Assembly: GCA_002162875.1 (NCBI GenBank)
Contig: MABA01000008.1
Coordinates: forward strand, 248,001-312,000
Source: Rhodobacterales bacterium 52_120_T64
GTDB taxonomy: Bacteria > Pseudomonadota > Alphaproteobacteria > Rhodobacterales > Rhodobacteraceae
Direction: 5' to 3'
Length of the DNA: 64,000 nt
The translations under genes and the position numbers were made by a program. Positions 1-64,000 of this stretch are shown piece after piece (positions within the stretch are counted from its first letter, which is position 1; the number at the start of each line of letters is the position of its first letter). A model generated the notes under the pieces. That model saw only the letters and a list, made by a program, of their open reading frames with translations, was not told where the DNA came from and did no database searches.

Positions 1-318
1 GGTTTCGCTGAAGGGGAAATAGAGGTATTCGGCGTTGAAGCCGTAATAAATCCATTTTCCAGTGCAGGCAGCAATGATTTTGTTCAGCGCATCGATGGAA
101 TCTTCTAGTCGGTTTAGCTGTGCGGGGAAAAAGTGGGCACCCTCAACCGAAATTTCGGCTACGTCACCGATCACCAGTATAGTGCCAAACCCTATGTCTC
201 TGTGACGTTTGATTGTTCCGGCCAGCTCCACGTCGTCCTCTGCCAATATCACGGCGATAGGGCCAGGCAGGCTAGCACCATTCAGGCGCAGGAAATGGTC
301 GAGGTTTTGGTGGTTCAT
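1..318 (-). CDS. Partial conserved protein, possible glycosyltransferase family 2-like (3' end outside window)
   Basis: An open frame starts with ATG at 318 and runs off the left edge after 106 codons without a stop. The visible N-terminus contains a segment beginning LPGPIAVILAEDD, then short alternating hydrophobic strands (TILVIGDVAEISV), and it ends at YLYFPFSET. This resembles the N-terminal Rossmann-like part of uncharacterised Rhodobacterales proteins sometimes labelled glycosyltransferase family 2, but no catalytic motif is visible in the fragment. It is divergent from miaB, with about 120 bases between the starts. The reading frame is well supported by codon use and lack of stops; the family assignment is a weak guess from memory. 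Confidence 0.5.
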   Translation of the reverse strand, partial: MNHQNLDHFLRLNGASLPGPIAVILAEDDVELAGTIKRHRDIGFGTILVIGDVAEISVEGAHFFPAQLNRLEDSIDALNKIIAACTGKWIYYGFNAEYLYFPFSET

Positions 319-442
319 AACAGGCTTTCACAGGGTTCTGCGCTGGTTTAGCAAATAACCCCCCCGCGCTGGAAGGGAAAATCGTTCCATTGCGCTGGAA
401 ATCGTGAAGTTGTAGACGGGGGCGAAATATGAAACGGGTGTG

Positions 443-1753
443 ATGATGTCCAATACCAAAAAACTGTATATTAAGACGTACGGCTGCCAGATGAATGTCT
501 ATGACAGCGAGCGAATGGTCGATGCGATGGGTGCGGATGGGTATACCACCGTTGATTCGCCAGAGCAGGCGGATATGATCTTGCTGAACACTTGTCATAT
601 TCGCGAAAAAGCGGCTGAGAAGATTTATTCCGAGCTGGGGCGGTATCGCCCGTTGAAGGACGCCAATCCTGACCTGAAGATCGGGGTCGCCGGATGTGTG
701 GCACAAGCCGAGGGTGAAGAGATTATGATCCGCCAGCCGATGGTTGATCTGGTCGTCGGACCGCAAGCCTATCACCGGTTGCCTGCGATGGCTGCAAAAG
801 CCGGGGGCGGGGTTCAGGTTCTGGATACGGAGTTTCCAGAAGAAGACAAGTTCGAGTTTTTGCCGCGTGGCACAAAGGCGAAGCGGGCTCCGGCGGCGTT
901 TCTGACGGTTCAGGAAGGCTGCGACAAGTTCTGTGCTTTTTGTGTCGTGCCCTATACGCGCGGCGCGGAGGTTTCGCGGCCTGCCGAACGCTTGTTGGAC
1001 GAGGCGCGGGATTTGGTGGAACGCGGTGTCGTTGAAATCAGTCTGCTGGGTCAGAACGTGAATGCGTATCTGGCAAATGATTGGTCATTGGCGCGGCTTA
1101 TTCGCGAGCTGGCCAAGATCGACGGGTTGGAACGGATAAGATATATGACTTCGCATCCCAACGATATGGGTGATGATTTGATCGCTGTACACGGTGAGGT
1201 CGAAAAGCTGATGCCGTATCTGCATCTGCCTGTGCAATCGGGGTCTGACAAAGTTCTGAAGGCAATGAACCGCAAACACACAGCTGCGGAATATCTGAAG
1301 GTGTTGGAGCGTATGCGGGAAGTGCGGCCAGACATTATGCTGTCGGGCGACTTTATCGTTGGATTCCCTGGCGAGGACGAAGACGATTTTCAGGCAACGA
1401 TGGAGTTGTGCGAAAAGGTTCGTTATGGGCAAGCGTATAGTTTCAAGTATTCACCTCGACCCGGGACGCCGGCCGCTGACCGTGCGCATGTGGACGAAAG
1501 CGTGAAGACTGAGCGTTTGCATCGGTTGCAGGCGTTGTTGACCAGCCATCAAGTCGAGTTTCAGGACAGCATGATCGGGCGCACCTTGCCGGTTCTGGTC
1601 GAAAAGCTGGGGCGCGAGACCGGTCAGGTGATTGGCAAATCGCCCTATTTGCACGCAACGCATTTTCTGGGTGAAGCATCGGATATCGGCAAAATTGTGA
1701 ATGTTAAGGTCGTGGCGACGGAACGGAACTCGCTTTCCGCAGAGAAAGTATAA
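443..1753 (+). CDS. miaB: tRNA-2-methylthio-N6-dimethylallyladenosine synthase MiaB
   Basis: Radical SAM methylthiotransferase that adds a methylthio group to i6A37 of tRNAs reading UNN codons. The N-terminal UPF0004 domain carries the three cysteines of the auxiliary cluster ([22 protein letters not shown]). The radical SAM motif CxxxCxxC lies in [10 protein letters not shown] near residue 160, and a TRAM-like segment closes the protein (about 436 aa, normal for the family). Three in-frame starts are clustered (GTG 440, ATG 443, ATG 446); no strong ribosome site distinguishes them, so the exact start is uncertain by two codons. It heads the run leading to phoH-ybeY-corC-lnt, a typical alphaproteobacterial neighbourhood, but two small exported proteins are inserted after it. 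Confidence 0.97.
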
Positions 1754-1879
1754 ACGTCTTGTGTGGCCGTGATGTCACACAAGATTCACCGTGCGACTAA
1801 TTGATTCACAAATGTATTTTTGTATGCTAGGCTGACGGCAACACCGGCGTAAATGATCGGTAACCTGAGGCAGAACATT

Positions 1880-2419
1880 ATGAAATCTTGCATGAGCGCC
1901 CTGCTATTGGGCTTATCTTCGTGTATGGCGCCACTTGCCGTACAAGCAGAAGTTACAGGTGAACTTCAAGCCGCAATCTGGATTGATCCCGATGGATGTG
2001 AACATTGGGCCATTGATTTAGGCGTGGAGGGCATGATGTCCCCGCATCTTGATCGTGACGGCAACCCGGTTTGCAGTCGCAACACAGCCATCTGTATGGA
2101 ATTTCCGGGCGACATGTTGTTTGACGTCAACAAAGCCGTGCTAACGCAGGACGCCACATCGGCTATATCAAAATATTTCACGGAAGAAATTCTTGGCGGT
2201 CAAACGGCGTTCCTTGTCGTTGGGCACACAGACGGCGACGGCTCGCTCTATGATAATTTCGATTTAGCTTGGGCCCGCGCACAGGCCGTGGCTGTCGTTG
2301 CCCGCCAAACCGGAGCAATCGTTCGCACCGACGCGTTTGGCGAATTGCAACCCATTGCGTCTAACGACACGGCAGACGGCAAGCGCCGGAATCGTCGCGT
2401 CGAAATAATTTGCGAGTAG
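1880..2419 (+). CDS. Exported OmpA-family C-terminal domain protein with N-terminal Cys/Trp motif
   Basis: About 179 aa. The N-terminus is a signal peptide (MKSCMSALLLGLSSC); LSSC could be a lipobox, or cleavage could follow AVQA. I prefer the ATG at 1880, preceded by a TGAGG ribosome site, over the in-frame ATG at 1853. Mature residues start with a motif IWIDPDGCEHW...GVEGMMSPHL...GNPVC, followed by an OmpA-like peptidoglycan-binding domain: MLFDVNKAVL, the VVGHTDGDGS loop and a final NRRVEIIC strand. OmpA-like domains bind diaminopimelate in the periplasm, so it is probably an envelope-anchoring protein. The N-terminal motif recurs in the next gene, which starts 8 bases downstream, so the two are probably cotranscribed. 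Confidence 0.8.
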   Translation: MKSCMSALLLGLSSCMAPLAVQAEVTGELQAAIWIDPDGCEHWAIDLGVEGMMSPHLDRDGNPVCSRNTAICMEFPGDMLFDVNKAVLTQDATSAISKYFTEEILGGQTAFLVVGHTDGDGSLYDNFDLAWARAQAVAVVARQTGAIVRTDAFGELQPIASNDTADGKRRNRRVEIICE

Positions 2420-2427
2420 GGGGCGTT

Positions 2428-2715
2428 ATGTCAGGTAAAATTACTTTTTGGGCGTTGGTGGCGGTTAGCGCCGTAACATTGGCTGCATGTGCTGCTCGTA
2501 CAACTGATCGAGATTACGGGATGGACAGTGGATTGCTGGATGGCCGCAGCGCCGGTATTTGGGTCGATGGCAATGGATGTGATCACTGGATCATTGATGA
2601 TGGCATCGAGGGATATATGTCACCGCGTCTGACGGATGAGGGTAAACCGGTTTGCCGTGTTGGGTCCGTTCCGTATTCCACTATTGATTTCGAACGTTCG
2701 CTTCTGGGTCTATAA
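2428..2715 (+). CDS. Small lipoprotein sharing the Cys/Trp motif of its upstream neighbour
   Basis: A 95-aa lipoprotein starting at ATG 2428 (GGGGGCGTT precedes it). The signal peptide ends in the lipobox LAAC at about residue 21. After a short polar linker it contains IWVDGNGCDHWIIDDG followed by IEGYMSPRL and GKPVC, almost the same as the motif in the preceding OmpA-like protein, and then a short tail (residues to FERSLLGL). It lacks the OmpA domain. The two conserved cysteines about 23 residues apart could form a disulfide in the periplasm. Function unknown; it looks like a stand-alone copy of the motif module and probably acts with, or evolved from, its neighbour. Confidence 0.75.
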   Translation: MSGKITFWALVAVSAVTLAACAARTTDRDYGMDSGLLDGRSAGIWVDGNGCDHWIIDDGIEGYMSPRLTDEGKPVCRVGSVPYSTIDFERSLLGL

Positions 2716-2795
2716 GCCTAGCATTTCCGCTTGCCACGTTGTCGCGCTTGTTGCACCATAGTTACCAGAATCTCTCTTGTATTGGATGGTGAACT

Positions 2796-3812
2796 TTGGC
2801 GACAACTGCGCTAACTGATGTAGTAACCGAGGCCGGTTCGGCAGAAACGACCCTCGAATTTCCTGACAATCGCTTTTTGCTGGAATTATGCGGCGAACTG
2901 GATTCAAACCTCAAAAAAATCGAAACGGCAACGGGGGTGGAGATCACCCACCGTGGCAACCGTTTGTCTTTGTTTGGGGATGAGGAACAGCGCAAGCATT
3001 CGGCAACTATTCTACGCGCGATATATTCGCGACTTGAGCAGCGCCGCCCGCTGGAACCAGGTGATGTCGATGCGGCGATCAGGATGCCAAGTCAGGTATT
3101 TGATGCACCGCGCGCAACTGACCAGATCGAGATGTTCAAAGGTGACCAAGTCGAAATTCGCACCCGTAAACGGATTGTTGAGCCGCGCACACCAACACAG
3201 AAGGCCTATGTGAAATCGCTGTTTGACTACGAGCTGGTTTTTGGCCTTGGTCCTGCGGGAACAGGCAAAACCTATCTAGCAGTGGCAGCGGCGGTCTCGC
3301 ATTACATAGAGGGCCATGTTGACCGGATTATCCTTAGCCGACCGGCCGTAGAGGCAGGGGAGCGTTTGGGTTTTTTACCCGGTGATATGAAGGAAAAAGT
3401 CGATCCTTACATGCAGCCACTTTACGATGCATTGAACGCGTTTTTGCCTGCCAAGCAAGTGCTGCGGATGATCGAGGATAAACAAATCGAGATTGCGCCG
3501 TTGGCATTTATGCGTGGGCGCACTTTGTCGAATGCTTTTGTTATTCTGGACGAGGCACAGAATGCTACGTCGATGCAAATGAAGATGTTCCTGACCCGTT
3601 TGGGAGAGGGCAGCCGTATGGTTATCACGGGCGACATGAGCCAGATCGATTTGCCACGCGGCGTGACATCCGGACTGGTCGAGGCTGAAGGGATTTTGCG
3701 TGACGTTAAGGGGATCGGATTCACACGTTTCACGTCGGTTGATGTTGTCCGCCACCCGATGGTTGCAAAGGTTATCGATGCTTATGATGGTGCGGCCAAG
3801 CGGAATGGCTGA
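2796..3812 (+). CDS. phoH: PhoH-like ATPase (YbeZ family)
   Basis: PhoH-family P-loop ATPase, 338 aa. Walker A is GLGPAGTGKT at about residues 150-159 and Walker B is the ILDEAQN segment, followed by GDMSQIDLP. The N-terminal segment (ETTLEFPDNRFLLELCGELD) is the usual start of the YbeZ group. The only sensible start in frame is TTG at 2796, with GGTGA a few bases upstream. YbeZ proteins associate with the endoribonuclease YbeY and ribosome maturation, and here the ybeY start lies inside the end of this gene (8-base overlap), implying translational coupling. Function as an RNA-linked ATPase is family knowledge, not shown by the sequence alone. Confidence 0.95.
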   Translation: MATTALTDVVTEAGSAETTLEFPDNRFLLELCGELDSNLKKIETATGVEITHRGNRLSLFGDEEQRKHSATILRAIYSRLEQRRPLEPGDVDAAIRMPSQVFDAPRATDQIEMFKGDQVEIRTRKRIVEPRTPTQKAYVKSLFDYELVFGLGPAGTGKTYLAVAAAVSHYIEGHVDRIILSRPAVEAGERLGFLPGDMKEKVDPYMQPLYDALNAFLPAKQVLRMIEDKQIEIAPLAFMRGRTLSNAFVILDEAQNATSMQMKMFLTRLGEGSRMVITGDMSQIDLPRGVTSGLVEAEGILRDVKGIGFTRFTSVDVVRHPMVAKVIDAYDGAAKRNG

Positions 3813-4290
3813 CCTCGTTGATTTGGTGATCGAAGATGTGCGGTGGGAAGCGTTGGAGATGAACGCGCTGGCTCAACAGGCGGCCAACGCTGCCCTGAAG
3901 ATTGCCGGTGTGTCACCTGAATACGAAATCTGCATAATGGGGTGCGATGACGCCCGTATTACCGAGTTGAACGCTGAATTTCGCGAAAAACCAACCGCGA
4001 CAAATGTGCTTTCTTGGCCAGCGTATGATTTAGCACCAGAAATCGAAGGGGGTCAGCCAACGCCCCCGCCGCAAGTAGAAGAATTGGGCGATATTGCCAT
4101 CGCTTACGAGACTTGCGAGCGTGAAGCGACTGAAAAAGGCATCACCATGCAGGCGCATGTTTTACATCTTATTGTGCATGGATGCCTCCATTTGTTGGGT
4201 TATGACCACGAAACTGACAAAGATGCCACACTTATGGAAAAATTAGAGGTCAAAGCCCTTGCCAGCATGGGGGTGGACGACCCATATTAA
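3805..4290 (+). CDS. ybeY: Endoribonuclease YbeY (rRNA maturation factor)
   Basis: Zinc-dependent endoribonuclease acting in 16S rRNA 3' maturation and ribosome quality control. The 161-aa protein has the family signature HLIVHGCLHLLGYDH, in which the three histidines bind zinc, and an upstream NVLSWPAYD strand. An open frame extends further upstream, but ATG at 3805 overlapping the phoH stop fits the usual family N-terminus. Gene order phoH-ybeY-corC-lnt is the common proteobacterial arrangement. Confidence 0.96.
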   Translation: MADLVDLVIEDVRWEALEMNALAQQAANAALKIAGVSPEYEICIMGCDDARITELNAEFREKPTATNVLSWPAYDLAPEIEGGQPTPPPQVEELGDIAIAYETCEREATEKGITMQAHVLHLIVHGCLHLLGYDHETDKDATLMEKLEVKALASMGVDDPY

Positions 4291-4305
4291 CCCCACGGGC
4301 ACAGC

Positions 4306-5232
4306 ATGTTGCCTTTTGACGGATTTCAAGGAGCCATGGGCGACACTAAAGACGGGTCTTCTATCGCAGCGCAACGCGCGCAGACAGATTTAGACACCTC
4401 CACCCCGCATATCGGGTTTTGGGGACGACTGTTCGGGCAACAGCCCGCCAACACACAGATAAATGATGATGCGCTAGCGGTTTCTGCCGTTGGAACGAAG
4501 GACATGTTGCTGAACATTCGCAACATGCATGAGATGCGTGTCGATGACGTGGCGATTCCGACAGCGGATATTACCTCGGTTCCGGATGACGCGACGCTGG
4601 ACGAGGTTGTCGCCGCATTCAGGCAATCCGCCAACAGCCGTTTACCGGTTTTTTCCGAGACACTGGATAACCCGCTGGGTTTGGTACATCTAAAAGACAT
4701 TGCATTGAATTACGGGTTTGGCGGGAACGGCAAGTTCGATCTGAAGGCCATTATTCGCCCGCTAATTTATGTACCCCCATCTATGCCGTTGGGTGCGTTG
4801 CTGCAAAAGATGCAGAGCGAACGGGTGCATATGGCTTTGGTGATTGACGAATACGGCGGGGTCGAGGGGCTGGTGACGCTCGAAGATCTGATTGAGGAGA
4901 TCGTTGGCGAGATCGAAGACGAACACGACATCGAAGAGGCCCAACTTTGGAGCGAGGAAGCGCCCGAGGTTTTCATCGCACAAGCACGGGCACCGCTGGA
5001 TGAATTCGAAGAAGCGGCCGGCGTAGACCTGTTGCCGGATGATTTGGACGAGGAAGTCGATACATTAGGCGGTTTGGTCTTTATGTTGATCGGGCGCGTT
5101 CCGTCGCGTGGGGAATGTATCCGCGATGGGCATGGTCATGAATTCGAGGTGATCGACGCCGATGCGCGCCGGATTAAATCCTTGCGAGTCCGTCTGAATG
5201 CGAAGCGGCCAATCGGCCAAGCGGCGGAATAA
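4306..5232 (+). CDS. corC: CorC/HlyC-type CBS-domain protein (YbeX)
   Basis: Soluble protein of 308 aa with two CBS domains (about residues 80-200, including RVDDVAIPTADI and VHMALVIDEYGG) followed by a CorC_HlyC C-terminal domain (LGGLVFMLIGRVPSRGE). The acidic stretch EEIVGEIEDEHD linking them is characteristic. YbeX/CorC proteins have been connected with Mg/Co efflux and, more recently, ribosome metabolism. Start is ATG 4306; a second ATG at 4336 has AAGGAG only two bases before it, which is too close for good initiation. It follows ybeY by 15 bases and precedes lnt by a few bases, so it sits mid-operon. Confidence 0.92.
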   Translation: MLPFDGFQGAMGDTKDGSSIAAQRAQTDLDTSTPHIGFWGRLFGQQPANTQINDDALAVSAVGTKDMLLNIRNMHEMRVDDVAIPTADITSVPDDATLDEVVAAFRQSANSRLPVFSETLDNPLGLVHLKDIALNYGFGGNGKFDLKAIIRPLIYVPPSMPLGALLQKMQSERVHMALVIDEYGGVEGLVTLEDLIEEIVGEIEDEHDIEEAQLWSEEAPEVFIAQARAPLDEFEEAAGVDLLPDDLDEEVDTLGGLVFMLIGRVPSRGECIRDGHGHEFEVIDADARRIKSLRVRLNAKRPIGQAAE

Positions 5233-5243
5233 TTCGCGTGGGC

Positions 5244-6710
5244 ATGGCTGCGAGGGTGGGTGCGCTGAAGGGCTGGCGGCAATTGTTGCTAGGACTCGTC
5301 GCTGGCGCGGCACTGGGTTTAGTGCAGGCGCCATGGTCTTTCCCTTTGGCTTTCTTTGTAGCGCTTCCTGTCATTTTCTGGCTTCATACGGGTGCCGCTG
5401 CACAAAGGCGCGCCGCTGCAGTCGGGTGGTTCGCAGGCTTCGGATACTTCGGCCTAACTTTGGTGTGGATCGTCGAGCCATTCTTGGTAGACATCGCGCG
5501 ACACGGATGGATGGCACCCTTCGCGATATTCTTTATGGCAGCGGGTTTGGCAGCGTTTTGGGCGGCAGCATTTTGGCTTGCTCCGCGAGGTAAGGTTTTT
5601 GCGCTTGTGGTATTGTGGAGCACTGTTGAATTGGCGCGGGCGTATGTATTCACGGGTTTTCCGTGGGTGCTATTGGGGCAAGGCTGGTTGGAAACTCCGC
5701 TAATTCAGGTCGTGTATTATATCGGTGTGCATGGGCTAGGTTTGTTGACGTTGACGGGCATCGCGTTGCTTTCGAAACTGCGTGTAAGGCAAATGTTAAT
5801 TGGATCGGCAATATTTGCAGCCTTGTGGGGGTTCGGAACTTACCGGCTGTCTCAACCGGTTATACCGCGCACGGACGGCTTTGTGGTGCGTATCATTCAG
5901 CCCAATGTCGACCAAAAGCTTAAGTGGTTGCCGGAGTTTCAAGCCGAGTTTTTCCAACGTCAACTTGATTTAAGTGCCCTCGATGGGCGTCATGATATCG
6001 TTATTTGGCCTGAAGCGTCGGTCCCGTTCCTAATTGAAGAGCGCCCTGATTTGTTGCGCGTTATGGCATCCTCCGTTGGGTCTGAAATTATTTTCGGAGC
6101 GCGGCGACATGACGATGTTGGAAACTGGTATAATACGTTGGTGCTATTGTACGACGGCGGGACGAGAACTGAAGTTTACGACAAACAACACCTTGTTCCG
6201 TTTGGTGAATACGTTCCATTTCAACGTATACTGCAGTTAACCAAAGTATCGGCTCTTACCGGAAGGGGATGGACCGCGGGTGATGTTTCCCCGATTTTGT
6301 CCGTCGGTGAGACGCCTTCATTCTTGCCGCTAATATGTTACGAGGCGATTTTCCCCTCCCTTGCGTCGGAAGTTTCCGTACCGGTCGACTGGATCGTGCA
6401 GATAACAAATGACGCGTGGTTTGGCGAGTTCAGCGGTCCTTATCAGCATCTGGCGCAGGCGCGAGTTCGGGCAATTGAACAGGGTAAACCGTTGGCGCGT
6501 TCAGCGAATACAGGTATTTCTGCGCTGATCGATCCATACGGGCGGATAATCGATTCAATTCCTCTGGGCCGGATGGGTGTCATTGATGTGGCGCTACCTG
6601 CCCAATTACCGCGTAGCTTTTATGGACGGACGCTAGATTGGCCGATCACGGGAATATTGCTGTTGTTAACGATATTGCAACTATTGCCCGTTAAAAGGCG
6701 CCGACCTTGA
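5244..6710 (+). CDS. lnt: Apolipoprotein N-acyltransferase Lnt
   Basis: Inner-membrane enzyme that adds the third acyl chain to lipoproteins. The N-terminal third is a run of hydrophobic helices, followed by a periplasmic nitrilase-type domain. The catalytic triad residues are visible: Glu in VIWPEASVPF, Lys in YDKQHLVPFGEYVPF and Cys in LPLICYEAIFP. A final hydrophobic helix (ITGILLLLTILQLLP) anchors the C-terminus. About 488 aa, normal length. GTG 5238 is an alternative start two codons upstream. In some alphaproteobacteria a small HTH gene lies between lnt and metK; none is present here. Confidence 0.96.
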   Translation: MAARVGALKGWRQLLLGLVAGAALGLVQAPWSFPLAFFVALPVIFWLHTGAAAQRRAAAVGWFAGFGYFGLTLVWIVEPFLVDIARHGWMAPFAIFFMAAGLAAFWAAAFWLAPRGKVFALVVLWSTVELARAYVFTGFPWVLLGQGWLETPLIQVVYYIGVHGLGLLTLTGIALLSKLRVRQMLIGSAIFAALWGFGTYRLSQPVIPRTDGFVVRIIQPNVDQKLKWLPEFQAEFFQRQLDLSALDGRHDIVIWPEASVPFLIEERPDLLRVMASSVGSEIIFGARRHDDVGNWYNTLVLLYDGGTRTEVYDKQHLVPFGEYVPFQRILQLTKVSALTGRGWTAGDVSPILSVGETPSFLPLICYEAIFPSLASEVSVPVDWIVQITNDAWFGEFSGPYQHLAQARVRAIEQGKPLARSANTGISALIDPYGRIIDSIPLGRMGVIDVALPAQLPRSFYGRTLDWPITGILLLLTILQLLPVKRRRP

Positions 6711-6800
6711 GAATATCCCGAATTCCTGCACCGTGTGCGTCTATTAAGCAGCATCAAGGCATTGACGCCACGAACTCGCTTCATTTAGAGAAACATACCA

Positions 6801-6822
6801 CCAGCTTTTTGCTATGGAGGCC
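6801..6822 (+). promoter_or_regulatory. Candidate hairpin covering the metK Shine-Dalgarno
   Basis: Upstream of the TTG start the RNA could pair CCACC-AGC with GCU-AU-GGAGG around a UUUUU loop: two GC pairs, an A-A mismatch, two GC pairs, a small bulge, and three more pairs. The right arm is the metK ribosome site. It may tune metK translation. I compared the leader by eye with the SAM-II, SAM-V and SAM/SAH riboswitch consensus as I remember them and found no match, so no riboswitch is claimed. Confidence 0.3.
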
Positions 6823-6825
6823 ACT

Positions 6826-7992
6826 TTGGCTCGACGAAATTATATGTTTACCTCGGAATCCGTTTCCGAAGGTCACCCCGACAAACTTTGCGACCGTATT
6901 TCGGACGCCGTTCTTGATGCTTTTCTGGCCGAAGATCCGGAAGCTCGTGTAGCATGTGAAACTTTTGCCACAACAGACCGTGTTGTCGTTGGAGGCGAGG
7001 TTCGCGGACCGCAGCACGTGATTGACAGTGTCGAAGACATTGCACGTAAATGTGTACGCGACATCGGCTATGAACAGGAAGGGTTCCACTGGAATACCTT
7101 CAAGATGGACAACTATCTGCACGGACAATCTTCGGATATTGCGCAGGGTGTTGATGCGAACAGCAGCAAAGACGAAGGTGCAGGCGACCAAGGTATCATG
7201 TTCGGTTACGCCGTCGATGAAACCAAAGAGCTGATGCCAGCCCCGATTCATTACGCCCACGCAATTTTGTCCCGTCTTGCGGACGTTCGCAAAAGCGGTG
7301 CAGAGCCAACATTGGGACCAGACGCCAAAACGCAACTTTCATTGCAATATGTGGATGGAAAACCGGTTTCTGTTTCCTCGATCGTGCTGTCTACGCAGCA
7401 TCTTGATGAAACTATGTCGTCCCAAGACGTGCGCGACGTCGTTGAGCCTTACATCCGCGATATTCTACCCGAAAGCTGGATCACACCCAAGACTGCTTGG
7501 CACGTGAATCCAACGGGGAAGTTTGTGATTGGCGGACCGGACGGTGATGCGGGCCTGACTGGGCGTAAGATTATCGTTGATACATATGGCGGTGCGGCAC
7601 CACATGGTGGCGGGGCGTTTTCGGGGAAAGACCCGACCAAAGTTGACCGTTCTGCAGCTTACGCGGCGCGGTATCTGGCAAAGAACGTGGTTGCAGCCGG
7701 TATGGCTAAACGCTGCGTTATTCAGTTGTCTTATGCGATTGGTGTAGCCGAACCATTGTCAATTTACGCTGATACCTACGGAACAGGGACGGTGCATGAA
7801 GCCGAAATAGAGCGTGCCATTGCCGAAGTTATGGATTTGACACCACGCGGTATTCGCGAACACCTCGGTCTTAATAAACCCATCTATCAGCGCACAGCGG
7901 CCTACGGTCACTTTGGTCGCGCACCCGAGGCTGACGGAGGTTTCAGCTGGGAAAAAACCGATCTGGTGGATGTGCTGAAGCGCATCGTTTAA
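6826..7992 (+). CDS. metK: S-adenosylmethionine synthetase MetK
   Basis: Makes SAM from methionine and ATP; 388 aa from the chosen start. Recognisable motifs are [13 protein letters not shown] at the N-terminus, [12 protein letters not shown] and [19 protein letters not shown] (metal and phosphate binding). An ATG at 6814 is in frame, but the protein family begins right before the FTSESV segment. GGAGG at 6816-6820 is ideally placed (5-base spacing) for the TTG at 6826, so I call TTG as the start; the ATG forms part of the ribosome site. A hairpin that could mask this site is listed separately. trmB follows after 6 bases. Confidence 0.95.
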
Positions 7993-7998
7993 ATCAAA

Positions 7999-8724
7999 AT
8001 GTCTAGCGAACCAAACATAAAACCAGCGGATGCGCCGCGGCGGAACTTTTATGGCCGTCGTCGGGGTAAGGCCCTACGTAAGAACCAGATCAAACATCTG
8101 GATACGACCTTGGAGGCGGTATCGCCAGCAGGGGTTTCGCTTGATGAAAACCCTGATCGCAATCCAATTGACCTGACTGCGCTATATGGCAACGACAATC
8201 CCGTCTGGTTGGAGGTCGGCTTTGGCGGCGGCGAGCATCTGCTGCATATGGCGAAGACCTATCCAGATGTGAACCTACTTGGCGTGGAAGCGTTTCTGAA
8301 TGGGGTTGCCAAGATCGTGCCGCTGATTGACGAACATGATCTGACTAATGCGCGGGTGCATTGGGGTGATGCGCGGGATTTGCTTGAGGTGCTGCCTGAA
8401 GGCTCGCTCGATAAAGTATTTTTGCTGTACCCGGACCCGTGGCACAAAACGCGCCACCATGCGCGCCGGTTTGTAAATACAGAAAATCTGGATATGATTT
8501 CACGGGCGTTAAAACCCGGGGCGATATTCCGTGTGGCGACGGATATTGAAAATTACGTTCACCACACATTGGAACGTATCATGCCACGCAATGATTTCGA
8601 ATGGCTGGCCGAATCACCGCAAGACTGGCGCGAGCCTTGGTCCGACTGGACCCGTACGAGATATGAAGCGAAAGCGATCCGCGAAGGACGTATCCCGCAT
8701 TATTTGACGTTTCGCAGGATTTAG
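7999..8724 (+). CDS. trmB: tRNA (guanine-N7-)-methyltransferase TrmB
   Basis: SAM-dependent enzyme forming m7G46 in tRNA; 241 aa. The SAM-binding motif is VWLEVGFGGGEHLLHMA, followed by LGVEAFLNG, the family motif LLYPDPWHKTRHHARR, and the C-terminal segment TRYEAKAIREGRIPHYL. The basic N-terminus (NFYGRRRGKALRKNQ) is typical of alphaproteobacterial TrmB. It lies 6 bases after metK, which supplies its cofactor, and is very probably cotranscribed with it. Confidence 0.97.
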   Translation: MSSEPNIKPADAPRRNFYGRRRGKALRKNQIKHLDTTLEAVSPAGVSLDENPDRNPIDLTALYGNDNPVWLEVGFGGGEHLLHMAKTYPDVNLLGVEAFLNGVAKIVPLIDEHDLTNARVHWGDARDLLEVLPEGSLDKVFLLYPDPWHKTRHHARRFVNTENLDMISRALKPGAIFRVATDIENYVHHTLERIMPRNDFEWLAESPQDWREPWSDWTRTRYEAKAIREGRIPHYLTFRRI

Positions 8725-8810
8725 GCAAAACTGGCAGGGTTGATACAGGTCAAGGCGTGACCATCCCAATAGGCGTTCAATGCTCTATATTGAATGTGAA
8801 GGATAAACCT

Positions 8811-9128
8811 ATGAAAACAATAGCTGAACGCGAAACCCAATTGCGTGCCCGTCTGGCCGAGCTGGACACGCACCTGCACACAATCGAAGACGCCCTTGAG
8901 GAGACGCCGAACAAGGACGTTGAAGAACGCGCAGTTGAGCGGGAAAGTGATGAAGTTCTCGAAAGCTTAGGAAACGCCGAATTGCTGGAGTTTCGTATGA
9001 TCGAAGCTGCGTTGGTGCGTATTACCGAAGGCGAATATGGTTATTGCGCTGATTGTGGTGATAAAATCACGGAGGAGCGTCTCGATATTTTGCCGGCGAC
9101 CCCGAAATGCCGAAAATGTGCGGCCTAA
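8811..9128 (+). CDS. TraR/DksA-type C4 zinc-finger protein
   Basis: Protein of 105 aa: an acidic helical N-terminal half suited to a coiled coil (ETQLRARLAELDTHLHTIED), then the zinc finger YCADCGDKI...CRKC at the C-terminus. Members of the DksA family insert a coiled coil into the RNA polymerase secondary channel. This one is shorter than canonical DksA, so direct ppGpp-linked activity is unproven. Start at ATG 8811 with AAGGAT upstream; an open frame extends to GTG 8757 but without a ribosome site. Followed 20 bases later by a small helical protein. Confidence 0.85.
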   Translation: MKTIAERETQLRARLAELDTHLHTIEDALEETPNKDVEERAVERESDEVLESLGNAELLEFRMIEAALVRITEGEYGYCADCGDKITEERLDILPATPKCRKCAA

Positions 9129-9148
9129 ATAAATGGGAAGGATATGTA

Positions 9149-9352
9149 ATGCCTTTTGAAAGTCTAAAAGCCCGCATGGCTATGCTGTTGGAACAGATGG
9201 TCCATCAGCCCGAAGATATGCATGAGTTGCAAGAAACTTTGCGCGAGGAGTTGGCGGAATTGCGGGCCCAAGGCTTGCCTGTCCCGCTTGATCTTGTCGA
9301 GTTGGAGCGACGCCTTGAGGATCAGTTGATTTTGCCTAAGAAGGCCAAATGA
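9149..9352 (+). CDS. Small conserved helical protein, function unknown
   Basis: A 67-aa, highly charged, helix-prone protein (MPFESLKARMAMLLEQM ... ERRLEDQLILPKKAK). No known domain recognised. Ribosome site GGAAGGAT precedes the ATG at 9149. It begins 20 bases after the DksA-like gene, and its stop overlaps the start of the APC permease (ATGA), so it lies in a three-gene unit. Confidence 0.6.
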   Translation: MPFESLKARMAMLLEQMVHQPEDMHELQETLREELAELRAQGLPVPLDLVELERRLEDQLILPKKAK

Positions 9353-10578
9353 GCGAAGCCACAAAAGAAGTCACTCTTTCACGCGTTATAAGTCTTCCAC
9401 TGCTAGTGTTATATGGCCTTGGCGTTACGATTGGTGCGGGAATCTATGTTCTGGTCGGACAGACAGCCGCGCAGGCAGGTATGTACGCGCCGATGTCGTT
9501 CATCGTCGCGGCCATCGTGATGGCTTTCAGCGCCGGCACCTTTGCAGAACTAAGTGTGCGTTTCCCGCAAAGCGCGGGAGAGGCGATTTATGTTAAGGAA
9601 GGGCTGAGGTCCGAGGGTTTGTCGCTGTTGACCGGTGGCATCGTGTTGATGTCCGCCACCGTTGCTGCCGCGACGATCACACTTGGGGGGACGGGGTATG
9701 TGTTGGAGCTGCTCGGATTCCAACGCGAAATTGTAATCGTTTCAATCGTGCTGCTGATGGGTGGTGTCGCGGCGTGGGGCGTTAAGCAATCCGTCATTTT
9801 CGCGGCAGTTTTCACAGTTCTGGAAATCTTGGGGCTGCTGGTAATTATCGTTGCGGGGTTCTGGACGCAGCCTGACCTGATGGCGCGTCTACCGGAGGTT
9901 ATCCCGCCCATCGGTGACACGGCGGCGCTGACCGCGATTTTCACAACCAGCCTGATCGCGTTCTTTGCCTTCATAGGGTTTGACGATGTGGTTAATTTGG
10001 TCGAGGAAACCAAAAACCCCGCACGCACGATGCCGCTGGCAATCCTTATCGTGCTTGTTGTTGCCACCGTATTGTATTTCATGGTGACGGCGGTCGCGGT
10101 GCTGACGGTCCCTTTAGAGAATTTGGCGACCTCGCAGGCACCCATAGGATTGCTTTTTGAACGCCTTACTGGCAGCTCGCCCTTAATGATAACATTGATT
10201 GCGATCGTGGCAACGCTGAACGGTATTGTGATCCAGATCGTGATGGCGGCGCGGGTTCTGTATGGGTTGGGTAAGAAGGGTAGCATTCCCAAGGTATTCG
10301 CAAGCATTCACCCAAAAACCCGCACACCTGTGGTTTCGACGGTTTTGGTCACGGGTGTTATCCTGGGACTCGCGCTGTTTTTTCCCATCCAGGCGCTGGC
10401 TGAAATGACGACCCAATTTATTCTAACCGTGTTTACGTTTGTTAACTTGTCACTGGCCGTGCTGAAAATTCGCAGTGTTCCCGCGCCCGAGGGGGCTTAC
10501 TCGGTTGGCATATGGGTGCCCATCGGAGGCGTGGTAGCATGTTTGTTACTTTTAGTCGGGCCTAGGGTTCTTTTGTGA
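9349..10578 (+). CDS. APC-superfamily amino acid permease
   Basis: Membrane transporter of 409 aa with about 11-12 hydrophobic helices. The first helix contains VTIGAGIYVLVG, the conserved unwound GxG substrate site of the APC superfamily, and helix 6 has FFAFIGFDDVVNLVEETKNP, also characteristic. Substrate is probably an amino acid or amine, but specificity cannot be read. The start overlaps the preceding gene by four bases. The frame is the real one: the 239-aa open frame on the opposite strand inside it is a shadow. Confidence 0.88.
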   Translation: MSEATKEVTLSRVISLPLLVLYGLGVTIGAGIYVLVGQTAAQAGMYAPMSFIVAAIVMAFSAGTFAELSVRFPQSAGEAIYVKEGLRSEGLSLLTGGIVLMSATVAAATITLGGTGYVLELLGFQREIVIVSIVLLMGGVAAWGVKQSVIFAAVFTVLEILGLLVIIVAGFWTQPDLMARLPEVIPPIGDTAALTAIFTTSLIAFFAFIGFDDVVNLVEETKNPARTMPLAILIVLVVATVLYFMVTAVAVLTVPLENLATSQAPIGLLFERLTGSSPLMITLIAIVATLNGIVIQIVMAARVLYGLGKKGSIPKVFASIHPKTRTPVVSTVLVTGVILGLALFFPIQALAEMTTQFILTVFTFVNLSLAVLKIRSVPAPEGAYSVGIWVPIGGVVACLLLLVGPRVLL

Positions 10579-10591
10579 CCTAACGTAAAAA

Positions 10592-10631
10592 CACATTCAA
10601 TTATTGCAATGCGAAGAATGTGCGCTATATC
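10592..10631 (+). promoter_or_regulatory. Promoter with palindromic operator upstream of persulfide dioxygenase
   Basis: A perfect 7-bp inverted repeat CACATTC (10592-10598) and GAATGTG (10616-10622) is separated by 17 bases. A sigma70-like promoter can be drawn through it: TTGCAA (10604-10609), 16-base spacer, TATATC (10626-10631). The right repeat arm sits between -35 and -10, where a repressor would block polymerase. Persulfide dioxygenase genes in alphaproteobacteria are often controlled by ArsR-type sulfide sensors (BigR/SqrR), whose described motif is ATTC-N8-GAAT; the spacing here differs, so the regulator is only inferred. Confidence 0.5.
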
Positions 10632-10662
10632 TGTAACAACACAGTTTTAAAGGAGAGGGCCG

Positions 10663-11526
10663 ATGACCCCCGAAGTAACAGCATTTTTCGATGACGCAAC
10701 CAACACCGTGTCCTTTGTGGTCAAAGATCCGAATAGCGCTAACGTCGCGATTGTGGATTCGGTTCTGGATTTCGATTTCTCAAACGGTCGTACCGACACT
10801 GCGTCTGCTGACGAAGTAATCGCGTATATTCAGGCGAATGATTTGAAAGTTGAATGGATTTTGGAATCCCACGTCCATGCGGACCACCTTTCCGCCGCGC
10901 CCTATATTCAACAGCAAGTTGGCGGGAAGGTTGGTATCGGTGCTAACATCACAATCGTACAGGAAGTATTTGGCAAGGTCTTTAATGAGGGCAGCGAATT
11001 TCAGCGCGACGGCTCGCAGTTTGACAAGCTGTTTGTTGATGGCGACACCATCAATATAGGAACTATGAAAGTTGATATCATGCACACGCCAGGCCATACG
11101 CCAGCCTGTATGACGTACGTCGTTGGTGATGCGGCTTTCGTGGGTGACACGATGTTTATGCCGGATTTTGGCACTGCGCGGTGTGATTTCCCGGGTGGTT
11201 CTGCGGAAGATCTTTACGCTTCCATTCAGAAAATACTGGCGTTGCCGGACCAAACACGTATTTTCGTGGGTCACGATTACAAAGCCCCCGGCCGGGACGA
11301 TTTTGCATGGGAAACAACTGTTGCCGAGCAGCGGATGCTGAACGTTCACGTTGGCGCGGATAAGGCTGAAGAAGAATTCGTTAAGATGCGGGCGGGCCGA
11401 GACGCGCAGCTGTCGATGCCAAAATTGATCGTCCCATCGATCCAGATCAATATGCGGGCTGGTCGCATGCCAGAACCGGAAGGTAACGGGAAAGTATATT
11501 TGAAGGTGCCGGTTAACACTCTCTAA
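10663..11526 (+). CDS. Metallo-beta-lactamase fold persulfide dioxygenase (ETHE1/Blh type)
   Basis: Protein of 287 aa with the MBL-fold motif HVHADH (His70, His72, Asp74, His75), then HTPGHTPA and FVGDTMF carrying further metal ligands. The overall pattern (ILESHVHADHLSAAPYIQ, GDTINIG, DFPGGSAEDLYASI, VGHDY) matches the Blh/ETHE1 group of mononuclear iron persulfide dioxygenases, which oxidise glutathione persulfide to sulfite. Ribosome site AAAGGAGAG precedes the ATG. It is followed 73 bases later by a DUF442 protein; in other bacteria these two activities are fused in one Blh protein, supporting a joint role in sulfide detoxification. Confidence 0.85.
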   Translation: MTPEVTAFFDDATNTVSFVVKDPNSANVAIVDSVLDFDFSNGRTDTASADEVIAYIQANDLKVEWILESHVHADHLSAAPYIQQQVGGKVGIGANITIVQEVFGKVFNEGSEFQRDGSQFDKLFVDGDTINIGTMKVDIMHTPGHTPACMTYVVGDAAFVGDTMFMPDFGTARCDFPGGSAEDLYASIQKILALPDQTRIFVGHDYKAPGRDDFAWETTVAEQRMLNVHVGADKAEEEFVKMRAGRDAQLSMPKLIVPSIQINMRAGRMPEPEGNGKVYLKVPVNTL

Positions 11527-11599
11527 TGAGTAGGGTATAGGAAAGTTCGTATTGCTCTGGTATGGTTCTCGGGCGAATTTTCCAGTTAAGGCAGCATAG

Positions 11600-11929
11600 A
11601 TGCAAGTTTCCAAGGTAACCGACGAATTCTCCATTTGCGGGCAAATCTCCGCCTCCGATGTAGCTTTGATCAAGGCGACCGGATTTAGGACAATTGTGTG
11701 CAACCGGCCAGATGATGAAGAGTACGGACAACCGGCAGCCGAGATCATCAAAAAGGCGGCGGAAGACCTTGATATGAAGTTCTATTATCTGCCTTTGGGT
11801 AGAACAGGTATCAGCAGCGAATTGCTTGAAGATTTCCGGAATGTCGTAAACGGCAAAAATGGTCCAGTGTTTGCGTATTGTCGGACAGGGGCCAGATGCG
11901 GAATGCTTTGGGACGCCTCGCAAAGCTGA
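11600..11929 (+). CDS. DUF442 / TIGR01244-family sulfur-metabolism phosphatase-like protein
   Basis: Protein of 109 aa resembling a dual-specificity phosphatase: a GQISASDVALIKATGFRTIVCNRPDDEE region and the active-site loop AYCRTGAR (Cys-x5-Arg). The family is the N-terminal half of Blh-type bifunctional proteins and is found next to persulfide dioxygenases, as here. It stops soon after the active-site loop (MLWDASQS), a little earlier than many family members; no convincing continuation was seen in other frames, so a short natural C-terminus is more likely than a frameshift. Probably cotranscribed with the upstream dioxygenase. Confidence 0.78.
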   Translation: MQVSKVTDEFSICGQISASDVALIKATGFRTIVCNRPDDEEYGQPAAEIIKKAAEDLDMKFYYLPLGRTGISSELLEDFRNVVNGKNGPVFAYCRTGARCGMLWDASQS

Positions 11930-11962
11930 TAGCGATGATCCAAGGGATCGACACGACAGGGT

Positions 11963-11997
11963 GCGCACGATCAACCTACATGTGATCAATCGTGTGC
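11963..11997. repeat. Imperfect inverted repeat between convergent genes
   Basis: GCGCACGAT (11963-11971) and ATCGTGTGC (11989-11997) can form a 9-bp stem with one G-U pair and a 17-base loop between the DUF442 gene (+) and folD (-). There is no following T-run on either strand, so it is a weak candidate for a transcription end signal. Confidence 0.35.
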
Positions 11998-12021
11998 TGA
12001 AAGCGTCGTGGATGGAATATG

Positions 12022-12921
12022 CTAGGCTGTAAGCCCTTCAGGCTCAGCTAGGTCGTTCGCGCGACAACATGCCGTCACAGTATTTGCTAGCAGGCAAGCG
12101 ATCGTCATAGGGCCAACGCCACCGGGCACTGGGGTGATAGCGCCTGCAACTTGGCTGGCAGATGCGAAATCCACGTCTCCTACTAACCGCATTTTGCCTT
12201 CGCCACGTTCGGGCGCCGGAATGCGGTTGATACCCACATCAATCACTGTCGCGCCCGGTTTAACCCAGTCGGCGTTGACCATCTCGGCGCGGCCAACGGC
12301 GGCGACCAGAATGTCGGCATTACGGCATAGCGCCTCGATATCTTTGGTACGGGAATGTGCGATGGTGACGGTGCAGCTGTCTTTTAACAGTAGTTGTGCC
12401 ATTGGTTTACCGACAATATTGGACCGCCCGACCACAACAGCGTTCATACCCGACAGCGAGCCATGCTTATCGCGCAGCATCATCAAACAGCCGAGCGGTG
12501 TGCAAGGCACCATACTTTTTTGGCCCGTCGCCAATCGCCCAACATTCAGGATGTTGAATCCGTCCACGTCTTTTTCGGGGATAATCGCGTTAATAACCAA
12601 ATTTTCATCAATATGATCCGGCACGGGCAATTGACACAGAATCCCGTGCACAGCAGGATCGTTGTTTAGCTGGTCGATAAGAGCCAGCAGGTCAGCTTGG
12701 GGTGTATCGGCAGGTAGCTTGTGCTCGAATGACGTCATGCCGCATTCAGCGGTCTGTTTGCCTTTGTTACGGACGTAAACTTCGCTCGCGGGGTCTTCGC
12801 CAACAAGAACAACAGCCAAGCCTGGTGTGATGCCCTGCGCCTTTAGCGTCGCGACGTGCACGGCTACCTTTTCGCGAACCGTTGCGGCAAAGGCTTTTCC
12901 ATCGATTATATCTGCGGTCAT
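12022..12921 (-). CDS. folD: Bifunctional methylenetetrahydrofolate dehydrogenase/cyclohydrolase FolD
   Basis: Interconverts 5,10-methylene-THF and 10-formyl-THF; 299 aa, usual size. Characteristic motifs are the [16 protein letters not shown] segment with the catalytic Lys, [13 protein letters not shown], the cofactor loop [16 protein letters not shown] and the C-terminal [16 protein letters not shown]. Located downstream of fhs on the same strand, so the two C1 enzymes probably form one transcript; a 24-codon chorismate-mutase-like ORF lies between them. Confidence 0.97.
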
Positions 12922-12929
12922 CGGTTTTC

Positions 12930-13004
12930 CTAGCTTGCGGGTTTTGACAGAAGTTCGACAAATTCGACGTCAATTTGATCGATACCCTTACGAATATCAG
13001 TCAT
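12930..13004 (-). pseudogene. Short ORF resembling the N-terminus of an AroQ-type chorismate mutase
   Basis: A 24-codon frame (ATG at 13004, TAG at 12930) ends 8 bases before folD. It encodes [17 protein letters not shown], which fits the first helix pattern of AroQ chorismate mutases (IR..ID.ID..(F/L)..LL). A full enzyme needs about 70 more residues; these are absent because folD follows at once. No clear ribosome site precedes it. The most likely explanation is a truncated remnant; a short leader peptide or chance similarity remain possible. Confidence 0.35.
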
Positions 13005-13107
13005 ATTGTTGTTGTCGCCGGGGGTCTGCATATTGCGGTATCCAATATTTGAACGAACACTGGATACCAATTAGACGATTGCAGCATCCCCCTCAAGACC
13101 CAGTTGT

Positions 13108-14784
13108 CTAGAACAAACCTTCGATCTGCCCTGCGTCGTTCAACATGATAGACTCAGCTGAAGGTTTGCGCGGCAGACCCGGCATTGTCATGATCTCTCC
13201 GCAGATTACGACGATGAAACCGGCACCCGCTGAAAGGCGAACTTCGCGGACAGGAACAGAGTGACCTGTAGGGGCGCCACGCAGTTCCGGATCAGTCGAG
13301 AAGCTGTATTGGGTTTTCGCCATGCAAACTGGTAGGTGGCCAAAACCGGCCTCTTCCCATGTACGCAACTGAGCGCGAATCTTCTTGTCGGCCAAAACCT
13401 CGTCAGCGCGGTAAATACGCTTGGCGACAGTTTCGATTTTTTCGAACAGGGGCATTGCGTCGTCGTAAAGTGGTGCGAATTGCGAAACGCCGCTCTCGGC
13501 GATTTCTGCAACACGCGTTGCCAATTCAATTGCGCCTGCGGAACCATGCTCCCAATGTTTGCTCAGGATAGCTTCTGAACCATGGCTGTTAACGTATTCT
13601 GCGATCGCCGCAATCTCGGCGTCTGTGTCGGTTACGAAGTGGTTAATGGCTACGACTACCGGAACACCAAAGGATTTCAAGTTCTCGATGTGACGACCAA
13701 GGTTAGGGGCGCCATCAAGAACCGCCTGTACGTTTTCAGCGCCAAGGTCTTTCCGTGCGACGCCACCGTTCATTTTCATAGCGCGCACAGTGGCGACCAG
13801 AACAACCACGTCTGGTGCGATACCAGCTTTGCGGCATTTGATGTTCATGAATTTCTCGGCACCAAGATCGGCACCAAAGCCTGCCTCGGTTACAACGAAA
13901 TCTGCTAGTTTAAGCGCAGTTTTAGTCGCTACAACCGAGTTGCAACCGTGTGCGATATTGGCAAACGGTCCGCCGTGTACAAATGCTGGATTGTTTTCCA
14001 GTGTCTGCACTAGATTTGGCTGCATCGCTTGTTGCAATAGAACCGTCATCGCGCCGTCAGCTTTGATGTCGCGGCAATAGACTGGTGTACGGTCACGACG
14101 GTATGCCACGATAATATCACCAAGACGTTTTTCCAAATCAGCGAGATCGTTGGAAAGGCAAAGAATCGCCATAACCTCGGATGCGACGGTGATGTCGAAG
14201 CCAGTTTGACGCGGGAAGCCGTTAGTAACACCACCAAGCGATGTGACTGTGTCTCGCAGGGCGCGATCGTTCATGTCCAATGCGCGGCGCCACACAACGC
14301 GGCGCGGATCGATTTCCAGTTCATTACCCCAGTAAATATGGTTGTCGATCATCGCCGACAACAGGTTATGCGCCGAAGTGATTGCGTGGAAGTCACCAGT
14401 GAAGTGCAGGTTCATTTCTTCCATAGGAACAATTTGCGCGTAGCCGCCACCTGCAGCACCACCCTTCATACCAAAACATGGGCCAAGCGAAGCTTCGCGG
14501 ATACACACGGCCGCTTTTTTGCCAATCGCGTTTAGGCCATCACCCAGACCAACAGTTGTGGTTGTTTTACCTTCACCGGCTGGCGTCGGGTTGATCGCTG
14601 TAACCAGAACCAGTTTGCCGTCTTCTTTGCTTGTCTGCGCCGCAATGAATTCCGCCGAGATTTTAGCTTTGTCATGGCCAAATGGAAGCAAATCAGCAGA
14701 AGGGATTCCAAGAATGGCTCCGATCTCCTGAATTGGTTTCTTGTCGGCTTCACGTGCTATTTCGATGTCAGTTTTATAACCCAT
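13108..14784 (-). CDS. fhs: Formate-tetrahydrofolate ligase Fhs
   Basis: ATP-dependent ligase producing 10-formyl-THF from formate; 558 aa, the usual length. The nucleotide-binding loop [14 protein letters not shown] lies near residue 70. Other family segments are [29 protein letters not shown] and [13 protein letters not shown]. Upstream of folD on the same strand, giving a formate-assimilation/C1 pair common in marine Rhodobacterales. About 185 bases containing a small remnant ORF separate it from folD. Confidence 0.97.
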
Positions 14785-14930
14785 GGCTGGTCCCTTTACG
14801 AACGGCTGTTACTTTCCCGTAATAGTTAGGAGGCTATCCTGTCTTTAGCGAGACTTTTTTCGACATCCGAGCGCGTTAGTGCGACAAAACAGCAAAAATT
14901 ATGTGCCAAGACATACTTCCGGATCGCGCA

Positions 14931-14955
14931 AAAATAAGGGCGACAAAAGTCGCCC
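14931..14955 (-). terminator. Rho-independent terminator of ftsH
   Basis: Read on the minus strand downstream of the ftsH stop (14983): GGGCGAC, TTTT loop, GTCGCCC, then TTATTTTT. The 7-bp GC-rich stem and following T-rich run make a standard intrinsic terminator and end the tilS-ftsH transcription unit. Confidence 0.85.
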
Positions 14956-14982
14956 CTAAAAACTTGAATTTGTAAGCTGGAT

Positions 14983-16890
14983 TTAGCTTGGTTGAGGTTC
15001 CATGCCGCCACCGTCTTTTGGCTTCCCGACCTTCGGAATTGCTGTAACGCTGGTTGAGTCGCCGTTGGTAGAATCTGCATCGTCCTCGTCATCCGTATGA
15101 GGAGGTTCTCCTTTAACAACACGTGCAATTTCTGCGCCGGTTAACGTCTCGTATTCCAATAGCCCTTGAGCAAGACGCTCAAATTCTTCGGATTTATCCT
15201 CGAGAATTTTATAGGCAGTCACATAAGCTTCGTCGATAAAGCGTTTCACTTCGTCCTCGACCTGCTCTTTTGATTTGGCCGAGAGCGAGAAACCACCCGC
15301 GCTGCCGCTTGAATAGCCTTCATGTGCTTCGGCATAATCGATGTTACCGACAAGATCGGACATACCCCAACGCATCACCATCGCGCGGGCCAATGCGGAC
15401 GCTTGCTGAATATCGCCAGCAGGGCCGTTGCTTACGCGTTCAGGACCGTACTTGATGATTTCGGCAGCTTTTCCGGCCATAGTCATCGCCAGTTTCTGCA
15501 CGCACTCGATCTTATGCCAGTTCAGGCGGTCCACTTCCGGCAAGGAAACAACCATGCCCAATGCGCCACCGCGCGGAATAATCGTCGCTTTGTAAACCGG
15601 ATCACACTCCGGCAACTCAAGACCAACAATAGCGTGGCCAGCCTCGTGATAGGCAGTTTTTTCCTTTTGGTCGTTCGTAATAACCATCGAACGGCGTTCG
15701 GTTCCCATCATGATTTTGTCTTTGGCGGCCTCGAAGTCTTCCATGGTCACCACGCGCTTACCTGTGCGTGCGGCCATCAGGGCTGCTTCGTTAACCAGAT
15801 TGGCCAAGTCGGCACCGGACATACCAGGTGCACCTCGTGCGATGATCCGCAAATCAACGTCAGGGCCAAGGGGCACTTTGCGGGCGTGGACGTTAAGGAT
15901 TTTCTGGCGGCCTTTGATGTCTGGATTGGACACATGGACCTGACGATCGAAACGACCAGGGCGCGTTAGTGCAGGGTCGAGTACATCAGCACGGTTGGTC
16001 GCGGCCAAAAGGATCACACCTTCATTCGCCTCAAACCCGTCCATTTCAACCAGCAACTGGTTCAATGTCTGTTCGCGCTCGTCGTTACCACCGCCGTAGC
16101 CAGCGCCACGATGACGGCCAACCGCGTCGATCTCGTCGATGAAAACAATACAAGGTGAATTCTTTTTAGCTTGTTCAAACATATCGCGTACACGGCTTGC
16201 ACCGACACCAACGAACATTTCAACAAAGTCGGAACCCGAGATCGCGAAGAACGGTACACCGGCTTCGCCAGCAATGGCGCGGGCCAGCAATGTTTTACCG
16301 GTTCCCGGAGGACCCACAAGCAATGCACCTTTGGGAATTTTACCACCCAAGCGCGTAAACTTCTGTGGGTCTTTCAAGAACTCGACGATTTCTTCGAGCT
16401 CTTCTTTTGCTTCGTCAATACCAGCAACATCGTCAAACGTCACTTTCCCTTGCTTTTCGGTCAGCATCTTGGCCTTGGATTTACCAAAACTCATCGCGCC
16501 ACCTTTACCGCCGCCTTGCATACGGTTCATGAAGAATATCCAGACACCGATAAGCAGGATGAATGGCAACCAAACGCCGAGCATCGACATGATGCCAGAC
16601 TGTTCTTGCGCAGAGGCTTCGATTGCAACACCAGCATCACGCAGGATAGGTAGAATTTCAGCGTCTCGCGGTTGAATCGTTGTAAAGTTGTTGGAACCGC
16701 TACGGATAAGGATTTTCTCGCCGTCCAGCGTTACCGCATCAACTTGGCCTGCATCTACACTGTCAAGGAATTCCGAGAACGAAACTTGCGTTGCATTTGT
16801 CGTAGAACTTCCGCCGTTGAAAATGTTGAACAAGGCGATCATTAACAGGAATAGAATAACCCAAAACGCGATGTTTTTATTATTGCCCAC
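14983..16890 (-). CDS. ftsH: ATP-dependent zinc metalloprotease FtsH
   Basis: Membrane AAA protease of 635 aa. Two N-terminal transmembrane helices ([18 protein letters not shown] and [18 protein letters not shown]) flank a periplasmic segment. The AAA domain has Walker [15 protein letters not shown], Walker [12 protein letters not shown] and the second region of homology [19 protein letters not shown]. The zinc protease motif is HEAGH. It starts with GTG (16890), preceded by TTAGGAGAG at good spacing. It follows tilS and has a heat-shock-like promoter of its own and an intrinsic terminator. The acidic, low-complexity C-terminus ([15 protein letters not shown]) is variable in the family. Confidence 0.97.
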
Positions 16891-16956
16891 AGTATTCTCT
16901 CCTAAAAGGTATTCAAACTCTTAACACAGACGACTCGGCCTGCGCGGTTGTTTGTA

Positions 16957-16984
16957 ACATAGGGTCTAAGCCCCGACTTTCAAC
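16957..16984 (-). promoter_or_regulatory. Heat-shock (RpoH)-like promoter of ftsH
   Basis: On the minus strand, GTTG (16984-16981), 17 bases, then CCTATGT (16963-16957). This fits the alphaproteobacterial sigma32 pattern CTTG-N17-CYTATNT except for the first base. It also reads as a sigma70-type TTGAAA-16-TATGTT. It lies about 67 bases before the GTG start, at the 3' end of tilS. FtsH is a classic heat-shock protein, which supports the assignment. Confidence 0.5.
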
Positions 16985-18218
16985 GTGTCATTAAGGACTT
17001 GTGAAGACCTTTTTTACCATATTTTAACTCAATTGCCCACCCATTGGCCATTCCGGCTAGTGGGGCGGCCACTAATTGCCCGTCAGCCCATAATGCCGGG
17101 CTGGCAAGCAACGCTTCGCGTGCGTGTCCGGTGTCACGCCAACCCGTGCATTCTCGCAGACCTGCTTCACCTAATGCACCGATATTTTTGGCGGAATCAC
17201 TACCGCGCGCTGTAACCACCCAGCGGTGATCCCAAACTGTATCTATCGGGCCGTTGGCCGCCACTCGCGAAGGTTCTCTTCGCACTATAATGTTTCCAGA
17301 GTGTGAACGAATTACGCATCCATGCAATGTTTGACCATTTTCGGTGCCGATACGGGTCAACACGCCGCGAAGGCTGTCGAAACGTGGCCGGTATTGTGCG
17401 CCGCTGATCCATTGAAGCGCGGCCGACAGCAAGCGAAATCGCAGCTCGTCTGAGGCAGCATTAAAAGTTTCGATGTTGAACCTAACTTCGCCGGCGTCGG
17501 AAATTTCTACGCAAGTGTCGGCGAGCGTTTTGGTCGCAGCCTCCAACGCCACGCGAGCGTTTTGCATCCTGTCAGCCGTAGCAACTAATCCATCGGTGGA
17601 AATGCCCAAATCAGCCAAAATAGCCAAGGCGTGGCGCGCCTTTACACGGTCATATTTTGGGTCATCATTTGAAGGGTCGTCGATCCAGCTGACGTCCTTT
17701 TCAGAAAGATATGTGCGCAACGCGTCACGTCGTGCATGAAGTAACGGGCGAACCCAAGTCAATTTACCAGCGGTTCGCAGTTTCGCCATTCCCGATAATC
17801 CGTCCACACCAGACCCACGCGCAAGACGCAACAAAACCGTTTCCGCCTGATCGTCCAATGTGTGCCCCAAAGCAACGTGCGAGATGTTTTCCGCATCCGC
17901 CCACGCTGCAATCAGACGTAGTCGCGCTTGCCGCGCGGCGTCCTGAAGATTACCGGAGTTGTCCCAATCTTCCCATTTCAGGATATGATGTGGAACCCCA
18001 AGGCTTTGGCAAAGGACGGCCACCTGCACGGCTTCTTCGGCGCTTTCGGCCCGAAGACCGTGATCGACCGTAACGGCTCGCAAACCATCACCGCGCGCAG
18101 CAAGCATGTGCAACAACGCAACAGAATCTCCGCCGCCAGATACGGCAACGCCAAGCGTGGTATTGGGGATTTCGGAAAGGGTGTCATCCAGCCCTTTGAT
18201 TAAATCGCTCAAGGACAA
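16980..18218 (-). CDS. tilS: tRNA(Ile)-lysidine synthetase TilS
   Basis: ATP-dependent enzyme that modifies C34 of tRNA-Ile(CAU) to lysidine. The N-terminal PP-loop motif is VAVSGGGDSVALL. GHTLDDQAETVLLRLARGSGVDGLSGM is the conserved catalytic region and is followed by the usual RPLLHARRDALRTYL. About 412 aa. Starts are TTG 18218 or TTG 18212, both overlapping the cpoB stop, indicating translational coupling to the tol-pal cluster; the exact choice is uncertain. The tol-pal, tilS, ftsH order is common in alphaproteobacteria. Confidence 0.94.
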   Translation of the reverse strand: MSLSDLIKGLDDTLSEIPNTTLGVAVSGGGDSVALLHMLAARGDGLRAVTVDHGLRAESAEEAVQVAVLCQSLGVPHHILKWEDWDNSGNLQDAARQARLRLIAAWADAENISHVALGHTLDDQAETVLLRLARGSGVDGLSGMAKLRTAGKLTWVRPLLHARRDALRTYLSEKDVSWIDDPSNDDPKYDRVKARHALAILADLGISTDGLVATADRMQNARVALEAATKTLADTCVEISDAGEVRFNIETFNAASDELRFRLLSAALQWISGAQYRPRFDSLRGVLTRIGTENGQTLHGCVIRSHSGNIIVRREPSRVAANGPIDTVWDHRWVVTARGSDSAKNIGALGEAGLRECTGWRDTGHAREALLASPALWADGQLVAAPLAGMANGWAIELKYGKKGLHKSLMTR

Positions 18219-19021
18219 CCCAGCGTTTGTTTCTGGGAAAGGATTTGTGCGCCCAAATCAACGCTTACATTCTGGTAACGGATGCCGATTTCATCCAGCG
18301 TCAAACAGGCCTGATCTGTCTGGCCCAATTCCCCGAGGCTGGCTGCGAGTTCATAGAGCGAAACAGGTGCGAACGGCCCATCTGGTGCACCGCTGAAACT
18401 GTCGAGGTAACTGCGCGCTGATGCGCCCCAGTCTTGCATGCCGGCCAATGCCAAACCGCGACGGTATTGCGCCTCGCTGGTTAAAGGTCCGCCGGGATAA
18501 GTCTGCGTGAAGATCGCAAATTGTTCCGCTGCCGCCCGAAACTCGCCCGCGTCATACATAGTGACACCCGCATCGAAACTGCGTTGCTCGTCCGAAGCAA
18601 GCTCGAGCCCACTATTTCCATTGTTAGTTTCACCACCAAGCGGAGGAGGGGCGGTAAGAGACCCAGCGTCACCACCCTCAAGTTCCGTCAGGCGAAATTC
18701 AAGGTCTCCAATGCGTCGTGTGGCATCGTCGGCAATTTGTACAACACGGAATTCCAGCGTTTCAACCATGCCCAAAGCCACACTTAGGTCGGCCTCAAGG
18801 ATATTGAGGCGTTGCAATATGGTTCCCACGGACTCCTGCGAAACACCGGAATTACCTGTTGTCAGCAACTCGCTGCGTAGCTCCTGCATCAACTCGCTTA
18901 GATTGGTGATATCCATGCGGACATCCTCAAGTGTCTGGGCTTCGGTTTGGCCGAACGCAGGCAAAACCGCCATGCAGCCGATCAGTACGGCTGCAAAAAC
19001 ACTACGTAATTCTGTTATCAT
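18209..19021 (-). CDS. cpoB: Tol-Pal accessory protein CpoB (YbgF)
   Basis: Periplasmic coordinator of peptidoglycan synthesis and outer-membrane constriction; 270 aa. It has a signal peptide (AAVLIGCMAVLPAFGQ), an N-terminal coiled-coil/trimerisation segment rich in Leu/Glu (MQELRSELL ... LEFRLTELEGG), a flexible Gly/Asn linker, and C-terminal TPR repeats (FDAGVTMYDAGEFRAAAEQF, PLTSEAQYRRGLALAGM). It is the last gene of the tol-pal set and overlaps tilS at its 3' end. Confidence 0.93.
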   Translation of the reverse strand: MITELRSVFAAVLIGCMAVLPAFGQTEAQTLEDVRMDITNLSELMQELRSELLTTGNSGVSQESVGTILQRLNILEADLSVALGMVETLEFRVVQIADDATRRIGDLEFRLTELEGGDAGSLTAPPPLGGETNNGNSGLELASDEQRSFDAGVTMYDAGEFRAAAEQFAIFTQTYPGGPLTSEAQYRRGLALAGMQDWGASARSYLDSFSGAPDGPFAPVSLYELAASLGELGQTDQACLTLDEIGIRYQNVSVDLGAQILSQKQTLGCP

Positions 19022-19044
19022 TCCACTCGACCTTTCAGCTGGCT

Positions 19045-19542
19045 TTAAACGCCCATGCCACCGCTAACGATTGTTACCGCACGGCGGTTTTGCGACCAAC
19101 AGGACACGTTGGAACAGACCGCAATCGGGCGCTCCTTGCCATAGCTGACGATGCTGATACGGCCGTCTGTAACCCCTTGGCTAACCAGATAGTCGCGAAC
19201 CGAACTAGCGCGTTTGGATCCCAAAGCGATATTATATTCGCGGGTGCCCTGTTCGTCCGCGTGACCTTCGATAAGTACGGATACGGTTGGGTTGGCGTTC
19301 AGCCACCCCGCTTGCGCGGTCAGCGTTGCGATTGTGTCACCAGACAAAGATGACTGGTCAACAGCAAACAGCACTGTGCTGCCGATGGAGGCTTGGAAAT
19401 ATTCCAACGATGTTTCGTCAATTGATCCGATGCCAGCACCGCTAACGTCCGAACCGCCGCCGAATAATCCGCCAGTGGTGTCCGTACATGCGGCTGTCGC
19501 CAATAGAGCCAGAATAGCGGCTGATTTTGTTAGGTATGTCAT
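19045..19542 (-). CDS. pal: Peptidoglycan-associated lipoprotein Pal
   Basis: Outer-membrane lipoprotein of 165 aa. The signal peptide ends in lipobox TAAC (Cys about residue 19). The OmpA-like domain shows VLFAVDQSSLS, the peptidoglycan-binding loop LIEGHADEQGTREYNIALGS and the NRRAVTIVSG end strand. Pal binds peptidoglycan and TolB, linking the outer membrane to the Tol motor. It sits between tolB and cpoB, as expected. Confidence 0.97.
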   Translation of the reverse strand: MTYLTKSAAILALLATAACTDTTGGLFGGGSDVSGAGIGSIDETSLEYFQASIGSTVLFAVDQSSLSGDTIATLTAQAGWLNANPTVSVLIEGHADEQGTREYNIALGSKRASSVRDYLVSQGVTDGRISIVSYGKERPIAVCSNVSCWSQNRRAVTIVSGGMGV

Positions 19543-19612
19543 GCTCTTAACCTCGTCTATTATTCGTTATACTCACAATTTACCACACTTGGGGTCCCGT
19601 TGAAACGGGGTT

Positions 19613-20947
19613 CTACTTCAATAGGCCAGACCATGCCGGATCGGACGCGAAACTTGCCGTTGGTACCATATGCATATTGCGCCCGGTTACATCGACCGAA
19701 TAAATTTGCGGTGCACCGTTTGCGCCTGATGTCACCCGAAAGAACATCAGTACACGGCCATTCGGAGACCACGTCGGGGCCTCGTCAATGAAGCTGGCAG
19801 TTAGCAGGCGTTCTTGTGTGCCATCGACGCGCATTACGCCGATATGGAAACGACCACCGACGATTTTGGTAAAGGCCACCAGATCCCCGCGCGGCGACCA
19901 AACGGGTGTCGCATACCGTCCATTGCCAAAGCTGATCCGCTTCGCATCGCCACCATTCGCTGACATGATGTACAGCTGTTGCGAGCCGCCCCGGTCCGAT
20001 TCAAATACAATTTGTTTCCCATCAGGCGAGAAGCTGGGAGCGGTGTCGATCGAGGGGCCGGACGTCAGGCGCGTACGCCGACCGGAAGATAAATCAACGG
20101 TGTAAATATCCGTATTGCCGCGCTCTGATATGGACAGCACGATTTTGCCGCCGTCGGGTGAGAACCTCGGGGCAAATCCCATGCCTGGAAGATTGCTAAA
20201 GACCCGTCGTTGCAGCGTGTCGACGTTCATCAGATACACACGCGGAATACCGGTTTCATAGCTGGTATAAAGAATATCCCGGTTGTTAGGTGAGAAACGT
20301 GGGGCCAACACCAAATGTTCATCGCTGGTCAAATAAGCCAACCCCGCGCCATCATGATCCATAATCGCCAATCGCTTGCTGCGATCATTCTTCGGGCCGG
20401 TTTCAGAAACAAATACGATTTTACTGTCGAAATATCCGGTCTCGCCGGTCAGTCGGGAATAAACGGCGTCTGCAACTTTGTGCGATATACGGCGCCAGTT
20501 CTCTGGACTGCCGGATAACTGTACACCTTCGCCCATCGGTGCTTGCGCGAATACGTCCCACAGGCGGAACTTAACCGTCAACCTGCCACCAGAGTTGTTT
20601 ACGGCACCGACAATGAGCGCTTGCGAACTGATCGCGCGCCAGTCGGCAAACTGCACAGGCGCGTTGAAGTTCGAGACACCAGAAATATGCGCCGCTTTCG
20701 GGATTTCACGGAACAATCCCGTGCTTAACAAATCTTCGGCAATCACGCGAGTGATGTTGGTAGCAATTGCAGAGGAGGCCGAATTTTCGGCGATAAAGGC
20801 CGGAATAGCGAAGGGTACGGGCTCGATAACTCCGCCAGTTACGTCAATTTTCAATGTGGGTTGCTGCGCGCTTACAGGAACAGTGAATGCGACCAATGCC
20901 AACATCAGCCCGAAAGCTGCGCCAGTTATTCGATATAATACTGCCAT
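19613..20947 (-). CDS. tolB: Tol-Pal beta-propeller protein TolB
   Basis: Periplasmic protein of 444 aa: signal peptide (ending PVSAQQ), an N-terminal alpha/beta domain with [10 protein letters not shown], and a C-terminal six-bladed propeller visible as repeated FSPDG-type motifs ([46 protein letters not shown]). TolB binds Pal and TolA. ATG at 20947 is chosen over the in-frame ATG at 20959, because GAGG six bases upstream is its ribosome site and the signal peptide then starts MAVLYRITG. Confidence 0.96.
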
Positions 20948-20997
20948 TTTTTGCCTCATTTTTCTTTATATATACATCATTTATAATTCTGCACCAA

Positions 20998-22146
20998 TTA
21001 GTTGAATCCGGCTATGTCCAGTGCCGGATCGAATGTTAGCTCCAGTCGAACGCCCTCGGGGTACTGGCCAGCCGGCAGCGGGATCACCTCGGCTCTTAAA
21101 ACGGATCGTCGTGCGGCCTCGTAAGCTACTTCGTGATCACCTTGCGGATTTGATGGCTCTAGCGGTTTAACGCTGCCCGGTACGATCATACCGTTCGGCG
21201 CGACGCTGACTTCCAGCACAATTACCAACTGTTCGAAATTCTCTTTGCCGATCACGATGCTTTTGTTCCAGTTGCGCGAAACGGCCTCGATTATTCCCTG
21301 ACGCTGTCCACCCGTAAGGGCGACGGTGGTTGGCTCTTCAACGGCCTGCGCCGTAGATTCTGCAACGGCGGCGTCCAGCAACTCGCGGATTGCGGCCTCT
21401 TCAGCTTCGCGCACGGCTTGGTCGATGGCGGCTGCCGCTCGTGCAACATTGGCCGAGCGGCGCGGTGGCCTTGATGCACGCGGAGGAGCTGCTGACGGGG
21501 GCGCGTCGGGTTGGGCCTCCGGTACAATTTCGGTTACGGACTCGGGTTGGGCTTCAGCTGTGCTTTCTTCCACTGTTTCGGAAGCGGATTCATCCGGTGA
21601 CGTGGCTTCTGTCGTGCGGTCGCTTACCCTCGCATCATCAGGCAATGCTGGAGCGGAGAAACTGTCAATGCGCGGTGCGGCGCGGGGCTGCGGCGCTTCC
21701 AAAAACAAGGGTGAAGGGGCGTTCCCAAATTGACCGGAGCTAATAGCAGGTGAAACTTGCGGCAGGATGCTCGGCGAAACCGGTTGCGCTGTATCCACAG
21801 CCACTTCGGGTTGGGTTAAGCGTTCAACCGCGGACAAATCAGGATCGATGTCTCGCTCGCTTGGCGTTTCGGTAACATCTATTTCTGTCACTTCCGGGGC
21901 TTGAGCGTCTTCCGGTCTCAATGCGTCGTCCACCTCGATCACCGGTTGGGTCATGGCTCCGATGCTCGCATCCGCAATGATCGGCGAGTCGGATAATGAC
22001 GCGTCAAATTCCGCCGTAGAAATCAGCGTAACTTCGTTGATGATAATTTCGTCTGAGCGCGAAGGCGATTTCCACATCGGATCTATGATTATCAGCAGCA
22101 GGAAAATGCCGTGCACCAGTGCAGATATGATTAGGCCGGTTTTCAT
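20998..22146 (-). CDS. tolA: Tol system trans-envelope protein TolA
   Basis: 382 aa: one N-terminal transmembrane helix (LIISALVHGIFLLLIIID), a long Pro/Glu/Ala-rich periplasmic stalk (repeated VTEI, PEAQP, ESTAEA) and a C-terminal TonB/TolA-like domain (EQLVIVLEVSVAPNGMIV ... RRSVLRAEVIPLPAGQYP). TolA transmits motor force from TolQR to TolB-Pal. Position between tolR and tolB and the domain plan leave little doubt, although the stalk itself is poorly conserved between species. Confidence 0.94.
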   Translation of the reverse strand: MKTGLIISALVHGIFLLLIIIDPMWKSPSRSDEIIINEVTLISTAEFDASLSDSPIIADASIGAMTQPVIEVDDALRPEDAQAPEVTEIDVTETPSERDIDPDLSAVERLTQPEVAVDTAQPVSPSILPQVSPAISSGQFGNAPSPLFLEAPQPRAAPRIDSFSAPALPDDARVSDRTTEATSPDESASETVEESTAEAQPESVTEIVPEAQPDAPPSAAPPRASRPPRRSANVARAAAAIDQAVREAEEAAIRELLDAAVAESTAQAVEEPTTVALTGGQRQGIIEAVSRNWNKSIVIGKENFEQLVIVLEVSVAPNGMIVPGSVKPLEPSNPQGDHEVAYEAARRSVLRAEVIPLPAGQYPEGVRLELTFDPALDIAGFN

Positions 22147-22152
22147 GCCAGC

Positions 22153-22623
22153 CTACCCATCCGTTTCGAGCACAGGTCCGCTGGAATCTGTCACTAATCC
22201 GATATTGTGGAACCCGCCTTGATTAAGCGCCCCCATTACCTGCATCACTGCCTCGTAAGAAATGGAGCCATCAGCGCGCAAGAAAACTTTGTCGTTACCC
22301 CGCTCCGCCGCGATTGCGCGAAGCTTGGGAATGAACGTCGAAAAATCCTCGACCTCCGTTTCCTGAATCATCACGCGACCATCCGCTGTAAGGGAAATCG
22401 TCAGAGGTTGTTCATCTTCGGCAGGCAAAGCACTGGTGGTGGCTTTCGGCAGCTCAATCGGCACGCCTGTAGTCAGGAGCGGCGCCGCCACCATAAAAAT
22501 GATCAGCAGCACCAGCATCACGTCAACGAAAGGCGTAACGTTGATTTCAGACATCGGACGATGGCCGCCACCACGCCTATGTCGCTTGCGCTTGCTGCTG
22601 CGATCTACGGTTCCGGCACCCAT
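22153..22623 (-). CDS. tolR: Tol motor protein TolR
   Basis: ExbD/TolR family; 156 aa. A single transmembrane helix follows the signature SEINVTPFVDVMLVLLIIF, in which the Asp is the proton-conducting residue. A periplasmic domain (VPIELPKATTSALP ... VFLRADGSISYEAVMQVM) follows. A basic, His/Arg-rich N-terminal stretch (KRKRHRRGGGHR) is cytoplasmic. It begins one base after tolQ ends, so the two are translationally coupled. Confidence 0.96.
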   Translation of the reverse strand: MGAGTVDRSSKRKRHRRGGGHRPMSEINVTPFVDVMLVLLIIFMVAAPLLTTGVPIELPKATTSALPAEDEQPLTISLTADGRVMIQETEVEDFSTFIPKLRAIAAERGNDKVFLRADGSISYEAVMQVMGALNQGGFHNIGLVTDSSGPVLETDG

Positions 22624-22624
22624 A

Positions 22625-23329
22625 TCAGTTGCCCGGCCCGTCGATCTGGCGGGAAAGGATCAGGGAAAACTCGTCCATAAACGCTTCCCATTCACCAGAG
22701 ATTTTGTCTGCGTCACCCGAAAGTTTGTTATAAAAAATTACGGCAGGAATAGCTGCTAACAGACCCATGGCCGTGGCCAGCAAGGCTTCGGCAATACCCG
22801 GCGCTACGACAGCTAGATTGGTACTTTGTTGTGCGGCGATTTCTTCAAACGCGCCTTTGATGCCCCAAACTGTTCCGAACAGCCCGACGAATGGTGAAAT
22901 TGACCCGACGGTCGCCAGAAACGTCAAACCGGCGTTCAACTGCTCCGCCGCTTTGTCCAACGCTACGTTCATGGCTCGTTCTATCCGCGCGCCCGTGCCA
23001 GCCATCATGCCTCCGTCCGAGCGATGTGACTTTCGCCACTCGGACATGCCTGCCGCGAATACCTTCTCCGAGGCACTGCGAGGGTTAGCGCTGACGCGGT
23101 CATACAATTGGTCCAACGGTTGCCCAGACCAGAAGGCGTCTTCGAACATCTTCGTTTCGCGCGTCGCGCTGCGATAGGCGATAAACTTTGCGACGATAAT
23201 CGCCCAAGACCAAAGCGAAGCCGCGATCAGCGACACCATTACGATTTTAACCGTAAGGGTTGCCCTGAAAAACTGCGCCAGCAAGGAAAAATCCATCTGC
23301 TGCGTGGCGGCGAGGGTCTCTGCTTCCAT
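22625..23329 (-). CDS. tolQ: Tol motor protein TolQ
   Basis: MotA/TolQ/ExbB-family proton channel, 234 aa, with three transmembrane segments (VKIVMVSLIAASLWSWAIIV, FLATVGSISPFVGLFGTVWG, ALLATAMGLLAAIPAVIFYN). The conserved second and third helices with TVGSISPFVGLFGTVWG are diagnostic. It energises the Tol-Pal system together with TolR. ybgC lies 109 bases upstream on the same strand. Confidence 0.96.
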   Translation of the reverse strand: MEAETLAATQQMDFSLLAQFFRATLTVKIVMVSLIAASLWSWAIIVAKFIAYRSATRETKMFEDAFWSGQPLDQLYDRVSANPRSASEKVFAAGMSEWRKSHRSDGGMMAGTGARIERAMNVALDKAAEQLNAGLTFLATVGSISPFVGLFGTVWGIKGAFEEIAAQQSTNLAVVAPGIAEALLATAMGLLAAIPAVIFYNKLSGDADKISGEWEAFMDEFSLILSRQIDGPGN

Positions 23330-23437
23330 AATACTGCTCTCTCTGAACGAATTGATTTCGTTTCATGTATGCCTGTGGTAGCCATAACGATAGCTACTTT
23401 TACGTGAAGGTGCAAAATTATGCGCCAAAGTACAAGG

Positions 23438-23836
23438 TTAGGCCTGTAATTTCAGCAATTTCTGGCGGATTATCGCCGGAACACGCGTGGGTTTTCCCTC
23501 GGTCGACATAAAGGCAATGCGCACGTCGGCGGTAAAGATCACCTGATCTTCGCGCTTGACGGTTTGAAACATCTGCATCGTCGCGCCCTTTAACGAAGTC
23601 GTTTCGGTTTCAACCTTCAAAACGTCGTCGAACTTGGCGGGCAGCAGATAATCTGCAACGACCTGTCGAACCACAAAAACCAACCCGTCCTGCTTCATCG
23701 CCCCCTGATCTACGCCGACATCGCGCACTGCCTCGGAGCGTGCGCGCTCTATGTAGCGAAGGTAGTTGGCATAATACACGATCCCAGCGAGATCGGTGTC
23801 CTCGTAATAAACGCGCAGTTCGAAATTGTGAGTCAT
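23438..23836 (-). CDS. ybgC: Acyl-CoA thioesterase YbgC
   Basis: Hot-dog fold thioesterase of 132 aa. The family signature YYEDTDLAGIVYYANYLRYIERAR contains the catalytic Asp (positions about 12-35). It is the conserved first gene of tol-pal clusters. The open frame extends 40 codons upstream, but ATG 23836 (MTHNFELRVYYEDTD) matches the family start. Substrate is probably acyl-CoA or acyl-ACP linked to phospholipid metabolism. Confidence 0.95.
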   Translation of the reverse strand: MTHNFELRVYYEDTDLAGIVYYANYLRYIERARSEAVRDVGVDQGAMKQDGLVFVVRQVVADYLLPAKFDDVLKVETETTSLKGATMQMFQTVKREDQVIFTADVRIAFMSTEGKPTRVPAIIRQKLLKLQA

Positions 23837-23989
23837 CGTTTGTGCCTTTTTGAAAGCGTTAGAAGTACATTCAAACCTTGCCGTATAGAATATCGTTGGA
23901 GGCAGGGTATTGATAGTGCAGCTCGCTGGACTGGTCGTGGAATTGCGTCGCTCCATTAATCACATACTATGTCGTAAAGGTGAAACGAG

Positions 23990-24112
23990 ATGTCATCACA
24001 ACAGACAGCAGAATTTAGACAGGATGCGCTGCGCGTAGCACTGATGGGTGGATTGCGACGAAAACAGGTTGCGGCTGACTTTGACGTCGGTTGTATCTGG
24101 CCGTGGTTCTAG
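23990..24112 (+). pseudogene. Truncated IS3-type transposase OrfA fragment
   Basis: A 40-codon frame (ATG 23990, TAG 24110) encodes AEFRQDALRVALMGGLRRK followed by QVAADFDVG, the N-terminal helix-turn-helix of IS3/IS911-like OrfA proteins (usual form: EFR.EAVRIAL.SGL.RK.VA.DLGVG). It then stops at CIWPWF, where an intact protein would continue for about 50 more residues. No OrfB is nearby. It marks an old insertion at the edge of the degenerate region that follows. Confidence 0.6.
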
Positions 24113-24333
24113 ACCTCCATTCAGGACGGGTGATCAGATTGCATGTTCGTGTGTTCGAATTTTCTTCTCGGCCTTGGCAATGCCCCGCGCTCAGTTGCCA
24201 TTCTGTAAAATCTCTTTGCATCAACTTGCAATACGCAGCTTGGCGAGATCTCGCCAAATAAGTTCACTTCTCTCACAACCAATGAATCACGAATATTCAT
24301 AACTAATGAGATCATAAGGAATCAAACACTATC

Positions 24334-24564
24334 TTGTTTTCCCGTTTTGCCATCATAACGGCGACGGCACGTGCCATGACTGCCGTCGCTGAAAGCAGCG
24401 CTCAAGGACTGAACGCGCATGCTGTAAGTCTGACAGACAACATCATAAAAGCCTTTGATTACGACTGGTATGCACGTTTCGACAACGGTGCCTCCATTGA
24501 CGGGTTTGTCCCAAACTGACCAGACAGCTTCGAGGTCGTTTACCCGCAAGCAACGGTTAAATGA
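24334..24564 (+). pseudogene. Degenerate ORF of unknown family, interrupted by an in-frame TGA
   Basis: A frame from TTG 24334 reads MTAVAESSAQGLNAHAV and AFDYDWYARFDNGAS, then hits TGA at 24517. The same frame continues with coding character (PDSFEVVYPQATVK) to a second TGA at 24562. The DWYARFDNG and VVYPQATV pieces look like parts of a small NTF2/SnoaL-type protein, but this is a weak impression. Most simply a decayed gene; sequencing error or stop readthrough are alternatives. Confidence 0.35.
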
Positions 24565-24830
24565 TCGAAGCTTTTGTGTCCTTGCACCAAGCAGCACGGG
24601 ACGATTCGGTTGCAAGCGCCCGTGAAATCGAGGAAATCCACGCGCACTCCACCGCTGACGACAATCTATACGAGGTTATCACGCCTCATACGTATCTGAC
24701 CGAACGAAAAGATCGCACGTTTAGCGACATCGATATCGTAAGCTGTATGCGCGTCCGCCTCGGGTTGGAGACGGACGCGCGATTCCAGTGGAGCGTTGCC
24801 AAAAATCGAAAACTGCACCTTGATTTTTGA
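24561..24830 (+). pseudogene. Unrecognised ORF in degenerate region
   Basis: An 89-codon frame whose ATG overlaps the preceding stop (ATGA). The translation (MIEAFVSLHQAARDDSVASA ... FQWSVAKNRKLHLDF) has no motif I recognise. It contains a strong hairpin (24749-24780) and overlaps the next frame at its 3' end. It may be a further piece of the same broken gene. No ribosome site was seen. Confidence 0.25.
24749..24780. repeat. Strong perfect hairpin inside the degenerate region
   Basis: GCGCGTCCG (24749-24757) and CGGACGCGC (24772-24780) form a perfect 9-bp GC-rich stem, extended after a C-A mismatch by CTC/GAG around a GGGTTG loop. No T-run follows on either strand, so it is not a typical terminator. 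It may be a REP-like or mobile-element-derived palindrome. Confidence 0.6.
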
Positions 24831-25446
24831 AGACATCGTCACGAGTAACGTGTCGGAACAGATCGCAACTAGTCGGATTGATGGAATTTCCAACAATGAT
24901 GCAAAATCTTTTGTACATCACTGGTGCGTGGCAGCGGATGCTCGCGATGCAGGTTCGATGATTGCGCGTACATCAGAAGGTTAATTGAACATCAACCTGC
25001 TTGAGGCCGAGATCGAGTCGGCAACCGAGCTGCGTGCATATCTCGAAGATAACAGTACCGCCCAAATCTGGGCAGCCCATCAGCCTTCTGACTTCCTCTA
25101 CTTCCAATACGGTAATTCCGCGTGCACCCTGACGCAGGTGCAGGAAGAGAAGGCGCTAAAGCTGTCGACGAAAATTGGCGAAATACTGCAACAAGGCCTC
25201 GATGACGGCACCCCGGCCAATATCGGTGTGGAGACGATCTCGCTCTTGCTTGGCGCCAGCGATGCGGGTGGCCCGCAGGGCGGATCAGTTGACGCAACAG
25301 ATTTAGGCGTTCGTGACCACATCGGTTTTCGAAAGAGTCTGGCTTGTCATCGCGGCCTGACGGATTCCGCCGCGATCTTAATGACTAACCGTGATTTTCA
25401 AACACAAACACTCAGATATTCGCATAATGCAAAGTTAGAATATTAG
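24796..25446 (+). pseudogene. Unrecognised broken ORF with internal stop
   Basis: A frame from 24796 runs to TAA at 24982-24984, then continues in the same frame from TTG 24985 to 25446 (153 codons). The parts read SFVHHWCVAADARDAGSMI and then LLEAEIESATELRAYLEDNS, SDFLYFQYGNSACTL, LQQGLDDGTPANIGVETISL. The frame is long and free of stops for 460 bases, so some of it was or is coding. The segment around AEIESATELRAYLE loosely resembles an SnoaL/NTF2-like fold. It converges with the MarR-like gene, overlapping its 3' end by 12 bases. Function unknown. Confidence 0.35.
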
Positions 25447-25731
25447 TCGGTATACGCCAGTTTTTCTATCTCCGACGGTATCAACAAGGTTTCGAGTCTT
25501 TAGCTTTTTCAACGCACGGTAGAAAGAGGACTGCGTGGGCGAGTCGAGAATATTATGGTTTAGCAAGTTTTCGGTGCGTGCACCCTGTTCGAATTCTTCC
25601 AGAGAAAGAACCGCAAGAATGTTGCGCTCCAGTTTTGTGAGCTTGGAAAGTCCCATTTCACTTTCCAACGAACGAAGCACTGCAAGCATGTGCGCGTACC
25701 CGTTTAGTTTAGCACTACTATAGCTGTTCAT
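25435..25731 (-). CDS. Small MarR-like winged-helix regulator
   Basis: 98 aa. Helices LTKLERNILAVLSLEE, then LDSPTQSSFYRALKKLKTRN and the wing LVDTVGDRKTGVYRLIF fit a winged helix-turn-helix of MarR type, with the recognition helix around QSSFYRALKKL. Start ATG 25731 is set by GGAG five bases upstream; the frame extends further upstream through unlikely AT-rich codons. The 250 bases between this gene and the divergent membrane-protein gene are very AT-rich, unlike the neighbours, suggesting transfer. It may control the divergent gene. Confidence 0.7.
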   Translation of the reverse strand: MNSYSSAKLNGYAHMLAVLRSLESEMGLSKLTKLERNILAVLSLEEFEQGARTENLLNHNILDSPTQSSFYRALKKLKTRNLVDTVGDRKTGVYRLIF

Positions 25732-25980
25732 AATGACTCCTTTAGTTCGAAACGTTATGTGCGTCCCTTCGCCCCAATTTTGGCGGTATATTGTCGTGTT
25801 ATTGTAGCATATGCTGCCAATATGGAAATATATATAATCGCATATATATAAATAACCAAACCCGCGAGCATTATTGATTTTATTATGAGCCGGAATATTA
25901 TGCAATTGTTTAATGTAAACAAACGTATGAACATTTTCGGAAAACTTAAAGTTGATTAACGCAGGCACTAAAATCGGGAC

Positions 25981-26568
25981 ATGAACATGATGGAAAAGTT
26001 CCGTAGTTTTGCAAGATGGGAGTTCATTGTCGCGTTTTGCTACTTCGTGGTTCTCTTGTTTGAAATTGAGGTGATATTTCCGGTCGAAAAAATGCTGCTT
26101 GCTCCGTATCCTTACGTGGCGAGCTTGGTTTTCTTACCGCATGCGGTCAGGGTTCTCAGTACCGTGATCGTTGGCCCCAAAGTATTTTTTGTTCTGTTTC
26201 CGACAATACTTGTTTCCGGATATTTCCTTTTTGATAGTTATGAAGGTGGCTTAACCCGGCTGTTAGTGATGGACGCCGCCATTGGCGCAGCCTGTTCGCC
26301 ACTGGCATATCTATTTGTTAAATGGATCAACAGAAATACGCCTGAATTCCAGCTTACGCTGCTTAATTGGCGAACCGTATTTCTCATTGGTGCAATCGCT
26401 TCTGTGTGGAATTCGTTGATGCGGGTGACACTGTTGAACGAATTAGACCAACTGCACGATATTGTTAACGCAGTAGCGAAAGTGATCATCGGTGATATGG
26501 CTGGCCTAGCGATCGGGCTTGTTGCATTGGTATTCTTGTTCCGCCTTGTGCGGCGCGGGCGAATTTAG
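25981..26568 (+). CDS. Multi-pass membrane protein, MASE1-like, function unknown
   Basis: 195 aa with about five to six hydrophobic helices (FIVAFCYFVVLLFEIEVIF, VFFVLFPTILVSGYFLF, VFLIGAIASVWNSLMRV, MAGLAIGLVALVFLFRLVRR). The last helix with a preceding Asp (IGDMAGLAIGLVAL) is reminiscent of the end of MASE1 sensory membrane domains, but there is no attached signalling domain. Divergent from the MarR-like regulator across an AT-rich spacer. Might be a stand-alone membrane sensor; unproven. Confidence 0.6.
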   Translation: MNMMEKFRSFARWEFIVAFCYFVVLLFEIEVIFPVEKMLLAPYPYVASLVFLPHAVRVLSTVIVGPKVFFVLFPTILVSGYFLFDSYEGGLTRLLVMDAAIGAACSPLAYLFVKWINRNTPEFQLTLLNWRTVFLIGAIASVWNSLMRVTLLNELDQLHDIVNAVAKVIIGDMAGLAIGLVALVFLFRLVRRGRI

Positions 26569-26640
26569 GCGGTGTGCTCGCCTAGTTGCCCGGCTTTCGC
26601 AGTATTCCACGAATAACTGATACCGGTACAGAAAGAATCA

Positions 26641-27096
26641 TTAACGCGTGTTCTCTGGTGACCATTTCGGTTGTTCAGGAAATGTCGCCAATGTGTCGCT
26701 CATGATGTCCCATGGTTTCCTGTTATTGGCGAAGATGACGACTTCGGGGTCGAACCCCGATGAATCGTCCATGGTTCCGAGGCTAACAGTGACTAACCCT
26801 TCCATACCGTCATTTTTCCCAAGAATTGGGCTACCACATGTGGGGCAAAATACCTTTGTCACTTGATTACCGGCACTTGACACAAGTGTATATTCTGCAA
26901 AATTTCCCGAAATTTCGAAATGCGTAGTTGCAAACATTGCGCCAGTGGTATGGCCCGCACCGCTTAGCCGTTGGCAATCTTCGCAGTGGCAATGGGCGAC
27001 GACCACAGGATGGCCCGTGGCCACGTAGCGAATATTTCCGCATAGGCATCCGCCAGGGTGCGTATCAGAATTGCTATCCAACGAAGGCGTATCCAT
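26641..27096 (-). CDS. GFA family zinc protein (glutathione-dependent formaldehyde-activating-like)
   Basis: 151 aa. Zinc-binding cysteines of the GFA fold are visible in GGCLCGNIRY, AHCHCEDCQRLSG and VFCPTCGSPI. The best-known member binds glutathione and formaldehyde; most family members are uncharacterised and this one has no formaldehyde genes beside it. The ATG at 27096 overlaps the stop of the upstream unknown gene (TAATG), with GGAGG upstream. A second, different GFA protein is encoded at 33983. Confidence 0.85.
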   Translation of the reverse strand: MDTPSLDSNSDTHPGGCLCGNIRYVATGHPVVVAHCHCEDCQRLSGAGHTTGAMFATTHFEISGNFAEYTLVSSAGNQVTKVFCPTCGSPILGKNDGMEGLVTVSLGTMDDSSGFDPEVVIFANNRKPWDIMSDTLATFPEQPKWSPENTR

Positions 27097-27749
27097 TAAC
27101 AATCGCCTCCCATCAACTGAACTACTCTAGCTTCCAGTCTTAGGGCGTGGCTGACATCGCTGGCGGTATCGGGCATTGTCTTGTCATAAGCTGCCCGTAT
27201 CAGCGCTGCTACGGCAGGGCGCACGATTGCCATGTTGTTCGCCTCGATAATTCCAATAGGGCTTTTCTTTAGGAACGCCGCTGGGGACCATAGCAACATT
27301 GCCTGCGCCATCTGTCCCGTCGCCAAGGCCTGTGCAGATATTTTCGCCATGTCGTCGTCGTATTTCAAAAGCAGCACGCAAAGCTTGATCGCGCCTGTGG
27401 GGTCAAAAGCAAAGCTGCGATATTGATTGGCGCCAGTGCGGTCAAGTTCAGTCACTAGATCGTCGACGTTGGCCAGTAGTCGGTTCAGGTTCGGAACTTC
27501 TTTGATTTCGGACCAGTCGGTGCACAGGAATACCAGAAAATTCGCGCCCAGTTCGGGGTCGGTTTCCGCCAGAAGCATGTCGCCAAGGCTTGCCACTGTG
27601 GCGAAAGCGTCTTTGAATACAGCTAACGATTCATCGTCCGTGCCGAACACCACAGGTGCAATCGGCCTGCTCCAACGGGCGAAAATATAGCGGCCTTCGT
27701 TGGTGAACATGTTTTCGATTTCTGCTGCGGTAAACGCGGTTTCGGACAT
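27096..27749 (-). CDS. Conserved protein of unknown function downstream of ruvB
   Basis: 217 aa, no signal peptide, mixed alpha/beta. Segments such as YIFARWSRPIAPVVFGTDDESL, FLVFLCTDWSEIKEVPNLNRLL and YRSFAFDPTGAIKLCVLLL look well ordered but match no named domain that I know. It begins 4 bases after ruvB and its stop overlaps the GFA gene, so it belongs to the ruvCAB transcript. Role unknown. Confidence 0.75.
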   Translation of the reverse strand: MSETAFTAAEIENMFTNEGRYIFARWSRPIAPVVFGTDDESLAVFKDAFATVASLGDMLLAETDPELGANFLVFLCTDWSEIKEVPNLNRLLANVDDLVTELDRTGANQYRSFAFDPTGAIKLCVLLLKYDDDMAKISAQALATGQMAQAMLLWSPAAFLKKSPIGIIEANNMAIVRPAVAALIRAAYDKTMPDTASDVSHALRLEARVVQLMGGDC

Positions 27750-27753
27750 CCTG

Positions 27754-28782
27754 CTAATCCTCGAATAAATCTACTTTATCGGGCGTCCTTGGTGCTTCCA
27801 GCCCTAGATGTTTCCAAGCCTTGGGCGCCAGCATTCGCCCGCGTGGCGTTCGCATTATCAGGCCTTGTTGCAAGAGGAAAGGTTCGATGACCTCTTCGAT
27901 CGCATCACGGGCTTCCGATAGTGCGGCGGCAATGGTTTCAACGCCAACAGGACCGCCGCCGTAGTTATCCGCCAAAAGACGAAGATAGCGGCGATCAGCG
28001 GAATCCAGCCCCATATGGTCGACGCCCAGCCGTGTCAGCGCCATGTCCGCTAGTGCAGCCGTGACTTTTCCGTTACCCTCGACAAGTGCGAAATCCACGA
28101 CTCGGCGCAGCAGTCGTCCCGCGATCCGAGGGGTGCCGCGTGACCGTTTGGCAATCTCCAACGCTCCACCCGCATCCGCGTGGGCATCCAGCATTCGCGC
28201 CCCGCGACCGACGATCTGAACCAGCTCGCTCACATCATAAAATTCCAACCTCGTCGGGATGCCAAAGCGATCCCGTAGGGGGGTCGTCAGCAATCCTAGC
28301 CGAGTTGTTGCCCCGATCAACGTGAACGGCTGTAAATCAATCCGCACAGTGCGCGCCGCTGGCCCCTCGCCAATCACAAGATCCAGCTCAAAGTCTTCCA
28401 ATGCGGGATACAGTATTTCTTCAACCGCAGGATTCATCCGGTGAATTTCGTCGATGAACAACACGTCGCGGTCATCGAGGTTTGTCAAAATCGCGGCCAG
28501 ATCGCCGGCCTTGGCCAACACTGGCCCAGAAGTCATACGAAAGTTTACGCCCAGCTCGCGCGCCATAATCTGCGCTAATGTGGTCTTTCCCAAACCCGGA
28601 GGGCCATAAAACAGCGTATGATCCATCGCTTGGTTCCGCATCTTTGCGCTTTCTATAAACACCCGTAAATTTGCCCGCGCTTCGCGCTGACCAATGAATT
28701 CATCGAGCGTCTGTGGCCGCAAAGCCCGATCAGCATCGCCGGGGCGCTCCTGTGGCCGCAAATCTTGATCAGGTTCCATCAT
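27754..28782 (-). CDS. ruvB: Holliday junction branch-migration ATPase RuvB
   Basis: 342 aa. N-terminal [11 protein letters not shown], Walker [16 protein letters not shown], Walker [12 protein letters not shown], sensor segment [20 protein letters not shown] and the C-terminal winged-helix region ending [17 protein letters not shown] are all family-typical. With RuvA it drives branch migration at Holliday junctions. Its start directly abuts the ruvA stop. Confidence 0.98.
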
Positions 28783-29457
28783 TTACCCCTTCGGTGCCAA
28801 AAGCCGTAAGGCTGCGCGGATCAAACCGGAAGAATCCGCTTCTGGGTCAGCACCAGAAGCCTCTGCCACTGCGCCGGCTGCATCACCGGTGCCGTATCCC
28901 AAATTCACAAGCGCGGAAAGCGCATCGGCTTGTGCCGCCGCGCTTCCGCCGTGTGGGGCCGGTGTGGTGACTTTCACCTTAGCCTTCACTGGCTCGATCA
29001 CTAAATCATCGTCGGCTTCCGCTGCTTGCGTTCCAGAAGCACCCAGCGCCATGATCGCCGGGGCCTTGTCCTTCAATTCATTCACGACCCTAAGCGCAAT
29101 CTTTGGCCCAATCCCCGGAGCGGCTTTAATAGCCGCCATGTCGCCCAACGAAATCGCACGACCTGTACCCTCAGGCCCAAGCGTCCCCATGATCGCCAAT
29201 GCCGCCTTCGCCCCAACGCCTTGCACAGAGGTTAACAGCCGATGCCATTCCCGTTCCGCAATCGTTGGGAACCCGTATAGCTGCATAAAATCCTGCCGCA
29301 CGACCATCTCGGTATAAAGCGAGACCATGCCACCTGCCGCTGGCATCGTCGCCAATGTGCGTTCCGAACAATAAACGATGTAGCCAACGCCGCCCGTGTC
29401 GATCAACACGTGATCCGCGTTTCGATAGTCCATCCGACCTGTGACCTTGCCAATCAT
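28783..29457 (-). CDS. ruvA: Holliday junction DNA-binding protein RuvA
   Basis: 224 aa starting at ATG 29457 ([11 protein letters not shown]), which overlaps the ruvC stop (ATGA). Domain I (OB-fold) is followed by helix-hairpin-helix pairs ([21 protein letters not shown] and [21 protein letters not shown]) and a C-terminal RuvB-binding domain ([19 protein letters not shown]). Tetramers bind the four-way junction and load RuvB. Confidence 0.97.
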
Positions 29458-29960
29458 GCGCTTGCCTTTTTCACTGCTTCTTCCAGCCTCCCGGCAAACC
29501 TTGCATGATGAGCATGGCACATGGCAATCGCCAATGCGTCCGCCGCATCCGGCCCATTGATCTTGATTCCGGGCATCTGCATCCGCACCATATGTTCTAC
29601 CTGCTTCTTATCCGCGTGGCCCACACCAACAACAACCTTCTTGACCGAGTTGGGGGCGTATTCCGCCACCAACAGCCCCGCCTGCGCAGGCACCAGCATT
29701 GCGATGCCGCGCGCTTGGCCCAGCTTCAACGTTCCGGCCCCGTCTTTGTTTACAAATGTTTTCTCAACCGCCGCCGTATCGGGCGAAAAGTCCCTAAATA
29801 CCGTCTGCAATTGGTCAAACAGGCTGCTCAAGCGATAGGCCAGATCATCACCGGCTGACTCGCAGGTTCCATTTGCGATGTGCGAAATCTTCGATCCCTC
29901 GACGTCGACAATCCCCCAACCCATGCGCCGCAGCCCTGGGTCAATACCGATAACACGCAT
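29454..29960 (-). CDS. ruvC: Holliday junction resolvase RuvC
   Basis: 168 aa endonuclease. The acidic active-site residues can be seen in [12 protein letters not shown] (Asp7), [12 protein letters not shown] (Glu) and [16 protein letters not shown] (the Asp pair). First gene of ruvC-ruvA-ruvB-unknown-GFA on the minus strand. I looked for the alphaproteobacterial LexA motif GTTC-N7-GTTC upstream and did not find a clear one. Confidence 0.97.
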
Positions 29961-30208
29961 TTTGCCTGTATTCCTTTTATTTTTTTCATTACCAGACAGT
30001 TAGCACGAAACGGGAACATCTGCCAAGAGCCGATTGAATTCGGCGGATTTCGACGTCATGTATTCCGAAAGCGACCCTTTCGGTTTTGCTATGCATAAAA
30101 CGCATGCGGGCCATGCAATCTTGGCAATTGTAGTCTCAAATCAACGAGCATAGATGCGATTTGTAACCAGCGATAACGCAGGTTTAACAAGATTATGGAG
30201 AGCCCCAA

Positions 30209-30412
30209 ATGACTATGTATATTCAACCCGCCAGCCCAGTACCATTCGGGGCTATATTAGCCCTCAACGTTGTTAACTTCGTTGACAACAGCATCGCAAA
30301 CGTCGTTGCTTGGAATGCTTCCCGCAAAACTGCGGCTGCTCTAAGCAAACTGACAGTCAGCCAGTTGGAAGATATCGGTCTTCTGCCGGGCGACACTCGG
30401 TCGCACTACTAA
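30209..30412 (+). CDS. Small DUF1127 protein
   Basis: 67 aa with the C-terminal DUF1127 pattern LSKLTVSQLEDIGLLPGD. Proteins of this family are small, often stress- or phosphate-regulated, and in some alphaproteobacteria act in RNA turnover; function here is unproven. GGAGAG lies six bases before the ATG. A monocistronic gene closed by a strong bidirectional terminator. Confidence 0.8.
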   Translation: MTMYIQPASPVPFGAILALNVVNFVDNSIANVVAWNASRKTAAALSKLTVSQLEDIGLLPGDTRSHY

Positions 30413-30456
30413 AATATCGGTTACCGCCGCTACTTTGGCACTGCTACGTAGAAATT

Positions 30457-30487
30457 TAAAAAGCCGCTCTAATTGAGCGGCTTTTTT
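30457..30487. terminator. Bidirectional intrinsic terminator between DUF1127 gene and prmA
   Basis: GCCGCTC (30463-30469), five-base loop, GAGCGGC (30475-30481), followed by TTTTTTA on the plus strand and by TTTTTAAATTT on the minus strand. A 7-bp GC-rich stem with T-runs on both sides can terminate both convergent transcripts. Confidence 0.9.
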
Positions 30488-30522
30488 ATTATTCGTAGCG
30501 TGTGTGGTCGTGACACCGCGAT

Positions 30523-31392
30523 TCAGCCGCGTTGCAACGTCAACGTAGTCCATTCGCCGATCACTCGACGCTCCAGACGATGGAAACCCCAGCCTTTGTA
30601 AACTGTCTCAACCCCCAACGCTTGAGTGTTTAATATCCCTGACAGGATCAGGACCGAACCATGCGCTGTATGTTTTGCCATGTCCGGTGCCAACCGTTTC
30701 AACGGCCCTGCAAGAATGTTGGCGAATACCAGATCGAACGGCGCAGCATTGCGAATGGCGGCATTCCGAAATCCGACGGCCGTATGACAAGCAATCCGCC
30801 CGCCTAAACCGTTTGCCGCGATATTGGCCGAGGCCGTCGCTGTCGCAATCGGGTCGATGTCGGATGCGAGCGTTGCACACGGCCAAACCGAGGCCGCTGC
30901 CATTGCCAGAACGCCGGTGCCACTGCCGATATCCGCCACGTTCTTCGCGACCAGCCCCTGTGTCACCAGCTTGTCGAGCGCCAGCAAGCACCCCTTAGTC
31001 GTCCCATGGTGTCCAGTTCCAAACGCCATGGCGGCTTCGATTTCCATTTTGATCAGGTTCGACGGGATCGAATCCCGATCATGTCCACCGAAAACCACAA
31101 ACCGACCAGCATAAACCGGAGTCAGCTCGCGCTTTACATGGGCGACCCAATCGCGATCTTCCAACTCCGATACCGCAAAAGGTTGCGCGTCATGCATGGC
31201 GGCCAGCAGGTCTAGTCCGACCGCGTCTGGCTGCTCGATGAAATATCCGCCGACTTCCCAGGTTTCGGTTCCGTCCTCGACCTCGAATACACCGACTCCG
31301 GTTGGTTCTGGGTTCAGGCGTTCCAGTGCTTCGCCCAAGGCTTCGGCCTTGGACTTGTCGCGCAGGGTGGTCATTGCTGTGAAAGTGGACAT
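30523..31392 (-). CDS. prmA: Ribosomal protein L11 methyltransferase PrmA
   Basis: SAM-dependent methyltransferase of 289 aa that trimethylates L11. The GTGHHGTTKGCLLAL segment precedes the SAM motif VADIGSGTGVLAMAA. The catalytic-loop region FDLVFANILAGPLKRLAPDM matches the NILA motif of PrmA. GAGGAGA lies well placed before the ATG. Shares the terminator at 30457-30487 with the convergent DUF1127 gene. Confidence 0.94.
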   Translation of the reverse strand: MSTFTAMTTLRDKSKAEALGEALERLNPEPTGVGVFEVEDGTETWEVGGYFIEQPDAVGLDLLAAMHDAQPFAVSELEDRDWVAHVKRELTPVYAGRFVVFGGHDRDSIPSNLIKMEIEAAMAFGTGHHGTTKGCLLALDKLVTQGLVAKNVADIGSGTGVLAMAAASVWPCATLASDIDPIATATASANIAANGLGGRIACHTAVGFRNAAIRNAAPFDLVFANILAGPLKRLAPDMAKHTAHGSVLILSGILNTQALGVETVYKGWGFHRLERRVIGEWTTLTLQRG

Positions 31393-31437
31393 TGGGTTCT
31401 CCTCTGGCGATGCGGATAGGGGCGCGCCGCCAAAAGG

Positions 31438-32082
31438 TCAACCCAGACCGATAGGGCAGGTGACACCGGTGCCGCCGATCCCGCAATATCCATCAGCGTT
31501 TTTTGCAAGGTATTGCTGGTGATACCCTTCAGCAAAGTAATACTCGGTGGCGGCGGTGATTTCTGTAGTGATTGCCCCGAAACCCTTCGCTGTCAACTGC
31601 GCTTGAAATACTTCTTTCGAGGCATTCGCCATCCGCATCTGCGCAGCATCAGCAGTGTAAATGCCTGACCTATATTGCGTGCCGCGATCATTGCCCTGTT
31701 GCATGCCCTGAGTGGGGTCGTGGCCTTCCCAGAACACCTGCAATAGTTGGTCATAACTGACCGCAGCGGGGTCAAATATCACTTGGACCACCTCGTTATG
31801 CCCAGTCTGACCGCTGCAAACTTCTTCGTAGGTCGCATTAGGCGTATGGCCCGCCGCGTATCCGACCGAAGTGACCCAGACGCCCTCGATCCCCCAGAAC
31901 ATCCGCTCGACACCCCAGAAACAACCCATACCGAAAACGGCTACGCTGAAACCTTCAGGGAAGGGACCTTTTAACGGGTTGCCGTTAACAAAATGGGAAA
32001 GGTCGGTAGCCAGTGGTTCCGAACGTCCAGTAAGTGCAGTGTCGCGGGTAGGAATAGTGGGTTTTTTCGATAGTCCAAACAT
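31438..32082 (-). CDS. msrA: Peptide methionine-S-sulfoxide reductase MsrA
   Basis: 214 aa. The active-site motif [14 protein letters not shown] carries the catalytic Cys, followed by [19 protein letters not shown] and [16 protein letters not shown]. It repairs oxidised methionine (S-form) with thioredoxin. Start ATG 32082 is set by GAGGTG upstream; the longer open frame is not used. C-terminal [17 protein letters not shown] holds the likely resolving cysteines. Confidence 0.96.
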
Positions 32083-32217
32083 GGTCACCTCTTTTCGTGA
32101 TTTGTTGGACTCTACGCCACGCGGAATACGCGCCAAAGGGCTAAATGCACAGGTCGCGAAAAATTTATATATTTGGGATTCGAGTTCCACTAACTTCAGC
32201 CCAACGGAGGAATGAGT

Positions 32218-33042
32218 ATGACGACAGCGCACCCGAAGAAGGGCACAATCGAGACACGTGTGAAGGTATTGACCTGGAATGTCTGGTGGCGGTTCGGCCC
32301 TTGGGAGGAGCGCGCTGAAGCCATCGCATCAAACCTTGCCGCGTTAGATGCTGACATAATCGCCCTCCAAGAAGTATGGAAACATGATGGCATCAGTTTT
32401 GCTGCTAAATTGGCCGGTAAGCTCGGTTTTCACTACGTCTACGAAAATTGCATGGATGTTGGAGATACCGGGTTCGGAAACGCCATCCTGTCCCGCTGGC
32501 CTATCGAGACGACTGACCAGATTTCGCTCTACGGGAAAGAACAAACCGGCGAATCGCGCATTGCAATATATGCCGAGATCGACGGACCACGCGGTAAAAT
32601 TCCGTTGTTTGTGACGCACCTGAACTGGAAGCTTGACGAAAGCCACATACGTCAAAAACAGGTGGCAGATCTCGCCCGGTTTATCGGCAGCAAACCATTG
32701 ACGAAATTCCCTCCGGTTCTTTGCGGCGACTTTAATGCTGACCCAGATTCCGAGGAAATGCGGATGCTAACTGGTCTGACCACCGCGCCAGTGGAAGGCT
32801 TGGTGTTCCATGACGCATGGGGATTTGCAGGCGCTGGTAGCGGCGGTATGACGTGGGACAACAGCAACCCATACGTCGGAATGGATTTTGAACCGGATCG
32901 CAGGATTGACTACATTCTCGTGGGCCTGCCAGCAGCGAAGGGCGCGGGGCATATCGTTGAGTGCGCGGTTGTTGGCAATAGGCCCATCAACGATATCTAT
33001 CCCAGCGACCACTTCGCCATACTAGCCGAGTTGCGGTATTAA
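32218..33042 (+). CDS. Endonuclease/exonuclease/phosphatase (EEP) family hydrolase
   Basis: 274 aa. EEP-fold motifs in order: [19 protein letters not shown] (catalytic Glu), [20 protein letters not shown] (Asp/Asn metal ligands) and the final YPSDHFAI (catalytic Asp-His). No signal peptide, so it is probably cytoplasmic. Substrate could be DNA, a phospholipid or a nucleotide; not decided by sequence. ATG 32218 is preferred over ATG 32212 because GGAGG is 7 bases before it. Confidence 0.85.
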
Positions 33043-33049
33043 GGGCGGG

Positions 33050-33436
33050 CTATTCGTCATACGCGACGACCTCGTATTCAATGTTGTCATGGTCGCGAAA
33101 GTAAAACCTTCGCCCAGGTTCGTAATCTGCGTGATTTACCGGACTAAACCCAGCCGTTTTCACACGTGATTCTACATCTTCTAGATCCTTCACGACGACC
33201 GCTATATGGTTCAATCCGCCTAGGTTTTCATAGCTGCTACCGGACGCACCAACTGCATCTTTTGGTGAATACAACGCCACGTAAGACCCCTCCGCGCCGA
33301 CATGTATTGTTCTGCCTCCGTTTATAGAATCGCCACTCCAACGTATTTGCCAGTTGAACAAATCACACAGCATGTCAGCGGTCTTTTCAGGATCGCTGAC
33401 TGTCACGTTAACGTGCTCCAAAATTGCACTATTCAT
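33050..33436 (-). CDS. VOC-fold (glyoxalase/dioxygenase family) protein under SoxR-type promoter
   Basis: 128 aa with the vicinal-oxygen-chelate fold: two beta-alpha-beta-beta-beta modules, first residue of each being LEHVNVTVSDPE and LNHIAVVVKDLED, which carry likely metal-binding His residues, and the closing Glu in HDNIEYEVVAYD. It might be a glyoxalase-, fosfomycin- or dioxygenase-like enzyme; substrate unknown. ATG 33436 has AGGAG six bases before it. It is divergent from a SoxR-like regulator and its promoter has a 19-bp spacer, so redox-controlled expression is likely. Confidence 0.85.
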   Translation of the reverse strand: MNSAILEHVNVTVSDPEKTADMLCDLFNWQIRWSGDSINGGRTIHVGAEGSYVALYSPKDAVGASGSSYENLGGLNHIAVVVKDLEDVESRVKTAGFSPVNHADYEPGRRFYFRDHDNIEYEVVAYDE

Positions 33437-33472
33437 CATGTTCTCCTCAGTAATTGACTAGGTCATTTACAC

Positions 33473-33503
33473 CTTGTAATTTCTCAACCTAACTTGAGGT
33501 CAA
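33473..33503 (-). promoter_or_regulatory. SoxR-type promoter/operator with 19-bp spacer
   Basis: Minus strand: TTGACC (33503-33498), 19 bases, TACAAG (33478-33473). The spacer region reads CCTCAAGTTAGGTTGAGA, close to the Escherichia coli soxS operator core CCTCAAGTTAACTTGAGG at the same position relative to -35 and -10. A 19-bp spacer is the hallmark of MerR/SoxR-activated promoters. It drives the VOC gene and lies 33 bases upstream of the SoxR-like gene. Confidence 0.75.
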
Positions 33504-33535
33504 GGTAAAATTTTAGTTAAATTACGGTGACAAAA

Positions 33536-33982
33536 ATGCTAGCAAAAACAATATCAATTGGTCAACTGGCAGAGCGAACAGGTTTAGCCGTGTCTGCTAT
33601 CAGATATTATGAAACTCAGGGCTTGGTGTCACCCGAACGAAATTCTGGGGGGCAACGGAGGTTCTTGCGGTCAGATATCCGGCGGTTGTCGTTCGTGCAG
33701 ATTGCTCAGAAATTTGGGTTCTCAATAGGCCAGATACGGCAACAATTCGAAACATTGCCCAACGGCCGGACCCCTACAAAAGCAGATTGGACCAAGATCA
33801 GTCACAGTTTTCGCGAAGAACTGGACGATCGGATCGAAACCTTAACTAACCTGCGAGACAAGCTGGATGGTTGCATCGGCTGTGGTTGCTTGTCCCTCAA
33901 AAGTTGCCAGCTTTACAATCAGAATGACCGTGCAGGAGAAAAGGGATCTGGCCCACGGTATTTGATGGGAGATGCGCCATAA
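33536..33982 (+). CDS. soxR: SoxR-like redox-sensing MerR-family regulator
   Basis: 148 aa. N-terminal winged helix (ISIGQLAERTGLAVSAIRYY ... RRFLRSDIRRLSFVQIA), dimerisation coiled coil, and the [2Fe-2S] motif CIGCGCLSLKSC (CxxCxCxxxxxC) typical of SoxR. Oxidation of the cluster by redox-cycling compounds switches transcription on. ATG 33536 is preferred; GTG 33527 is an in-frame alternative. It faces the VOC gene across a matching SoxR-type operator and abuts the convergent GFA gene. Confidence 0.93.
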   Translation: MLAKTISIGQLAERTGLAVSAIRYYETQGLVSPERNSGGQRRFLRSDIRRLSFVQIAQKFGFSIGQIRQQFETLPNGRTPTKADWTKISHSFREELDDRIETLTNLRDKLDGCIGCGCLSLKSCQLYNQNDRAGEKGSGPRYLMGDAP

Positions 33983-34363
33983 CTATTGTTCGTTTTGCGG
34001 CAACCCATCCGTGATATCGTAGTAATCCCCCTTGTCCGCAACAAAGATATGAATCGCCAGTTTTGTATTCGTCGGTGTATCGAATACGCCCATCGCGATG
34101 CTGATCCAGTCGCGGTGGGGTGGGTCGAAGAACAGAGATGATCCACAGGTGGCGCAAAACCCTCGGCGGACTTTTGGCGAGGATTGGTACCACGTTATGT
34201 TCTCGGCTCCCGTTACGGTCAGCGCATCTTTTTTAACGTCGGTTCCCGCATAATAATGCCCTGATTCTTTTCGGCAGATCGTGCAATGGCAAGCATCGGG
34301 TGGGTTCAACTCCCCCGCCACAACAAAACTGACAGCGCCGCAAAGACAAGAACCTTTATGCAT
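33983..34363 (-). CDS. GFA family zinc protein (second copy)
   Basis: 126 aa with GFA-fold cysteines in GSCLCGAVSF, DACHCTICRKESG and GFCATCGSSL. Related to, but clearly divergent from, the GFA protein at 26641. Start ATG 34363 with GGAGGGG upstream. Its stop abuts that of the SoxR-like gene (convergent). Substrate unknown. Confidence 0.87.
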   Translation of the reverse strand: MHKGSCLCGAVSFVVAGELNPPDACHCTICRKESGHYYAGTDVKKDALTVTGAENITWYQSSPKVRRGFCATCGSSLFFDPPHRDWISIAMGVFDTPTNTKLAIHIFVADKGDYYDITDGLPQNEQ

Positions 34364-34412
34364 ATTCAACCCCTCCTGTTTTGCGAAAGCTAACAGTCCG
34401 AACCGACATAGG

Positions 34413-35615
34413 CTAGCCTTTGGTAAACACTGTCTCATGCCCCGGTTCCGGGTGGCGAGGGATCATCAGCGCTAATGCTAGCGATGCCAGTGACATGCCC
34501 GCTGCCAACACGAATACCATGCTCGGGGATGTGATCCATAAATACCCCAGCGCCGCTGGCAGGAATACCGCCGCGATATGGTTTATGGTAAAGGAAACAG
34601 CCGCCGTCGGTGCGATGTCTTTAGGGTCCGCGATCTTCTGAAAATAGGTTTTCAGTGCAAACGCCAAAGCGAAGAACAGGTGATCTATCACATACAACGC
34701 AGCCGCAAGCGCCACACCCCAGCCGAAATAGAATATTCCGCCATAAGCCAAGAAAACCAACGTTAGGCCAACGTACTCGAACGCCAGAGCGTTGCGTTCA
34801 CCAACACGCGCGATCATGTGGCCCATCATCGGTGCAAAAATCATATTGGCTACAAAGTTCACCAGGAATAGCGCTGTGACTTCATGCACCTCAAAGCCGA
34901 ATTTTTCGACCATCATAAACGCAGCAAATACAATGAAAATCTGACGGCGCGCCCCCGCCATAAACTGCAAAGCATAGTACAACCAATAGCGTTTTCGCAG
35001 GATCATCTTGGCATGCTGCGCGTGCGGTGACTGAAATTTCGGGTATGCAACCCAGCAAACAAACGCGATCACAACAGTGGCACCACCGCCCATCATATAG
35101 ACGAAATTATACGACAGATCGAAGGTCTTCCAGCTAAGCACTAGCAAACCATAGGTTACCAGCGATGCTGCCGACCCAGCTGACACGATCCAGCCCAACG
35201 TTTGCGGTGCCTTGTCTTTGTCGATCCACTGCAACTGTAACGATTCGCTAACCGTTGCATAATAATGAAAACCGATCGAACTGATCATCGTCGTCGCCAA
35301 CAGCCCACCCATCGAGGGGAATAAGCCCGTTATCATCACCGCTATTCCCAACGTCAGTAAGCTAACCAAGGCTAACATCTGTTCGCGCATGAACATAATC
35401 ACAACGATCACACCAATGGCCAAAAATCCGGGAACTTCGCGCACAGATTGCAGCCAGCCAATACCAACGCCGTCGAAGCCCGCGGCCTCGATCACGAAGT
35501 TGTTCAGCAATGCCAACCAAGTAGAAAACGCGAGCGGCAATGCGGCGGCCATAACTACCAGCAACATAATGGGTCGCTGCCAACGGGGAAGGGACTTGGC
35601 CTCGGCCAAAGTCAT
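34413..35615 (-). CDS. MFS-like multi-pass transporter
   Basis: 400 aa with about 12 predicted helices in two sets of six (first PIMLLVVMAAALPLAFSTW, then VPGFLAIGVIVVIMFM, ... , ending MVFVLAAGMSLASLALALMI). Helix 4-5 region and the loop before helix 7 (HAKMILRKRYWLYYALQF) suggest a major facilitator. Substrate not predictable. ATG 35615 is chosen to match the helical start; longer frames begin at 35648. It lies 97 bases after the aminotransferase gene on the same strand, so they may be cotranscribed. Confidence 0.75.
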   Translation of the reverse strand: MTLAEAKSLPRWQRPIMLLVVMAAALPLAFSTWLALLNNFVIEAAGFDGVGIGWLQSVREVPGFLAIGVIVVIMFMREQMLALVSLLTLGIAVMITGLFPSMGGLLATTMISSIGFHYYATVSESLQLQWIDKDKAPQTLGWIVSAGSAASLVTYGLLVLSWKTFDLSYNFVYMMGGGATVVIAFVCWVAYPKFQSPHAQHAKMILRKRYWLYYALQFMAGARRQIFIVFAAFMMVEKFGFEVHEVTALFLVNFVANMIFAPMMGHMIARVGERNALAFEYVGLTLVFLAYGGIFYFGWGVALAAALYVIDHLFFALAFALKTYFQKIADPKDIAPTAAVSFTINHIAAVFLPAALGYLWITSPSMVFVLAAGMSLASLALALMIPRHPEPGHETVFTKG

Positions 35616-35712
35616 GGTTTTTCCATTTTGAATTAGTAGCATCCGCAAGACTTACGAACCTTTTACCAGATTGACCAGAGCATTGTGATTTCACTTGGCG
35701 ATGCGCAGGTGT

Positions 35713-37086
35713 TCAAGCCGAAATACGCATCGCTCCAGCCATCTGGTGTGTTAGTTCATTGATGCTGTCGATAATAAAATGCGCTGTCTTGTCGCTCATC
35801 AGATAGCTGAAGTTAAGTCGTACCCAGCCGGGTTTCACGGCCTCGTTACCACCAAGAATTTCGCCTCTCAGGCGATCCGATGTTTCTCGATCAATCCCCA
35901 GCAATCGATGCCCGTAAGGGCCCGCACAAGCGCAGCCACCGCGGGCTTGTACACCATATCGTTCGCTTAACTCTCTGGTGAAAACCTGCGGGTCGATCTG
36001 CTTGCCTTCAGCATCCTTCACAAGGAACGAGAAGATTGGCAATCGGTTCGGCATGTCCACCCCCAGCAAAGTCATATACGGATTGTTGGCCCATCCGCTA
36101 ATCGCCATCGCGTTCAATTCGTGCTCACGGGTAGTTATGGTTTCTTGTCCGATGGAATCTTTGACCATAAATGCCAATGCCGCGCGGATATCGCCGATGA
36201 CATTAGGCGTCCCGGCTTCCTCACGCGCGGCGATGTCGTCGGTGTAGTCGTGTTCCCACGGGGACACAAAGTCAACTGTACCGCCACCGGGCCAACTGGG
36301 TGTATTCAGGTGCACAGCGCTATCGCGAACGATAAGAACACCCGATGCGGCGGTCCCGCCCGGGAACTTATGGGCTGAAAGCACAACGGCATCTTTTTCG
36401 GCATCTGTGCCCGTTGCCATATCAATCGACAGATACGGCGCGCCACCCGCATAATCCCAGATCGCAAGCGCCCCGTGCGCCTTAAGAATACGCGTCACTG
36501 GGTCAGCGTCCGTAATTACACCCGTCACGTTCGATGCTGCCGAAAATGTCCCAACCTTCAAATCAGCATCAGCATGTTCCAACAGTGCGGCTTCCAGAAA
36601 CCCCAAATCCGGCCCGCCACCATCAGCTTCGGGAATTTCAATCACCGTTGCCTTGCTTTCGCGCCAAGGCAGGATGTTGGAATGGTGCTCGTACGGTCCT
36701 ACAAACACCACTGGATTATTAGCCTGTTCGATACCCGTCAAAGCCACCAAACGGTTCAGCCCCGCAGTTGCGCCCGGGCCGGCAAAGATAACCGAGCATT
36801 CATCCGCCTTGGTCAGCCGAGCAATTTCCGCTCGCGCATCTTCGCGAAGGCTGGTGCTGTATGCCCCCGTAAACGAGGTGTCCGTGTGAGTGTTTGCATA
36901 GAACGGCAACACATGGCGGGTAATATAATCTTCTACCTGAACTAATGCACGACCCGAGGCCACATAATCGGCGTAAACCAGCGGTTTACCGTTAGGAAGC
37001 ATCATCCCTTCACCAATAAGTCCACCGCGCAGGAATTCGGTAGGATTGGACACGTTCAACGAGTCGCGAAAAGCTTGTAGGGACAT
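35713..37086 (-). CDS. PLP-dependent class V aminotransferase (cysteine desulfurase-like)
   Basis: 457 aa. Pyridoxal phosphate site SAHKFPGGTAASGVL contains the Schiff-base Lys; IWDYAGGAPYLSID supplies the Asp; FAGPGATAGLNRL and YEHHSNILPWRE are standard fold I landmarks. The loop RGGCACAGPYGHRLLGI resembles the catalytic-Cys loop of NifS/SufS-type desulfurases. There are no Fe-S assembly genes nearby, so a housekeeping IscS/SufS role is unlikely. Divergent from an Lrp-type regulator, which probably controls it. Confidence 0.88.
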   Translation of the reverse strand: MSLQAFRDSLNVSNPTEFLRGGLIGEGMMLPNGKPLVYADYVASGRALVQVEDYITRHVLPFYANTHTDTSFTGAYSTSLREDARAEIARLTKADECSVIFAGPGATAGLNRLVALTGIEQANNPVVFVGPYEHHSNILPWRESKATVIEIPEADGGGPDLGFLEAALLEHADADLKVGTFSAASNVTGVITDADPVTRILKAHGALAIWDYAGGAPYLSIDMATGTDAEKDAVVLSAHKFPGGTAASGVLIVRDSAVHLNTPSWPGGGTVDFVSPWEHDYTDDIAAREEAGTPNVIGDIRAALAFMVKDSIGQETITTREHELNAMAISGWANNPYMTLLGVDMPNRLPIFSFLVKDAEGKQIDPQVFTRELSERYGVQARGGCACAGPYGHRLLGIDRETSDRLRGEILGGNEAVKPGWVRLNFSYLMSDKTAHFIIDSINELTHQMAGAMRISA

Positions 37087-37180
37087 AGGTAGCTCCTTTG
37101 TCAGGAAATTACGCTGTGTTCAGTCAAATTACATTACCGATACTATTGCGAATATGTCTATTATTGTGTCATATGATCGA

Positions 37181-37645
37181 ATGAAAGACAATAAACCAGA
37201 TCAAATTGACAAGAAGATGCTCGCAGCATTGCAAATCGACTCCTCCATTTCTCAACGGGAACTGGCGGATAAAGTAGGCCTTTCCCAGAATGCGTGTTGG
37301 CGGCGATTGCAGGCGTTGAACAACGAGGGGGTCATCACCGGTTCCACAATCCAGCTCGACCGTCGGCAATTGGGATTGGGGCTGGTAGTTTTCGTGATGC
37401 TTCGAACGCGGCACCATTCTGCCGGATGGTTGAAAAGCTTTCGCAACCATGTATCCACCATCCCCGAAGTCGTAGACTTCTTTCGTATCGGCGGTGATTA
37501 CGACTACATGTTGAAAGTCGTGACCGAGGATATGGCAAGCTATGACCGTGTCTATCAACGGCTGATATCGAAGGTGGAGCTGGACTCGGTAACGTCATAT
37601 TTCGCCATGGAGGCGATCGAGGAGCAGCGGCCACTGCCGTTATAG
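37181..37645 (+). CDS. Lrp/AsnC-family transcriptional regulator
   Basis: 154 aa. N-terminal helix-turn-helix QIDKKMLAALQIDSSISQRE followed by LSQNACWRRLQALNNEGVI, and a C-terminal RAM ligand-binding domain (VVDFFRIGGDYDYMLKVVTED). Divergent from the class V aminotransferase; Lrp proteins commonly regulate a divergent amino-acid gene in response to its substrate. In-frame starts exist at 37154 and 37181; neither has a clear ribosome site, and I use 37181 because family proteins begin just before QIDKK. Confidence 0.88.
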   Translation: MKDNKPDQIDKKMLAALQIDSSISQRELADKVGLSQNACWRRLQALNNEGVITGSTIQLDRRQLGLGLVVFVMLRTRHHSAGWLKSFRNHVSTIPEVVDFFRIGGDYDYMLKVVTEDMASYDRVYQRLISKVELDSVTSYFAMEAIEEQRPLPL

Positions 37646-37725
37646 CCGGACCGTGCGATTTCATAGCCAACAGCTTCGTGCAAAATTCGCGTTAGGAAGT
37701 CAATCTGGTGAACCCAGATAAGACA

Positions 37726-38241
37726 TTATTTCTTTTCAAGGAAATGATAAGCCTCGACAATAGTCGTGGTTAGCCCCTCGAAAAAGCCCGATTCACTGAC
37801 ATCAACTAGGCCAGCGGATGGGGGTGTTTCATCGGCGGTAATCCCTTCGGTTGACTTAACAGTAAAAAGAGAGCTTGGGGCATTTAGCAACTCCCGATAA
37901 CTCGCGCCTTTACCGTGCTTCAGCACGTTAACCGCAAGATAGTATTGGTGGAGCCTATCAGCGAGGTCAGTTTGACCAGCCTCCAGAAGTAATGATTTTA
38001 ATTTGCGTGAAAACGGACCCCGTCTAAAGTGGTGTTGCATCCGTGCCTCAAAAGTCGAAAAGATATCGACCGTAGCCAACTCAAGCGCAACAGTCGCATC
38101 ACGTAGTTCTGCGACTTGAGCGTCGGATCCGTTTTGGCCGCCCATAAGTTTCGAAACTTCTGAAATGCGGTCTTCAAACGTTTTTGCGTTTTCCCGCGCC
38201 GCCGCTACCAGTTCAAGTAAGTCCTGTGAAGCATCCATCAT
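37726..38241 (-). CDS. Helical protein of unknown function, possibly HEPN-like
   Basis: 171 aa, almost entirely helical in character (ELVAAARENAKTFEDRISEV, VALELATVDIFSTFEARM). The middle part ends LADRLHQYYLAVNVLKHGKG; a polar pair such as N..KH at the end of a helical bundle resembles HEPN-type folds, but I cannot see a clear catalytic R-x4-6-H motif. It stands alone with no adjacent nucleotidyltransferase or toxin-antitoxin partner. Start ATG 38241 or ATG 38238, with AAGGAGAATG upstream. Confidence 0.65.
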   Translation of the reverse strand: MMDASQDLLELVAAARENAKTFEDRISEVSKLMGGQNGSDAQVAELRDATVALELATVDIFSTFEARMQHHFRRGPFSRKLKSLLLEAGQTDLADRLHQYYLAVNVLKHGKGASYRELLNAPSSLFTVKSTEGITADETPPSAGLVDVSESGFFEGLTTTIVEAYHFLEKK

Positions 38242-38434
38242 TCATTCTCCTTAATACGTCACTTTCCTTAAGCTTATCCGATTAGGAATGATAGTGACGG
38301 GACGGGTTATTTCAGTTCCGATATTTCGGAATTTGAGGTCAGATCGTGTTAGAGGCGTTGGAATGGTTTAACGGTTATTCTTGCCAGCCTGTTGCCGTGC
38401 AAACATTACCAAACAGATTACAATCCTTGGCCGA

Positions 38435-38466
38435 ACGAAAAAGGGCCATACCAGCGGTACAGCCCT
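38435..38466 (-). terminator. Intrinsic terminator of rpsD
   Basis: Minus strand, 27 bases after the rpsD stop: AGGGCTGTACC, GCT loop, GGTATGGCCCT, then TTTTTCG. The arms pair along 11 bp with two G-U pairs, and the T-run follows at once. Confidence 0.88.
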
Positions 38467-38492
38467 CTCCAATCTTTCGACTACGAAAAACC

Positions 38493-39113
38493 TTAGTTTT
38501 TCGCGTAGAATTCCACCACCAGGTTTGGTTCCATCATTACCGGGTAAGGTACGTCGGAAAGACCAGGTGTGCGAACGAATTCACATGTCAGTTTGTTTGT
38601 GTCGATGCTTAGGTAGTCGGGCGTATCACGCTCGGCAGAAGCTTGTGCTTCCATTACCAAGTTCATCTGACGGGATTTTTCACGAACAGCGATCACGTCG
38701 CCTTCGGAAACGCGGTAAGAAGCGATATTCACTTTCTTGCCGTTAACAGTCACGTGGCCGTGGTTTACGAACTGACGTGCTGCGAAAACTGTTGGTACGA
38801 ATTTCGCACGGTAAACAACAGCGTCCAGACGACGTTCCAGAAGACCAATAAGGTTCGCACCTGTATCGCCTTTTACACGGTCGGCTTCGCCGAAGATGCG
38901 ACGGAACTGTTTCTCGGTCAAATCGCCGTAGTAGCCTTTAAGCTTCTGCTTGGCGCGCAACTGTGTACCGAAGTCGGACAGTTTTTGCTTACGACCTTGG
39001 CCGTGCTGGCCTGGGCCATATTCACGACGATTTACCGGGGACTTTGGGCGACCCCAAATGTTTTCGCCCATACGACGATCTAGTTTATACTTGGCAGCTG
39101 TACGTTTAGTCAC
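38493..39113 (-). CDS. rpsD: 30S ribosomal protein S4
   Basis: Primary 16S rRNA-binding protein, 206 aa, full length. N-terminal [20 protein letters not shown], then the S4 RNA-binding domain [20 protein letters not shown] followed by [17 protein letters not shown]. Monocistronic, as often in alphaproteobacteria (not in the alpha operon), with its own promoter (39241-39268), a roughly 125-base structured leader and an intrinsic terminator. Confidence 0.98.
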
Positions 39114-39235
39114 GGCTGGATCCTTTCAGTTATGAAAGGTGCTTTCCTTACCAACCCCAGTATCGGGGAAGGTGACAGGCGTCCCCTTGCGAGGGCCACA
39201 AACACCAATTGACCTGCACCTCACGGTACCGGATG
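39114..39235 (-). promoter_or_regulatory. Structured 5' leader of rpsD, candidate S4 autoregulatory element
   Basis: The transcript between the promoter and the start can form successive hairpins: CCCT/AGGG around CGCA; CCCC/GGGG inside CCTT/AAGG; and CTTTCA-TAAC-TGAAAG, whose 3' arm runs into the AAAGGA ribosome site. S4 is known to repress its own synthesis through leader structures in Escherichia coli and Bacillus, so an autogenous element is plausible. The 317 bases between rpsD and the peroxiredoxin gene otherwise contain only the promoter and a weak stem-loop. Confidence 0.4.
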
Positions 39236-39240
39236 GCGGC

Positions 39241-39268
39241 GTTATATGGATTTGGATGAGGGAGTCAA
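39241..39268 (-). promoter_or_regulatory. Sigma70-type promoter of rpsD
   Basis: Minus strand TTGACT (39268-39263), 16-base spacer, TATAAC (39246-39241). Near-consensus elements, about 130 bases before the rpsD ATG, as expected for a strongly expressed ribosomal gene. Confidence 0.7.
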
Positions 39269-39379
39269 TGGAATAAGGCGAATATCAATGCCAGCGCACG
39301 GAAACTTCGCCGCACCCAAAGCATGTGATTATATTGCTAGGTAATATCACTCACTATAGAGCTAACCGCAGAACCTAAT

Positions 39380-39405
39380 ACGGCCCCAACAAATGTCGGA
39401 GCCGT
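39380..39405 (-). terminator. Possible terminator stem-loop after peroxiredoxin gene
   Basis: ACGGCTCC and GGGGCCGT pair (8 bp, one G-U) around a 10-base loop, 25 bases after the peroxiredoxin stop on the minus strand. No T-run follows, so termination is uncertain. Confidence 0.35.
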
Positions 39406-39429
39406 CGAATCTAAATAACTGGATCGCTA

Positions 39430-39978
39430 TTAAGCCGCGACTTCAACTTTGTTTGCTTTCAGCCAAGCCATAACTGTTTCAGGAGAGGATTCGCCGTATG
39501 GATCGTGGTCGCAATCGTCCACGCGGCCAGGCTCTTCAAACCATGCCTCTACAATACCGTTGTTGATCACGGCAGCATAACGCCAAGAGCGCCAGCCAAA
39601 GCCTTCAGGGTCTTTGCGCACCAACATACCCATGCGGCGCGTGAAAATGCCGGAACCGTCAGGAATAACTTTTACGTTTCCGAGGTTCTGCGATTGCGCC
39701 CATTTGTTCATCACATAGCTGTCGTTTACGGACATGCAATAGATTTCATCAATGCCTTCTGCCGCGAAATCCGCCGCGCCATTTTCAAAGCCAGGCAGCT
39801 GGAAGGTAGAACATGTCGGTGTGAACGCGCCTGGTAGCGAGAACAGAACAACGCGTTTACCGCTAAAGTATTCGTCAGTCGTTACATCCTGCCAACGGAA
39901 CGGATTGTCACCGCCGATCGATTCGTCGCGCACGCGAGTTTTGAATGTCACTTTCGGTAAAGGTAGTCCGGGTTTCAT
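39430..39978 (-). CDS. Peroxiredoxin (Prx5-type, AhpC/TSA fold)
   Basis: 182 aa thiol peroxidase. Peroxidatic Cys56 in FSLPGAFTPTCSTFQLPGFE, the P-x3-T-x2-C pattern of Prx5 enzymes, and a second Cys81 in IYCMSVND. Reduces hydrogen and organic peroxides with glutathione or thioredoxin. No C-terminal glutaredoxin domain. AAGGA lies six bases before the ATG. Monocistronic between rpsD and rlmJ. Confidence 0.93.
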   Translation of the reverse strand: MKPGLPLPKVTFKTRVRDESIGGDNPFRWQDVTTDEYFSGKRVVLFSLPGAFTPTCSTFQLPGFENGAADFAAEGIDEIYCMSVNDSYVMNKWAQSQNLGNVKVIPDGSGIFTRRMGMLVRKDPEGFGWRSWRYAAVINNGIVEAWFEEPGRVDDCDHDPYGESSPETVMAWLKANKVEVAA

Positions 39979-40181
39979 TTGGTAGTCCTTAGGCTTCGAT
40001 TGGAATTTAGAAACGTTCTAAGTGTGATTTTCGCAGGTTACAATAGGCGAAAAGTCACGTGCAGAAATCCCCCAAACCTAAAGTCGAAACAGGGCAGCAC
40101 CGGCAGCAACCGCATTCGATTTCTCTCAACTCCATATATTTCGGAATAGACGCCCGCGTTGCGATCAGATAGCCACGGACT

Positions 40182-40940
40182 ATGTTATCTTACCAACACG
40201 CATATCACGCCGGTGGCCCCGCCGATCTTCACAAGCACATCGCGCTTGCTGAGCTTCTGACGCTATTAACCCGTAAACCGCGTGGCATTACCTTTATGGA
40301 AACGCATGCTGGGCGCGGGCTGTATGATCTAGCTTCGATTGAAGCGATCAAAACAGGCGAAGCGAAAGAGGGTATCACCAAGATCGACCTACCGGATTGC
40401 CCATTCGCCGATGCGCTGAAATCCACTCGGCTGATGCACGGCGAAACGGCTTATCCCGGCTCTCCTGCTATCGCGGCGGCTTTGATGCGTGAAAGTGACA
40501 AGATCCACTTGATGGAATTGCATCCGGCTGAATTCAAAGCCCTGCAAGCCAACCTAGAAGGCGAGGCATCTATGCACCGCCGTGATGGGTTCGAAGGAAT
40601 TTTGGCTATCGCGCCGACCAAACCGCGCAAAAGCCTGATATTGGTTGATCCGTCCTACGAAATTAAAACCGAATACTTGCAAGTTGCAGACTTCACCAAC
40701 AAGGTTGTCGCCAAATGGCCCGAAGCGACCGTGATGATCTGGTATCCGATCCTCAAAGCAGCACGACACAAAGAGATGTTAGCAGCTTTCAAAGCGCCCC
40801 ATCTGATAGACGAGGTCTCGTTCGATCTGAAAGACAACAAGGGCATGACCGGTTCAGGCCTCGCCCTTGTGAATGCTCCATATGGTTCGGAGGCGATATT
40901 TGATAGAACCCGCGAGATTGCCGTGCAAGTCCTGCGATAG
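40182..40940 (+). CDS. rlmJ: 23S rRNA (adenine(2030)-N6)-methyltransferase RlmJ
   Basis: 252 aa. N-terminus LSYQHAYHAGGPADLHKH is the family hallmark; THAGRGLYDL is the SAM-binding region and ILVDPSYE the catalytic DPPY-type motif of N6-adenine methyltransferases. Methylates A2030 of 23S rRNA. Monocistronic; converges with the DUF2147 pseudogene, leaving only three bases between their stops. Confidence 0.94.
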   Translation: MLSYQHAYHAGGPADLHKHIALAELLTLLTRKPRGITFMETHAGRGLYDLASIEAIKTGEAKEGITKIDLPDCPFADALKSTRLMHGETAYPGSPAIAAALMRESDKIHLMELHPAEFKALQANLEGEASMHRRDGFEGILAIAPTKPRKSLILVDPSYEIKTEYLQVADFTNKVVAKWPEATVMIWYPILKAARHKEMLAAFKAPHLIDEVSFDLKDNKGMTGSGLALVNAPYGSEAIFDRTREIAVQVLR

Positions 40941-40943
40941 GGT

Positions 40944-41206
40944 TTAAGGTGCAACAATCCAGTTCTGGGTGCGGCAAATAAAGGCGACACAGCCTTTAAT
41001 CTGCAACGCATTCCCGTTCATCGACATTTTTGAATCGTAGGTCTTATCGCGATCCGGAACCCAGATTTTACCGTTACCCCATTTGCCATTCCCACGTGTA
41101 GGAAACCACCCGTATCCTCTGGTTTGGCCCGGAAAACACCGGTCAACGCACCCGCATTTGCAAAGCGTGGAAAAACCAAAGTCAGCGCCAATAATACTCT
41201 TTTCAT
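40944..41206 (-). pseudogene. Frameshifted, internally deleted DUF2147 gene
   Basis: From ATG 41206 the frame reads MKRVLLALTLVFPRFANAGA (signal peptide) then LTGVFRAKPEDTGGFLHV, typical of a DUF2147 N-terminus. That frame then loses similarity near 41085, whereas another frame on the same strand gives GKWGNGKIWVPDRDK, TYDSKMSM and CVAFICRTQNWIVAP with TAA at 40944-40946, the typical DUF2147 C-terminus. The middle section, including the usual CG..C region, is missing. So this is a periplasmic DUF2147 gene broken by deletion plus frameshift. Confidence 0.8.
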
Positions 41207-41326
41207 CGATCTCTGCTGTCTTGTGCCGACATCAGATGCGATTAAACGCCTCTGGGTCAACATTGACTTTAAATCAGGTCGCAATCGGGGTATTAGGCCC
41301 CCAACCGCTGATTTGGAGACGTTACC

Positions 41327-42049
41327 ATGATCCTTTACCCCGCAATCGACCTGAAAGACGGTAACTGTGTGCGCCTATATAAGGGCGAGATGGACCAAGC
41401 GACCGTGTTCAGCGATAATCCCGCCGCCCAAGCGTTGGAGTTCCAGAAGGCGGGCTGCGAGTGGCTGCATTTGGTTGACCTGAACGGCGCTTTCGCAGGC
41501 GAACCGGTAAACGCCGAACCTGTCGAAGCAATCCTGAAAGCCTGCAACATCCCCGCCCAACTTGGCGGCGGCATCCGCGATATCGCGACGATTGAACGCT
41601 GGCTCTCCAAAGGTCTGGCACGCGTGATCCTAGGGACTATCGCCGTACGTAACCCTGACCTCGTACGCGAGGCCGCCCGCCTGTTCCCCAATCAAGTCGC
41701 CGTAGGCATCGACGCCCGCGACGGCATGGTGGCCGTTGAAGGCTGGGCCGAAACAACAGACGTAACTGCCCTCGATCTGGCGAAGAAATTCGAAGACGCA
41801 GGCGTAGCGGCAATCATCTACACCGACATCGACCGCGACGGTGCAATGCAAGGGCCGAACGTTGCGGCGACTGCTGCGTTGGCAAACGCGGTAAGCATTC
41901 CGGTAATTGCCTCGGGCGGCGTTTCTTCTATGGATGATTTGAAAGCATTGAAGGATTGCGGCGCGCCACTCAACGGTGCAATCTCTGGCCGCGCGTTATA
42001 TGACGGCGCAATTGATGTGGCCGAGGCGGCTGCTTACCTAAAGGGATAA
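41327..42049 (+). CDS. hisA: Phosphoribosylformimino-5-aminoimidazole carboxamide ribotide isomerase HisA
   Basis: 240 aa TIM barrel of histidine biosynthesis. [16 protein letters not shown] includes the catalytic Asp8; [16 protein letters not shown] and [15 protein letters not shown] (second Asp region) and VIASGGVSS follow the HisA plan. GGAGA lies seven bases before the ATG. First of hisA-hisF-hisE; hisB and hisH are not in the window upstream, and the DUF2147 remnant is divergent just before it. Confidence 0.97.
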
Positions 42050-42052
42050 CCA

Positions 42053-42811
42053 ATGCTTAAAACCCGCATAATCCCGTGTCTAGACGTTAAAGACGGGCGT
42101 GTCGTCAAAGGCGTCAACTTCGTTGATTTGATCGACGCAGGCGACCCCGTGGAATCCGCCAAAGCTTACGATGCAGCGGGGGCAGATGAACTCTGCTTCC
42201 TAGACATCGCAGCGACGGTCGAAAACCGTGGCACGATGTATGATTTGGTGTCCCGAACAGCCGAACAATGCTTCATGCCTCTCACTATCGGTGGCGGTGT
42301 GCGCACCCCCGAAGATGTTCGCAAACTGCTGCTCGCAGGGGCCGACAAAGTTTCCTTCAACTCCGCCGCCGTGGCCAATCCGGATGTGATCGCCGACGCC
42401 GCCAACAAGTTCGGTAATCAGTGTATCGTCGTGGCCATTGACGCAAAAACCGTATCCCCCGGCAAATGGGAGATTTTCACACACGGCGGCCGACAGGCCA
42501 CTGGTATCGACGCAATCGAGTTCGCCAAACTGGTCGTCTCCAAAGGCGCGGGTGAAATCCTGCTAACCTCCATGGATCGTGACGGAACCCGCGAAGGCTT
42601 TAACCTGCCCCTTACCCGTGCCATTGCAGATGCGGTGCAAGTACCGGTTATCGCGTCGGGCGGTGTGGGGAATTTGCAACACTTGGTCGACGGAGTCGTC
42701 GAAGGACACGCATCAGCCGTGCTCGCGGCTTCCATTTTTCACTTCGGCGACTATACCATTCGCGAAGCAAAAGAATTCATGCAAACGGCCGGTGTGCCGG
42801 TGAGGTTATAA
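42053..42811 (+). CDS. hisF: Imidazole glycerol phosphate synthase cyclase subunit HisF
   Basis: 252 aa. [18 protein letters not shown] has catalytic Asp11; the second Asp is in [38 protein letters not shown] and [16 protein letters not shown] complete the barrel. Works with HisH (not in the window). Begins 3 bases after hisA and overlaps hisE by one base (TAATG). Confidence 0.98.
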
Positions 42812-43128
42812 TGGCGAATGTATTAACGCGATTAGCGCGAAAGATTGAGACACGCAAAGGTGGCGACGAAAAGAACTCGTATGCCGCCAAATTGTTCGCC
42901 CGTGGCCCGTATAAATGTGCCGAGAAGTTCGGTGAAGAAGCGATCGAGGCAATTATCGCCGCCGCCAAGAATGACCCCAAAAACCTGACAGAAGAAGCCG
43001 CTGATGTGCTGTTTCACATGTTGGTCATGCTGTCATCGCGCGGCGTGAAATGGGAAGATGTTTTGGCTGAACTGGAGCGCCGCGAAGGCACCTCGGGGAT
43101 CGTCGAAAAACAATCCCGCAGCAAATAA
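42811..43128 (+). CDS. hisE: Phosphoribosyl-ATP pyrophosphatase HisE
   Basis: 105 aa MazG-like enzyme hydrolysing PR-ATP. Family segments KNSYAAKLFARGPYKCAEKF and GEEAIEAIIAA with EEAADVLFHMLVML show the Glu/Asp metal-binding helices. Not fused to HisI. Translationally coupled to hisF and last gene of the small his operon. Confidence 0.96.
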   Translation: MANVLTRLARKIETRKGGDEKNSYAAKLFARGPYKCAEKFGEEAIEAIIAAAKNDPKNLTEEAADVLFHMLVMLSSRGVKWEDVLAELERREGTSGIVEKQSRSK

Positions 43129-43143
43129 ACTTTCGGGTCGGCG

Positions 43144-43698
43144 TTAAGGCTGCCCCGTCCCAACAATATGTGCCAGCAATTCCGCGACGTTCTTAACCTT
43201 GAACTTCGCCAGCAATGTCGCACGATAATCCTCGACCGTTCTTGGCGAAATCGACAGACTTCGCGCGATCTCTTTGCTGGTTTGGCCTTTGCGCAACAAC
43301 ATCACGACCTGCCGCTCGCGGGGTGTCAGGCTGATAGACTGGTGCATTTCAGATATATCGGCGAACGTTAATATCGCCTGACCCAGCGGATTATCCTGCG
43401 TCATGGTATGCGCTCTGAACCGACACCAAAACATCGAGCCGTCACGGTGCAGCATCAAGCGTTCATCTGTGTAACTTCCGGTTTCGCGCAAAGGCTCTAG
43501 ACCAATGTCACGAATTTCATCAAATTCGCGGCGGGTTTGGTAAAGCATGCGGAAAGACTGGTTTATCAACTCCTCGCGCGAATAGCCGAACAAATCCTCG
43601 AACGTCTTGTTGCAGGCTTTGATGACACGGTTTTCAGTCAAAACAATGCCGATTGGGGCCTGTTCGAATGCGATTTTTTTAAAGCTGTCCATGTTCAT
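43144..43698 (-). CDS. PAS-LuxR transcriptional regulator
   Basis: About 184 aa. An N-terminal PAS domain (FEQAPIGIVLTENRVIKACN, TFEDLFGYSREELINQS, and the PAC-like MFWCRFRAHTMTQD) is followed by a LuxR/GerE helix-turn-helix (LTPRERQVVMLLRKGQTSKE and IARSLSISPRTVEDYRATLL). No receiver domain, so the signal is read by PAS directly. Candidate starts are ATG 43698 and ATG 43692. Divergent from the M20-ABC-ALDH-SDR-P1 unit, and so probably its regulator. Confidence 0.85.
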   Translation of the reverse strand: MNMDSFKKIAFEQAPIGIVLTENRVIKACNKTFEDLFGYSREELINQSFRMLYQTRREFDEIRDIGLEPLRETGSYTDERLMLHRDGSMFWCRFRAHTMTQDNPLGQAILTFADISEMHQSISLTPRERQVVMLLRKGQTSKEIARSLSISPRTVEDYRATLLAKFKVKNVAELLAHIVGTGQP

Positions 43699-43757
43699 CC
43701 GTATTTCTACTGTATTGCCGAAATGTCGCATCGGCTTGCATACTGCACGCTCACTAA

Positions 43758-43782
43758 ACCAGTTTAACGGGTTGGTAACCAG
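43758..43782. promoter_or_regulatory. Inverted/direct half-sites in the PAS-LuxR / M20 intergenic region
   Basis: ACCAG (43758-43762), TTGGT (43772-43776) and ACCAG (43778-43782) lie within 25 bases; the last two form TGGT-A-ACCA. Only about 100 bases separate the divergent starts, so this could be the binding site of the PAS-LuxR regulator. Short and therefore tentative. Confidence 0.25.
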
Positions 43783-43802
43783 CGGTTTCTGAGAGGATTG
43801 CA

Positions 43803-45110
43803 ATGAGTTCAGGGGTAGACAAAACGGCGGAGTTTACGGTACGAATAGATGCCGCTCGTGATGATTTAATCGCGCTGACGCAAGACCTGATCCGAATTCC
43901 TACGCTAAACCCTCCCGGCAATAATTATCTGGAAATCTGCGAATATCTGGCGCGGCGTATGACGAAACGCGGCTTCGAGGTCGAGATGATCCGCGCCTAT
44001 GGCACCCCAGGTGACAGCGACAAGTACCCGCGCTGGAACGTTGTGGCACGGCGCGAAGGCGCACATCCTGGCGAATGCGTACACTTCAACTCCCACATTG
44101 ATGTCGTCGAGGTCGGGCAGGGCTGGACTTTCGATCCTTTCGGCGCAGAATTGTCCGACGGAAAAATATACGGGCGCGGCTCGTGTGATATGAAAGGTGG
44201 CCTCGCTACCTCCATCATCGCGGTCGAGGCGTTCTTGGACACATGGCCAGATTACTCCGGTGCAATCGAGATTTCAGGCACTGCCGACGAAGAAACCGGC
44301 GGCTTTGGTGGCGTTGCTTATCTGGCGGAAAAAGGGTTTTTCACGCCGGAACGTGTGCAGCACGTCATTATCCCCGAACCATTGCACAAAGACCGCGTAT
44401 GTCTTGGCCATCGCGGCGTCTGGTGGGCAGAAATCGAAACGCACGGGCGAATTGCCCACGGCTCCATGCCATTTTTGGGCGACTGTGCCGTGCGGCATAT
44501 GGGCGCCGTGATGGAGGAAATGGAAGCAACCCTGTTCCCTGCGCTAGCCGAACGCCGTTCTGAACTGCCAATCATTCCCGAGGGAGCGAAAAACTCCACC
44601 CTCAACATCAATTCAATCCACGGCGGCGAACCTGTGCAGGAAGAAGGCTACACGGGCCTGCCTGCGCCCTGCGTGCCTGATAGCTGCACAATGATTATCG
44701 ACCGGCGCTTCCTGCCCGAAGAAAACATCGACGACGTGCGGCAAGAAATGCACGATCTGTTGGGTAAAGTGCAGGGTGGCCGTGAAAAGTTCACCTATGA
44801 CATTCGCGACATGCATGAAGTGTTGCCCAGCATGACAGCCCAAGATGCGCCAGTGGTCACGACTGTTAGCCGTGCAATTGAACAGGTGTTGGGCAAGTCG
44901 CCGGAATATGTAGTTTCGCCCGGAACCTACGATCAGAAACACATCGACCGGATAGGGCGGATGAAGAACTGCATCGCTTATGGCCCGGGGATTTTAGATC
45001 TGGCGCACCAACCGGATGAATATATTGCAGTGCAAGATATGATAGACTCCGCCAAAATAATGGGTTTAGCTTTGGCAGAGTTGTTAACAAATCAGGGCAG
45101 TAAGTCCTGA
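43803..45110 (+). CDS. M20-family amidohydrolase (ArgE/DapE type)
   Basis: 435 aa. Metal-binding landmarks of M20 enzymes: HFNSHIDVVEVG (first His and Asp), GRGSCDMKGG (bridging Asp), and SGTADEETGG (catalytic Glu pair); IIPEPLHKDRVCLGHRG continues the catalytic domain. Members remove acyl or aminoacyl groups from amino-acid derivatives. Housekeeping argE/dapE roles are unlikely given its location at the head of an ABC/ALDH/SDR/P1 gene set. GAGAGG precedes the ATG; the binding-protein gene follows after 26 bases. Confidence 0.88.
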   Translation: MSSGVDKTAEFTVRIDAARDDLIALTQDLIRIPTLNPPGNNYLEICEYLARRMTKRGFEVEMIRAYGTPGDSDKYPRWNVVARREGAHPGECVHFNSHIDVVEVGQGWTFDPFGAELSDGKIYGRGSCDMKGGLATSIIAVEAFLDTWPDYSGAIEISGTADEETGGFGGVAYLAEKGFFTPERVQHVIIPEPLHKDRVCLGHRGVWWAEIETHGRIAHGSMPFLGDCAVRHMGAVMEEMEATLFPALAERRSELPIIPEGAKNSTLNINSIHGGEPVQEEGYTGLPAPCVPDSCTMIIDRRFLPEENIDDVRQEMHDLLGKVQGGREKFTYDIRDMHEVLPSMTAQDAPVVTTVSRAIEQVLGKSPEYVVSPGTYDQKHIDRIGRMKNCIAYGPGILDLAHQPDEYIAVQDMIDSAKIMGLALAELLTNQGSKS

Positions 45111-45136
45111 AGACCCTAAAAACAGTGGAGGAAGTA

Positions 45137-46618
45137 ATGAAATACCTGAATATCAAACTGGCAATGGCCAGCGCATTGGCGATTACAGCCGGAATGGCGA
45201 ACGCCGAGACCAAAGACATCACCATCGGAATGCAGCTGGAACCACCGCATCTGGACCCAACGGGTGCCGCTGCCGGTGCGATCGACAGCGTGGTGTACGC
45301 AAATATTTTCGAGGGTCTGACACGCTTTGATGCAACTGGCGCAATTTTGCCAGCATTGGCGGAAAGCTGGACGATTTCGGATGACGGTCTGGTCTACACG
45401 TTCAGCCTTCATTCCGGCGTTATGTTCCACGACGGTACATCGATGGATTCCGAAGATGTGAAATTCTCGCTAGATCGTGCTCGGGCCGAAGATTCGACCA
45501 ACGCGCAGAAAGCTCTGTTCGAGGGGATTGATACAGTTGAGGCGCTCGACCCGACAACCGTTCGTGTTACATTATCCGCACCAAACGGCGCGTTCCTATT
45601 TAACATGGCGTGGGGCGATGCGGTTATTGTTGCGTCCGAGTCCATTGACGACGCGAAGACACATCCGGTTGGTACTGGTCCGTTCACGTTCACAAACTGG
45701 GTTCAGGGTGACAGTATCACCATCTCCAAGAACGCCGACTACTGGGGCACACCTGCACGTCTAGATGGCGCGACCTTCAAGTTCATCTCCGACCCGACCG
45801 CTGCTTACGCCGCTGTTATGGCCGAAGATGTGGACGCGTTCCCGAATTTCCCGGCACCGGAAAATCTACCGCAATTTGAAGCAGACTCACGCTTTAATGT
45901 GCTTGTCGGTTCGACCGAGGGCGAAACCATCCTTTCGACCAACAATAAAATGCCTCCGTTTGATAACGTAAAGGTCCGCGAGGCTTTGGCGCACGCCATC
46001 GACCGTCAGGCGGTTATCGACGGTGCAATGTTTGGTCTGGGTACACCGATCGGTACGCACTTCGCTCCGCATCATCCTGATTACGTCGATCTGACAGGTC
46101 AATCGAACTACGATCCTGAACTGGCGAAATCATTGCTGGCCGAAGCCGGTTATCCAGACGGCTTTGAAACAACGTTGAAATTGCCACCTCCACCTTATGC
46201 GCGCCGCGGTGGCGAGATTATTGCTGCACAGTTGCGTGAAGTTGGCATCAATGTTGAAATCAGCAACCTTGAATGGGCACAATGGCTGGAACAGGTATTC
46301 CGCGGTTATGACTTCGGTCTGACGATCGTTTCCCACACCGAGCCTATGGACATCGGTATCTATGCTCGCCCCGAATACTATTTCCAGTACGACAGTGCAG
46401 CCTTCCAGCAGTTGATGGAGGACTTGAACGACGCAACCGATCCTGATGCGCGTTCTGTAATCCTTAAATCGGCGCAACGTATGATCGCCGACGATTATGT
46501 GAACGGGTATCTGTTCCAGTTGGCCAATCCAACTGTAGCAAACGCCAACATCGTTGGTCTATGGCTTAATGCACCCACACAGGCGAATGACCTGACCGCC
46601 GTTTACTGGAACGATTAA
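45137..46618 (+). CDS. Peptide/amide ABC transporter periplasmic binding protein (SBP family 5)
   Basis: 493 aa. Sec signal peptide (LAMASALAITAGMANA), then ITIGMQLEPPHLDPTGAAAG, the conserved N-terminus of DppA/OppA-type proteins, GLVYTFSLHSGVMFHDG, and the C-terminal VREALAHAIDRQAVID hinge helices. Captures a di- or oligopeptide-like ligand; glutathione- and amide-binding relatives exist, so specificity is open. GGAGG lies five bases before ATG 45137. First gene of the importer. Confidence 0.92.
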   Translation: MKYLNIKLAMASALAITAGMANAETKDITIGMQLEPPHLDPTGAAAGAIDSVVYANIFEGLTRFDATGAILPALAESWTISDDGLVYTFSLHSGVMFHDGTSMDSEDVKFSLDRARAEDSTNAQKALFEGIDTVEALDPTTVRVTLSAPNGAFLFNMAWGDAVIVASESIDDAKTHPVGTGPFTFTNWVQGDSITISKNADYWGTPARLDGATFKFISDPTAAYAAVMAEDVDAFPNFPAPENLPQFEADSRFNVLVGSTEGETILSTNNKMPPFDNVKVREALAHAIDRQAVIDGAMFGLGTPIGTHFAPHHPDYVDLTGQSNYDPELAKSLLAEAGYPDGFETTLKLPPPPYARRGGEIIAAQLREVGINVEISNLEWAQWLEQVFRGYDFGLTIVSHTEPMDIGIYARPEYYFQYDSAAFQQLMEDLNDATDPDARSVILKSAQRMIADDYVNGYLFQLANPTVANANIVGLWLNAPTQANDLTAVYWND

Positions 46619-46676
46619 TCCAACCGGCAGAGGCGGGAACACTCGCCTCTGCCCCTTTACTTGAAAACTGGTTCCC

Positions 46677-47624
46677 ATGCTCCGTTATTCGCTGAAACGT
46701 TTGATGTCTCTGGGCTTAAGCCTTCTGGCCGCAAGCGCCGTAATTTTCTTGGCTATCGAGGTCGTCCCCGGCGACCCTGCCAGCTATATGCTCGGTATAA
46801 ACGCCCAACCCGACACAATTTCAGCTTTACGTGAAGAACTGGGGCTGAATGTCTCGGCATTGTCACGATATGTCACTTGGGTCACAGGCATGCTGACGGG
46901 TGATTTCGGAACCTCCTACACCTACCGCACGCCGGTTGTGGATATGATCGGCGACCGTATCATGATCTCCCTGCCTCTCGCGATATACGCCCTTACTCTT
47001 TCAACTTTAATTGCTTTTCCCGCCGGCATACTTGCGGCCTCCAAACGCGGCTCGGTCACGGATGTGTCCATCATGGGCGCAACGCAACTGGGCGTCGCGA
47101 TCCCTAACTTCTGGTTTGCAATGCTGCTGGTCGTGGTTTTCTCCATCAACTTGCGCTGGTTCTCGGCAGGCGGTTTTCCGGGCTGGGACGAGGGGCTGTT
47201 TGTCGGCCTCAAAGCCCTGACCCTCCCCGCAATCGCGCTCGCCCTCCCGCAGGCATCAATCCTTGCACGCGTCATGCGATCAGCTTTAATTGACACGATG
47301 AACGAAGATTTCATCCGCACCGCGCGCGCCAAAGGTCTGACCCGCCGCCAAGCCATGTGGCGGCACGCCCTGCGCAATGCCATGATCCCCGTGTTGACGA
47401 TAATAGGCCTGCAATTTTCGTTCTTGATGGCTGGGGCAATTATTATCGAAAACGTATTCTTCCTACCGGGCCTTGGCCGCCTTGTATTCCAAAGCATATC
47501 CCAACGGGACCTTATCGTGGTCGAAAGCGTTGTCATGCTACTGGTCTTCGCCGTGGTCCTCGTAACCTTTTTGGTCGACATCGCCTACGCCGCCGTTGAC
47601 CCCAGACTAAGGGGGCGCAGCTAA
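46677..47624 (+). CDS. Peptide ABC transporter permease (DppB type)
   Basis: 315 aa with about six helices; LRYSLKRLMSLGLSLLAASA starts the DppB-type N-terminus, and the periplasmic loop GDPASYMLGINA follows. The ATPase-contact EAA motif is in FIRTARAKGLTRRQAMWRHA. Pairs with the next permease, whose ATG overlaps its stop by one base. Confidence 0.93.
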   Translation: MLRYSLKRLMSLGLSLLAASAVIFLAIEVVPGDPASYMLGINAQPDTISALREELGLNVSALSRYVTWVTGMLTGDFGTSYTYRTPVVDMIGDRIMISLPLAIYALTLSTLIAFPAGILAASKRGSVTDVSIMGATQLGVAIPNFWFAMLLVVVFSINLRWFSAGGFPGWDEGLFVGLKALTLPAIALALPQASILARVMRSALIDTMNEDFIRTARAKGLTRRQAMWRHALRNAMIPVLTIIGLQFSFLMAGAIIIENVFFLPGLGRLVFQSISQRDLIVVESVVMLLVFAVVLVTFLVDIAYAAVDPRLRGRS

Positions 47625-48463
47625 TGAGCTTTCTAACAGCCGCCCTTCGTAACCGCAGCTTCATGATTGGTGCGATCCTCGCCGCCCTATTCGTTGGCGC
47701 GGCGCTGGTTTCCTACTTGTGGACGCCGTTCGATGTCACAAAGCTCGACATTGCCCACAAATTGCAGACTCCATCCACCGAGCACTGGTTCGGAACTGAC
47801 CACTTTGGTCGCGATATCTTTGCGATGATAATGGTCGGCGCGCGTACCTCCATCGCTGTTGCTGTCGTCGCTGTTGGCATCGGCATCATCCTCGGCGTCC
47901 CTCTTGGCCTTGCCGCTGCTGCCCGCAAAGATAGTCTGATGGACGAGATCATCATGCGTACCAACGATCTCGTCTTCGCCTTTCCCGCGCTGTTGATTGC
48001 AATCATGATCACCGCCGTTTTCGGCCCCTCCGCCATCAACGCAATCATCGCCATTGGCATTTTCAACATCCCCGTATTCGCACGCTTAACGCGGGGCGCG
48101 GCCCTAAGCTTATGGACGCGAGACTTCGTCCTTTCAGCCCGCGTAGCTGGCAAGAACGCCACACGCATATCGGTCGAGCACATCCTGCCCAACATCCTAA
48201 ATCTGCTGATCGTCCAAGGCAGCGTCCAGTTTTCACTCGGTATTCTGGCCGAGGCGGGCCTCTCCTATGTCGGTCTTGGCGCTCAACCGCCAATCCCCAG
48301 CTGGGGCCGCATGTTGGCCGAAAGCCAAACCATGATCAGCTTCGCCCCGCATCTGGCGATTTTTCCCGGTATGGCGATCGTATTAACGGTACTTGGCCTA
48401 AACTTGATGGGTGACGGATTGCGCGACCTGCTGGACCCAAGACTACGGCGGGCGCGCACATGA
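47624..48463 (+). CDS. Peptide ABC transporter permease (DppC type)
   Basis: 279 aa. N-terminal helix (FMIGAILAALFVGAALVSYL), the DppC signature EHWFGTDHFGRDIFAMIM, and the EAA-type loop DFVLSARVAGKNATRISVEH. LSYVGLGAQPPIPSWGRML is typical of the family C-terminal part. It overlaps the ATPase start by four bases (ATGA). Confidence 0.94.
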   Translation: MSFLTAALRNRSFMIGAILAALFVGAALVSYLWTPFDVTKLDIAHKLQTPSTEHWFGTDHFGRDIFAMIMVGARTSIAVAVVAVGIGIILGVPLGLAAAARKDSLMDEIIMRTNDLVFAFPALLIAIMITAVFGPSAINAIIAIGIFNIPVFARLTRGAALSLWTRDFVLSARVAGKNATRISVEHILPNILNLLIVQGSVQFSLGILAEAGLSYVGLGAQPPIPSWGRMLAESQTMISFAPHLAIFPGMAIVLTVLGLNLMGDGLRDLLDPRLRRART

Positions 48464-50064
48464 GTTTTCTGCAAATCGAAAACCTGAACATGTCGATTTA
48501 TGGCATCGATATTCTGAAAAACGTGTCGTTGTCTGCCGCCAAAGGCGAGATCATCGGCGTGATCGGTGAATCCGGTTCCGGTAAATCCATGACCGCGTTT
48601 TCGGTGATGAACCTGCTGCCCGCTGGCGCAGGCGTTAGTGGCGAAATCACCCTCGATGGTCAAGACCTGTTAGCCAAATCCGAGGCCGAGATGTGCGCCA
48701 TTCGCGGCAGCGATATCGGCATGATTTTCCAAGAACCGATGACTGCCCTGAACCCGGTAAAAACCATCGGCGACCAAGTCGCGGAAACGGTTCTGATCCA
48801 CGGTAACGCCACAAGAAGCGAGGCCAGGGCAATTGCCCGTGACACCTTAAACCGCGTTGGGTTGCCCGCAGAACAATTCCCGCTTTCACGGTACCCACAC
48901 GAACTTTCCGGTGGCCAACGCCAGCGCGTCGTCATCGCCATGGCCATTGCCTTGCGACCAAAACTGTTAATTGCTGACGAACCAACAACCGCGCTAGACG
49001 TCACAACCCAAGCCCAAATCCTCGACCTGTTGAAACAATTGGTTGCCGAGGATGGAATGTGCCTGATGCTCATCACCCACGACCTTGGCGTTGTGGCCGA
49101 AGTGGCTGACCATATCGTCATCATGAAAACCGGCGAGGTAGTTGAATCCGGTGAAACCCACGCACTGTTCCGAGACATGCAACACCCATATACCAAGGCG
49201 TTGTTCGCGGCCTCTAGCCACGTTCCTGATAAGGGCGACGCGCGTGGTTCGAAAAAGCCATTGCTCGAAGTCCGCAACGCAGTCCGCGACTATACGATGC
49301 CGCGAAAATCTGTGTTCGGAAAACCGCAAAGTTTTCGCGCGGTCAACGATGTCAGCTTCGTGTTGCACGATGGTGAAAATCTCGGGCTGGTGGGCGAAAG
49401 TGGCTGTGGCAAATCAACTTTGACCCGCGCGATCCTTGGCCTTGAGGCCTTGCAAGGTGGTGAAATTCGCATCGACGGCGTACCCGTCGAGGCCGGAACC
49501 CACATGTCGCACGACTTGCGCCGCAAGATGCAGGTTGTGTTACAAGACCCCTACGGCTCGTTCAATCCAAGGCATAAGGTGGCCCGGCTGATCGCCGAGC
49601 CGCTGCATTTACTGGAGGTCGAACCGAAGGGTGCGGAACGGCGTCAAGCCGTGGAAGAAGCCTTGATTAGCGTTGGTATGCAGCCTTCCGACGCCGACAA
49701 ATACATCCACGAATTTTCCGGCGGTCAACGTCAACGCATCGCGATTGCGCGCGCGCTGATCCTACGCCCCGATCTTATCATTCTAGACGAGGCCGTGTCC
49801 GCATTGGACGTATCAATTCGCGCCCAAATTCTGGACCTGTTGACTGATCTGTCCAGCCGTCTGAACCTGTCCTATCTGTTCATATCGCATGACCTGTCCG
49901 TGGTGTGTTCGGTGACGGATCGTGTGATGGTGATGAACGCGGGCCAGATCGTAGAGCACGGCAAAACCGAGGATGTATTCACCAATCCGCAACACGACTA
50001 TACCAAAACCCTGATAGCTGCTGCGCCGTCATTGAAAGACGCGCTAGAGAAGGAAAATAACTGA
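48460..50064 (+). CDS. Fused double ATPase of the peptide ABC importer (DppD-DppF in one chain)
   Basis: 534 aa with two complete ABC domains. First: Walker A GVIGESGSGKSMT, signature LSGGQRQR, Walker B LLIADEPTTALD. Second (from about residue 275): Walker A GLVGESGCGKSTL, signature FSGGQRQR, Walker B LIILDEAVSALD. Each is the DppD/DppF type, usually separate genes. The Walker B Glu is present in both halves, so both sites look active. Its stop overlaps the ALDH start by one base (TGATG). Confidence 0.95.
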   Translation: MSFLQIENLNMSIYGIDILKNVSLSAAKGEIIGVIGESGSGKSMTAFSVMNLLPAGAGVSGEITLDGQDLLAKSEAEMCAIRGSDIGMIFQEPMTALNPVKTIGDQVAETVLIHGNATRSEARAIARDTLNRVGLPAEQFPLSRYPHELSGGQRQRVVIAMAIALRPKLLIADEPTTALDVTTQAQILDLLKQLVAEDGMCLMLITHDLGVVAEVADHIVIMKTGEVVESGETHALFRDMQHPYTKALFAASSHVPDKGDARGSKKPLLEVRNAVRDYTMPRKSVFGKPQSFRAVNDVSFVLHDGENLGLVGESGCGKSTLTRAILGLEALQGGEIRIDGVPVEAGTHMSHDLRRKMQVVLQDPYGSFNPRHKVARLIAEPLHLLEVEPKGAERRQAVEEALISVGMQPSDADKYIHEFSGGQRQRIAIARALILRPDLIILDEAVSALDVSIRAQILDLLTDLSSRLNLSYLFISHDLSVVCSVTDRVMVMNAGQIVEHGKTEDVFTNPQHDYTKTLIAAAPSLKDALEKENN

Positions 50065-51521
50065 TGTCCGTTCAAAATGATCTGTGGTTCGACTCCACGA
50101 AATGCTTCATCGGGGGGGAATGGGTTGCACCAGCTGGCGGCGAAACATTGCCACTGGAAAACCCGTCTGACGGCACCGAAATAGCGCGAATTGCGCGTGG
50201 CCAACAGGCCGATGTAGACGCTGCTGTGCAAGCGGCCCAAACCGCGATGGCTGGCGAGTGGGGCCGCAAAACCGCCGTTGAACGCGGTCGAATTTTGACT
50301 CGTATCGGGCAGCTTGTGTTGGAGCGCGTGGATGTCCTCGCCCGCTTGGAGGCTGCCGATGTTGGCAAGCCGCTAAAACAAGCCCGCGCCGATGCCGTGG
50401 CCCTTGCGCGGTATATGGAGTTTTACGGTGGCGCAGCCGACAAAATCCACGGCGAAACTATCCCTTACTTGGACGGGTATACCGTTTATTCTCTGCGCGA
50501 ACCGCATGGCGTGACAGCCCATATCGTGCCGTGGAATTACCCGATGCAGATCATCGGACGTTCAGTCGGTGCTGCCCTAACGATGGGCAATGCCGCGGTA
50601 TTAAAGCCGGCCGAGGAAGCTTGCCTGACGGCACTTGCGTTCGCAAAAATAGCCGAAGAAGCTGGGCTTCCGGCAGGTGCTTTGAACGTAGTGCCCGGCC
50701 TTGGCGAAGAAGCCGGAGTCGCACTTTCGGGTCATCCGGACATCAACCACATCTCGTTCACGGGGTCGGTGGGCGTCGGCAGTATGATCCAAAAAGCGGC
50801 GGCGGACGCCATCGTTCCGGTAACGTTGGAGCTTGGCGGAAAATCCCCGCAAATCGTGTTTGACGACGCAGACTTGGACGCAGCCCTGCCGTTTCTGGTG
50901 AATGCAGGCGTGCAGAACGCAGGGCAAACGTGCTCGGCGTCGTCCCGCATTCTGGTACAGCGGGGGATTTACGACCAGTTGACAGAAATGATGGCCGCCC
51001 GGTATCGCGAGATGAAAGTTGGACCTGCGGTCGATGACCTCGATGTCGGCCCTCTGATCTCCGCGCGTCAAAAGGAAATTGTGGAAGGGTTCGTGAACGC
51101 CGCCGACTCCGACCGCATCCTCGCCCGCGCAACTATCGTGGATAACGCCCCCGAAGGCGGTCATTATTTCGCGCCGACGCTGTACGGCGGTATCGACCCC
51201 GACGACGCGTTGGCCCAAAATGAAATCTTCGGCCCTGTGCAGGCAATCATCCCGTTTGATACCGAAGAAGACGCCCTACGCATCGCCAACGGCACCGATT
51301 ACGCGCTTGTAGCGTCTATTTGGACCCGCGACGGCGCGCGGCAAATGCGAATGGCCAAGGCAATTCGGTCAGGTCAGATATTCATCAACAATTATGGCGC
51401 AGGCGGCGGCGTAGAATTACCCTTCGGTGGCAGTGGCAAATCTGGCCATGGCCGCGAAAAAGGGTTCGAGGCGCTCTATGGTTTCTCGGTTCTAAAAACA
51501 GTCGCAGCGCATCACGGTTAA
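50064..51521 (+). CDS. NAD(P)-dependent aldehyde dehydrogenase
   Basis: 485 aa ALDH superfamily. Catalytic Glu256 in VTLELGGKSPQIV and Cys290 in NAGQTCSASSRIL; IVPWNYPMQ and FTGSVGVGSMI form the cofactor site, and FGGSGKSGHGREKGFEAL is the C-terminal signature. Similar in plan to betaine/amino-aldehyde dehydrogenases. Position suggests it oxidises an aldehyde released in degradation of the imported compound. Confidence 0.93.
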   Translation: MSVQNDLWFDSTKCFIGGEWVAPAGGETLPLENPSDGTEIARIARGQQADVDAAVQAAQTAMAGEWGRKTAVERGRILTRIGQLVLERVDVLARLEAADVGKPLKQARADAVALARYMEFYGGAADKIHGETIPYLDGYTVYSLREPHGVTAHIVPWNYPMQIIGRSVGAALTMGNAAVLKPAEEACLTALAFAKIAEEAGLPAGALNVVPGLGEEAGVALSGHPDINHISFTGSVGVGSMIQKAAADAIVPVTLELGGKSPQIVFDDADLDAALPFLVNAGVQNAGQTCSASSRILVQRGIYDQLTEMMAARYREMKVGPAVDDLDVGPLISARQKEIVEGFVNAADSDRILARATIVDNAPEGGHYFAPTLYGGIDPDDALAQNEIFGPVQAIIPFDTEEDALRIANGTDYALVASIWTRDGARQMRMAKAIRSGQIFINNYGAGGGVELPFGGSGKSGHGREKGFEALYGFSVLKTVAAHHG

Positions 51522-51531
51522 GGAGAAAGTA

Positions 51532-52272
51532 ATGAGATTATCAGGAAAAACAGCCATTGTAACCGGTGGCGGATCAGGTTTCGGTGCTGGCATCGCCCGC
51601 AAATTCGCAGCGGAAGGAGCGCGTGTGATGGTTGCCGATATTAACCTTGAAGCCGCACAGGTGATTGCAGACGAAATCGGCGGAATCGCCCAACAAGTTG
51701 ACGTTGCCAACGGCGATAGCGTTCGTGGGATGGCGCAGGCTGCGTTTGGTGCGTTCAAAACCCTCGACATTCTGGTGAATAATGCGGGAATATCCCACAT
51801 GCCCGCCCCGATGGAAGATGTTTCCGAGGAAGACTTCGACAGAGTTCTGGCCGTCAATGCCAAGTCGGTCTACCTGACAGCGAAATACATCGTGCCGCAT
51901 ATGAAGGGGACCGGTTCTGGCGCGATCCTGAATGTCGCCTCGACAGCTGGGGTCAGCCCTCGGCCCAAGTTAAACTGGTATAACGCCTCCAAGGGGTGGA
52001 TGATTACCGCAACCAAGGCGATGGCAATAGAATTGGCGCCCGACGGAGTCCGTGTGAACGCAATCAATCCCGTCGCTGGCGAAACACCACTGCTGAAAAC
52101 ATTCATGGGCGAAGACACACCGGAGATTCGTGCCAAGTTCATCTCGACCATACCGTTGGGTCGGCTTTCTACTCCTGAAGATATGGCCAACGCGGCCCTT
52201 TTCCTATGCTCCGAGGAAGCCAGCATGATTACTGGCGTTGCCATGGAAGTTGACGGAGGTCGCTGCATATGA
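51532..52272 (+). CDS. Short-chain dehydrogenase/reductase
   Basis: 246 aa. Rossmann motif TGGGSGFGAGIA, NNAG structural motif, catalytic Ser in NVASTAGVSPRP, and Tyr/Lys in WYNASKGW; the ending ITGVAMEVDGGRC is typical of classical SDRs. Oxidises or reduces an alcohol/ketone of the pathway. AAGGAGA precedes the ATG; its stop overlaps the P1 hydrolase start by four bases. Confidence 0.93.
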   Translation: MRLSGKTAIVTGGGSGFGAGIARKFAAEGARVMVADINLEAAQVIADEIGGIAQQVDVANGDSVRGMAQAAFGAFKTLDILVNNAGISHMPAPMEDVSEEDFDRVLAVNAKSVYLTAKYIVPHMKGTGSGAILNVASTAGVSPRPKLNWYNASKGWMITATKAMAIELAPDGVRVNAINPVAGETPLLKTFMGEDTPEIRAKFISTIPLGRLSTPEDMANAALFLCSEEASMITGVAMEVDGGRCI

Positions 52273-53261
52273 AACTTGGCCCGCGTAATCTGATCACTGA
52301 TGTGGCCGGCCTGCGGGTTGGTAATGCCCAAGACGACGCGCTTAAGTCGGGCTGCACCGTATTGGTTGGTGATGCGCCCTTTACGGCAGCAGTTCACGTG
52401 ATGGGCGGTGCACCCGGAACGCGGGAAACGGAATTATTGGCACCTGACAAGCTGGTGCAGGAAGTTGATGCACTGGTGCTCTCGGGTGGCTCCGCCTTTG
52501 GGCTGGACGCGCCATCTGGCGTCTGCGACGGGCTTAGGGCAATGGGACGAGGGTTCAAAGTTGGCGACGCCACCATCCCAATCGTGCCTGGGGCGATCCT
52601 TTTTGATCTGTTGAATGGCGGGGACAAAGAATGGACGGACAATCCCTATAAACCTCTTGGGCTATCGGCGCTGTCCGATGCTTCCAAGAATTTTGCACTA
52701 GGTACAATCGGGGCCGGTACGGGCGCGACGACAAAAGAACTAAAAGGGGGCCTCGGCTCCGCCTCGGTGGTGCTCGACAATGGTATCACGATTGGTGCAT
52801 TGGTGGCAGTGAATGCCGTCGGGTCAGTTATTCAAGACGGTCAGCAACATTTCTGGGCTGCGCCGTTTGAAGTTAACGATGAATATGGTGGCCATGGATC
52901 TGCGGCTTCTCTGGATCCGTTAAGATCAACGCAACCGTTATCGCCACCGCACAGCACGAACACCACAATCGCTATCATCGCGACTGACGCGGACCTGACC
53001 CAAGCACAAGCCACTAGAATCGCCGTGGCTGCCCATGATGGAATGGCGCGCGCAATTGTGCCGAGTCACACACCCTTCGACGGCGATCTGATATTTGTTG
53101 CGGCGACGGGCAAAAGGCCATTAAACGATCCGCCTGCAGATCAACTCGCGATCGGTCATGCTGCTGCAGATTGCCTGTCTCGCGCCATTGCGCGTGGTGT
53201 TTATGAGGCGACTTCCGCACCCGGCGACACGCTGCCGACTTGGAACGAAAAATGGGAGTAG
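52269..53261 (+). CDS. P1-family N-terminal-nucleophile amidohydrolase (NylC/DmpA group)
   Basis: 330 aa. GPRNLITDVAGLRVGNAQD and VLSGGSAFGLDAPSGV are family landmarks. The putative autoprocessing site is Asn231-Thr232 in HSTNTTIAIIATDADL: the precursor would split there and Thr232 would become the nucleophile, as in NylC (Asn-Thr), whereas DmpA uses Gly-Ser. Known members cleave amides of non-alpha amino acids (beta-peptides, nylon oligomers, some aminopeptidase substrates). It is the last gene of the M20-ABC-ALDH-SDR set, coupled to the SDR. Confidence 0.9.
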   Translation: MKLGPRNLITDVAGLRVGNAQDDALKSGCTVLVGDAPFTAAVHVMGGAPGTRETELLAPDKLVQEVDALVLSGGSAFGLDAPSGVCDGLRAMGRGFKVGDATIPIVPGAILFDLLNGGDKEWTDNPYKPLGLSALSDASKNFALGTIGAGTGATTKELKGGLGSASVVLDNGITIGALVAVNAVGSVIQDGQQHFWAAPFEVNDEYGGHGSAASLDPLRSTQPLSPPHSTNTTIAIIATDADLTQAQATRIAVAAHDGMARAIVPSHTPFDGDLIFVAATGKRPLNDPPADQLAIGHAAADCLSRAIARGVYEATSAPGDTLPTWNEKWE

Positions 53262-53311
53262 GGTGCGTATAACACCCTCCACACCCAGAAATAGTTAACG
53301 CAAATTGTACA

Positions 53312-53344
53312 TACGTGTTGTGTACGGTTTGTGTACGTGTTGTG
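53312..53344. repeat. Three tandem 11-bp repeats in a convergent intergenic region
   Basis: TACGTGTTGTG (53312-53322), TACGGTTTGTG (53323-53333), TACGTGTTGTG (53334-53344): first and third identical, the middle differing at two positions. A partial further unit CACACG follows. The 11-bp period is close to one helical turn, so a protein could bind the same face repeatedly. It lies between the P1 gene (+) and gltX (-). Confidence 0.85.
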
Positions 53345-53375
53345 CACACGAAAAATACGTGATTTTGGCTAAAGG

Positions 53376-54695
53376 TTAACGCCCACCGATATTTTGTAAC
53401 AGCGGCAAAAGCTTCGACATATCCGGCCCGTGCTCCATCCCTGTTAATGCTTTTCTAAGGGGCATAAACAACCCCTTACCTTTGCGTCCAGTTGCCGCCT
53501 TCACCGCGGTTGTCCATTCTTTCCAAGCGGTGTCCGAGCGCGGTTCCGCTGGCAATAACTTCATCGCTTGATCGATGAAATCGCCATCTTCCGCATCGAC
53601 AACAGGTTCCACCCCATCGCGGCATAGCGCCCACAATGCGGCTATGTCAGCGCGGGTTTCGATGTTTTCGCGCGCCATTGCCCAAAACGGTGCAGCCAAA
53701 TCACCCGGAACTTCAAGCGCTTCCAGATCAGCCTGAACCGACGAAATGCCCATTGAATGCAATACCTTGGCCGACAGTGGTCCAAGGTCAGCTACATCAA
53801 ATTTAGTCGGTGCGGAACCAAAACTGGAAAGATCAAACCCGTCAATAAGATCAGCCAAGTGTTGTTGTAGTTCCAAGGGCTGCGAGGATCCGAGACGCGC
53901 CATGTGAGACAACAACGCCATCGGCTCAACCCCCTGTTCGCGAAGGTCTTTCAGTGCCAGTGTACCAAGGCGTTTAGACAATCCTTCACCCTGTGGGCCG
54001 GTCAACAGCGAGTGATGCGCGAAAGCCGGAACTGTCCCAACCAACGCCTCGATAATCTGGATTTGTGTTGCGGTATTTGTTACGTGATCAGACCCCCGAA
54101 CAACGTTCGTAATTCCGAAGTCCACATCGTCACAAACAGACGCCAGCGTATACAAAAACTGCCCGTCGCCACGGATCAAAACCGGGTCTGAAACACTGGC
54201 AGCATCAATGGATAAATCACCTAAAATTCCGTCATTCCACTCGATCCGTTCTTGGTCCAGCTTGAACCGCCAATGACCGGAACGCTCGGCCCGCAAAGCA
54301 TCCCGTTCGGCATCGGTAAGCGTCAACGCAGACCGATCGTAAACCGGAGGTTTGCGCATGTTTAATTGCTTCTTACGCTTCAGGTCCAACTCGGTAGGTG
54401 TTTCAAAACACTCGTAAAATCGCCCTGATGCGCGCAATTCATCAGCGGCCTCATTGTAGCGGTCCAGTCGTGAAGACTGCGTTTCAACACGGTCCCACAT
54501 CAAGCCCAACCAATCCATGTCACGCTTGATTTGGTCAGCAAATTCAACTGTAGAACGCGTCGGGTCTGTGTCATCCAGTCGTAAAATGAAGGTGCCGCCC
54601 GACTTGCGGGCAATCACCCAGTTGAACAAGGCGGTGCGCAAATTTCCGACGTGCAAAAATCCGGTGGGCGAGGGGGCGAAACGGGTAGTAGTCAT
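53376..54695 (-). CDS. gltX: Glutamyl-tRNA synthetase GltX
   Basis: 439 aa class I synthetase. HIGH-type motif in RFAPSPTGFLHVGNLRTALF; ILRLDDTDPTRS is the Glu-recognition region; KMSKS-type motif GLSKRLG. Charges tRNA-Glu (and possibly tRNA-Gln in bacteria using GatCAB; alphaproteobacteria often do). ATG 54695 has GGAGAG seven bases upstream and overlaps the nadE stop by four bases. The longer in-frame TTG start (54710) is not needed. Confidence 0.95.
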   Translation of the reverse strand: MTTTRFAPSPTGFLHVGNLRTALFNWVIARKSGGTFILRLDDTDPTRSTVEFADQIKRDMDWLGLMWDRVETQSSRLDRYNEAADELRASGRFYECFETPTELDLKRKKQLNMRKPPVYDRSALTLTDAERDALRAERSGHWRFKLDQERIEWNDGILGDLSIDAASVSDPVLIRGDGQFLYTLASVCDDVDFGITNVVRGSDHVTNTATQIQIIEALVGTVPAFAHHSLLTGPQGEGLSKRLGTLALKDLREQGVEPMALLSHMARLGSSQPLELQQHLADLIDGFDLSSFGSAPTKFDVADLGPLSAKVLHSMGISSVQADLEALEVPGDLAAPFWAMARENIETRADIAALWALCRDGVEPVVDAEDGDFIDQAMKLLPAEPRSDTAWKEWTTAVKAATGRKGKGLFMPLRKALTGMEHGPDMSKLLPLLQNIGGR

Positions 54696-56350
54696 GATGG
54701 GTCTCTCCAACGGTTGGCAATGGGATAGCGGCGGTCCAGCCAGAATGCGCGTTTGGTCAGGCGCGGTCCTGGGGCCGACTGGAAGCGTTTGTATTCGCTG
54801 ATATAGAGCAGGTGTTCAACCTTTTTCACGGTATCGCGGTCATATCCGGCGGCAACACATTCGGACACGGCGGCGTCCCCTTCCATCAACATGGTCAGTA
54901 TACCATCGAGGACATCATAAGGCGGCAAGGAATCTTCGTCTTTTTGATCCTCGCGCAGCTCTGCAGTTGGTGGTTTTTCGATGATATTTACTGGAATTAC
55001 GGCGCCCTCTGGGCCCTTCATCCAAGTTGCGTAATTTTCGTTACGCCAACGGCAGGTCGCGAAAACGCGGGTTTTGTAAAGGTCTTTGATGGGGTTGTAT
55101 CCACCCGCCATGTCCCCGTAAATTGTAGCGTAACCTACTGCAACTTCGGACTTATTTCCTGTGGTCAATAGCATTGCCCCGAACTTGTTCGACATCGCCA
55201 TCAGCAATAAACCGCGAAGACGGGACTGGATGTTTTCTTCGGTTATGTCTGCATCGAAACCTTCGAACAAAGGCGCCAACGTATTCGTGATCGCAGCGCG
55301 CCCTTCGGATATCGATATGTTGTCCAAGCGGCATCCTAGTGATGCAGCCACGTCTGCTGCATCATCCAGCGATTCCTGCGAGGTATATTCCGAAGGCATC
55401 ATCACGCAATGAACGTTTTCCGGTCCCAAAGCATCGGCTGCAATTGTTGCTACAATAGCAGAATCCACTCCGCCGGAGAGTCCGAGGATCACCTTGGAAA
55501 ATCCGGTTTTCCGCATGTAATCCCGCAGGCCTTCGACCATTGCGCGATATTCCTGTTCTTCCAGCGAGGGATGGTCTGCAAGGTCGCCGTCCAAGGCACG
55601 CCAACCGTCCGGCGTTTGCTCGAAATAGACCTCTGTATAAGCTTCGTCGAACAGTGGCATCCGCGCAACCATCTTGCCACCCGGGTTCAATACGAACGAC
55701 CCACCGTCAAAGATTTGATCATCCTGCCCGCCAACCATGTTGAGGTAAATCAGCGGCAATCCAGTTTCGACCACGCGACTTACCATATGGTTAATACGAC
55801 GGTCGAATTTACCGCTGTAATAGGGCGAACCATTCGGGACCAATAGTAATTCTGCGCCACTTTCGGCCATGGTTTCGCAGACGTCCTCGTGCCATGCATC
55901 TTCGCAAATCGGGGTGCCAACGCGGATCGGACCGAGGCTGAAAGGGCCAGATATCTGCGCTGATTCAAACAATCGCTGTTCGTCAAAAACCTGCGTATTT
56001 GGTAAGTGATGCTTGCGCGTGAGAGTGTGTATTTTGCCGTTCTTTAGAACGTAATAGGCATTGTAAACTTTGCCGTCCTCAAGTACCGGCGCACCTATCC
56101 CAAGGGCCGGGCCATTCGCACAATCAGCTGCCAAACCCTCCAAAGCATCAGCCACAGAATCCAGAAAAGCGGGTTTGGTCACCAAATCTTGTGTTTGGTA
56201 GCCTGTCAAAAACATCTCGGGCAAAGCCACGAGGTCAGCATTTTTCTGTGTGCCTCGTTTATGGGCTTCGACGGCTTTGGCCGCATTGCCTGCAATATCA
56301 CCTACGGTCGGGTTCAATTGGCAAAGAGATAGACAAAAATTAACCGACAT
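54692..56350 (-). CDS. nadE: Glutamine-dependent NAD+ synthetase NadE
   Basis: 552 aa, two domains. The N-terminal nitrilase-fold glutaminase has Glu45 (VALPEMFLTGY), Lys113 (TRKHHLPNTQ) and Cys149 (GTPICEDAWH). The C-terminal NAD synthase domain has PP-loop LGLSGGVDSAIVATI, and TGNKSEVAVGYATIYGDMAG. The glutaminase domain makes it independent of free ammonia. Translationally coupled to gltX. Divergent from the MORN-repeat gene across about 215 bases. Confidence 0.96.
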   Translation of the reverse strand: MSVNFCLSLCQLNPTVGDIAGNAAKAVEAHKRGTQKNADLVALPEMFLTGYQTQDLVTKPAFLDSVADALEGLAADCANGPALGIGAPVLEDGKVYNAYYVLKNGKIHTLTRKHHLPNTQVFDEQRLFESAQISGPFSLGPIRVGTPICEDAWHEDVCETMAESGAELLLVPNGSPYYSGKFDRRINHMVSRVVETGLPLIYLNMVGGQDDQIFDGGSFVLNPGGKMVARMPLFDEAYTEVYFEQTPDGWRALDGDLADHPSLEEQEYRAMVEGLRDYMRKTGFSKVILGLSGGVDSAIVATIAADALGPENVHCVMMPSEYTSQESLDDAADVAASLGCRLDNISISEGRAAITNTLAPLFEGFDADITEENIQSRLRGLLLMAMSNKFGAMLLTTGNKSEVAVGYATIYGDMAGGYNPIKDLYKTRVFATCRWRNENYATWMKGPEGAVIPVNIIEKPPTAELREDQKDEDSLPPYDVLDGILTMLMEGDAAVSECVAAGYDRDTVKKVEHLLYISEYKRFQSAPGPRLTKRAFWLDRRYPIANRWRDPS

Positions 56351-56566
56351 TTAAGCCTCCGGAATGATAGTTAAGGATGGAAGTACTATCTTAATTAGGC
56401 AAAGCACAAGCTATTAGGGCAAAAGTTCGCCAACAGTCTGCTCACGTTTGCAAAAAGTCGTTGTCAGAAGACATGGATAACCATAGACTCCGTACAAAAT
56501 ACGGGCCGCGAATTTACGCGGAGCAGTAACTAAGGGAGCCGGGGAGAGTAACTCCGGAAGGGCAGT

Positions 56567-57982
56567 TTGAAAAAAGTCATTCTTTTCGGTACCGCAATAG
56601 TAGTCTTGGCGATGTCGCCCGCCTTATCGCAAGAAGGCAGTGTCCAGATCAAACAGTATGACACTGGCGGTATATACGAGGGTGAATTCCTCGACGGAAA
56701 GCAGCACGGGCTGGGAACTTACCGTTTGCCCAATGGCTATGAATACACTGGAGAATGGGTTGCTGGCCGAATCGAAGGTGTGGGTAAAGCCACTTATCCC
56801 GATGGCTCGGTTTATGACGGCGCGTTTATTAACGGCCGCCCCGAAGGTCAGGGCAAGATTGTTTTTGCTGATGGCGGCACTTTTGAAGGTAGCTGGGTAG
56901 ACGGTAAAATTGCGGGCAGTGGTGTTGCGATCTATGCCAACGGCGTGCGTTACGAAGGTCAATTCGAAAATGCGGTGCATCACGGTGTCGGCGTTATGAC
57001 CAGCGAAAACGGTTACCGTTATGAAGGTGACTGGGTCGAGGGTACGAAACACGGCCAGGGTACGATCACGTATTCTGATGGTGCAATCTACGAAGGCGAT
57101 ATCGTTCGCGGCGTTCGCCAAGGTGCCGGCAGTCTGACGTTGCCCGATGGCTTGGTCTACACTGGTAGCTGGGAAAACGGCCAGATTAACGGCAGTGGTG
57201 TCCTGACACAGGCGAACGGCGACCGTTATGAAGGCGATATGGTTAACGGCCAGCGGCAGGGCCAAGGCGTGGCTGCCTATGCATCAGGCGACCGCTATGA
57301 AGGCACGTTTGAGGGTGATTTGCGTCACGGCGAAGGTGTTTTCAACGGCGCAGACGGCTATATATACGACGGCGATTGGGTCGAAGGCCGGATCGAGGGG
57401 CAAGGTGAAGTTACGTATCCTGACGGATCCATTTACGTAGGTTCTTTCCTGAACGATGTGGCCCACGACGTTGGTATGATCACCTATCCCGATGGCAGCT
57501 CTTATGAGGGTAACTGGGTCAACGGAATTATCGAAGGCTCGGGTATCGCAAAATACGGCAACGGTTTGGTTTATGAAGGCGAATTCCTGAACGCCAAAAA
57601 TCACGGCAGAGGCACAATGGTGTATCAAGACGGCTACCAATACACCGGCGATTGGGAAAACGGCTTGCGCCACGGTGATGGTGTTGCGACATACGCTGAT
57701 GGCACCCTTTACACCGGCGGTTTCGTAAGCGGGCAACGCGAAGGTACCGGAACAATCACTATGTCTGATGGTTTTGAATACGCAGGTGGCTGGAAAGCTG
57801 GCGAGATCGACGGCGACGGTGTGGCGCGCTATCCGAATGGCGACGTTTATGAGGGGCTATTCAGCAAAGGCCAGCGTCAGGGTCGCGGCGTTATGCGTTA
57901 TGCTAGCGGTGAAGAATATGACGGTTTCTGGGCCAATGGCCAGCGTTCTACCGAGGCTGAAGCGGCTGCAGCGAACAACTGA
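56567..57982 (+). CDS. Secreted MORN-repeat protein with about 19 repeats
   Basis: 471 aa. A signal peptide (MKKVILFGTAIVVLAMSPALSQ) is followed by about 18 full and one partial MORN motifs of 23 residues (pattern YEGxWxxGxxxGxGxxxYxxG), e.g. YEGEFLDGKQHGLGTYRLPNG and YTGSWENGQINGSGVLTQANG, filling the whole mature protein with no other domain. The tail (TEAEAAAANN) is polar. MORN arrays form elongated beta-sheets that bind lipids or proteins; this one is exported. Starts at TTG 56567, with GGAAGG upstream. Ends at a clear intrinsic terminator. Confidence 0.9.
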   Translation: MKKVILFGTAIVVLAMSPALSQEGSVQIKQYDTGGIYEGEFLDGKQHGLGTYRLPNGYEYTGEWVAGRIEGVGKATYPDGSVYDGAFINGRPEGQGKIVFADGGTFEGSWVDGKIAGSGVAIYANGVRYEGQFENAVHHGVGVMTSENGYRYEGDWVEGTKHGQGTITYSDGAIYEGDIVRGVRQGAGSLTLPDGLVYTGSWENGQINGSGVLTQANGDRYEGDMVNGQRQGQGVAAYASGDRYEGTFEGDLRHGEGVFNGADGYIYDGDWVEGRIEGQGEVTYPDGSIYVGSFLNDVAHDVGMITYPDGSSYEGNWVNGIIEGSGIAKYGNGLVYEGEFLNAKNHGRGTMVYQDGYQYTGDWENGLRHGDGVATYADGTLYTGGFVSGQREGTGTITMSDGFEYAGGWKAGEIDGDGVARYPNGDVYEGLFSKGQRQGRGVMRYASGEEYDGFWANGQRSTEAEAAAANN

Positions 57983-58002
57983 TTTTTAGTTATGCGATTA
58001 TT

Positions 58003-58030
58003 AATGGCGCCTTATATGGGCGCCGTTTTT
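58003..58030 (+). terminator. Intrinsic terminator after the MORN gene
   Basis: GGCGCC (58006-58011), seven-base loop, GGCGCC (58019-58024), then GTTTTT, 22 bases after the MORN stop. Standard hairpin with T-run on the plus strand. Confidence 0.85.
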
Positions 58031-58042
58031 CGTGCAGCTTTG

Positions 58043-59056
58043 CTAAACGTCGTAGTATTCGCGGTACCATGTAACGAATTTGGCTACGCCTTCATCCACA
58101 TTGGTTTGCGGGCAATATCCGGTTAGCTGTTTCAACAAAGATGCGTTCGCCCACGTTGCCGGCACATCACCCATTTGCATTTCCATGTTGTTTCGCACGG
58201 CCTTCATGCCAAGCGCTGTTTCCATCGCTTCGATAAACGCGCCAAGGCTAACTTTGTCCGAGTTCCCGATATTTACGGTTCTATATGGCCCAACCGGACT
58301 AAGACTGTCTCCCTCGGGAATGCTTTCCAGGTTTTCCGGTTCAACGGGGGCCGCGTCAATTAACAACCGAATGCCACGCACCAGATCGGTCACATATGTG
58401 AAGTCCCGTGCCATGTTTCCATGGTTGTATACGTCAATCGGGCTGCCTTCCAGCGTGGCTTTGACGAATTTGAATAAGGCCATGTCTGGCCGGCCAAACG
58501 GGCCGTACACAGTGAAGAACCGGAACATAGTTGTCGGAATTTTCCACAGATGCGCATAGGAATGCGCCATCCCTTCGGTCGCTTTTTTGGTAGCAGCATA
58601 GAGCGTAAGAGGTGTTTCGGTTTTATCGGTTTCTGTAAACGGCATTTCTTCGTTCGCGCCGTAAACGGAGGAGGTGGATGCCATCAGCAGATGGTCCACC
58701 CCGAATTCGCGTGTAAGTTCCATTAGATTGAAAGTGCCAACAATATTAGCTTCGACATATGCGCGAGGGTTTTCAAGGCTATACCGGACCCCAGCTTGTG
58801 CTGCGAGGTGCACAACAATGTCAGGCTTGGCAGCCATATATGCGTTACGCAAACCTTCGACATCCTCGAGCATGGCTTGGTGCGTTGTGAAGTTTGGGCT
58901 TTGCAACAACTTTTGTTGGCGCCGCTGCTTCAGTGTCACATCATAGTAATCGGTCATTCCATCAAAGCCGATTACTTCAAACCCCTCGTCTAGAAGCATT
59001 TGACATAAATGGTAACCAATAAAACCGGCAGAACCAGTTACGAAAACCTTACGCAT
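58043..59056 (-). CDS. NAD-dependent nucleotide-sugar epimerase, UDP-glucuronate 4-epimerase-like
   Basis: 337 aa extended SDR. NAD motif VTGSAGFIGYHLCQML; catalytic Ser/Thr segment MASTSSVYGANEEMPF and the YAATKKATE (YxxxK) motif. VHLAAQAGVRYSLENP and FRFFTVYGPFGRPDMAL fit the UDP-glucuronate epimerase (GAE/LspL) group, which makes UDP-galacturonate. It follows UDP-glucose dehydrogenase by 4 bases, which supplies UDP-GlcA, strengthening the assignment. Confidence 0.85.
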   Translation of the reverse strand: MRKVFVTGSAGFIGYHLCQMLLDEGFEVIGFDGMTDYYDVTLKQRRQQKLLQSPNFTTHQAMLEDVEGLRNAYMAAKPDIVVHLAAQAGVRYSLENPRAYVEANIVGTFNLMELTREFGVDHLLMASTSSVYGANEEMPFTETDKTETPLTLYAATKKATEGMAHSYAHLWKIPTTMFRFFTVYGPFGRPDMALFKFVKATLEGSPIDVYNHGNMARDFTYVTDLVRGIRLLIDAAPVEPENLESIPEGDSLSPVGPYRTVNIGNSDKVSLGAFIEAMETALGMKAVRNNMEMQMGDVPATWANASLLKQLTGYCPQTNVDEGVAKFVTWYREYYDV

Positions 59057-59060
59057 AGTA

Positions 59061-60377
59061 TTAACTTTCTATTGTACCTTTGCCGATGCATGTAAGCGTC
59101 AGACCGGCGTCGAAAACTTCTTTGGGGGGGTAAATGTTCCGTAAATCAATGAACACAGAAGTGGTTAACAATTCCTTAATTCGCGATAGGTCCAGTCCGC
59201 GAAACGCATTCCATTCGGTGATTATCACCAACGCATCTGCCCCATCCGCCGCCGTGTAAGCATCGTCGACCCAGTCAACACCGTTCAGTAACTTTCGCGC
59301 TTCGTCCACACCTTCCGGATCACAGGCCGTTATACTGGCGCCAGCGGCGATCAGTTCAGGAATGATGACAAGGCTCGGCGCGTCACGCATATCATCTGTG
59401 TTTGGCTTAAACGTCACACCTAGAACCGCAATGCGTTTACCCTTCACACTGCCACCGCAAGCCATGATGATTTTGTCTGCCATATCGGACTTTCGCGCGT
59501 CATTCACTGCGACGACTGTTTCGATAATACGCTGTGGGGCACCGTAACGTTCCCCAGTCTGCACCAATGCTAATGTATCTTTGGGGAAACAACTGCCACC
59601 GTAGCCTGGACCTGCGTGCAGGAATTTGCCGCCAATCCGTGTATCAAGCCCAATACCCTTGGCAACCTGCTGGACATCACCGCCTGTTTTTTCGCAAAGA
59701 TCGGCGATTTCATTGATGAACGTAATTTTCATGGCCAGAAATGCGTTTGCAGCATACTTGATGGTCTCAGCGGTTTCCAGATCAGTTACCATTACGGGTG
59801 TTTCGCGGATGTTCAGCGGCCGGTAAATGTTTCGCATCACGTCCTCCGCTTCTGGGGATTCCACACCGACGACCACACGGTCAGGGCGCATGAAATCTTC
59901 GATTGCGGAACCTTCGCGCAGGAATTCGGGATTGGAGACAATTTCAAACGCAGCCGAGGGACTGCAGGAGTTAATGATCCGCTTAATCTCGCGGTTGGTG
60001 CCTACCGGAACCGTGGATTTTGTTATGATGACTGTATCGGTTGAAAGTTTCTCGCCCAGTTCACGTGCGGTGTCGTATACGTATGTCAAATCGGCGAAGC
60101 CGTCGCCGCGACGTGCGGGTGTGCCTACAGCAATGAATATAGCGTCAGCATCGACAATCGAAGATGCTAGGCTGTCTGAAAACTCCAACCGTCCTTCACT
60201 GATATTCCGTTCGAGTAGTATATCGAGGCCAGGTTCAAAAATAGGCACCTCGCCCGATCGCAACTTGGCCAGCTTTGTCTGATCTTTTTCAACACAAATA
60301 ACCTGATGTCCAAAGTCCGAAAAGCAAACGCCAGATACTAATCCAACGTAGCCTGCGCCGATCATTACAATTTTCAC
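59061..60377 (-). CDS. ugd: UDP-glucose 6-dehydrogenase
   Basis: 438 aa. NAD-binding MIGAGYVGLVSGVCFSDFGH; catalytic Cys in GPGYGGSCFPKDT; EFLREGSAIEDFMRPDR and VTFKPNTDDMRDAPSL are standard for the family. Oxidises UDP-glucose to UDP-glucuronate. Starts with GTG 60377, with AGGAG six bases before it. With the downstream epimerase it forms a two-gene cell-surface-polysaccharide precursor route. Confidence 0.96.
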   Translation of the reverse strand: MKIVMIGAGYVGLVSGVCFSDFGHQVICVEKDQTKLAKLRSGEVPIFEPGLDILLERNISEGRLEFSDSLASSIVDADAIFIAVGTPARRGDGFADLTYVYDTARELGEKLSTDTVIITKSTVPVGTNREIKRIINSCSPSAAFEIVSNPEFLREGSAIEDFMRPDRVVVGVESPEAEDVMRNIYRPLNIRETPVMVTDLETAETIKYAANAFLAMKITFINEIADLCEKTGGDVQQVAKGIGLDTRIGGKFLHAGPGYGGSCFPKDTLALVQTGERYGAPQRIIETVVAVNDARKSDMADKIIMACGGSVKGKRIAVLGVTFKPNTDDMRDAPSLVIIPELIAAGASITACDPEGVDEARKLLNGVDWVDDAYTAADGADALVIITEWNAFRGLDLSRIKELLTTSVFIDLRNIYPPKEVFDAGLTLTCIGKGTIES

Positions 60378-60541
60378 GAAATGCTCCTGATTTATCTACT
60401 TGCTTGCTGTTCTATGGCATAGAAACAGAAAAGGGTTAACGGATCATTCGGTTATTGAATTTGTTGCCGTAATATTTTGACATTCAGCTAGTTGTGATCC
60501 AAAACCCTCAGGAGCGTCAATTTGACTCCGTAACTGTTAGT

Positions 60542-61489
60542 TTAATTGCTTTGCAACGCTCTGGCTTCGAAAGCCTTTAACGAGGTATGAGTCGCTGAAC
60601 CATAACTTGTCGCATCGTCCCTCAGAGCGGGGAAAAGCTCCAGCACCTCATCGCGAGAATCCCCAGACAGTGATTTCATCGCCATGTCGCCCGGGTGAAA
60701 GCTTTCGGTTGGAAGGCCCTCGGAGAATATCGTTTGATGGGATTCAAAAAGGATATGGTAGTATTCGAATTCGTTTAGATCGGTGGCTACACGGATGTCA
60801 CTGTCATTGACCAAATGTTTTGCGGCGACCAGTACTTCGGAGGCCCCAAACATTAGTTCGGCCCGCCAGTCACTGATCAGGACGCGATGTTGTGGTGACA
60901 CCAAAAGATCACGTTTTGGCAAACCACCACCCAGTGCATTGGCCTTGATCCGGATCGGCAAAAGATGTTTGGCTGTGTTGCCACACATGTCTCTGTTTCC
61001 AATCCATGAAATCGTTTGAGGGCCATTGTCACGAGTCAATACCAAGTCGCCGATTTTTAGATCCTCTACCGCTACATCATTCTGGGTTGTTGTAATTAGT
61101 GCTCCGCGGACAAAACAAAAAGATGTGTAGTGATAGGGGTCTGGCTCTGTGCCATTATTTGTACTTGAGTTAGGTGACCACGCGGGATCAGTGCTGATTC
61201 CATACAACCCTTCGGCTCCGCCAACCCCGGATACGAGCGTCAATTCTATAACATCAAAGTCGGTGGTTGAACCGATCATGTCGCCGAAACCAATGTAAGT
61301 GGTTGAGTAGACAGAGCCATCAATAGTGATCAAAACAGATTCATTTGGATCTGGCACATTGTTGTTGCCAAAATCGACAGTAACAGTCGCGCCAGTATCT
61401 GCCGGATCAAAGCTGTACAACCAGGTTTGCCCGCCACCATTTTGGGTTACGCTAAGTAAAGAGAAAAAGTTATATGTTGCGTCGGCCAT
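60542..61489 (-). CDS. Hint-domain (Hedgehog/intein-type) protein
   Basis: 315 aa. The first 125 residues are acidic and beta-rich (VTVDFGNNNVPDPNESVLI) with no domain I recognise. The Hint_2 domain starts at Cys in SFCFVRGALITTTQNDVAVE, then LKIGDLVLTRDNGPQTISWIG, LLVSPQHRVLI and YYHILFESHQTIF. Hint domains can self-cleave; in Rhodobacterales such proteins are often secreted, but no signal peptide is visible here. Cleavage capacity is unproven. Located between ugd and dnaX, monocistronic. Confidence 0.85.
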   Translation of the reverse strand: MADATYNFFSLLSVTQNGGGQTWLYSFDPADTGATVTVDFGNNNVPDPNESVLITIDGSVYSTTYIGFGDMIGSTTDFDVIELTLVSGVGGAEGLYGISTDPAWSPNSSTNNGTEPDPYHYTSFCFVRGALITTTQNDVAVEDLKIGDLVLTRDNGPQTISWIGNRDMCGNTAKHLLPIRIKANALGGGLPKRDLLVSPQHRVLISDWRAELMFGASEVLVAAKHLVNDSDIRVATDLNEFEYYHILFESHQTIFSEGLPTESFHPGDMAMKSLSGDSRDEVLELFPALRDDATSYGSATHTSLKAFEARALQSN

Positions 61490-61706
61490 CTCGAATTTCC
61501 GTAGTGCGATAATATGTAAAACAAAACTATCTTGAATGATCTATATTATTTCTTTCAATTATTTGAAAGTACATATTGGGATATGAGTCTGTTTGCGAGA
61601 AAGATTTGTACAGTGATCCTGATTCGGGTCATTTCTGTGCGGTATTTATCTGGCAATTCGATCGACTACCTTTTAATATTCGATCAAGCTATCAGGCGGA
61701 AATTTA

Positions 61707-63479
61707 ATGACCGAGTCAACATCTACAACTTACCAAGTTCTAGCCCGCAAATATCGTCCCGAGACCTTTACGGATCTTATCGGTCAAGACGCCATGGTAC
61801 GGACGTTGAAAAACGCGTTTGAGGCTGATCGTATTGCGCATGCGTTCATCATGACAGGTATTCGTGGGACAGGTAAAACCACCACAGCGAGGATTATCGC
61901 TAAGGGTTTGAACTGCGTTGGGCCGGATGGCAATGGCGGCCCGACTATCGAACCTTGCGGGGTTTGTGACCAGTGTGTTTCGATCCGCGAGGGACGGCAC
62001 GTTGATGTGATGGAAATGGACGCCGCCTCGCGTACGGGCGTCGGGGACATCCGCGAAATTATCGAGAGTGTGCATTATCGCGCGGCCTCTGCCCGCTATA
62101 AAGTGTACATCATCGACGAGGTGCACATGTTGTCCACGTCGGCCTTCAACGCGCTGTTGAAGACGCTGGAGGAACCGCCCGCGCATGTGAAGTTCATCTT
62201 TGCCACAACAGAAATCCGTAAGGTTCCGGTGACGGTGCTTTCGCGGTGTCAGCGCTTTGATCTGCGTCGGATAGAGCCGGAAGTGATGATCAGTCATTTG
62301 CGCGAATTGGCCGACAAGGAAAACGCAAAGATCACTGATGATGCTTTGGCGTTAATAACTCGCGCGTCTGAAGGATCAGTTCGGGATGCGCAATCTTTGC
62401 TGGATCAGGCGATCGCACATGGGGCGGGGGAAACTTCGGCTGACCAAATACGTTCGATGCTTGGATTGGCGGACCGTGGACGCGTGCTGGATTTGTTCGA
62501 TATGATTATGCGCGGCGATGCGGCGGGGGCATTGAACGAGATATCCTCGCAGTATGCCGATGGCGCTGACCCAGTTGCCGTTTTACGTGATCTTGCGGAG
62601 GTGACCCATTGGGTAAGCGTAGTGCAAATCTCGCCCGAAGCGGCTGAAGATCCGACCGTTAACCCTGATGAGCGCGCGCGTGGTCTGACAATGGCCGAAG
62701 GTTTACCGATGCGGGCACTGACCCGTATGTGGCAGATGCTTTTGAAGGCGTTGGAGGAAGTTTCCGTTGCCCCGAATGCGATGATGTCCGCGGAGATGTC
62801 GATTATTCGCCTAACGCACGTAGCCGATATGCCTAGCCCCGAGGATTTGGTGCGCAAGCTGCAAGACGCCGCCAAACCCCCAACAGGTGGCGGGAGTGGG
62901 CGTGTGACGGGTGGTGGTGGCAACGGTGCGACAGCTGTTTCCGGTGGTGCGACCCGTTCCGTGACCCAAAGCGGTGCAACAACCATGCTGGCGGCGGAAC
63001 CGAATTTGGATGCGCTGGCGCGGTATGCTCGGTTCGAAGATGTGGTACAACTTATCCGCACACGCCGCGATATGAAGCTGCTGGTCGAGGTTGAAAACTA
63101 TGTACGGCTGGTTAAATACAGTCCGGGCCGCATTGAGTTCGAGCCAACGGACAGGGCGCCAACCAAGCTGGCCTCGCAACTGGCATCGCGGCTGCAAAAC
63201 TGGACGGGTGTACGCTGGGTAATCACGGTTGCCAATACTGGCGGCGGGAAAACCATTGGCGAGGTGAAGGATGCGCATCGCAATGATATGCATACGCAAG
63301 CTTTGGCGCATCCGTTGGTGCAATCGGTGTTGGTTGCCTTTCCGGGGGCCGAGATAAAAGATGTGCGTGGCAATGAGTTCGATGGGTCGAGCAACGAAGA
63401 TATCGTGCCGATTGATCCAGATGATGTAGACGATTTAGATGATAACTGGGATCCTCTCGATCCCTTTGGTGAGGATTAA
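61707..63479 (+). CDS. dnaX: DNA polymerase III subunit gamma/tau DnaX
   Basis: 590 aa. Clamp-loader AAA domain: LARKYRPETFTDLIGQ, Walker A GIRGTGKTTTARI, zinc-binding cysteines in CVGPDGNGG...CGVCDQC, Walker B YIIDEVHMLS and sensor TEIRKVPVTVLSRC. A Gly-rich linker (GGGSGRVTGGGGNGATA) leads to the tau C-terminal domain with an acidic tail. No obvious programmed frameshift site (A-rich heptamer) was seen, so gamma production is not assumed. Followed by ybaB after 3 bases. No SRP RNA was found upstream. Confidence 0.97.
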   Translation: MTESTSTTYQVLARKYRPETFTDLIGQDAMVRTLKNAFEADRIAHAFIMTGIRGTGKTTTARIIAKGLNCVGPDGNGGPTIEPCGVCDQCVSIREGRHVDVMEMDAASRTGVGDIREIIESVHYRAASARYKVYIIDEVHMLSTSAFNALLKTLEEPPAHVKFIFATTEIRKVPVTVLSRCQRFDLRRIEPEVMISHLRELADKENAKITDDALALITRASEGSVRDAQSLLDQAIAHGAGETSADQIRSMLGLADRGRVLDLFDMIMRGDAAGALNEISSQYADGADPVAVLRDLAEVTHWVSVVQISPEAAEDPTVNPDERARGLTMAEGLPMRALTRMWQMLLKALEEVSVAPNAMMSAEMSIIRLTHVADMPSPEDLVRKLQDAAKPPTGGGSGRVTGGGGNGATAVSGGATRSVTQSGATTMLAAEPNLDALARYARFEDVVQLIRTRRDMKLLVEVENYVRLVKYSPGRIEFEPTDRAPTKLASQLASRLQNWTGVRWVITVANTGGGKTIGEVKDAHRNDMHTQALAHPLVQSVLVAFPGAEIKDVRGNEFDGSSNEDIVPIDPDDVDDLDDNWDPLDPFGED

Positions 63480-63482
63480 AAA

Positions 63483-63830
63483 ATGCTTAAAGGTTTAGGC
63501 GGACTTGGCGATATGGCCAAGATAATGAAGCAAGCGCAGGAAATGCAGGGCAAGATTGCCGATGCGCAGGCAGCATTGGAAAACATCGAGGTTACCGGTG
63601 AATCCGGCGCTGGTATGGTGACGTGCACGGCCAATGCCAAGGGCGAATTGAAGGGGTTGAATATCGACCCGTCTTTGTTCAACGCCGATGATAAAGAAGT
63701 GGTTGAGGACTTAATCCTCGCTGCTATCAAAGACGTGCAGGCCAAAGCTGGAGAGGCGATGCAAAACGGAATGGCCGAGGCCACCGCTGGAATGAAACTG
63801 CCCGAGGGCATGAATTTTCCGGGCATGTAA
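63483..63830 (+). CDS. ybaB: YbaB/EbfC nucleoid-associated protein
   Basis: 115 aa. Helical N-terminus (LGDMAKIMKQAQEMQGKIAD), beta strands VTGESGAGMVTCTANAKGEL, then C-terminal helix with EDLILAAIKDVQAKAGEAMQ. Binds DNA as a dimer; standard neighbour between dnaX and recR. Its stop abuts the recR start. Confidence 0.96.
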   Translation: MLKGLGGLGDMAKIMKQAQEMQGKIADAQAALENIEVTGESGAGMVTCTANAKGELKGLNIDPSLFNADDKEVVEDLILAAIKDVQAKAGEAMQNGMAEATAGMKLPEGMNFPGM

Positions 63831-64000
63831 ATGCCTGATAGCGCAGGTAAAGAGATTGACCAACTGATCGGGCTGATGGCGAAATTGCCCGGCCTCGGCC
63901 CGCGTTCAGCGCGGCGTGCGGTGTTGCAATTAATCAAGAAGCGAACATTACTGTTGGAGCCATTGGCGCGTTCCATGGCTGAAGTTGCGGCTACTGCGCG
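63831..64000 (+). CDS. recR: Recombination protein RecR (5' part only)
   Basis: ATG directly after the ybaB stop. The 56 visible codons encode [20 protein letters not shown] then [20 protein letters not shown], the N-terminal helix-hairpin-helix region of RecR. The gene runs off the right edge, so the zinc finger and Toprim domain are not visible. Order dnaX-ybaB-recR is conserved in bacteria. Confidence 0.95.

Follow-up and report, generated by a model that had tools for sequence, protein, structure and literature searches.

A dispersed family of replication-oriented 11-bp tandem arrays in a Rhodobacteraceae genome, and a linked ribbon-helix-helix gene as its putative partner

Introduction

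Between two convergent genes of Rhodobacterales bacterium 52_120_T64, three 11-bp units follow one another without interruption. The question raised by this locus is whether such an array is a product of chance slippage or a functional element and, if the latter, what it serves. It was considered here both in the window, i.e. the whole stretch of 64,000 nucleotides that was analysed, and in the genomes of the organism and its relatives. Three features of the array lay beyond the reach of the original prediction, which was made from the window alone: its dispersal, its orientation relative to replication and its linkage to a ribbon-helix-helix (RHH) gene. The arrays are, in our judgement, probably the binding sites of an autoregulated BrnA-family RHH protein and serve as chromosome-wide, replication-polar landmarks. 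The binding, the autoregulation and the role are all inferred, and there are no binding data.

Results

The array and its surroundings

The array occupies positions 53312-53344 on the plus strand and reads TACGTGTTGTG, TACGGTTTGTG, TACGTGTTGTG, head to tail and free of gaps. The unit is YACGnnTTGTG, with nn being TG, GT and TG in turn. Tandem Repeats Finder gave this array the top score of the window (52, the second being 39), and the three contiguous repeats originally predicted here are exact. The predicted location between convergent genes was likewise borne out: the array lies in a 114-bp gap flanked by the genes for an S58 peptidase (52269-53261, plus strand) and glutamyl-tRNA synthetase (gltX; 53376-54710, minus strand). 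The accompanying statement that no coding sequence overlaps the array holds for likely genes, but not to the letter, as one listed ORF of 111 aa on the minus strand, mostly antisense to the S58 peptidase gene, does run across it. It is the only listed ORF to do so, and is unlikely to be a gene.

The conserved element is larger than 53312-53344. To the left of the array is a partial unit, AAATTGTACA (53302-53311, plus strand; consensus AAAnYGTRCA), recognized from identity in the 19 orthologous pairs described below. At the right edge is CACACG (53345-53350, plus strand), the YAC part of which (CAC, 53345-53347) completes a fourth TTGTGYAC-like core. GTTAAC boxes, assigned to neither strand, lie outside these at 53294-53299 and 53375-53380, the right-hand one overlapping the stop codon of gltX on the minus strand. 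It is unknown whether the GTTAAC boxes bind the same protein as the arrays.

It is the array, and not the single 11-mer, that is unusual. With up to two mismatches, the single 11-mer was not above chance in the window (12 matches versus 15.3 expected). The left edge together with the first unit (TTGTRCATACGnnTTGTG, up to one mismatch) had a single match in the window, and 100 shuffled sequences gave none.

An RNA element was considered and rejected. RNA folding of the array gap was no better than that of shuffled sequences (z -1.28), and no terminator-like site was present in the gap; the two that were found in the region are both inside the S58 peptidase gene. When Rfam was applied at its gathering threshold to seven loci, the only matches were to tRNA, tmRNA and a ribosomal leader, and no match coincided with an array. 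Linkage to tRNA genes was rejected as well, since ARAGORN identified only two tRNAs in 11 loci of 20 kb, their distances to the arrays being 2.6 and 3.7 kb. Elsewhere in the window, at 56567-57982, a 471-aa ORF is composed of repeated motifs that, by eye, resemble MORN repeats.

Copies in the same genome

The genome of the organism (G000; 3.42 Mb in 26 contigs) has as its nearest relatives, in a search with the GltX protein, Rhodobacteraceae MAGs, the nearest named genera being Amylibacter and Neptunicoccus. A two-unit pattern with up to three mismatches was matched 41 times in this genome, versus four for the reversed pattern. The three-unit pattern with up to two mismatches recovered 24 arrays, that of the window included, versus none in the control. 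Together with a two-unit array at C15:30343, the total is about 25. The window array is one copy of a dispersed family of that size.

It is apparent that these copies share a common layout, consisting of AAAnYGTRCA, three repeats of YACGnnTTGTG and a final YAC, all in one register around a 33-bp array, with GTTAAC boxes outside. Genes and gaps were called with an in-house codon-bias script; GTTAAC was present in 23 of the 24 array-bearing gaps as opposed to 53 of 421 other gaps, and 18 of the 24 arrays had GTTAA both to the left and to the right, at no more than 70 bp. No long body is shared by the copies beyond the array itself.

Range within the family

Exact two-unit matches were observed in nine of 13 genomes of the same genus; the other four had none. 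The three-unit pattern with up to two mismatches was found in seven of 394 genomes of the family, and one with a looser unit but no mismatches in nine of 149 genomes of the order, with no matches in either control. When up to two mismatches were allowed, the 12 array-bearing genomes that were retested gave 5-36 matches each and five chosen array-negative genomes gave none, the reversed control for these 17 genomes yielding four matches in total. A class-wide draw of 192 genomes produced matches only in G000, G565 (two) and G594 (one), and the pattern is nearly absent outside the Rhodobacteraceae.

In other genera of the family the units have drifted to GTGYACRnnnn. A pattern admitting either of two cores, GTGYAC or GTGCAT, was matched in 10 of 51 genomes, including G030 (59 matches), G074 (19), G083 (6) and G086 (4); its control gave 10 matches overall, seven of them in G000 and its sister species G003. 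The number of matches is not the number of arrays, as near-palindromic arrays of the G443 type were counted on both strands. Array searches also require the unit of the lineage concerned, and genomes scored as array-negative may hold unrecognized versions.

Orientation and chromosomal distribution

The leading strand was marked by GC skew at fourfold-degenerate third positions, over flanks of up to 10 kb to the left and right of each array; the limit was 5 kb in G003, and flanks were shorter where a fetched piece ended. By convention, the G-rich strand was taken as leading. Array direction was opposite to the local skew for 83 of 107 arrays in six genomes, and for 53 of the 55 arrays at which the absolute fourfold skew was at least 0.10. 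The individual values were 20/24 in G000, 24/25 in G003, 12/16 in G466, 11/22 in G443, 11/13 in G285 and 5/7 in G109. G000 and G003 share most of their sites and are not independent; the four genomes outside the genus (G466, G443, G285 and G109), for each of which only part of the arrays was used, gave 39/58, and 20/22 at an absolute skew of at least 0.10. No polarity was evident in G443 (11 versus 11), where the skew is weak; at its sites of clear skew the ratio was 2 versus 0. These determinations employed the directional pattern, the strand reported by the looser one being unreliable for near-palindromic arrays (L382, L355). The orientation bias is strong, but not absolute.

In tandem gaps, the ++ and -- arrays numbered 5 and 5 in G000, 4 and 6 in G003, 1 and 4 in G466 (with seven arrays scored), 5 and 5 in G443, 5 and 2 in G285, and 1 and 2 in G109. 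Because the arrays in tandem gaps face either way relative to the genes, replication, and not transcription, is taken to be the reference for their orientation.

The origin of G000 is placed near C18:30 kb (mnmG and a skew switch) and the terminus near C19:420-472 kb (a skew switch and a dif-like site). Two arrays are found 17 and 42 kb from the C19 dif-like site, and others are far away. Uniform spread was not rejected for contigs C1 and C2 of G443 or for C14 of G285 (Kolmogorov-Smirnov p 0.47, 0.85 and 0.78; 17, 7 and 10 sites); the two G443 contigs make up nearly the whole genome, and origin and terminus are unmapped in both G443 and G285. A macrodomain restricted to the terminus was rejected on the basis of this spread. 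Dif-like sites were observed in G000 at both C16:62390 and C19:472477 (one and two mismatches). The former may belong to another replicon, since it is C19 that carries the terminus-like skew switch.

A polar replication-fork barrier would account for part of these data. The bound array would stop forks travelling the wrong way, as Tus-ter does, and so force travel from origin to terminus. According to the available portion of the source, the direction of ter sites is fixed relative to replication, the sites serve the termination area, and tus is situated beside one of them (PMC10331603). The arrays resemble ter sites in being replication-oriented (83:24 overall and 53:2 at clear skew) and in having the gene for the candidate protein, described below, next to one site. 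They differ in that this protein is of the RHH type and in that they are spread along the two main contigs of G443 and C14 of G285, not clustered in a termination area. In the absence of any arrest data, we regard the barrier as unlikely, though not to be discounted.

Alternatively, a global transcription regulator might use the arrays as its operators, or they might be terminators or insulators at gene ends. It is apparent that they favour convergent gaps, which hold 14 of 25 arrays compared with 47 of 357 other gaps in the sampled regions (all gaps less the array-bearing ones; p=2e-6). This preference would suit gene-end elements, and it also supports the view, advanced at the outset, that the array is not a promoter operator. 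In other genera some sites lie 20-40 bp ahead of genes, for example one presumed to encode dihydrolipoamide dehydrogenase, and RHH proteins are often repressors. Against regulation, divergent gaps account for only one of 24 arrays in G000, and the direction of the arrays, which ignores transcription in tandem gaps, tracks replication; against termination stand the lack of a terminator-like site in the window's gap and its unexceptional fold. This explanation thus appears rather improbable.

A linked BrnA-type gene

When the proteins adjoining arrays were compared for the loci of 16 genomes, the most widespread family, of 115-141 aa, was represented in six groups (G000 and G003 being counted once). 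The next, in five groups, is encoded by a metabolic gene, and looks like dihydrolipoamide dehydrogenase. All seven of the 115-141-aa proteins scanned scored above the Pfam gathering threshold for PF14384 (BrnA, RHH). In at least 13 genomes, i.e. 13 of 13 with an array beside the gene, 73-110 bp separate the array from the point at which the RHH profile match begins, and the orientation is divergent; the chance of such adjacency is roughly 0.001 per genome. This count leaves out G001, G009, G030, G074, G328, G430, G445 and G476. No array adjoins the RHH gene among the matches listed in G004, G106 and G008.

No other neighbour was common across genera at eight RHH loci, the sole exception being a pair of GTPases that matched weakly; no more than about 2-3 kb was covered at four of the loci. 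BrnT was not recognized by eye among the neighbours of the eight RHH genes, several loci ending soon after the gene, nor was ParA in the first 50 residues of those neighbours. Three neighbours scanned against Pfam contained PIN_3, HicB and RTX repeats. The PIN_3-domain gene and a HicB-like gene lie close downstream of the RHH gene in G023 (L347:1609-2662), where they possibly form a toxin-antitoxin pair. At L280, near 10093 (G000 C3:438094), the array sits between the RHH gene, which lies at about C3:438200-438559, and the 3' end of a neighbouring gene, presumably rpoH.

A profile built from seven RHH proteins was searched against 30 genomes. Strong matches (E <1e-20) were obtained in 20 of 23 array-bearing genomes, seven of which had supplied members of the profile, and in four of seven array-negative ones. 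The three array-bearing genomes G285 (100% complete), G005 and G002 gave no match at E 1e-4. The match in G313 is interrupted by two stop codons, and that in G086 is to a short domain only. In the set of 51 genomes mentioned above (46 of the family and five of other families), full-length matches were found in seven of nine genomes with at least three pattern matches, versus nine of 42 others (Fisher p=0.0024), with the full-length cut-off (E <1e-18) chosen after the list had been seen. The value was p=0.008 with G008 taken as negative, 0.015 without G000 and G003, and 0.005 without the other families; with all three changes combined it was weakened to 0.07. The cleanest test is provided by G083, in which arrays and RHH gene came from independent searches and were found side by side. 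AlphaFold models of the protein were poor (mean pLDDT 63.6 and 57.6), and no PDB chain matched the RHH profile at E up to 1.

It could be argued that the arrays are bound by another protein, the RHH gene being merely one of its targets. The array-bearing genomes without a detectable RHH gene would be explained in this way, as would the full-length RHH genes in nine of the 42 genomes without detectable arrays. Such a coincidence is harder to reconcile with the RHH family being the array neighbour in most genera (six groups versus five for the metabolic gene), with the variation of its other neighbours between loci, with the adjacency in at least 13 genomes and with the co-occurrence. Another binder is thus possible, but we give it little weight. 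G005 is a 2.1-Mb relative with 13 pattern matches, and its arrays are possibly decaying after loss of the protein.

Conservation at orthologous sites

Of 25 arrays in G003, 21 could be paired with a G000 array by their flanking genes, which matched on both sides in 17 cases and on one side in four; three further G003 arrays, found later, lie outside the 25 compared. Nineteen pairs were compared letter by letter, after omission of a one-sided pair at a contig end and of one with a two-unit array. Identity was 99.6% at the fixed letters, 74% at Y positions and 53% at nn, and the left and right outer flanks gave 53% and 66%, respectively. Within the left partial unit, seven of ten letters were identical at a frequency of 0.89-1.0 and three at 0.47-0.68, the value further out being 0.53; the A and C that follow the array gave 0.95 and 0.84. 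The window's own site was occupied (up to one mismatch) in four of 80 gltX loci fetched, all of them among the five closest relatives; the fifth, L095, had no array by this pattern. G003, as judged by flanking genes, also has an array at the window's site.

From these comparisons the family is inferred to be conserved under selection, site by site. Because the fixed letters are conserved and nn and the flanks drift, neither mobile repeats nor slippage explain the arrays. A dispersed mobile repeat of the REP or MITE kind, inserting at gene ends with a replication-strand bias, would be expected to be numerous, intergenic and strand-biased, as the arrays are. It is largely refuted by the matching positions of 21 of 25 arrays in the sister species, by the letter-by-letter selection inside the element with drift outside, by the lack of a long shared body and, in the window's copy, of inverted repeats, and we consider it very improbable. 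Chance slippage, for which only the shortness of the tandem repeat speaks, is refuted by the genome-wide recurrence and conservation and by the 0/100 shuffles, and can be dismissed. The original prediction had held that absence of the array from close relatives would suggest slippage; searches of its own and related genomes found the family conserved.

Discussion

Proposed mechanism

With the copies, their site-by-site conservation, their polarity relative to GC skew and the linkage of gene and array demonstrated, the landmark reading can be set out in more detail. About 25 chromosomal sites would be bound by a small autoregulated RHH protein, apparently without a BrnT toxin partner. RHH dimers would line up in head-to-tail fashion on about four TTGTGYAC-like cores per site, with one dimer to each helical turn, and the bound array would form a nucleoprotein patch whose two ends differ. 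If the G-rich strand is the leading one, the TACGnnTTGTG strand would at most sites run against fork movement, and the fork would there meet the ...TTGTGCAC end first. The most likely role, itself an inference, is that of a polar landmark in the replication or segregation of the chromosome and not in control of adjacent genes; it is preferred on the grounds that the arrays lie between genes, are distributed along the chromosome and are indifferent to the direction of transcription. The earlier suggestion of a protein-binding or structural site is strengthened by the genome-wide conservation and by the existence of a candidate protein, the binding itself still being inferred.

Comparison with known systems

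MatP is also of the RHH type, and its chromosomal sites likewise number about two dozen. Each such site, matS, consists of one 13-bp palindrome and occurs only in the terminus macrodomain, whereas the arrays consist of tandem asymmetric units and are polar and spread; the arrays do not qualify as matS sites.

The closest precedent for contiguous repeats in a protein's own promoter would, by analogy, be omega of plasmid pSM19035. As described in the accessible part of the source, this RHH ParB binds parS arrays of contiguous non-palindromic heptads, of which four or more are needed, and the sites overlap with promoters, among them the one from which omega itself is expressed (PMC9499535). The two systems have in common an RHH protein and contiguous repeats in its own promoter region, established here by sequence linkage only. 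They differ in that omega belongs to a plasmid system with ParA and has six sites, at which 7-bp repeats point in mixed directions; the arrays here have 11-bp units, one direction within an array and about 25 sites genome-wide.

KOPS and AIMS share with the arrays a replication-strand bias. The latter are octamers, with at least 96 copies in the E. coli criterion of the paper, and are commoner towards the terminus, as far as its available text goes (PMC5993296). About 25 intergenic arrays of three 11-bp units do not meet the criterion of an octamer in many copies. As for a rise in abundance towards the terminus, the distribution was uniform on the three contigs, on which the terminus is unmapped and sites are few. 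BrnAT is known to bind a promoter, to judge from the part of the report at hand (PMC5086665), and the BrnA domain (PF14384) is common to both; the present system differs in its roughly 25 dispersed arrays and in that no BrnT was recognized among the neighbours seen.

Two other identities were rejected. TTGTGYACG with 2-bp spacers is similar to tandem DnaA boxes in layout, its letters differing from the generally known consensus. A plasmid origin was not supported: no plasmid record covers 80% of the RHH protein (a BrnA-domain match was present in 479 records), and the 97-bp element had no blastn match in plasmid records.

Significance and wider distribution

No published description of the array system was found in a search that did not extend to most subscription journals or to any preprints. 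We know of no system with chromosome-wide, replication-polar landmarks in the form of tandem arrays, and to our knowledge little is known of how direction is sensed on alphaproteobacterial chromosomes away from the origin and terminus. Since the sites are few, long, polar and conserved in position, and only one protein is a candidate, the question can be put to a direct test in relatives that grow in culture. A further implication is that another function may lie behind some of the genes annotated as orphan BrnA antitoxins. The system could also exemplify a DNA-binding protein and dozens of sites that shift specificity together.

A broader proposal, which we put forward only tentatively, is that of a system common to the Rhodobacteraceae, in which a solo RHH protein would mark the direction of replication over the entire chromosome via about 25 polar tandem arrays, protein and site diverging together between lineages. 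There are no data on joint divergence. The core is GTGYAC in most lineages and GTGCAT in G008 and G083, G008 having one clear array. That array, at L035:1490-1545, is a diverged one, ATGCATGCTTGGTGCATGGTTTGTGCATAGGTTGTGCATACC, with a right-hand GGTTAACG box; its core is GTGCAT and not GTGYAC, and the layout is the same. It is situated upstream of a gene that we presume to be alcohol-dehydrogenase-like.
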